Origin: a virus
Virus record (IMG/VR): IMGVR_UViG_3300033571_015661
Coordinates: 1 to 26,349 of that record
Strand: one strand, 5' to 3'
DNA length: 26,349 nt
The translations under genes and the position numbers were made by a program. Below the pieces are notes generated by a model that saw only the letters and a list, made by a program, of their open reading frames with translations, had not been told where the DNA came from and did no database searches. Of this stretch, positions 1 to 26,349 are shown in pieces. Position 1 is the stretch's first letter; each line of letters opens with the position of its first letter.

Positions 1-2
1 AT

Positions 3-92
3 AGCTTAGAACACAATCCAAAAACTCAAGCAGTTTATAAAGCATTGACTAAAGATTATTCTGCTTTGTTAAAAAAAATGGATAAGAAATAA
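3..92 (+). CDS. 3' end of an unidentified gene (partial)
   Basis: An open frame enters from the left edge and ends at a TAA at 90-92, giving 29 residues that finish in a lysine-rich tail (KKMDKK). The other two forward frames hit stops within the first ten bases. The next gene starts five bases after this stop, the same tight spacing seen throughout the operon. The fragment is too short to assign. By position, just upstream of gp25-like and gp6-like genes, a baseplate or tail protein is plausible, but that is context only. Confidence 0.6.
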   Translation, partial: SLEHNPKTQAVYKALTKDYSALLKKMDKK

Positions 93-97
93 TATAA

Positions 98-613
98 ATG
101 GCAACACGTACAGTATTTAGATCTTATGAGACAAATTTATATAATGATAGAGCAGTTGGTGTTCTATTACCTATGAATGGAGATGCTGTATTAGTTGACA
201 TAAAGTATCCAAAAGAAATAAATAGGAGAGGAGATGTAAAGACATTTAGACTTTCATATTCTACGGAGGAACAAGCCATAACTAATTTAGTTAATTTACT
301 ACTAACAAGGAAGGGTGAGAGATTAATGCAACCTAATTTCGGTTCAAAGATACCTGATTATTTATTCGAATTAAATAGTGAAGAAAACAGAAATTCTCTT
401 AGATTATCTGTTATAGATGATATTGAATTTTGGTTACCCTATATTTTATTAGATTCAGTTCAAGTTACAGCAGAGACTGATATTGCTTTCTCAAATAGTT
501 ATTCAGAACATAATGTTCAAATTAAAATATCATTTAGGGTAACTAATGTAGGTGCTAATAGAAATATAATACTATTTTTAGATTCAGGTGTTGTTAACTT
601 TGAAATAGAGTAA
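98..613 (+). CDS. gp25: gp25-like baseplate wedge protein
   Basis: A 171-residue protein of the GPW/gp25 family, the small wedge component that in T4-type and P2-type contractile tails resembles a lysozyme fold and helps hold the sheath to the baseplate. The diagnostic stretch is at about residues 67-83 (LLLTRKGERLMQPNFGS), which is the family signature: an Arg-x-Gly-Glu-Arg turn followed by a P-x-F-G motif. T4 gp25 is 132 residues, so this one is somewhat longer, with an N-terminal extension of about 40 residues. The start at 98 follows the upstream stop by five bases and has an A/T-rich leader. The gp6-like gene begins one base after its stop, the same gp25-gp6 pairing found in many myoviruses. 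Virion structural role is confident from motif plus context. Confidence 0.93.
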   Translation: MATRTVFRSYETNLYNDRAVGVLLPMNGDAVLVDIKYPKEINRRGDVKTFRLSYSTEEQAITNLVNLLLTRKGERLMQPNFGSKIPDYLFELNSEENRNSLRLSVIDDIEFWLPYILLDSVQVTAETDIAFSNSYSEHNVQIKISFRVTNVGANRNIILFLDSGVVNFEIE

Positions 614-614
614 T

Positions 615-2504
615 ATGAGTTCAAAATTATTAAATAATAATATTAGAAAGGATATAAAGTATCTAAATAAAGATTTTGGGGAGATACGACAGCAGTTAAT
701 AGATTATACAAAGAACTATTTTCCTGATACTTATAATGATTTCAATGAATCATCTCCCGGCATGATGTTCATGGAATTAGTTGCTGCCACAGGGGACATT
801 CTATCCTTCTATACTGATATACAGTTACGAGAATCTTTATTACTGACAGTTGAAGAAAATATAAATTTATATAATATTGCCCATTCTTTAGGATACACAC
901 CCAAATTTAGAACTCCTGCATCTGTAGATTTAGATATATTTCAATTAGTGCCATCTATAAATAATGGTTCATCGGTAGTTCCTGACTTTAGATATTGTTT
1001 GCAAGTTGATTCAAACATGATTGTTAGTTCAGATTCTAACAAAAATTTTAGAACTGTAGATAGCGTAGATTTTTCATATAGTTCTTCATTTGATCCGACA
1101 GAAATTACTGTATATTCTTTAGATAATACAGGAGAAGTAGATTATTTCTTATTAAGAAAAAATGTTAGAGCTGTTTCAGGAGAAATTGTATCACAAAGCT
1201 ATGTATTTGATTCTCCTAAACCATATGATAAAATAGTACTACCACAGGATGATGTTTTAGAAGTAGTAGATATATACGATTCTGATAATAATAAATGGTA
1301 TGAAACACCTTACTTAGCTCAAGATTTAATACCTATATCTGTTCCAAATTTGCCATACAATGATCCACATCTATCTAAATTTAGATCTACAGCACCAAAT
1401 TTAATGCAGTTTAAACAATCAGAACTTAGATTTGTAACAAGGCTGAGAGAGGATAATAGATATGAAATACAGTTTGGCTCAGGAGTAAGTTCAGAGTATG
1501 ATGAAGAAATCGTACCTAATCCTTTTAATGTTGGATTTGGTTTAGACTATTTTGAAAGAGTTGTTGATTTAAGTATTGATCCAAAGAATTTTTTATATAC
1601 TAAAACTTATGGAAAAGCACCATCAAATACAACATTAACAGTACGATATACTATTGGGGGAGGAGTTGAAGATAATGTTGGAGCAAATAGTATATCAAAT
1701 ATAGTAACTTCAAACATAACTACTCCACAATCAAATTTAAATTCAGCATTATTTAACACTATAGTGAATAGCGTAGCCGTTAATAATCCCAAACCTGCAA
1801 GAGGAGGATTATCGAGAAGAAATGTGGAAGATGTTAGAAGAGAGGCTTTAGCTAACTTTGCAGCTCAAAATAGAGCTGTAACTAAAGATGATTATATTGT
1901 AAGAGCTTATAGTATGCCTGTTAAATATGGAGCTATAGCAAAAGTATGCGTAGAATTAGATGATCAATATTTAGATAGTTCAACTGATTTTCAAAATGTA
2001 AATTATTTTGGAATTAATTTATATTGCTTAGGTTATGATGAGAATAAGAATTTAACACCATTAAATGATGCAGTTAAATTCAATCTACTAAACTATATGA
2101 AAGAGTATAGAATGATGACTGACTCTGTTAGTATACGAGATGCTTTTATAATTAATATAGGAATAGATTTTGAAATAGTTGTTGACGAAGTTTATAATAG
2201 TAATGAAGTTTTATTACGATGCATACAAGCTTTAAAAAATTATTTTGATATAGAAAAGATGGGTATTGGAAAACCTATTTTCAAAAATACAGTATTGAAA
2301 GAAATTTTGCAAGTTGAGGGAGTAATATCTGCTACAAATATGAGTATATTTAATTTATATGATACAAGTTTAGGATATTCAGGTAATGTATATGATATAG
2401 AATCAGCAACTAAAAGGAGTATTATATATACTTCTATAGATCAATCAATTTTTGAGATTAAATACCCAAATAAAGATATTAGAGGAAGAGTAATAAACTA
2501 TTAA
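615..2504 (+). CDS. gp6: gp6-like (baseplate J-like) baseplate wedge protein
   Basis: A 629-residue protein close in size to T4 gp6 (660). Residues 42-57 (DFNESSPGMMFMELVA) and the following GYTPKFRTPA stretch match the N-terminal region of gp6-like wedge proteins. The middle and C-terminal part has baseplate-J features: a GGG-V-x-x-N-x-G-A-N turn near 348-358 and a GG-(7)-E-VRREAL-(7)-R-A-V-T-x-x-D-Y block at about 397-427. In the T4 baseplate, gp6 dimers form the ring linking the wedges around the hub. The gene sits directly between gp25-like and other tail genes, one base from its upstream neighbour and two from its downstream one, so co-transcription and co-assembly are likely. I see no truncation or frameshift. 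Confidence 0.92.
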   Translation: MSSKLLNNNIRKDIKYLNKDFGEIRQQLIDYTKNYFPDTYNDFNESSPGMMFMELVAATGDILSFYTDIQLRESLLLTVEENINLYNIAHSLGYTPKFRTPASVDLDIFQLVPSINNGSSVVPDFRYCLQVDSNMIVSSDSNKNFRTVDSVDFSYSSSFDPTEITVYSLDNTGEVDYFLLRKNVRAVSGEIVSQSYVFDSPKPYDKIVLPQDDVLEVVDIYDSDNNKWYETPYLAQDLIPISVPNLPYNDPHLSKFRSTAPNLMQFKQSELRFVTRLREDNRYEIQFGSGVSSEYDEEIVPNPFNVGFGLDYFERVVDLSIDPKNFLYTKTYGKAPSNTTLTVRYTIGGGVEDNVGANSISNIVTSNITTPQSNLNSALFNTIVNSVAVNNPKPARGGLSRRNVEDVRREALANFAAQNRAVTKDDYIVRAYSMPVKYGAIAKVCVELDDQYLDSSTDFQNVNYFGINLYCLGYDENKNLTPLNDAVKFNLLNYMKEYRMMTDSVSIRDAFIINIGIDFEIVVDEVYNSNEVLLRCIQALKNYFDIEKMGIGKPIFKNTVLKEILQVEGVISATNMSIFNLYDTSLGYSGNVYDIESATKRSIIYTSIDQSIFEIKYPNKDIRGRVINY

Positions 2505-2506
2505 CT

Positions 2507-3634
2507 ATGTATCACGCTATATACGCAACAAGAGACACTACTTTATATGAGAAAAATCCTCGTAGAAATGCGGGTATTGACCAAGTATTAGAACTACTAA
2601 AGTATGTAGAAAGTGTTCCTGATGAAAATGGTTTTTACTACGATGGCACTTATAATTCAAGAATACTAATAAAGTTTGATATAGATCATTTAAGCAATTT
2701 AATATCATCTAAGACAGTATCAAGAACATCAAAATACTTTCTATCTTTAAGAGCAACAGATGCTTCAGATTTGCCGTTAGATTATAATATTGATGTTTTT
2801 GCCGTATCACAATCTTGGGACAATGGTGTAGGTCATTATAATGATTATCCTGAAATTACTACAGGAGCAAGTTGGACTTACAGAAATGGTTACTACGATG
2901 GAAATGGTTTACAATGGATAAATAATAGGTTCTCTACAAGAACGACAGGATCATTTTCAACTAATTCAGGTGGTGGTACTTGGTATACAAGTTCTCAATA
3001 TTATGCTACACAAAATTTTAACTATGTTAAAAATCCTGATATAAGAATAAATGTTTCTAATATAATTCATAGATGGTTAAGTGGCAGTATACCCAATAAT
3101 GGTTTTATTGTAAAGAGAACATCTCAAGATGAGTTTTCTACAGATTTTAAAGGAACTATAAGATTTTTTAGTACAGATACACATACGATATATATTCCAA
3201 AATTAGAAATAGTTTGGGATGACAGTAATATATCAATGAGTGGAAGTTTACCTGAAGTATCTGACGATTTTCAATTATTTGTAAGCAATATTAATAAAAA
3301 CTATAAAACAAATTCAAAGTATAAATTCAGAGTAAAAAGTAGAGATAGATATCCAACTTTAGATTATACTACGACTAATAATTATTTAAATTTTAAGAGG
3401 CTACCAACATCTTCATATTATGCAATTCAAGATTCTGTTACAGAAGATTATATTGTACCATTTGATACGGGATCAACTCGATTAAGTATAGATTCTGAAG
3501 GTAATTATTTTAATATAAATATGAACAGTTTTTTACCTGAAAGATTTTATAAAATAGTTTTTAAAGTGCAGAAAGATGGTGGATTCACCGAACATATAAT
3601 AGATGATGGATTTTATTTCAAAGTGATTAGATAA
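2507..3634 (+). CDS. DNRLRE-like tail/baseplate protein
   Basis: A 375-residue protein with the layout of a DNRLRE-type beta-sandwich domain, usually found in extracellular bacterial proteins. An N-terminal strand has the RILIKFDI type of motif (residues 52-59), then VFAVSQSWDNG (97-107) and GASWTYR (120-126). A VSNIIHRWLSG-(3)-NNGF-IVK block lies at 183-203, and a closing FFSTDTHTIYIPKLEIVW strand at 220-237. Residues 250-375 look like a second all-beta module. No signal peptide or membrane segment is visible, so surface exposure would come through the virion. It lies two bases after the gp6-like stop and one base before the collagen-like gene, in the baseplate operon. The structural role is well supported by context; the exact position in the tail is unknown. 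The domain assignment rests on motif recognition, not on a profile search. Confidence 0.7.
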   Translation: MYHAIYATRDTTLYEKNPRRNAGIDQVLELLKYVESVPDENGFYYDGTYNSRILIKFDIDHLSNLISSKTVSRTSKYFLSLRATDASDLPLDYNIDVFAVSQSWDNGVGHYNDYPEITTGASWTYRNGYYDGNGLQWINNRFSTRTTGSFSTNSGGGTWYTSSQYYATQNFNYVKNPDIRINVSNIIHRWLSGSIPNNGFIVKRTSQDEFSTDFKGTIRFFSTDTHTIYIPKLEIVWDDSNISMSGSLPEVSDDFQLFVSNINKNYKTNSKYKFRVKSRDRYPTLDYTTTNNYLNFKRLPTSSYYAIQDSVTEDYIVPFDTGSTRLSIDSEGNYFNINMNSFLPERFYKIVFKVQKDGGFTEHIIDDGFYFKVIR

Positions 3635-3635
3635 C

Positions 3636-6044
3636 ATGGATAAGGATAATTTGGAAATATTGGATAATTGTATTAATTGTGGAGTAAATGCTTCTAACAA
3701 TGATTCATCAATGCTACCTATAGATACATCTTATAGACCAATGCCTACTCCTACTTACATAATGGATAGAGCAAGACCTATAGATGATAGACCAATGCCT
3801 ACTCCTACTTACATAATGGATAGAGCAAGACCTATAGATGATAGACCAATGCCTCTTATGCCTTCTTTAGATTTTGATTTAAAGTACATATATATTAAAA
3901 ATATAGCATATAAAAAAGAAACATTTTATAGCAATGATTTACAATATAGGAATAAATTAAACAATACAAATCAAAAGAATGCGTCTAATATTATATTAGA
4001 GTATGATAATATTGGGGATACCTACTCTGATGAGGATTTGTATTACATGGATAAAGTATTCATAGATAAAAATAATTTAGGAACTAATGTAATAAATTTA
4101 AATTACAAAAAGTTGCAAGATAGTTCATTAGAATTAATTCCAAACTTTTATAGAATATTGCCTGAAAAGAGAATTATATTGGATAATGAATTATGTTCTA
4201 ATATTGATTGTGATTTTTCATATTTCGTAGATACTGATTTTGGAAATCCTGAAATAGTATATCCTATAGGAACATTCTTCAGAGTAGCTAACGGAGTTTC
4301 AGTCAGTTCTCCTTGTGATCAACAGATTTATTTTGTTACAAATGGAAATTGTATATGTCCTATACCTAATAAGCAGACTTTACAAGTTATGCTTATAGAA
4401 AGGGGAAAAGTCATACAAAGTGTATTTGTTATAGAACAATCAGAATTTACTTATTTTGAAGTATTAGAATCATGTTTAGATAGAACATCTGAATGGATTC
4501 CGAGATTTGAAATAGATTCAGGATGTAAGACTCCTGATTTAGAAATTGATTTAAGTGCTTTAGATAGAATTCAAATACCAAAATTACCTGATGTTATTCA
4601 AGGAGCAGCAGGAGCAGCAGGATCAGCAGGATCAGCAGGATCAGCAGGAGCAGCAGGCCCTGCGGGAGCAGCAGGATCTTCAGGTAAGGATGGTAAAGAT
4701 GGTAAAGATGGTAAAGATGGTAAAGATGGTAATGATGGTAATGATGGGGTATGTCCAAATTGTCCAACACCTACGCCTACGCCTACTATTTTAACTATAT
4801 CACCTACATCTACAATACAAATTACACCAACAACAACTCGAATACCTCGTCTAACACCAACACCAACACCAACATTTGTAATTACAGCAAGACCAACATT
4901 AACACCCGATGTAGTAACTTGTGAATGTTATGATGGATATATTGTAAATGCATCAGGTTTCTTCTACGAAGATTGTTTAGGAAATGTAGTAACAAATACT
5001 TTGGGAAATGTGGGAGGAAATGATCCTATATGTTTCAATGTTAAAAAACCATATTCGTCAAATATAGTTGCATTCCAAATATCTAATAATTGTTCTTGTA
5101 GTAGTACAGGTACTTCAACTACTCCGACTCCTATTACCCCGACTCCAACTTTACCTGTAAACTTAATAAAATATTATGAGCTGTCAGGATGTAGTAATAC
5201 TGAATATGCATATACAACTATCGATCCTACAATGGGAGTTGGTCAAAGATACATAAATCCGTTAACGGGAATTATATATACATACACAGGTGCTCCACCT
5301 CTACTTCAACAACCTACATCCTATAATGGAAGTATCCAAATTGTTAGTGGAAAGCAATACTGCTCTAATTCAGATATAGCAAATCCTACAACTCCACCTC
5401 CGCAACCTACTCCTACTACTATAACAGAATCTAAGTTATCATATAATTTATTTTTATGTGGAACCAATATTACATCAAATGAGAGAATCGTATATACAGG
5501 TACTTACAATGGTGGAGAAGTTATAAAAACGTCAAATGGTAAATGCTACACAGTATCATCGGGTACTTCATCACAGCCGCCTACTTTAAGAGTAATAGCG
5601 AGTTATAGCACATGTATGGAATGTAATCCTATGGTAACAACTTCAAGACCTCCTATTACACCAAGACCTACTCCAACTCCTACACCTACACCAATACCGA
5701 CATCTCCCGTAGGTATTGTAAATTGTGAGTGTTATGATGGATATATTACAGATGATTCAGGATTTTTCTATGAAGATTGTTATGGCAATAAAATAACAAA
5801 TTCTATAGGAAGAGAAGTAAATAATTCAATATGTTTTAATATTCAAAAACCATATTCTTCAAATATAACATCGGTACAATTATCAGAAAATTGTTCTTGT
5901 GGAGGTTTATATGATCCCAACACACCTCAAAATCCTGAAATAGTTCCTACAACAGGAGTAGGCATAGGAACAACGTCAGGTGATAATGGAAATACTTCGG
6001 ATGTGCTACCGCCAAATGAGTTAAGGATAGATAATTTTAGATAA
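3636..6044 (+). CDS. Collagen-like, Pro/Thr-linker, Cys-rich modular virion protein
   Basis: An 802-residue mosaic protein. Residues 34-69 are two identical 18-residue copies starting RPMPTPTYIMD. About 75-320 is a globular region with several cysteines. Residues 323-371 are sixteen Gly-X-Y triplets (GAA/GSA, then GKD/GND), expected to form a collagen-like triple helix. Pro-Thr linkers follow at about 377-413, 495-506, 585-595 and 675-690. Between them are two copies of a Cys-rich module (428-488 and 697-755, each starting C-E-C-Y-D-G-Y-I and ending C-S-C), one YYEL-type module (513-576) and a more distant relative (601-663). The layout of stalk, linkers and small disulphide-capable domains suggests a fibre or surface adhesin. 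It lies between baseplate genes. The linker and YYEL modules recur in the gene at 12348. Receptor binding is inferred, not shown. Confidence 0.82.
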   Translation: MDKDNLEILDNCINCGVNASNNDSSMLPIDTSYRPMPTPTYIMDRARPIDDRPMPTPTYIMDRARPIDDRPMPLMPSLDFDLKYIYIKNIAYKKETFYSNDLQYRNKLNNTNQKNASNIILEYDNIGDTYSDEDLYYMDKVFIDKNNLGTNVINLNYKKLQDSSLELIPNFYRILPEKRIILDNELCSNIDCDFSYFVDTDFGNPEIVYPIGTFFRVANGVSVSSPCDQQIYFVTNGNCICPIPNKQTLQVMLIERGKVIQSVFVIEQSEFTYFEVLESCLDRTSEWIPRFEIDSGCKTPDLEIDLSALDRIQIPKLPDVIQGAAGAAGSAGSAGSAGAAGPAGAAGSSGKDGKDGKDGKDGKDGNDGNDGVCPNCPTPTPTPTILTISPTSTIQITPTTTRIPRLTPTPTPTFVITARPTLTPDVVTCECYDGYIVNASGFFYEDCLGNVVTNTLGNVGGNDPICFNVKKPYSSNIVAFQISNNCSCSSTGTSTTPTPITPTPTLPVNLIKYYELSGCSNTEYAYTTIDPTMGVGQRYINPLTGIIYTYTGAPPLLQQPTSYNGSIQIVSGKQYCSNSDIANPTTPPPQPTPTTITESKLSYNLFLCGTNITSNERIVYTGTYNGGEVIKTSNGKCYTVSSGTSSQPPTLRVIASYSTCMECNPMVTTSRPPITPRPTPTPTPTPIPTSPVGIVNCECYDGYITDDSGFFYEDCYGNKITNSIGREVNNSICFNIQKPYSSNITSVQLSENCSCGGLYDPNTPQNPEIVPTTGVGIGTTSGDNGNTSDVLPPNELRIDNFR
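3733..3854 (+). repeat. Perfect 54-bp tandem duplication within the collagen-like gene
   Basis: Bases 3735-3788 and 3789-3842 are identical 54-mers, and a third partial copy continues to 3854. The period-54 match starts at 3733. In frame it encodes two copies of an 18-residue Pro/Asp/Arg-rich unit. Complete nucleotide identity between copies points to a recent duplication or to repeat homogenisation. The length is a multiple of three, so copy-number changes would keep the frame. Confidence 0.95.
4602..4748 (+). repeat. Collagen-like Gly-X-Y triplet repeat (16 triplets)
   Basis: A run of 9-base units encodes first GAA/GSA/GPA triplets (repeating ggatcagca-type units) and then GKD/GND triplets (repeating ggtaaagat-type units, 4683-4748). 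The near-identical DNA units make this stretch prone to slippage. A 67-codon frame overlapping it in another phase, rich in Gln then Met/Val, is a by-product of the repeat. Confidence 0.9.
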
Positions 6045-6058
6045 TATACAATACTAAC

Positions 6059-9000
6059 ATGTCATTAGAAAGATATACTAACAATACTGAAATATTAAAT
6101 ACGAAGAATAGATTGGAAGGGTTTGTTCTTTCTAAAAATGATATAAATACTTTAAATCAAGATATTGCTGTATTATCTGAATTTACTCCTAAAGCAAATT
6201 CTAAGTATACAATAAGCGTAGAAGCTCACATATATAATTCAAATGGAGATTATATATCATCTAATTATAATACAGAATATAAACATTCTATAAAATATTC
6301 TGATTTTACATTTGACATAGCCAAGGTGTTTGATAGTAGTAATCTACTATATGGAAATTTTAAACTTAGTATGTCATTTCTTGTAAATTTATTGGGAAAT
6401 TATGATGATAATCCATTTTATTTAGAAGAAATAAGTCCTGACAGAACAGAATTAAAGTTAACAGTAAAAGATTCTTATATATCAAAAAACTTTAATATAG
6501 TATCTGAAGTAGAGTTATTTAAAAATTTTGCGGGAAGCTTAAAAGTAAAAAACTTACTAACTAACTTAGTTTTAAATTTTAATGAAAATAAAATAGTTCC
6601 AATTGTAAATATAAAAGTTGATTGTAGGGATAGAATAGTATTATATATAAAATTATATTCTCCACTTTTAAGTAGTATAGTTGAGAATGACATATGTCAC
6701 ATAGCTTATAAAGTATTAGAAGATTATGTAGATATATTTAATGTAAGATCATCCAATTTAGATACAGATTCAGCACTATCAAAGTATCCAAATTCAGTAA
6801 AAATACTCAGTAATACAAGTTATACTACATGTTCTGAAACTGATGTAAGTAATGAGACTGATATAAAGAATTGGAATTCATTATTAGATACAGATGCTGA
6901 TACTTCTAATTCTATAATAAGGAGGATATTCTCAGGTTCTCAAGATGTAGAATTAAATATAGATTATACTGATTTTAATAATTTTATATACTACGGATCG
7001 GCAGCAGAACGCATAAAAAATTATGATTATAAGTTAAAACTAATAGAGTATTTAAATAGTCAGTACATACAAGCTGATAATACTGTATCAGGTTCACTAT
7101 ATTCAGTAAAATCAGCAAGTAATTATACTGAGAGAATAAAGAAAATAGTAGATAGTTTTGATAGATTTGAGTCATTTCTTTATACAAAAACAGGAAGTTT
7201 ATTTAGTTATGATATTTCGGGAAGTGTTGTTCCGAGTCCAAAATATATTGCAAATAATAGATATGTAAACTACCCAACAACAAGTTCTCAGTATTTAAAT
7301 TGGTATAGTAGTCATTTAAATGTTGCTACTGAATACGATAGGACTAATTATACAAGCCTATATTATAACACACCTGACCACATACTAAGAGATGAGAGAA
7401 ATAGTCAATATGTTCTATTTCTACACATGGTTGGGCAACATTTTGATAATACTTATGGATTTATAAAAAAGTTAACAAGTATACATCAAAGAGATGAACA
7501 TCCTGAGAGAGGTATACCTAATGAACTTTTACCATATTATGCAAAATCTTTAGGATGGAAAATTCAGAATACGAGAAATTTAAGTGATCTATGGTTATAT
7601 AAATTAGGAACTGATTCAACAGGAAGTTATTCTGAAGCATCAGGTGAGTTGCTGAGTAAATCATATGAGAATTTAACCCACCAAATATGGAGAAGAATTG
7701 TAAATAATCTACCATATTTACTTAAAACTAAAGGATCTACAAGATCCGTAAGAGCTCTGTTTTCTATATATGGAATACCTTTTACTTTAATTAGTGTAAA
7801 GGAATATGGCGGCCCTCAAATAGATGAAGACAATCCTCCATTACTATCCGAAGATAAGTTTCAATATTTATTGAATTTTAAACGAAATCAGTATATTGAA
7901 ATTCCAAGAAGATTATATACGTCTTCATTAGATAACATATCAAAAGTTCCACAAACAACAGAGTTTAGATTTAGAACAGATTATACAGGAAGTGTAAGCA
8001 TGAGTTTATGGGCTGTTGAAGAAAGCTCTAATAGAAGAAATACACTTCAAAATTTAGAATTAGTACATTATACTTCGTCACTATACGGTAAAAGAACTTA
8101 TGGATATTTAAGATATACTATAAAGACAGGATCTTTAGGCAATTTAAAAGCTATAAGATCTACAAGTAGTTTAATGCCATTATTTGATAATGATATTTGG
8201 ACTGTCAGAATGTATAGTAACCATCCTGTATACAATGGTTCTCCATTCAACGGAACTATAAATATAGATTGTGCTAAATCAAGTGATTTTGTAGACAATA
8301 GGATATCTTTATCCTCAAGTTTCAGCATATCAGCAAATCCAAACTCTTTATTATATTCTTTAGGAGCAACTTCTAATATACTTCCAAGTGGTCATAAAGC
8401 TGTTTTAGGAGGAACTACAGGTAGTAATTCTGTTAGATTTAGTGGATCTTTACAATCATATAGAGAATATATGGGATGGTATAGCAAAAGAGTTTTTGAT
8501 GCTCACGTTCTAAATCCATCAAGTTATAATGCTAATTCGTATACGTCATCATATGATGAATTATTTAGATACTATCCTATAGGAATAGATAATATTAGAG
8601 ATAATCATTCGGTATACTACTATGTTAGTTCAAGTCATCCAAATCAGAAGTTTTATGGTGACAATCCTGCAACATTCAAAAACTTTACAGGAACTCAAGA
8701 AAGTCAGTATACATCAAAAGTAGAAACACATTACAGGCAGTTTCCTTCATTAGGTGCGAATAATCCTAAATCAAATAAGATTAGATTCGAATCTACAAAA
8801 TTAGATAATAATTTAGCTCCTGATAGAAGAGCTACTGTTAGTAGATATGATAAGGAACAGAGAGATAGTAATAGATTATCTATAGTGTTCTCACCTACAG
8901 ACCAATTAAATAAGGATATATCCAATCAATTTGGAGCCTATAACTTTGAAAATTTTGTAGGAGATCCTAAAGATTCTACGTCTAACAGTTATAAATCATT

Positions 9001-10456
9001 AGATTATGCTCGAAACGAGTACTTTAAAAAGTTTGCGAGAAGCAACGACATAGGAAAATTCATAGAAATATTTAGTTTATACGACTATTCAGTATTTGAG
9101 CAAGTAAAACAATTAGTACCTGCAAGAGCAAATCTAATAACGGGTGTATTAATAGAACCATCATTATTAGAGAGATCTAAAATAGAGAGAAAGTTTCCAA
9201 TAGTCAGTTACCCAAAGCAAGAAACTTTATTAAAGGGTGCTGTAATGGATATAGAATCTAATTTAGTACCTAATAATATAGGAGTTCTTGATTATTCCTT
9301 AGAGATAGAAATTGAAAAATCCAAAGAGAAAACTAATATAAAGTATTCACCTAAAATAGAACTTGAAAGAGAAAAAATAAAATCAGAATGTAATGTAGTT
9401 GTAGATGTTGAAGTAGAAATGAATAAATATAAAGTTATTCAAAGTATGAATTTAGTATCTATAGATAATAATGTATCAAATAGTAATTTGATAACTGATT
9501 CAGTAGGTAGAGTTTCATCAATGAATACTGAAGTTAGCTTAAAAGATTATTATAATAATTTTATAAAGTCAAATAATGAAACTAATATAGTTTTAGATAG
9601 ATATAATAGTGCTAATACTCCAAACTCTTCCATAAAGTTAACTAATTCTTATTTTAAAAATATACAACCTTTATCAAATGCAGATGTTATATTACAATAT
9701 ATAAACTATACATATAAAGATAGCAATGGAGTTTTAAAACAAAAATCATCGAGTGATTATGTATATAAACCATTTACTATTGAGGCAGATATAACTAAAA
9801 GAAATTTATATAAAAATAATGTATTAGATAAAAACGAATATGCTGTAGGTTCATTCTATGTTATAGATAATTCACTAAATATTGTAGAATTCAACGAATC
9901 ACAGCTGAGTAGTTCTAATTTTAAATTTTATTTCAAAACAGTGCAACCTAACATTAGTTCAGAAAGAAATCTAACAGGATTATTATTCAGAGAATTTTTG
10001 AATAAATATAAATATTCAATATATAATAAGGATAATACTATATATAGAAATCCTGATGGTGGAGGAATTATAAATCAGCACATAAGTGGTTCATCTATTA
10101 ATAACTTTTATAAGAAAGTTAAATATCATTTCTCAAGTTCGGGCAATTTTATATTAGGTCAAACTTCTCCAAATATGTTGAAGTCTCCTGTATATCTGTC
10201 AGGCATATCAGGAAAATTAAGTGACTACAGCAGAGAGTTAAATTATAAAATAAATAAAGAATATAAAGCATACTACTCATCATCTATTGAATATTCTAAT
10301 TATCAATATGTAGAGGATAGTAGTATTATGAGAGTTAGATTTAGAGGATCAAAGATTTCAGGGGCAGGTATTAATATTGATTCGACAGAAACAGTATATG
10401 GAGGCCCTGTGGTATCTGTTAAAATTGTAAATGAAAACGAAATTATAGTTCAATAA
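6059..10456 (+). CDS. Giant baseplate/tail protein with tail-protein-I-like and LamG-like segments
   Basis: The largest protein here, 1465 residues. About 1-440 is an N-terminal region I cannot assign. Residues 442-585 contain a segment like phage tail protein I families: a DEHPERGIPNELLPYYAKSLGW stretch near 479-500, then WRRIVNNLPYLLKTKG (544-559) and RALFSIYGIP (565-574). About 630-815 is a LamG/concanavalin-like beta region (DIWTVRMY at 712-719; a VRFSGSLQSYREYMGW block at 792-807). Residues 939-970 (SPTDQLNKDI, then FENFVGDP) and 986-1045 (YDYSVFEQVKQLVPARAN, then VLIEPSLLERS) are blocks I recognise from other large phage tail proteins. The last 400 residues are Asn/Ser/Lys-rich and unassigned. 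It probably forms part of the baseplate periphery. The size exceeds T4 gp7 (1032). Motif calls are by eye. Confidence 0.8.
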   Translation: MSLERYTNNTEILNTKNRLEGFVLSKNDINTLNQDIAVLSEFTPKANSKYTISVEAHIYNSNGDYISSNYNTEYKHSIKYSDFTFDIAKVFDSSNLLYGNFKLSMSFLVNLLGNYDDNPFYLEEISPDRTELKLTVKDSYISKNFNIVSEVELFKNFAGSLKVKNLLTNLVLNFNENKIVPIVNIKVDCRDRIVLYIKLYSPLLSSIVENDICHIAYKVLEDYVDIFNVRSSNLDTDSALSKYPNSVKILSNTSYTTCSETDVSNETDIKNWNSLLDTDADTSNSIIRRIFSGSQDVELNIDYTDFNNFIYYGSAAERIKNYDYKLKLIEYLNSQYIQADNTVSGSLYSVKSASNYTERIKKIVDSFDRFESFLYTKTGSLFSYDISGSVVPSPKYIANNRYVNYPTTSSQYLNWYSSHLNVATEYDRTNYTSLYYNTPDHILRDERNSQYVLFLHMVGQHFDNTYGFIKKLTSIHQRDEHPERGIPNELLPYYAKSLGWKIQNTRNLSDLWLYKLGTDSTGSYSEASGELLSKSYENLTHQIWRRIVNNLPYLLKTKGSTRSVRALFSIYGIPFTLISVKEYGGPQIDEDNPPLLSEDKFQYLLNFKRNQYIEIPRRLYTSSLDNISKVPQTTEFRFRTDYTGSVSMSLWAVEESSNRRNTLQNLELVHYTSSLYGKRTYGYLRYTIKTGSLGNLKAIRSTSSLMPLFDNDIWTVRMYSNHPVYNGSPFNGTINIDCAKSSDFVDNRISLSSSFSISANPNSLLYSLGATSNILPSGHKAVLGGTTGSNSVRFSGSLQSYREYMGWYSKRVFDAHVLNPSSYNANSYTSSYDELFRYYPIGIDNIRDNHSVYYYVSSSHPNQKFYGDNPATFKNFTGTQESQYTSKVETHYRQFPSLGANNPKSNKIRFESTKLDNNLAPDRRATVSRYDKEQRDSNRLSIVFSPTDQLNKDISNQFGAYNFENFVGDPKDSTSNSYKSLDYARNEYFKKFARSNDIGKFIEIFSLYDYSVFEQVKQLVPARANLITGVLIEPSLLERSKIERKFPIVSYPKQETLLKGAVMDIESNLVPNNIGVLDYSLEIEIEKSKEKTNIKYSPKIELEREKIKSECNVVVDVEVEMNKYKVIQSMNLVSIDNNVSNSNLITDSVGRVSSMNTEVSLKDYYNNFIKSNNETNIVLDRYNSANTPNSSIKLTNSYFKNIQPLSNADVILQYINYTYKDSNGVLKQKSSSDYVYKPFTIEADITKRNLYKNNVLDKNEYAVGSFYVIDNSLNIVEFNESQLSSSNFKFYFKTVQPNISSERNLTGLLFREFLNKYKYSIYNKDNTIYRNPDGGGIINQHISGSSINNFYKKVKYHFSSSGNFILGQTSPNMLKSPVYLSGISGKLSDYSRELNYKINKEYKAYYSSSIEYSNYQYVEDSSIMRVRFRGSKISGAGINIDSTETVYGGPVVSVKIVNENEIIVQ

Positions 10457-10527
10457 AATTTTAAAAAATGTACATATTGTTCAATAATTTAAAGTATAAT
10501 GTATATTTATAATAAAAAAACTTAAAT
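10457..10527 (+). promoter_or_regulatory. Longest gene-free gap of the window; possible promoter region
   Basis: This 71-base A/T-rich spacer is the longest intergenic gap in the window. It contains TATAAT at 10495-10500, about 28 bases before the next start codon, and A/T-rich sequence up to the ATG at 10528. A TTGTTC at 10477-10482 is only 12 bases upstream of it, too close for a canonical -35 element. A phage late promoter of the short TATAAATA type is not matched exactly. In such A/T-rich DNA a TATAAT is common by chance, so this is a weak call based mainly on gap size. Confidence 0.25.
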
Positions 10528-11214
10528 ATGGGATATTTAAACAATTCCTCAATTGTTATCGATGCAGTTCTTACTAAGAAGGGTAGAGAATTGTTGGCAA
10601 GAGGACAAAATGAATTTAGAGTAGCTTATTTTGCATTAGCTGATGATGAGATAGATTATAGTTTATGGAATAGTGACCACCCTTTAGGCAGTGCTTACTA
10701 TGGTAGAACCATCGAAAATCTACCAATTACTGAAGCTGTAACTGATGAAACTCAGGTTATGAAATACCCATTAGTAACACTTCCTAAGAATACTATAAGA
10801 ATACCTGTAGTATCAGTTGCACAAAATTCATATACATTTAAATCACCAACAGATAGAATAACGATTACTCCAAATACTGTGAATTTTCCAAGTGGAAACA
10901 TTGCATTAGGGTACACTGCTGTACTTAGTGATAGTGATGCAGCAACTTTTGTTAGTGTGACACCATCACCTGCACAGTCAGCGGGTCAAGATACTGCGAG
11001 TAGTACACCACTTGCTATTAGTGATTTAGAATCATCACAAACAGTATCGGTAAGTGGAACGTCATTTACTCTTTCAGGTAAGTTCTCTACAATTAGATCT
11101 AAAAAAGCAACTTTAACCATAATTGGAAATGAGACAGGAGGCAGAGTAACTATTGAATTAACAATTAATAGATTAACTCAAACTAATTCTTCTGCTGCAA
11201 ACATCACAATTTAA
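10528..11214 (+). CDS. Conserved phage structural protein with C-terminal Ig-like region
   Basis: A 228-residue protein. The N-terminal 90 residues form a compact conserved unit: V-L-T-K-K-G-R-E-L-L-A-R at 14-25, YFALADDEIDYSLWN at 34-48, HPLGSAYYG at 51-59, and TDETQVMKYPLVTLPK at 72-87. I recognise this unit from uncharacterised structural proteins of large tailed phages. Residues 95-215 are Ser/Thr-rich, alternate beta-like stretches, and look like a bacterial Ig-like domain (NETGGRVTIELTI at 201-213). The gene follows the longest spacer in the window and precedes the three paralogous tail-decoration genes, so it may start a sub-operon. A tail or baseplate location is inferred from neighbours. 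No enzymatic motif is visible. Confidence 0.65.
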   Translation: MGYLNNSSIVIDAVLTKKGRELLARGQNEFRVAYFALADDEIDYSLWNSDHPLGSAYYGRTIENLPITEAVTDETQVMKYPLVTLPKNTIRIPVVSVAQNSYTFKSPTDRITITPNTVNFPSGNIALGYTAVLSDSDAATFVSVTPSPAQSAGQDTASSTPLAISDLESSQTVSVSGTSFTLSGKFSTIRSKKATLTIIGNETGGRVTIELTINRLTQTNSSAANITI

Positions 11215-11225
11215 AAATATAAAAT

Positions 11226-12308
11226 ATGTTCGTTAGATTTCAAGCTGATGATGTTGTTCCAAATCAACAGGAAACTGTTACAAGAGCAATGTTCTCGAAT
11301 AATGTAGGTAATTTAACTACATTCTTCACATCCTCTGCTCAAACAGCAGCTCAAAAAACGTATTACTACGAATTGTTTAATAGTGCATCAAACGCACCAA
11401 CTGCGGAAGCTCAATTCTCTATTGCATTTGGACATCGATTTGGTTCAGGATCTGAAAGTGAGGGTGGTCAAGTGGATGATACTCCATCAAGAGCTATATA
11501 TTCTCAGTATAGACAATTATGTTTAGATGCGGGAATTAAATCATTTACAAATAGTGGAGTTAATTCTAACTTTATATATGTTTTGAATTTTAATAGGTCA
11601 AGACTTAAAGATGGCATTGATGAAGGTAATATTGAAATAAATCTACATCATTTATCAGGATCTCAGTTCATAAACGGCCCGGGACACAATAGAACTCACA
11701 CAGGTTCTAACGTAACTTTAGGAGCTCCAAGAGCTTTAAGATTGATAGATGATAGTAAAATATCATCTGCAACAATGACATCAGCAGGAGAGGTATATAA
11801 TATTGTATCAGGTTCTATTGAAAATGGAGTTTTCAATTCAGCATCACCTAAATATTATGGTAAATTATTTCCAAGATTAGGTGTAGTTGTTTTAGATGGA
11901 GTAAAGTTAGACTTATCTGCATCATTCGGTACTGTTACAGGTTCTGATATTGCAGGAGATAATGCTTACAAATTGTATAAATCATTGTCAGGATCGGCAG
12001 CAAGACTTACTGATTTAAGTGGTGATGTTTTAGGATTGTCGGCAAGAAGCAAAGAATATGTTAAATCTACTCATTACTTTGTTAGAGCAAGAGCATCTCA
12101 ATTTAATTTCTCAAATAATCCTACATTCGTAACAGGTTCAGATGGAAATTTAGCCGTATCAGATTTCATTAATGATCCTAAAGTATATATTACTACTATA
12201 GGTTTATATGATGACAATAAAAATTTATTGGCTGTAGCAAAATCAAGTAAGCCTATACAGAAATCTTTTAGAAAAGAAACACTAATTGAAGTTAAGTTAG
12301 ATTATTAA
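11226..12308 (+). CDS. Tail-associated protein, founder of a three-gene paralogous family
   Basis: A 360-residue protein with no recognised enzyme motif. From residue 20 to the end it aligns with the last 363 residues of the protein at 12348. Shared motifs include RAMFSNNVGN, an H-x(4)-GSGS-(3)-GGQ-x-(1)-DTP block, HLSGSQFI, HTGSNV-x-LG, YNIVSGSIE-(1)-GV, a YFGKL/YYGKL-F/Y-P block and SASFGTVT. The final 40 residues (321-360), beginning YITTIGLYDDN and containing LLAVAK, are also present at the ends of the proteins at 12348 and 15246. A preceding FVRARASQFNFSNNPT stretch (285-300) belongs to the same module. Here the family exists without any N-terminal extension, so it may be the basic form. 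It starts 12 bases after the previous gene. A virion structural role is inferred from context. Confidence 0.7.
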   Translation: MFVRFQADDVVPNQQETVTRAMFSNNVGNLTTFFTSSAQTAAQKTYYYELFNSASNAPTAEAQFSIAFGHRFGSGSESEGGQVDDTPSRAIYSQYRQLCLDAGIKSFTNSGVNSNFIYVLNFNRSRLKDGIDEGNIEINLHHLSGSQFINGPGHNRTHTGSNVTLGAPRALRLIDDSKISSATMTSAGEVYNIVSGSIENGVFNSASPKYYGKLFPRLGVVVLDGVKLDLSASFGTVTGSDIAGDNAYKLYKSLSGSAARLTDLSGDVLGLSARSKEYVKSTHYFVRARASQFNFSNNPTFVTGSDGNLAVSDFINDPKVYITTIGLYDDNKNLLAVAKSSKPIQKSFRKETLIEVKLDY

Positions 12309-12347
12309 TAAAGTATTTAATAATAAATACATTAGAGGTATATATAT

Positions 12348-15242
12348 ATGGATTTTATAGCATTCGAAATATTTTATTTCTATTCTGACCAAGAAAAGGA
12401 AGCATACTTAAATAGTCTACAATTAAGAGATAGGATAACCTATCAACGTAGATATGATGCTTGGTTTTATGATCCTCTAAATCCATTAACAAACGGATCT
12501 CCATCAACCTCTACAGGAACTACATTAACTTCTCAGAGCGTAGTTGTTTATTATGAATTAGCATCATGTGGAGGTACAGGATATGCATTTACAACGATAG
12601 CTCCCGCAGGTATTAATCAAGTTTATATAGATAGTCAAAGTGGTACTTTTTATATATACACAGGTAGTGCAAGATCCCTAATAGAACAACCTACAGGATT
12701 TAATGGTAGTTTACAGATAGTGAGTGGTAGATTTACGTGTAATCAAGTTACTATCACACCTACGATTGTATCACCAACAGCAACACCGACACCAACACCG
12801 ACACCTACACCTGTACCTACTATTGTTACTATATCACCTACGTCTACAACACAAATTACACCAACAAGTACTCGTATACCAAGTGTAACACCTACACCAA
12901 CACCATTACCAACGAGTACATATTACGTACTTTCATCTTGTAATGGTAGTGGAGATATAATAACAACACAAGTTCCGCAAACAAATCAATTATATGTTGA
13001 TTTTTCAGAAGTTGATACAGGAATATTCTACACATATAATGGAAATACTGTTAGATTAACCTCTACAGAAGGTAGAAATTTTATAAATAATTTACAAAAA
13101 GTTGCGGGAAGAACTAATTGTAAAGATGATAGAAGACCTGTAGCAGGTCTCATAAGTGTAAATCTAAAATTTGTTAATTGTAATATTGAGGAATCATTAA
13201 GTTCTAATCTATTACCTAACAGTTTGAGTGTAATTACGCCTAATTCATCTCAAATAAAAACAATACCTTTAGGATTTGTAAATTTAGGTAAAAATAATAC
13301 TGTACTATTTCCAAATTCTTATAATAAGAATATTGATGAAATATTTACAAAAGCAGGAGTATATACTATTAATTTTCCAAGTATTGCTGATTATAATACT
13401 CCGAGTCCGTTAACATTTACATTAAATTCTGTTGCTGATACTCAGGATTTAACTGTATCGTATACAAAGGATTGTGATGGTGAGACTATTATAGATCCTC
13501 CTCCTGTTCCTGATAATGTATATACAACATTTAGTGGATTAATATCTCCTGATTTACAGACTGCTTACAGATCTCGTTGTTCAAGTGGTGATTATAAACC
13601 GGGATTGTTCGTGCCGGGGGAAATCCTCTTGAACGGACAACTCATAGGAAGAGGAACAGCAAGTGTTTCTTTACAAATCGGTAGTAGTTATACCGTAGAA
13701 TTTAGAAAACCATCTCATCCATATTTCACATTCAGTGATGGTAGTCCTAATACATATACATTTGTAGCATCATCTGCAACTACGAGGATAGAGAGTTTAT
13801 TTACACCTTCTTTTGCAAAAGTTACAGGTGGTCTATCAGTGGTTACAAATATAACACCTAATATAGCGGGTGTTAACTTTAATCCAAAGATTTATATAAG
13901 TAATATAGGTCAGATTGGGGAAGGTTCTGTTAATGATTATCAATTAGAGCAGGGACAATATACCTTATACTTCGAGCCTATAAAAGTTGCGGGGATGATA
14001 TTTATCACTCCTAAACAAAGAACTATAACCATAGGACTTTGTGATACTTTAAAAATAAGTGAGACTTATACAGGAGTAGCATTACCAACAAATTATTGGC
14101 TCAAAAAAATAGATTCTATAGATCAAATGAAATATAACTCTGTTATAACAAGAGGAATGTTTTCAAATGGTATAGCTAATATGGTTTCTTTTTATAAATC
14201 AAGTATATCAGACTCTTTAGATAATTTCTATACGCATGTATACCATGAACGAATAACCCATCCTACATCTTCTATACAATTTAGTTTAGCTTATGGTCAT
14301 TCTGAAGGTTCAGGATCAAATGATGAGGGAGGTCAGTACAATGATACCCCTACAAGAGCCATATTTGGACAGTACCGAAGTATAATCGTAGGAAATACTT
14401 CTAATACCATAAATCTATCAGGTACTCCTACAAAGCATTTCTATGCTATTTCTTATCAGAAAGACAGAAGAGATACAAGAGCTGATTATAATGCTTTAGA
14501 ATTAAACATAGCACATTTATCGGGATCTCAATTTATAAGTAGTTCTAATATGAGATATCATACAGGATCTAATGTTAGATTGGGGGGTAGAGGCAAAGTT
14601 TTACGTTTAATATCAGATTATAAAATAAACAATAATCCGAGTAGAGCAACACCATCAGCTCCATTAGAATATAATATAGTATCAGGTTCTATAGAAGATG
14701 GAGTCTACAATAGCAATAATCCTCATTATTTTGGCAAACTGTATCCAAGTTTAGGATTAGTATTACTCGATGCTAATAAACTTGATGTATCTGCATCATT
14801 AGGTACTGTAACTACTCGTGAAATAGATGGTAAGAATCAATTAAAACTATTTACAGCTATTTCAGGTGCTGCTTTATACACAGATATAAGTGGGGATAAA
14901 TTAGGTATGAAGGCAAGATCTACTAAAGAGGAGTTATCTTTTTACTACTATATACATGTAAAGAACAAAGAATTTAACTATTCAAATAATCCAAGTATAT
15001 ACAATACAGATGGTATTGATATATTAAAGTATGGAGTTGGTAGTAATCAGATAGTATCTTCCCAAATTTTAGATAACACTGCTGTTATAAATACTAATTT
15101 TATAAGTAGACCTACTACATACATAACTACTATTGGATTATATGATGAAAATAGAAATTTAATAGCTGTTGGTAAGTTAAGCAATCCTGAATTGAATAAT
15201 TTTACTGAGGAGGTAATGTTCACTGTAAAACTAAAGTTTTAA
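12348..15242 (+). CDS. Modular tail protein: adhesin-like N-terminus fused to a copy of the 360-residue family
   Basis: A 964-residue protein. Residues 68-132 and 192-259 are two divergent copies of a YYEL/YYVL module, closely related to the one in the collagen-like protein at 3636 (both contain an E/Q-QPT-x-x-NGS-x-QIVSG block). Between them is a Pro-Thr linker (about 138-190), including a TISPTST-x-QITPT-x-TRIP segment also found in that protein. About 265-580 holds several beta-rich stretches, possibly Ig/carboxypeptidase-like repeats. From about 602 to 964 the sequence is homologous to the whole 360-residue protein upstream and ends in the same 40-residue block (925-964, YITTIGLYDEN). It looks like a fusion in which a conserved attachment part carries exchangeable surface modules. 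The start at 12348 has an AGAGG about nine bases upstream, one of the few Shine-Dalgarno-like sequences here. Confidence 0.75.
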   Translation: MDFIAFEIFYFYSDQEKEAYLNSLQLRDRITYQRRYDAWFYDPLNPLTNGSPSTSTGTTLTSQSVVVYYELASCGGTGYAFTTIAPAGINQVYIDSQSGTFYIYTGSARSLIEQPTGFNGSLQIVSGRFTCNQVTITPTIVSPTATPTPTPTPTPVPTIVTISPTSTTQITPTSTRIPSVTPTPTPLPTSTYYVLSSCNGSGDIITTQVPQTNQLYVDFSEVDTGIFYTYNGNTVRLTSTEGRNFINNLQKVAGRTNCKDDRRPVAGLISVNLKFVNCNIEESLSSNLLPNSLSVITPNSSQIKTIPLGFVNLGKNNTVLFPNSYNKNIDEIFTKAGVYTINFPSIADYNTPSPLTFTLNSVADTQDLTVSYTKDCDGETIIDPPPVPDNVYTTFSGLISPDLQTAYRSRCSSGDYKPGLFVPGEILLNGQLIGRGTASVSLQIGSSYTVEFRKPSHPYFTFSDGSPNTYTFVASSATTRIESLFTPSFAKVTGGLSVVTNITPNIAGVNFNPKIYISNIGQIGEGSVNDYQLEQGQYTLYFEPIKVAGMIFITPKQRTITIGLCDTLKISETYTGVALPTNYWLKKIDSIDQMKYNSVITRGMFSNGIANMVSFYKSSISDSLDNFYTHVYHERITHPTSSIQFSLAYGHSEGSGSNDEGGQYNDTPTRAIFGQYRSIIVGNTSNTINLSGTPTKHFYAISYQKDRRDTRADYNALELNIAHLSGSQFISSSNMRYHTGSNVRLGGRGKVLRLISDYKINNNPSRATPSAPLEYNIVSGSIEDGVYNSNNPHYFGKLYPSLGLVLLDANKLDVSASLGTVTTREIDGKNQLKLFTAISGAALYTDISGDKLGMKARSTKEELSFYYYIHVKNKEFNYSNNPSIYNTDGIDILKYGVGSNQIVSSQILDNTAVINTNFISRPTTYITTIGLYDENRNLIAVGKLSNPELNNFTEEVMFTVKLKF

Positions 15243-15245
15243 GAT

Positions 15246-16916
15246 ATGTATGAACTTTCAGTATTTGAAAAAATAAGGAAATCTGATTATACGATACTTC
15301 CATATGAAGCTAATAAATCATATTCAATAGATTCCAATAAAGCAAAATCTTTAGGATATTCATATAAAATAGCTAATTATTTTAAAGATTCGTTACCTAT
15401 AAGTTCATCTAAGTATTATGCAGTAAATGCACCAACAAGTTCAGATGGTTCTTATAATTATCTTAATTGGAGAGTTATAAATCATATGTATTATAGAAAT
15501 GCATATGATTCTTATGAATCTTGGGAAGGTAATTCTAAAAGATATACTGAAAAAAGATTATTTACAACGTCAAGTATTATATCTGCTCCATATTTTGATA
15601 TGGGAGATGGTTTTAGGAAAGGTTCTGTAAGAATAACAAGTAATAATTTAGATTTAAGAGATGATTCTAACAATAATATTTATGATTATAGTATAAATTC
15701 ATCGAGTCTTGTAGATTCTAACTATTTAGATGCCTACTTTGGATTTCAGAACTTATATCATCATACTAAAAAAGGTTTTGGAACAGGTATTTCAAAAGAT
15801 TTCTCATTTGAATCGAATACTATTGGAGAATCATTGCATTTCAAAACTTATAATGTAGGTTTAAGTGATGGTATAAAAATAAATAATACGGGTAGTGGTG
15901 CTAAACTTGATTTCATAGGAACAAGTTACGCAGAAATACCACATTATGAGCAGTTATCTTATGAATTATCAGAAGATTTTACATTAAGTTTTTGGTTACA
16001 GGCTCCGATTAGCCAAAGTAACACTACATTTACTACTAATTCTATAATAACTAAAAAAAGTTATAGTAATATTATACAATCAGGCGAATTTGATGTAATT
16101 ACTGACAGTGGATACTTGAAAAGAAACTACATAAGCTCAAGTATTTCATATACTCCTGTTGAATATTATCCATATGACGTATCGATATACAACCAAACAG
16201 CAGGTTCTGACGTTGGTAAAATACTTTTTAAAAGATCTGATGGTGTAAAAACTATGTCTGTAAAAAGCATAGCATCTATAAATGATGGAAATTATCACCA
16301 TGTATGTGTAACCAAAAGTAATAATTTATTTAAATTATACATTGATGGTGCATTACAAACATCGGCTTTTGATGTAAATAATGAGCCTACAAATGCCCAT
16401 ACAATAATTTTGGGAGCTGACGATAAGAAGGGAACAAAGCAATATTTAGGATCTATAGATGAATTAAGATTCTATAGTAAAGCTATGACAAATACAGAGA
16501 TATCTTCATCTTTGGCAAACTCTTCAAATGCATTAGCATATCAAACTATAAATGTTGGAAATGTATTCTATAGAAGAGGAGAAGTTATTATAACATCACC
16601 TATAAAAAAATATCATAATATATTAAAAAATCAGCAGTGGAATTTATCTTATAAGAATAAATATGTAATTTATGAATATGAAACATTAGTTAAGATACGA
16701 GCAGGTTCGTTTAACAAAACTATGAATCCAACATCTATTCAGAGTCCTAAGTCAAATTTATATCTTAATGATTTTACGGGATCATTAGCTCCTTATGCAA
16801 CAACAATAGGATTGTATAATAAAAACTTTCAATTAGTTGCTGTAGCTAAATTTGGAAGACCTCTCAAAATGAGAGATGATGTTGATATAAATGTTATAAT
16901 TAAAATGGATTATTGA
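15246..16916 (+). CDS. LamG-domain tail protein with shared C-terminal module
   Basis: A 556-residue protein starting three bases after its neighbour's stop. Residues 220-425 form a LamG/concanavalin-like domain: SEDFTLSFWLQAP (242-254), then NDGNYHHVCVTKS (346-358), LFKLYIDGAL (361-370) and YLGSIDELRFYSKAMT (400-415). These are the standard beta-strand signatures of LamG-type glycan- or protein-binding folds. The C-terminus (about 481-556) carries VKIRAGSFN and then a 40-residue block from 517 (YATTIGLYNKN, LVAVAKFGRP). It is the same length and position as the ends of the two upstream paralogues. An FYRRGEVIIT stretch at 441-450 precedes it. I read it as a tail or baseplate decoration protein whose LamG domain could contact a host surface or another virion protein. 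The binding partner is unknown. Confidence 0.78.
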   Translation: MYELSVFEKIRKSDYTILPYEANKSYSIDSNKAKSLGYSYKIANYFKDSLPISSSKYYAVNAPTSSDGSYNYLNWRVINHMYYRNAYDSYESWEGNSKRYTEKRLFTTSSIISAPYFDMGDGFRKGSVRITSNNLDLRDDSNNNIYDYSINSSSLVDSNYLDAYFGFQNLYHHTKKGFGTGISKDFSFESNTIGESLHFKTYNVGLSDGIKINNTGSGAKLDFIGTSYAEIPHYEQLSYELSEDFTLSFWLQAPISQSNTTFTTNSIITKKSYSNIIQSGEFDVITDSGYLKRNYISSSISYTPVEYYPYDVSIYNQTAGSDVGKILFKRSDGVKTMSVKSIASINDGNYHHVCVTKSNNLFKLYIDGALQTSAFDVNNEPTNAHTIILGADDKKGTKQYLGSIDELRFYSKAMTNTEISSSLANSSNALAYQTINVGNVFYRRGEVIITSPIKKYHNILKNQQWNLSYKNKYVIYEYETLVKIRAGSFNKTMNPTSIQSPKSNLYLNDFTGSLAPYATTIGLYNKNFQLVAVAKFGRPLKMRDDVDINVIIKMDY

Positions 16917-16928
16917 TATTGAAAAAAT

Positions 16929-17132
16929 ATGAAAAATAAATTAAAAGTAGAAAAATATATAAATAGTAACAGTACTAATATATTAAATATATTTGAAGAA
17001 GATTATGATTTTACTAATTTTATAAAAATAAAAAATAAATCATATAAGAAAATACATAATAGTGCTGATAAACTAAACAATAAAACAAAAAAAAATTACT
17101 ACAATAGAATAATTGATATTGATGAAGATTGA
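16929..17132 (+). CDS. Small Lys/Asn-rich hypothetical protein
   Basis: A 67-residue open frame, very rich in Lys, Asn and Ile, with an acidic Asp/Glu C-terminus. The start is preceded by GAAAAAAT and lies 12 bases after the LamG gene stop; the next gene starts 18 bases after its TGA. Nothing in it matches a family I know and no membrane segment is present. It is accepted as a gene because it fills the space between two well-supported genes on the coding strand. Composition alone cannot prove translation in DNA this A/T-rich. Confidence 0.55.
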   Translation: MKNKLKVEKYINSNSTNILNIFEEDYDFTNFIKIKNKSYKKIHNSADKLNNKTKKNYYNRIIDIDED

Positions 17133-17150
17133 AGGTATTAAAAATTAATT

Positions 17151-17708
17151 ATGATAAAACTAAAAAAACTTATAGAAGTATCGGATGGTTTGCAATATCA
17201 TATTGACAATAAAATACCTATAATGGAAAATATATATAGGTATTCATCTGATAAATTTTTAGAATTATTTGAAGAATGTCGTAAATTACACTACGAAGGA
17301 AGTGTAAAATTTTGCGAAGATGACATAAACTTATTAGAAACTACAGATATAGGAAAATATGGTATATACGAGGGAAATAAAGTTCCATTGGATATGCCTA
17401 TAGCAGAATCAGAATATAAAGGAAAAGATGTAGATTTAGGAAAACCTAAAAGAGGAGGAAGTAAGAAGTTTTATGTATATGTTAGGGATCCTAAATCAGA
17501 TAATATTAAGAAAGTATCCTTTGGTGCAAAGGATGGGGGAGGAGCATTAGCAGTTAAGTTGGAAGATCCTAAACGTAGGAAAGCATTTGCTGATAGACAT
17601 AACTGTAGCGATAAAACAGATAGAACATCTTCAGGATATTGGGCTTGTAGGATAACTAAGTATTGGAAATCTTTGGGAGGAAGCAGAAACTATTCAGGGT
17701 ATTGGTGA
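17151..17708 (+). CDS. Conserved phage protein of unknown function (KKFYVYVRDP / HNC-type)
   Basis: A 185-residue protein with two parts. Residues 12-86 (GLQYHIDNKIPIMENIYR, then LETTDIGKYGIYEGNKVPLD at 62-81) match the front part of a family I recognise from large tailed phages. Residues 96-185 are basic and highly conserved: KKFYVYVRDP (105-114), KKVSFGAKDGGG (120-131), DPKRRKAFADRHNCSDK (139-155) and GYWACRITKYW (162-172). The Cys, His and basic residues suggest nucleic acid or metal contacts, but I know of no demonstrated function. The N-terminus contains L-I-E followed by Val (residues 7-10), a near-match to a prohead protease site. It follows the tail genes and precedes small unknown genes, so it may be a virion-associated protein. 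Confidence 0.7.
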   Translation: MIKLKKLIEVSDGLQYHIDNKIPIMENIYRYSSDKFLELFEECRKLHYEGSVKFCEDDINLLETTDIGKYGIYEGNKVPLDMPIAESEYKGKDVDLGKPKRGGSKKFYVYVRDPKSDNIKKVSFGAKDGGGALAVKLEDPKRRKAFADRHNCSDKTDRTSSGYWACRITKYWKSLGGSRNYSGYW

Positions 17709-17729
17709 TTCAAAATTAGTTTAAAAAAA

Positions 17730-17990
17730 ATGAATAATTTATACTCAGAGTACAAAAATACGGATAATTATAAACTGAGAGAGTTCTCAGAAGATATTGA
17801 TGAAGATAAATTAGTATGGCATAGAGATTTAGAAGATAGATTACTTAAAGTTACTAATAATAATAATTCATGGAAAATACAAATAGACAATGAATTACCA
17901 AGAGATATAGACCATGTATTTATTCCTAAATTAACATATCATAGATTGATAAAAGGAGAAGGAAACTTAATTATTAGTATAACATTTTAA
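17730..17990 (+). CDS. Small conserved phage protein, possibly cupin-like
   Basis: An 86-residue protein. LREFSEDIDEDKLVWHRDLED (residues 16-36) and FIPKLTYHRLIKGEGNL (64-80) are blocks I recognise from short proteins encoded by many marine and T4-like phages. The arrangement of H31 and E35 followed by P66, H71 and G76 recalls the two metal-binding motifs of the cupin fold, and the length suits a single minimal barrel. That comparison is inference; there is only one His in the first motif where classical cupins have two. It starts 21 bases after the previous stop, with an A-rich leader (AAAAAAA before the ATG). Function unknown. Confidence 0.68.
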   Translation: MNNLYSEYKNTDNYKLREFSEDIDEDKLVWHRDLEDRLLKVTNNNNSWKIQIDNELPRDIDHVFIPKLTYHRLIKGEGNLIISITF

Positions 17991-18000
17991 AAAAACTTAT

Positions 18001-18537
18001 ATGAGTGATATAAAACTAAAACCTATTGCAGAGGGAATTATTGATGACTTCATCAATAAGAAAAGCAAATATGATTATCGTAAATTAGATTATGAAAGAG
18101 TCACAAGTATATTACAAAGTCGAATTAAACCTATTAAAATAAAACATTGGGGAGTTTATTCTGTAAGATTCGGTAAAAAGTTTGTAGCTGTCCCTGAAAT
18201 TAAATTAGAAAAAGATAGTTTTGAATATATAATAAAAAGACCTAATTCAGTAAGAGAGTCAGGTGACAAAATATTTAGTATAGATTTATCAATCCAACCT
18301 GATAATATAAAATTGCATATGGGTGGTAATAATTTAAATTATTATAATATATATTACGAACTCATTGATGACATATCAGATAGTTTAGAAAGTACTTTAA
18401 AAAATGCATCCAACTATTATGATAGTTTAGATGATAGTATTATTTCTAAAATAGTAAAAGTATTTAGAATAAAACTACAAGATGCTGTAGAGGGTAGAGA
18501 TAAATCTATAGAGTCTTATGACAATTTCAAAGTATAA
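18001..18537 (+). CDS. Hypothetical protein with possible prohead-protease site near its N-terminus
   Basis: A 178-residue protein that I do not recognise. It is charged, lacks membrane segments, and is probably mixed alpha/beta with a helical C-terminal third (about 115-178). Residues 9-12 read I-A-E-G, which fits the (L/I)-x-E followed by A/G pattern cut by T4-type prohead proteases. That places it alongside the 657/735-residue pair as a possible capsid-packaged protein. The gap to the upstream gene is ten bases and the leader is A-rich. The motif is short and can occur by chance; without the neighbours it would not be noticed. Confidence 0.62.
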   Translation: MSDIKLKPIAEGIIDDFINKKSKYDYRKLDYERVTSILQSRIKPIKIKHWGVYSVRFGKKFVAVPEIKLEKDSFEYIIKRPNSVRESGDKIFSIDLSIQPDNIKLHMGGNNLNYYNIYYELIDDISDSLESTLKNASNYYDSLDDSIISKIVKVFRIKLQDAVEGRDKSIESYDNFKV

Positions 18538-18563
18538 AAAATAATTAGTTATAATCTAAATAT

Positions 18564-18980
18564 ATGTGGATTTACAAAAATATTGAAATAGATGATATTT
18601 CTAAAATGCCTATTGATATTTCTAAAAATATATTTGGATTTGTATATGAGATTACTCATGTTCCAAGTGGTAGGAAATATATAGGTAAGAAAGTATTGTA
18701 CTTCAATAAGAAACTACCTGCCCTGAAAGGACAGAAAAAATCAAGAGCAGTTGTAAAAGAATCCAATTGGTTAAAATATTATGGATCTAACGATACTATA
18801 AAAAATTTAATCAAAGATGGTAAAATTTTGGAATTTAAGAGAGAAATACTTACATTTGCCTATTCTAAGTATGAGTTAACATATTTAGAGACGAAATATC
18901 AGTTTCTAAAAGAAGTTTTGGAAGATGATAATTATTTGAACAATAACATATTGGGAAAATTTTACAAAGGCAAAATATGA
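18564..18980 (+). CDS. SegE-like GIY-YIG endonuclease
   Basis: A 138-residue protein with a single GIY-YIG nuclease domain, the fold of T4 Seg homing endonucleases. The first motif is GFVYEI (25-30), replacing GIY. R37 and K38 precede Y-I-G-K-K (39-43). ESNWLKYYGSN (66-76) follows, and YLETKYQF (107-114) supplies the probable catalytic glutamate E109. YLNNNILGKF (124-133) closes the domain. No separate DNA-binding domain is present, as in the small SegE-like proteins of many large phages. The gene overlaps the primase start by four bases (ATGA), implying translational coupling. It could be a homing endonuclease or a domesticated phage nuclease. All residues I expect for activity appear present, but activity is inferred. 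Confidence 0.82.
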   Translation: MWIYKNIEIDDISKMPIDISKNIFGFVYEITHVPSGRKYIGKKVLYFNKKLPALKGQKKSRAVVKESNWLKYYGSNDTIKNLIKDGKILEFKREILTFAYSKYELTYLETKYQFLKEVLEDDNYLNNNILGKFYKGKI

Positions 18981-19903
18981 ATAGTTACACCTCAGATCAA
19001 GTTACAAAGTTACAAGTACTAAATAAGTATTTAGGACAACACTCTCCTAAAAGTTCTACAAATGTTGCATTTAATTGCCCATTCTGTGGACATCCAAAAA
19101 AGAAATTAGAGATAGATGTACAGAGTGGTTTGTGGAATTGTTGGGTATGTAAGACAAGTGGATACTCCATAACTAAGTTACTAAAGAAAGTAAATGCTTC
19201 TGTTATTGATTTAACTAAACTTTCTAAGTTAGAAAGTAGTAATGTAAATTATAGTAAAGTATCTAACGAAATAGTTAGTTTACCAAATAATTTTATACCA
19301 TTTAGCAAATGTCAAAATTCTAATAATATTCATAAATTATTAAAATATTTAGAATTAAGAAATATATCTGAGCAAGATATAGTAAAGTATAACATAGGAT
19401 ATTTAGATGACAGTATGAATAGTACAATCGTAATACCAAGCTACGATAGTCAGTTCAGATTGAATTATTATATATCTAAGAATATATATACAAATAGATA
19501 TAATAATCCTAAGTGTTCAAAAGATAAAGTATTTTTAGAATCTTTTGTAGATTGGAATTATGATATAGTAATTGTGGAAGGTATATTTGATGCTATAGCA
19601 GTAAAAAGGAATGTTATTCCTTTGTTTGGTAAATTTTTGAATGATAGAGTAAAGGAGAAGATAGTTAGTTCGTCTTCCCAAAATTTTTATATAGCTTTAG
19701 ATGGTGGAGAGTATGACTCTATATTTAAGATAGCTAAATATATTATAGAAGTTGGAAAAAACGCTTATTTTGTCAACATTCCAATAGGAGAAGATCCATC
19801 ATCTTTAGGGAATAAAACTATTTGGGAATTTATTAGTAATAGTGAAAGAATAACTGAAAACGATATATATAAATACAAGTTATATGCAAAATTAGACATT
19901 TAA
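18977..19903 (+). CDS. DNA primase (T4 gp61 / DnaG type)
   Basis: A 308-residue primase that would make RNA primers at the replication fork, typically with a hexameric helicase that is not in this window. The N-terminal zinc ribbon has C34, C37, C55 and C58 (NCPFCG, then WNCWVC). The TOPRIM domain has VIVEGIFDAIAVK (198-210) with the conserved Glu201 and Asp205. ALDGGEYDS (240-248) stands where the usual D-x-D motif lies, and IGEDPSSLG (270-278) follows. The second acidic residue of D-x-D is Gly here (D242-G-G-E-Y-D), so the metal-binding pair may be shifted to E245 or D247. T4 gp61 is 342 residues. The start is fixed by the ATGA overlap with the nuclease stop. A replication gene inside a run of virion genes is a mild oddity. 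Confidence 0.88.
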   Translation: MNSYTSDQVTKLQVLNKYLGQHSPKSSTNVAFNCPFCGHPKKKLEIDVQSGLWNCWVCKTSGYSITKLLKKVNASVIDLTKLSKLESSNVNYSKVSNEIVSLPNNFIPFSKCQNSNNIHKLLKYLELRNISEQDIVKYNIGYLDDSMNSTIVIPSYDSQFRLNYYISKNIYTNRYNNPKCSKDKVFLESFVDWNYDIVIVEGIFDAIAVKRNVIPLFGKFLNDRVKEKIVSSSSQNFYIALDGGEYDSIFKIAKYIIEVGKNAYFVNIPIGEDPSSLGNKTIWEFISNSERITENDIYKYKLYAKLDI

Positions 19904-19936
19904 CAATATACTTATATAAAAGAGTATAACATAGCT

Positions 19937-21910
19937 ATGAAGTATACATTTACAGAGAATTATATAAATAATATATTAAATATTCTAACGGAGGCAAAAG
20001 ATTATATAAAGCTAACGGAAGCAGTACCATATTCTAAAGCAAAAGAATATCTTAAAATAGAAAGAAGTCCTGAAGCAGAATCAAGAATCAAAGAAGTATT
20101 CAATAAATTAAAATCACTACCAAATGCACGTCAACTTGATAAACGTGGTTGGAGAATAGCATTTCCATATGCAGAGGACTCTACTGAATTTGAAATACAA
20201 TCTATATTAGAACCTTACGACTTCTCTATAAAAGATTACAAAGATGGAGTAGCATTAGATACCAAGAACAATAGAGAAATATCATTGGGGAAAGCATTAA
20301 ACATAGTTTCAAAAAAAGAACCTGATGCAAAAGATTTAATGGATAAATATGCAGCTATAAAAAGTAAAGGTGCTACAAATAAAGATGAGGACTTGATGAT
20401 TATATTTTCAAGTGCTAAATATGATATTATAGGAATGTCTACAGATAGAGACTCCTATTGGGACAGTTGTATGAATGTTATTAAAGGAAGCAATAGACAC
20501 TATATAAAGGCAGATATACGAGAAGGAAGTATAATATGCTACATAACAAGAATAGGTGATACTGATTTGAAAAAACCTTTAGGAAGAATATTAATAAAAC
20601 CATACTTAAATTCAGAAAATCCTAAAGATGTAATACTATATGCAGAATACAAAACTTACGGTTCTATACCAAATCCTGAAAAATTTATAGATATTGTAGA
20701 TGAGTATATGGAAAAAACTCAATCTATATCAGGAGTTTATGACAGATTAGGATGTTTATATAATGATAGTGAAAGAACTTCTGTAGAAAGTAAAGAAACT
20801 GTACAAAAAAGAGCATTAAATAAAGTAAAGGAAGGGAATAGTTTAACTTCTATGGAATTTGTATCTCTTCCATCAAAAAATAAAAAGATTTATATAGATG
20901 AATTGAATAAAGAGGAGAAAAGACTTTCAAAGGTAATATATTCATTTGCTACACAAAGTCAAAAGAAATTTTACATAAGAAGACGTTTAAAAGATGGGCA
21001 AGAAATAGAAGACTATGAATTTAAATCAGCACCTAAAGAATTAAAATATGAAATAATTGATTACAAATTAGAAAATGATGTAGGTAGCATATATCACTAT
21101 GAATTTGAAGCAGCAACCACTGAACAAAAAGATAGATATATAGATAAACAAATAGCAAAAAAGTTTATGGATATACCTGAATCGTATCTACAAGAATTAT
21201 CAGATAAGCAACAAAAATTTTATATAGAAAGGGTATTAGAGAAAGGTAAAAAATATTTTTCAAATTTTGAAATACGTTTAATGTCAGAAGACCAATTCCT
21301 AAACTATATATCTAATTTATACAAAAATAATGAATCTATATATCAAGATACGGCAGATAATTTATCAGGTAGAAATATGGAAATTTTAGTAGATTACATA
21401 ATAGAAAACCATATTCATGAGATAAGAAAACGTAGTTCTCGATATGACTTAACCGAAAAACAAATTGAAAAATATATAAATAAATTAATAGAAACAGACC
21501 AATACGAAGAATTAGTAGATTCGAATAATCTTGCTAAAGCATCTAAAAAAGACCAAGAGAGATATATTGATTATTTACTTTCTAAAGAAATTATCATACC
21601 TGATTGGATTATAGAATATGGAAATTCTAAACAAAAGAAAATGTATATTAATAGTAAATATGAAGAAGGATACAGATTAGAAACTAAAGACTTTATACAT
21701 TTGACACAAAATGAGATAGAAGAATATATAAATAGAAGAATTAAGATAGGATATTCATTAGCAGAGTATGAATTTGACGCAATATCATCAGAATCGAAAC
21801 TAAAATATATAGATAAAGTAATTAAGGAAAAAAAGCGATTAAAAGATTATGAATTGGAGATAGCAACTCCTGAGCAAAAAGAAAGATACAGAGAATATGC
21901 TAAAGATTAA
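19937..21910 (+). CDS. Repeat protein, paralogue 1: unknown N-terminal domain plus alpha-solenoid-like repeats; putative capsid-targeted protein
   Basis: A 657-residue protein. The first 30 residues contain two L-T-E/A sequences (17-20 and 26-29), fitting the (L/I)-x-E/(A,G) site of T4-type prohead proteases and resembling the short capsid-targeting peptides of T4 internal proteins. About 31-280 is a conserved domain, with GWRIAFPYAEDSTEFEIQSI (71-90), YDIIGMSTDR (162-171), YWDSCMNVIKGSNRHYI (174-190) and KPLGRILIKPY (213-223). I recall related sequences in large phages but no known function. From about 300 to 657 there are degenerate units of about 27-30 residues, patterned as F/Y-E-x-x-x-A-(T/S)-x-x-Q-K-x-x-Y-I-D, probably paired helices. 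The gene is followed ten bases later by its paralogue. Enzymatic activity of the N-domain cannot be judged; conserved Cys, His, Arg and Asp are present. Confidence 0.78.
   Translation: MKYTFTENYINNILNILTEAKDYIKLTEAVPYSKAKEYLKIERSPEAESRIKEVFNKLKSLPNARQLDKRGWRIAFPYAEDSTEFEIQSILEPYDFSIKDYKDGVALDTKNNREISLGKALNIVSKKEPDAKDLMDKYAAIKSKGATNKDEDLMIIFSSAKYDIIGMSTDRDSYWDSCMNVIKGSNRHYIKADIREGSIICYITRIGDTDLKKPLGRILIKPYLNSENPKDVILYAEYKTYGSIPNPEKFIDIVDEYMEKTQSISGVYDRLGCLYNDSERTSVESKETVQKRALNKVKEGNSLTSMEFVSLPSKNKKIYIDELNKEEKRLSKVIYSFATQSQKKFYIRRRLKDGQEIEDYEFKSAPKELKYEIIDYKLENDVGSIYHYEFEAATTEQKDRYIDKQIAKKFMDIPESYLQELSDKQQKFYIERVLEKGKKYFSNFEIRLMSEDQFLNYISNLYKNNESIYQDTADNLSGRNMEILVDYIIENHIHEIRKRSSRYDLTEKQIEKYINKLIETDQYEELVDSNNLAKASKKDQERYIDYLLSKEIIIPDWIIEYGNSKQKKMYINSKYEEGYRLETKDFIHLTQNEIEEYINRRIKIGYSLAEYEFDAISSESKLKYIDKVIKEKKRLKDYELEIATPEQKERYREYAKD
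20456..20518 (+). repeat. 63-bp block identical to 22428-22490 (copy in paralogue 1)
   Basis: This 63-base stretch encodes the YWDSCMNVIKGSNRHYIKADI region and is identical at every base, including third codon positions, to 22428-22490. Flanking DNA in the two genes differs at scattered, mostly silent sites. The identity suggests recent duplication or gene conversion in this part of the head domain. Confidence 0.9.
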
Positions 21911-21920
21911 ACATAAAAAT

Positions 21921-24128
21921 ATGAAAAATAATTATCTAAAAAATATATTAAATATTTTAACCGAAGCATATAACTATGTTAAACTTACGGAGGCAGTTCC
22001 ATATTCAGTGGCTAAAGAATATCTTGAAATAGAAAGAAGTCCTGAAGCAGAAACAAGAATCAAACAAGTATTCAGTAAACTCAAAGCATTACCAAATGCA
22101 CGTCAAATAGACAAGCGTGGTTGGAGAATAGCATTTCCATATGCAGAAGACTCTACTGAATTTGAAATACAATCTATATTAGAACCTTACGATTTCTCTA
22201 TAAAAGACTACAAAGATGGATTAGCATTAGATACTAAAAGTAACAAAGAGATAGCAATAGGTAAAGCACTCAACAAAATATCAAAAAAAGAACCTGATGC
22301 TAAAGAATTAATAGACAGGTATGCAGCTATCAAAGGTAAAGGTGCTACAAATAAAGATGAGGACTTAATGATTATATTCTCAAGTGCTAAATATGATATC
22401 ATAGGAATGTCTACAGATAGAGAGTCTTATTGGGACAGTTGTATGAATGTTATTAAAGGAAGCAATAGACACTATATAAAGGCAGATATAAAAGAAGGTT
22501 CGATAATATGCTACTTAACCACAATAAGTGACACTAATTTAAAAAAACCATTAGGAAGAGTTTTAATAAAACCATATATAAATTCAGAAAATAAAGAAGA
22601 CGTAGTATTATATCCTGAACTTAAAACTTACGGTTCTATACCAAATCCTCAAAAATTTATGGATGAAGTAGATGACTACATGGAAAAAACACAAAAGTTG
22701 TCTGGAAGCTACGAAAGATTAGGATGTTTGTATTCTGATAGTGAAAGAGTAGAAATTGAAGACAGAGAAACACTTGTAAAAAGAGCATTACAAAAATTAA
22801 AAGATGAAGAAGGATTGAGTAAAACAGAATTTGTATCACTTCCACTAAAGAATAAAAGACAATATATCGATAGATTAATAAAAGAACAGGTTAGACTATT
22901 TGATTTTCAGTATACGTTTGCATCACAGAGTCAAAAAAAACAATATATAAAAATAATTTTGAGTAGAACAAATTATGTAAATGAATTTGAATATAAAGGA
23001 GCACCTAAAGATTCTAAAGTATATATAGTAAATTATATAATAGATAATGGATTAAAGTTACAAAGATATATATTTGACGAGGTAACTCCTGAACAACGAC
23101 AGAGGTATGTAAGTATTAGGATGAATAATAATAATACATTAGAAGATTATGAATTAAAGATAGCAACTCCTGAACAAAAACAAAAGTATATAGATGTTAT
23201 AATAAACACAAAAGGAAAATTAGATAGAGATCAATTTGCAGCAGCAACAGAAAATCAAAAAGAAAAATATATAGATTCTGTATTAGAATTAGCTGAAAAT
23301 GATGCAGATATAATATTAAAAGGATATGAAACAATAGCAACAACAGAAAAACAACAATTAAAGTATCTTGATATATTGATTAAAAATGGTAGATATTGGA
23401 CTGATGAACTTGTTAAGTATTTGAAAGGTAAGGCAAAAGAAAAATATATTGATTATCTATTTGATAAAAAAATTGATCATTTATTAGATAATGTGAATGG
23501 TCTAACTGCTTCTGAGTTGGAAATAGCAACTCCTAAGCAAAAAGAAATATATATTGATACTATAATATCAAGGTATTCAAATACTAAACAAAAACTAAAA
23601 GAAAGAGAATTTAGAATAGCAACACCTAAACAAAAAGAAAAGTATATTGATTTAATATTAAAAGATAATAAAAGATTACAAAAACACGAATTTGATGGAG
23701 CAACACCTAAGCAAAAAGAAAAAGACATTACTTTCAAACTTAGTAAATTTGACGAATTATCTATAGATGAACTTGAATTTTTAACTCCTAAACAAAAATC
23801 AGAATATATAGATAATAGGTCAAATTCTCAATATCAACTTAATGATTATGAGTATGAATTAATGAGTAAGGAGCAATTAGATAAACATTTTACTAATCTT
23901 ATAGATAGTGGTAATTATATAGCTGACGAAAATTATAAATATGTAAGTGATGATATATTGTATTACTATATTAATAAAGTATTTGAAGAAAAAGGTAATT
24001 TAGATATTGAAGAAGATTCATTTAACGAAGCTCCTGAAGAGTTAAAAAATGTTATAGTTAAATTTAAAACAAGTAATAATTTAAAGCTCAGTGATGCAGA
24101 AAAAAAATACAAATCAAAAACAAAATAA
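21921..24128 (+). CDS. Repeat protein, paralogue 2 of the tandem pair
   Basis: A 735-residue protein from the preferred start at 21921. An upstream in-phase ATG at 21897 would overlap paralogue 1 and add eight residues absent from it. The 21921 start lies ten bases after the previous stop with an A-rich leader and restores collinearity. Residues 9-276 match residues 13-280 of paralogue 1 without gaps, about 84% identical by hand count (43 differences in 268). Both L-T-E/A sequences are kept (13-16 and 22-25). Residues 303-735 hold roughly fourteen repeat units, clearer than in paralogue 1. Several share the core ATPEQK or ATPKQK followed by YID (415-424, 536-546, 567-576, 593-599). The repeats match paralogue 1 only in pattern. 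So the head domain is conserved while the solenoid has been rebuilt, as expected if the solenoid chooses a partner. Confidence 0.78.
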   Translation: MKNNYLKNILNILTEAYNYVKLTEAVPYSVAKEYLEIERSPEAETRIKQVFSKLKALPNARQIDKRGWRIAFPYAEDSTEFEIQSILEPYDFSIKDYKDGLALDTKSNKEIAIGKALNKISKKEPDAKELIDRYAAIKGKGATNKDEDLMIIFSSAKYDIIGMSTDRESYWDSCMNVIKGSNRHYIKADIKEGSIICYLTTISDTNLKKPLGRVLIKPYINSENKEDVVLYPELKTYGSIPNPQKFMDEVDDYMEKTQKLSGSYERLGCLYSDSERVEIEDRETLVKRALQKLKDEEGLSKTEFVSLPLKNKRQYIDRLIKEQVRLFDFQYTFASQSQKKQYIKIILSRTNYVNEFEYKGAPKDSKVYIVNYIIDNGLKLQRYIFDEVTPEQRQRYVSIRMNNNNTLEDYELKIATPEQKQKYIDVIINTKGKLDRDQFAAATENQKEKYIDSVLELAENDADIILKGYETIATTEKQQLKYLDILIKNGRYWTDELVKYLKGKAKEKYIDYLFDKKIDHLLDNVNGLTASELEIATPKQKEIYIDTIISRYSNTKQKLKEREFRIATPKQKEKYIDLILKDNKRLQKHEFDGATPKQKEKDITFKLSKFDELSIDELEFLTPKQKSEYIDNRSNSQYQLNDYEYELMSKEQLDKHFTNLIDSGNYIADENYKYVSDDILYYYINKVFEEKGNLDIEEDSFNEAPEELKNVIVKFKTSNNLKLSDAEKKYKSKTK
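22428..22490 (+). repeat. 63-bp block identical to 20456-20518 (copy in paralogue 2)
   Basis: The second copy of the 63-base direct repeat, 1972 bases downstream of the first. A recombination between the two copies would fuse the head of paralogue 1 to the solenoid of paralogue 2 and delete the intervening sequence in frame. Confidence 0.9.
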
Positions 24129-24162
24129 TTCATAATAGTAGTAAATATTAAATAAACAGTTA

Positions 24163-26349
24163 ATGGGTATAGAATCTTATGTAAAAAATGGTGCGAGATG
24201 GGATGGAGATACATTCTCATTAAAATATTTTAATGTATCAAGAAATTTCACCATTTTAAAAAAAGGTAAAAATACTATAACATTAACTCCCGATCCTATT
24301 ATAGTAAGAGGATCAAGTATTACAGTAGAATTAATAGATAGAGGTGGAAATAGTATTCCTGTAGAATATTCAAATCAAGTAACCTCAGATGGAACTATAA
24401 TATTACAAGTAACCATTACAGACCAAGTATCATCGGGAACAGGTAAATTAATAATATTAGGTCAAGCACTTAGAGATGTTGATACAGGCAGATTATTAGA
24501 TCAATCAGGAAGTAATTTAGTTTGGAGAGGGTTAACGCAGATAAAATCTACAGTTGAAGAATTTAAAATTCCAAAAGATACAGAAGATATAGTATTCGAG
24601 AATAATCCAAAAGATATAAAAGTACGAGTAACTCCAATAGATGTATCGTATAGAGATAAATCAACAGATAGACCAACAATAAAAGCAGGAGCAGGTAGAT
24701 TAACCTATTTTCCCGTAATAGAATCAAGTACAACTTCAGATAATATATTAAATAAACCATCTATATTTTCAAGTATAGGTAATAATTCTATATCTAAAGT
24801 AGAGGAGCAGTCATCTGCAACAGCTTTGACTTCAATATCATCTACTGAGGGAAATCCAACAATTGTTAGTACTTTAGAAGAATTTACATCGGATATGGTA
24901 GGAGGTACTATAGTAGCAACTCCTATAGTAGAAGATAGAGTTCCTCCAAATTTACAATCAAATATAGGTAGTGTAGCAGAATACTCAGGAAATATATTAG
25001 AGGTTTTAAACTCTACAACTATAGTAGTTGATACATTATTCTTCCATACGATAAATGCAGCATCAACTAAATTTGTTGTAGACTCTTTTGAGTCTATTGT
25101 ATATTCTATAAATTTTAATAAAAATGTAAAAACTTCGGAAGGACAGAAAGTTACAGGATACGCAAAGATGTGTTTTGATAATGTAGCTACATCTAATGGT
25201 GTTATAGATAAAGTAAAAGTATCTGCCAAACCTATAGGATCTATTGGAGCACCTATGCTATTAGGTGACTTTGAAGTTATGCCACCCAATAAGATGCAGG
25301 ATACAGGTAGTTTTACATTCGATCCTAAATATGGTATTGGGTACAAAAGTGTGGGAGAGGTCACCTCGAGTAACGATATATCAAACTATTATGATTATAA
25401 TGAATATACACTAAATACTAATGCAACATCTAATTCATTCGATAATTATAATTATGAAGTAGTAACAGGAGGTTTATCTGTAGCAAATCCATCTCAAAGA
25501 AGTTCAAAAGTTACAAATGCAATTAACTTTGAATCACCTTTAGCATCATCTAATGTTACTGCATTATCAGTAAAGGATCAATATTTAGGATCAGCCAAAT
25601 CAGGAACTAAGTATAAAATATCTTTAAATGCATTTTCAGAATATGACGCATCAAAGAAACCTCCAACAGCTCAAATATTTATAGAAGGGCCTTCAATACA
25701 AGAGGGAGGAGATACCTCAAATACATTTGGAACTCTTATTGATACGATAGAGGGAGGTAACGGAGAAAGACAAGATAATTTAGAATATTATTTTACAGCA
25801 GCATCAGATTCAGATAAGATAAAATTATCATTAGTTTTAAATACAGGTATTTGGGATTTTTCAAATATGAAAGTAGAACCTTCCTCACCAACGGGTAATT
25901 CACCAAATGAGTTTTGTGTAATGGTTCCATTAGATAATCTACCTGTAAATAAGATAGATGAAGAATATGTTTTTGTTATTGATTTTTTAGATAAGAATGG
26001 AAATCCTACAAATTTAAATATTAATACTCAAAGTATTACTTTGAACAGTAATTCTACTTTAGATGAAAAATTAATAATAAATACCATAAATAGTAGTCCT
26101 GATTTACGAAGTACTATTATAGGATTAGGATCTCAAGGAGTACAAGGAGTTCAAGGATTCCAAGGATATCAAGGATACCAAGGATCACAAGGATATCAGG
26201 GAAGACAAGGCCCCCAAGGAGACCATGGACATCAAGGAAACCAAGGAGCTCAAGGAAACCAAGGCCCACAGGGTAATCAAGGGATTCAAGGAGCTCAAGG
26301 AAACCAAGGAAACACAGGACTTCAAGGAGCAGTAGGAGCTCAAGGAAAC
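24163..26349 (+). CDS. Large virion structural protein with Gly-X-Gln collagen-like repeats (3' end outside window)
   Basis: An ATG at 24163 opens a frame that stays open to the last base (729 codons, no stop), so the gene is truncated by the window edge. The start follows the previous stop by 34 bases with an A/T-rich leader. Residues 1-653 are Ser/Thr/Asn-rich and look all-beta, with no signal peptide, membrane segment or recognised catalytic motif. From residue 656 to the edge there are 24 Gly-X-Y triplets plus a partial one, with Gln in the third position in 21 of the 24 (GYQ, GNQ, GAQ and similar). Collagen-like stalks of this kind are common in phage tail fibres, so a fibre or other surface protein is likely. 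A 219-codon frame on the opposite strand at 24705-25364 lies inside it and is a shadow. Confidence 0.8.
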   Translation, partial: MGIESYVKNGARWDGDTFSLKYFNVSRNFTILKKGKNTITLTPDPIIVRGSSITVELIDRGGNSIPVEYSNQVTSDGTIILQVTITDQVSSGTGKLIILGQALRDVDTGRLLDQSGSNLVWRGLTQIKSTVEEFKIPKDTEDIVFENNPKDIKVRVTPIDVSYRDKSTDRPTIKAGAGRLTYFPVIESSTTSDNILNKPSIFSSIGNNSISKVEEQSSATALTSISSTEGNPTIVSTLEEFTSDMVGGTIVATPIVEDRVPPNLQSNIGSVAEYSGNILEVLNSTTIVVDTLFFHTINAASTKFVVDSFESIVYSINFNKNVKTSEGQKVTGYAKMCFDNVATSNGVIDKVKVSAKPIGSIGAPMLLGDFEVMPPNKMQDTGSFTFDPKYGIGYKSVGEVTSSNDISNYYDYNEYTLNTNATSNSFDNYNYEVVTGGLSVANPSQRSSKVTNAINFESPLASSNVTALSVKDQYLGSAKSGTKYKISLNAFSEYDASKKPPTAQIFIEGPSIQEGGDTSNTFGTLIDTIEGGNGERQDNLEYYFTAASDSDKIKLSLVLNTGIWDFSNMKVEPSSPTGNSPNEFCVMVPLDNLPVNKIDEEYVFVIDFLDKNGNPTNLNINTQSITLNSNSTLDEKLIINTINSSPDLRSTIIGLGSQGVQGVQGFQGYQGYQGSQGYQGRQGPQGDHGHQGNQGAQGNQGPQGNQGIQGAQGNQGNTGLQGAVGAQGN
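26128..26349 (+). repeat. Gly-X-Gln collagen-like triplet repeat, continuing past the window edge
   Basis: Repeated nnn-caa-gga units encode Gly-X-Gln triplets from 26128 to the end. Unlike the GAA/GSA/GKD collagen stretch at 4602-4748, the third position is mostly Gln and the second is highly variable (Tyr, Phe, Val, Asn, Arg, Pro, His). The two repeats therefore probably have separate origins. Confidence 0.9.

Follow-up and report, generated by a model that had tools for sequence, protein, structure and literature searches.

Shared N-terminal leaders as candidate capsid-targeting signals on accessory proteins of a T4-like phage group

In phage T4, the non-homologous internal proteins IPI-III and Alt carry a short N-terminal targeting sequence with L/I-x-E sites that is cut by the prohead protease gp21, as described in the available sections of PMC9026906 and PMC9958956. 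An N-terminal signal is also at work in phage P1, where the first 30 residues of DarB direct cargo to the head, and the available text of PMC9024508 gives no consensus among the N-termini of the Dar proteins. In the giant phages phiKZ and SPN3US, head proteins bear propeptides with several post-glutamate sites at which the phages' own prohead proteases cut, the phiKZ motif being S/A-x-E (PMC9026906, same sections). Finally, the polyvalent proteins, in the part of PMC5512222 consulted, are multidomain chains that are predicted to be packaged.

The window analysed here is the whole of a 26,349-base stretch of a viral record. Its positions 15,000-21,000 have no near DNA match in the phage collection, and the nearest isolated relative, judged by the protein encoded at 17151, is Flavobacterium phage immuto (host Flavobacterium sp. 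LMO8; homologue 54% identical). The genes around 17151 and 18001 are best explained as part of an accessory-gene interval of a T4-like phage that is kin to immuto (Table 1). Elsewhere in the window, the 802-residue protein encoded at 3636-6044, which combines a collagen-like stretch (GAAGSAG/GKDGKDG) with runs of TPTPTP, is flanked by baseplate-type genes. On the G008 contig, about ten successive short ORFs of the form MNKPECKTYxNGxKxWxLNGKxHREDGPA are found at approximately 100,064-107,984 (L114).

Table 1. Coordinates of genes, leaders and sites in the window.
Feature	Position	Strand	Profile match
185-aa protein; acidic N-terminal half (net -7), basic C-terminal half (+14)	17151..17708	+	phrog_7595 (basic half)
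Leader MIKLKKLI of the 17151 protein; leader type MIKLKEILQE / MIKLKPLVE also on relatives' unrelated proteins	17151..17174	+	
Named near match L-I-E/V, residues 7-10; not conserved	17169..17180	+	
VSDG, residues 10-13, where many relatives have I-S-E/G (strict motif in 10/36 clusters)	17178..17189	+	
PIAE/S joint, I84-A85-E86/S87, between acidic and basic halves	17400..17411	+	
86-aa protein, homologue of immuto 101829-102086; without strict motif	17730..17990	+	
178-aa protein, no assigned fold; four related loci in viral contigs, none in immuto	18001..18537	+	
Leader IKLKPIAEGIID of the 18001 protein, IAE/G at residues 9-12; counterpart IKLKPLVEGILK on G004_24922	18010..18045	+	
SegE-like GIY-YIG protein; interval landmark	18564..18980	+	PF19835, 1.3e-28
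DNA primase-like protein; landmark	18977..19903	+	phrog_47, 9.1e-35
Repeat-pair protein 1; leader with LTE/A at residues 17-20 and 26-29	19937..21910	+	
Repeat-pair protein 2; leader with LTE/A at residues 21-24 and 30-33	21897..24128	+	

The initial annotation had proposed a capsid-cargo cluster here on the strength of four-residue, T4-type protease motifs near protein N-termini, to be checked against the motif's frequency in a complete genome; that of immuto served as the test bed. The strict motif was defined as [LI]xE[AG] within residues 1-40, and [LI]xE was taken as the loose, or near-match, class. Translation of the ORFs bears out the positions given for the full match IAE/G (residues 9-12 of the 178-residue protein at 18001) and for the near match LIE/V of the 185-residue protein at 17151, which begins MIKLKKLIEV (L7-I8-E9/V10). 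The accompanying caution that each motif is weak alone was likewise justified, the strict rate being near background in immuto (16/228) and T4 (19/264). In immuto, later stretches of the same proteins, where these are long enough, gave 12/180 (residues 41-80), 10/130 (81-120) and 5/108 (121-160), so that N-termini are no richer than internal sequence; residues 41-80 gave 9/205 in T4, 8/105 in G003 (10/128 at the N-terminus) and 2/16 in the window. Three of the 17 window N-termini have the strict motif, namely that of 18001 and those of the paralogous repeat proteins at 19937 and 21897, and 17151 is not among them. Genes 17151-21897 thus compare with the other ten as 3/7 to 0/10 (p = 0.051), or as 2/6 to 0/10 when the paralogous pair is counted once (p = 0.125). 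The equal motif frequency elsewhere that had been named as grounds for refutation is largely what is seen genome-wide in immuto, and the bare-motif counts from the window, immuto, T4 and G003 do not establish a cluster. As a genome-wide marker the strict motif was rejected on this immuto result. Even in T4 a bare match is correct only about one time in three, since 6 of the 19 strict matches (IPI, IPII, IPIII, gp68, gp22 and gp23) are gp21 substrates as listed in the available sections of PMC9958956 and PMC9026906, the other 13 (e.g., helicase dda and terminase gp17) lying outside the known substrates. The near match LIE/V carries almost no information, because [LI]xE is present in 92 of 228 immuto N-termini. 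By themselves, the named motifs would not carry a claim of capsid targeting.

The whole leader of the 18001 protein (N-terminus MSDIKLKPIAEG; I9-A10-E11/G12) is a more distinctive feature. Its IKLKPIAEGII reappears as IKLKPLVEGIL at the N-terminus of an unrelated protein, G004_24922, which is the best match among 2,331 proteins outside the orthologues of 18001 (score 43 of a possible 58); the next unrelated protein scores 31. BLASTP of the two whole proteins found the leader stretch and otherwise only noise, and the score ratio of the 18001 leader was reached by none of 350 internal 12-mers versus 9 of 350 N-terminal ones. The two genes use different codons for five of the eight residues identical between the leaders and have unrelated upstream sequences. 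A by-eye reading of G004_24922 as "kinase-like" found no such family in profile searches and was not used. The window protein and its 97% relative (L082) have PIAEG, and the 65% homologues, three loci with nearly identical sequence that constitute the only diverged homologue (L083-L085), have PIADG, so the glutamate of the candidate cut site is not conserved (IAE/G becomes IAD/G). In T4 IPIII (MKTYQEFIAE), an aspartate at position 10 (P1) inhibits processing while targeting is still allowed, according to the available sections of PMC9026906. A profile search for further homologues of 18001 returned the same four loci only, and a PDB fold search (model pLDDT 67) gave nothing usable (best E 0.34). 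Profile searches with 17151, 18001 and 19937 gave no Pfam match above the cut-off and no match to NCBIfam.

Sharing of leaders extends beyond this pair. It was counted over all protein pairs without similarity beyond residue 28 in eight phage records, using an ungapped N-terminal score. At a score of at least 45 there were 23 N-terminal pairs versus one in each of two internal controls (residues 41-64 and 71-94), and at a score of at least 40 there were 39 versus 6 and 2. The method recovers IPII/IPIII in T4; in G010, sharing was not clearly above the control (2 versus 1 and 1), and some of the high-scoring shared N-termini are of other kinds, namely signal peptides, fibre proteins and, in T4, GIY-YIG proteins. 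A clear example is seen in G004, where three neighbours lie directly before the 17151 homologue (63993, starting MIKLKELLPISEG): 62195 and 63083 both start MIKLKEILQE, 63610 starts MMKLTTLLKE, and 63083 has an HD domain (PF01966, 5e-8). Another three neighbours, at 26584, 26967 and 27449, have a common MKTHKLKVTLNEIKRM..LAGI start and then diverge. In immuto, the leader-bearing products include gp099, which is the homologue of 17151, and those encoded at 103806, 111675, 112261, 113188, 114006 and 117631. In each of the seven leader pairs examined, 40 bases of upstream sequence show little or no resemblance (39-68% identity), and in the immuto pair MKKQILSEQF..LAGIITE, 9 of 20 identical residues have changed codons, which argues for conservation of the peptide rather than of the DNA. 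Thus, short leaders are found at the extreme N-terminus and are common to unrelated proteins of the phage group. Among the open-access papers searched, we found no account of shared leaders in such phages. The window has no sequence match to T4's MKTYQEFIAE, the nearest being a 793-residue protein of G003 (L010, 174-2555) that starts MKTYNLLIES, close to MKTYQEFIAEA of IPIII. This protein is encoded immediately before the 17151 homologue, and its C-terminal end has many repeats that look helical. A by-eye label of "ADP-ribosyltransferase-like" for G003_174, 97604 and 98275 matched no such family in profile searches and was not used.

In the 17151 protein, the leader and the strongest protease-like site are separate. 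Glutamate occupies the column of E9 in at most 2 of the 36 clusters of the family, and LIE/V is absent from the 91% relatives; as a cleavage site, LIE/V was rejected for this lack of conservation. When every column was scanned across the 36 clusters with the strict motif and a relaxed one ([LIVM]xE[AGS]), the best position was E86 (strict 22/36, relaxed 28/36), with glutamate in 30 of the 32 clusters covering it, followed by residue 74 (13 and 20) and residue 12 (10 and 10). In these alignments, the putative site PIAE/S after E86 is the family's strongest and most conserved protease-like site, and it is internal. The structure model dips to a pLDDT of 65 at residues 81-90, spanning this joint, and unrelated modules are inserted upstream of it in L053 and L061. 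Residues 85-167 match the profile of phrog_7595, which has no assigned function (E 1.1e-11); a viral protein annotated as PBSX XkdF also has a match to the C-terminal region, and a PDB fold search (model pLDDT 81) gave nothing usable (best E 0.70). Fused forms, in which the family stands behind other modules, are L057, L058, L061, L062, L035 and L040; they are 362-989 residues long, and several of their joints have an L/I-x-E site nearby. An [LI]xE lies near 215 of 471 module boundaries, where random placement within the same proteins gives 119.9 (sd 8.9); this excess is suggestive only, since the boundaries are non-independent, include truncated ORFs and repeat homologous proteins.

A conserved L/I-x-E site at the end of a leader is seen in the repeat pair and in neither 18001 nor 17151. 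All eight copies with a visible N-terminus keep [IV]L[TS]E[AG] and a second L-x-E-A, and the leaders preceding these kept sites differ in sequence and length. The copy number varies between relatives; in a close one, for example, three consecutive copies (L094, 5918-11763) come before the 17151 homologue.

The interval from the SegE-like gene to the terminase in immuto (100,831-119,000), which lies between the tail fibres and the terminase and is syntenic with the region of 17151 and 18001, was picked after inspecting the immuto match list, and its landmarks were then applied unchanged to G006. In immuto, the strict motif is found in 5/25 interval proteins versus 8/204 outside the interval and head genes (p = 0.007), and [LI]xE within the first 20 residues in 16/25 versus 33/204 (p = 1e-6). 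The G006 interval is enriched for the strict motif (7/31 versus 5/141, p = 0.0013), for the strict motif in the first 20 residues (6/31 versus 1/141, p = 1.4e-4) and for the loose motif (18/31 versus 24/141, p = 8e-6), as a replicate that is not fully independent because G006 and immuto share orthologues. Nearer to the window, neither G003 (strict 2/14 versus 6/107, p = 0.23) nor G015 (2/14 versus 0/18, p = 0.18) has an enriched interval by the strict or the loose motif. The landmarks are scattered in G008 and missing from G005 and G010.

A protease that could act on such sites is encoded by some relatives. The window's contig ends before the head genes and contains no protease; PF03420, the family of the gp21-type (T4-type) prohead protease, occurs in the records of 3 of 13 relatives and in the contigs of two of the five nearest relatives. 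Protease, scaffold and major capsid protein genes occur in both G003 and G015. In G015, which is 91% identical in 17151 and whose head genes were recognised from their likeness to those of G003 and immuto, they lie at 17174, 17967 and 18919, 16-20 kb downstream of the 17151 homologue at 658, and account for three of the five strict N-terminal matches of the contig. In G003, the protease (L098/L099, 19585-21303) is split by an intein-like insertion (LAGLIDADG_3, 4.7e-11; Intein_splicing, 1.4e-7) that leaves PF03420 in two pieces and is lacking from the G015 homologue.

Taken as a whole, these comparisons of sequence make T4-like capsid-targeting leaders on accessory cargo the best single explanation, and one that we regard as moderately probable; it is preferred because of the whole 18001 leader, the 17151 leader type and the repeat pair. 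Several interval proteins would then probably carry short N-terminal leaders of the T4 internal-protein kind, hydrophobic or basic and some 8-20 residues long (MIKLKxxL, IKLKPxxEG or a variable stretch ending in ILTE). Such a leader would dock its cargo on the prohead scaffold core, and the phage's S77 prohead protease would cut after (L/I)-x-E wherever such a site exists, so that the cargo would be free inside the head and could be injected along with the DNA. In 18001 the candidate is the whole leader IKLKPIAE/G (peptide MSDIKLKPIAEGIID). In 17151 the leader MIKLKKLI may serve targeting, and cutting would more likely take place at the internal joint after E86, not at LIE/V, and would release a basic domain of 99 residues. 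The proposed capsid-cargo cluster is thereby retained in part: the shared leaders, the repeat-pair sites and the immuto and G006 intervals speak for it, and the weakness of both named sites and the lack of enrichment in G003 and G015 speak against it.

Chance matches in Leu/Ile/Glu-rich, AT-rich N-termini would leave 17151 and 18001 as ordinary small late proteins without targeting peptides. Such a background is visible in the 7% of N-termini that match in both immuto and T4, in the many T4 matches outside the known substrates, in the poor conservation of both IAE/G and LIE/V, and in the G003 and G015 intervals; it fits poorly with the recurrence of the whole 18001 leader on an unrelated protein at a level unmatched by internal 12-mers, with the N-terminal excess of shared pairs and with the enrichment in immuto and G006, and we consider it unlikely. 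If promoter, ribosome-binding site and first codons were copied together as a gene start, or if translation starts had sequence preferences, shared N-termini could also arise without selection on a peptide signal. Some leader copies are indeed identical in DNA (G004 62195/63083), and MK- and MI- starts are common among the N-termini here. The dissimilar DNA upstream of the seven pairs, together with residues kept despite codon changes in the diverged immuto and 18001/G004_24922 pairs, makes this origin improbable. It is more improbable still that the leaders dock proteins for another assembly step (tail or baseplate) or at a membrane or replication site, as might be suggested by the leader-like N-termini beside baseplate genes in immuto (81525, MKLDLLKKLIKEAVKEAV) and at L083 5951, given that sites ending in L/I-x-E lie near the N-termini of the scaffold, major capsid protein and protease and that the enriched interval adjoins the head module.

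Should shared leaders prove to be a mark of packaging, genome sequence could reveal which proteins uncultured phages inject, and many late genes now annotated as "hypothetical" could be considered for a role in host takeover or counter-defence. The T4 targeting principle, tested on IPIII, would then extend to several leader types within one phage group. It is tempting to suggest, as a tentative and somewhat doubtful extension, that interchangeable docking leaders (MIKLK..L.E, ..RM..LAGI..E, FDLKKFL.E and KKS.L..IIKE) are swapped as cassettes between unrelated genes and load fast-changing takeover proteins into the head, and that cargo chains built like beads on a string are parted by prohead-protease sites.

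Among the known systems, the polyvalent proteins resemble the fused 17151-family forms L057, L061 and L062 in build, but their criterion of at least two effector domains per chain finds no counterpart here: nine of the ten relatives and neighbours scanned had no Pfam domain at E 0.01, and the tenth had weak matches. The several post-glutamate sites of phiKZ and SPN3US propeptides are what the E86 joint would imply, whereas the motif, the giant size and the other gene content of those phages set them apart. Like DarB of P1, the candidates described here would rely on an N-terminal signal, and unlike the Dar N-termini their leaders are common to unrelated proteins. The closest likeness is to IPI-III and Alt of T4. 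Here, several leader types occur per genome, the sites are variable or lost in homologues, and packaging is a prediction; shared with T4 are the short N-terminal leader, the L/I-x-E sites, the non-homologous cargo and, in relatives of the window, genes for a T4-type protease and scaffold.
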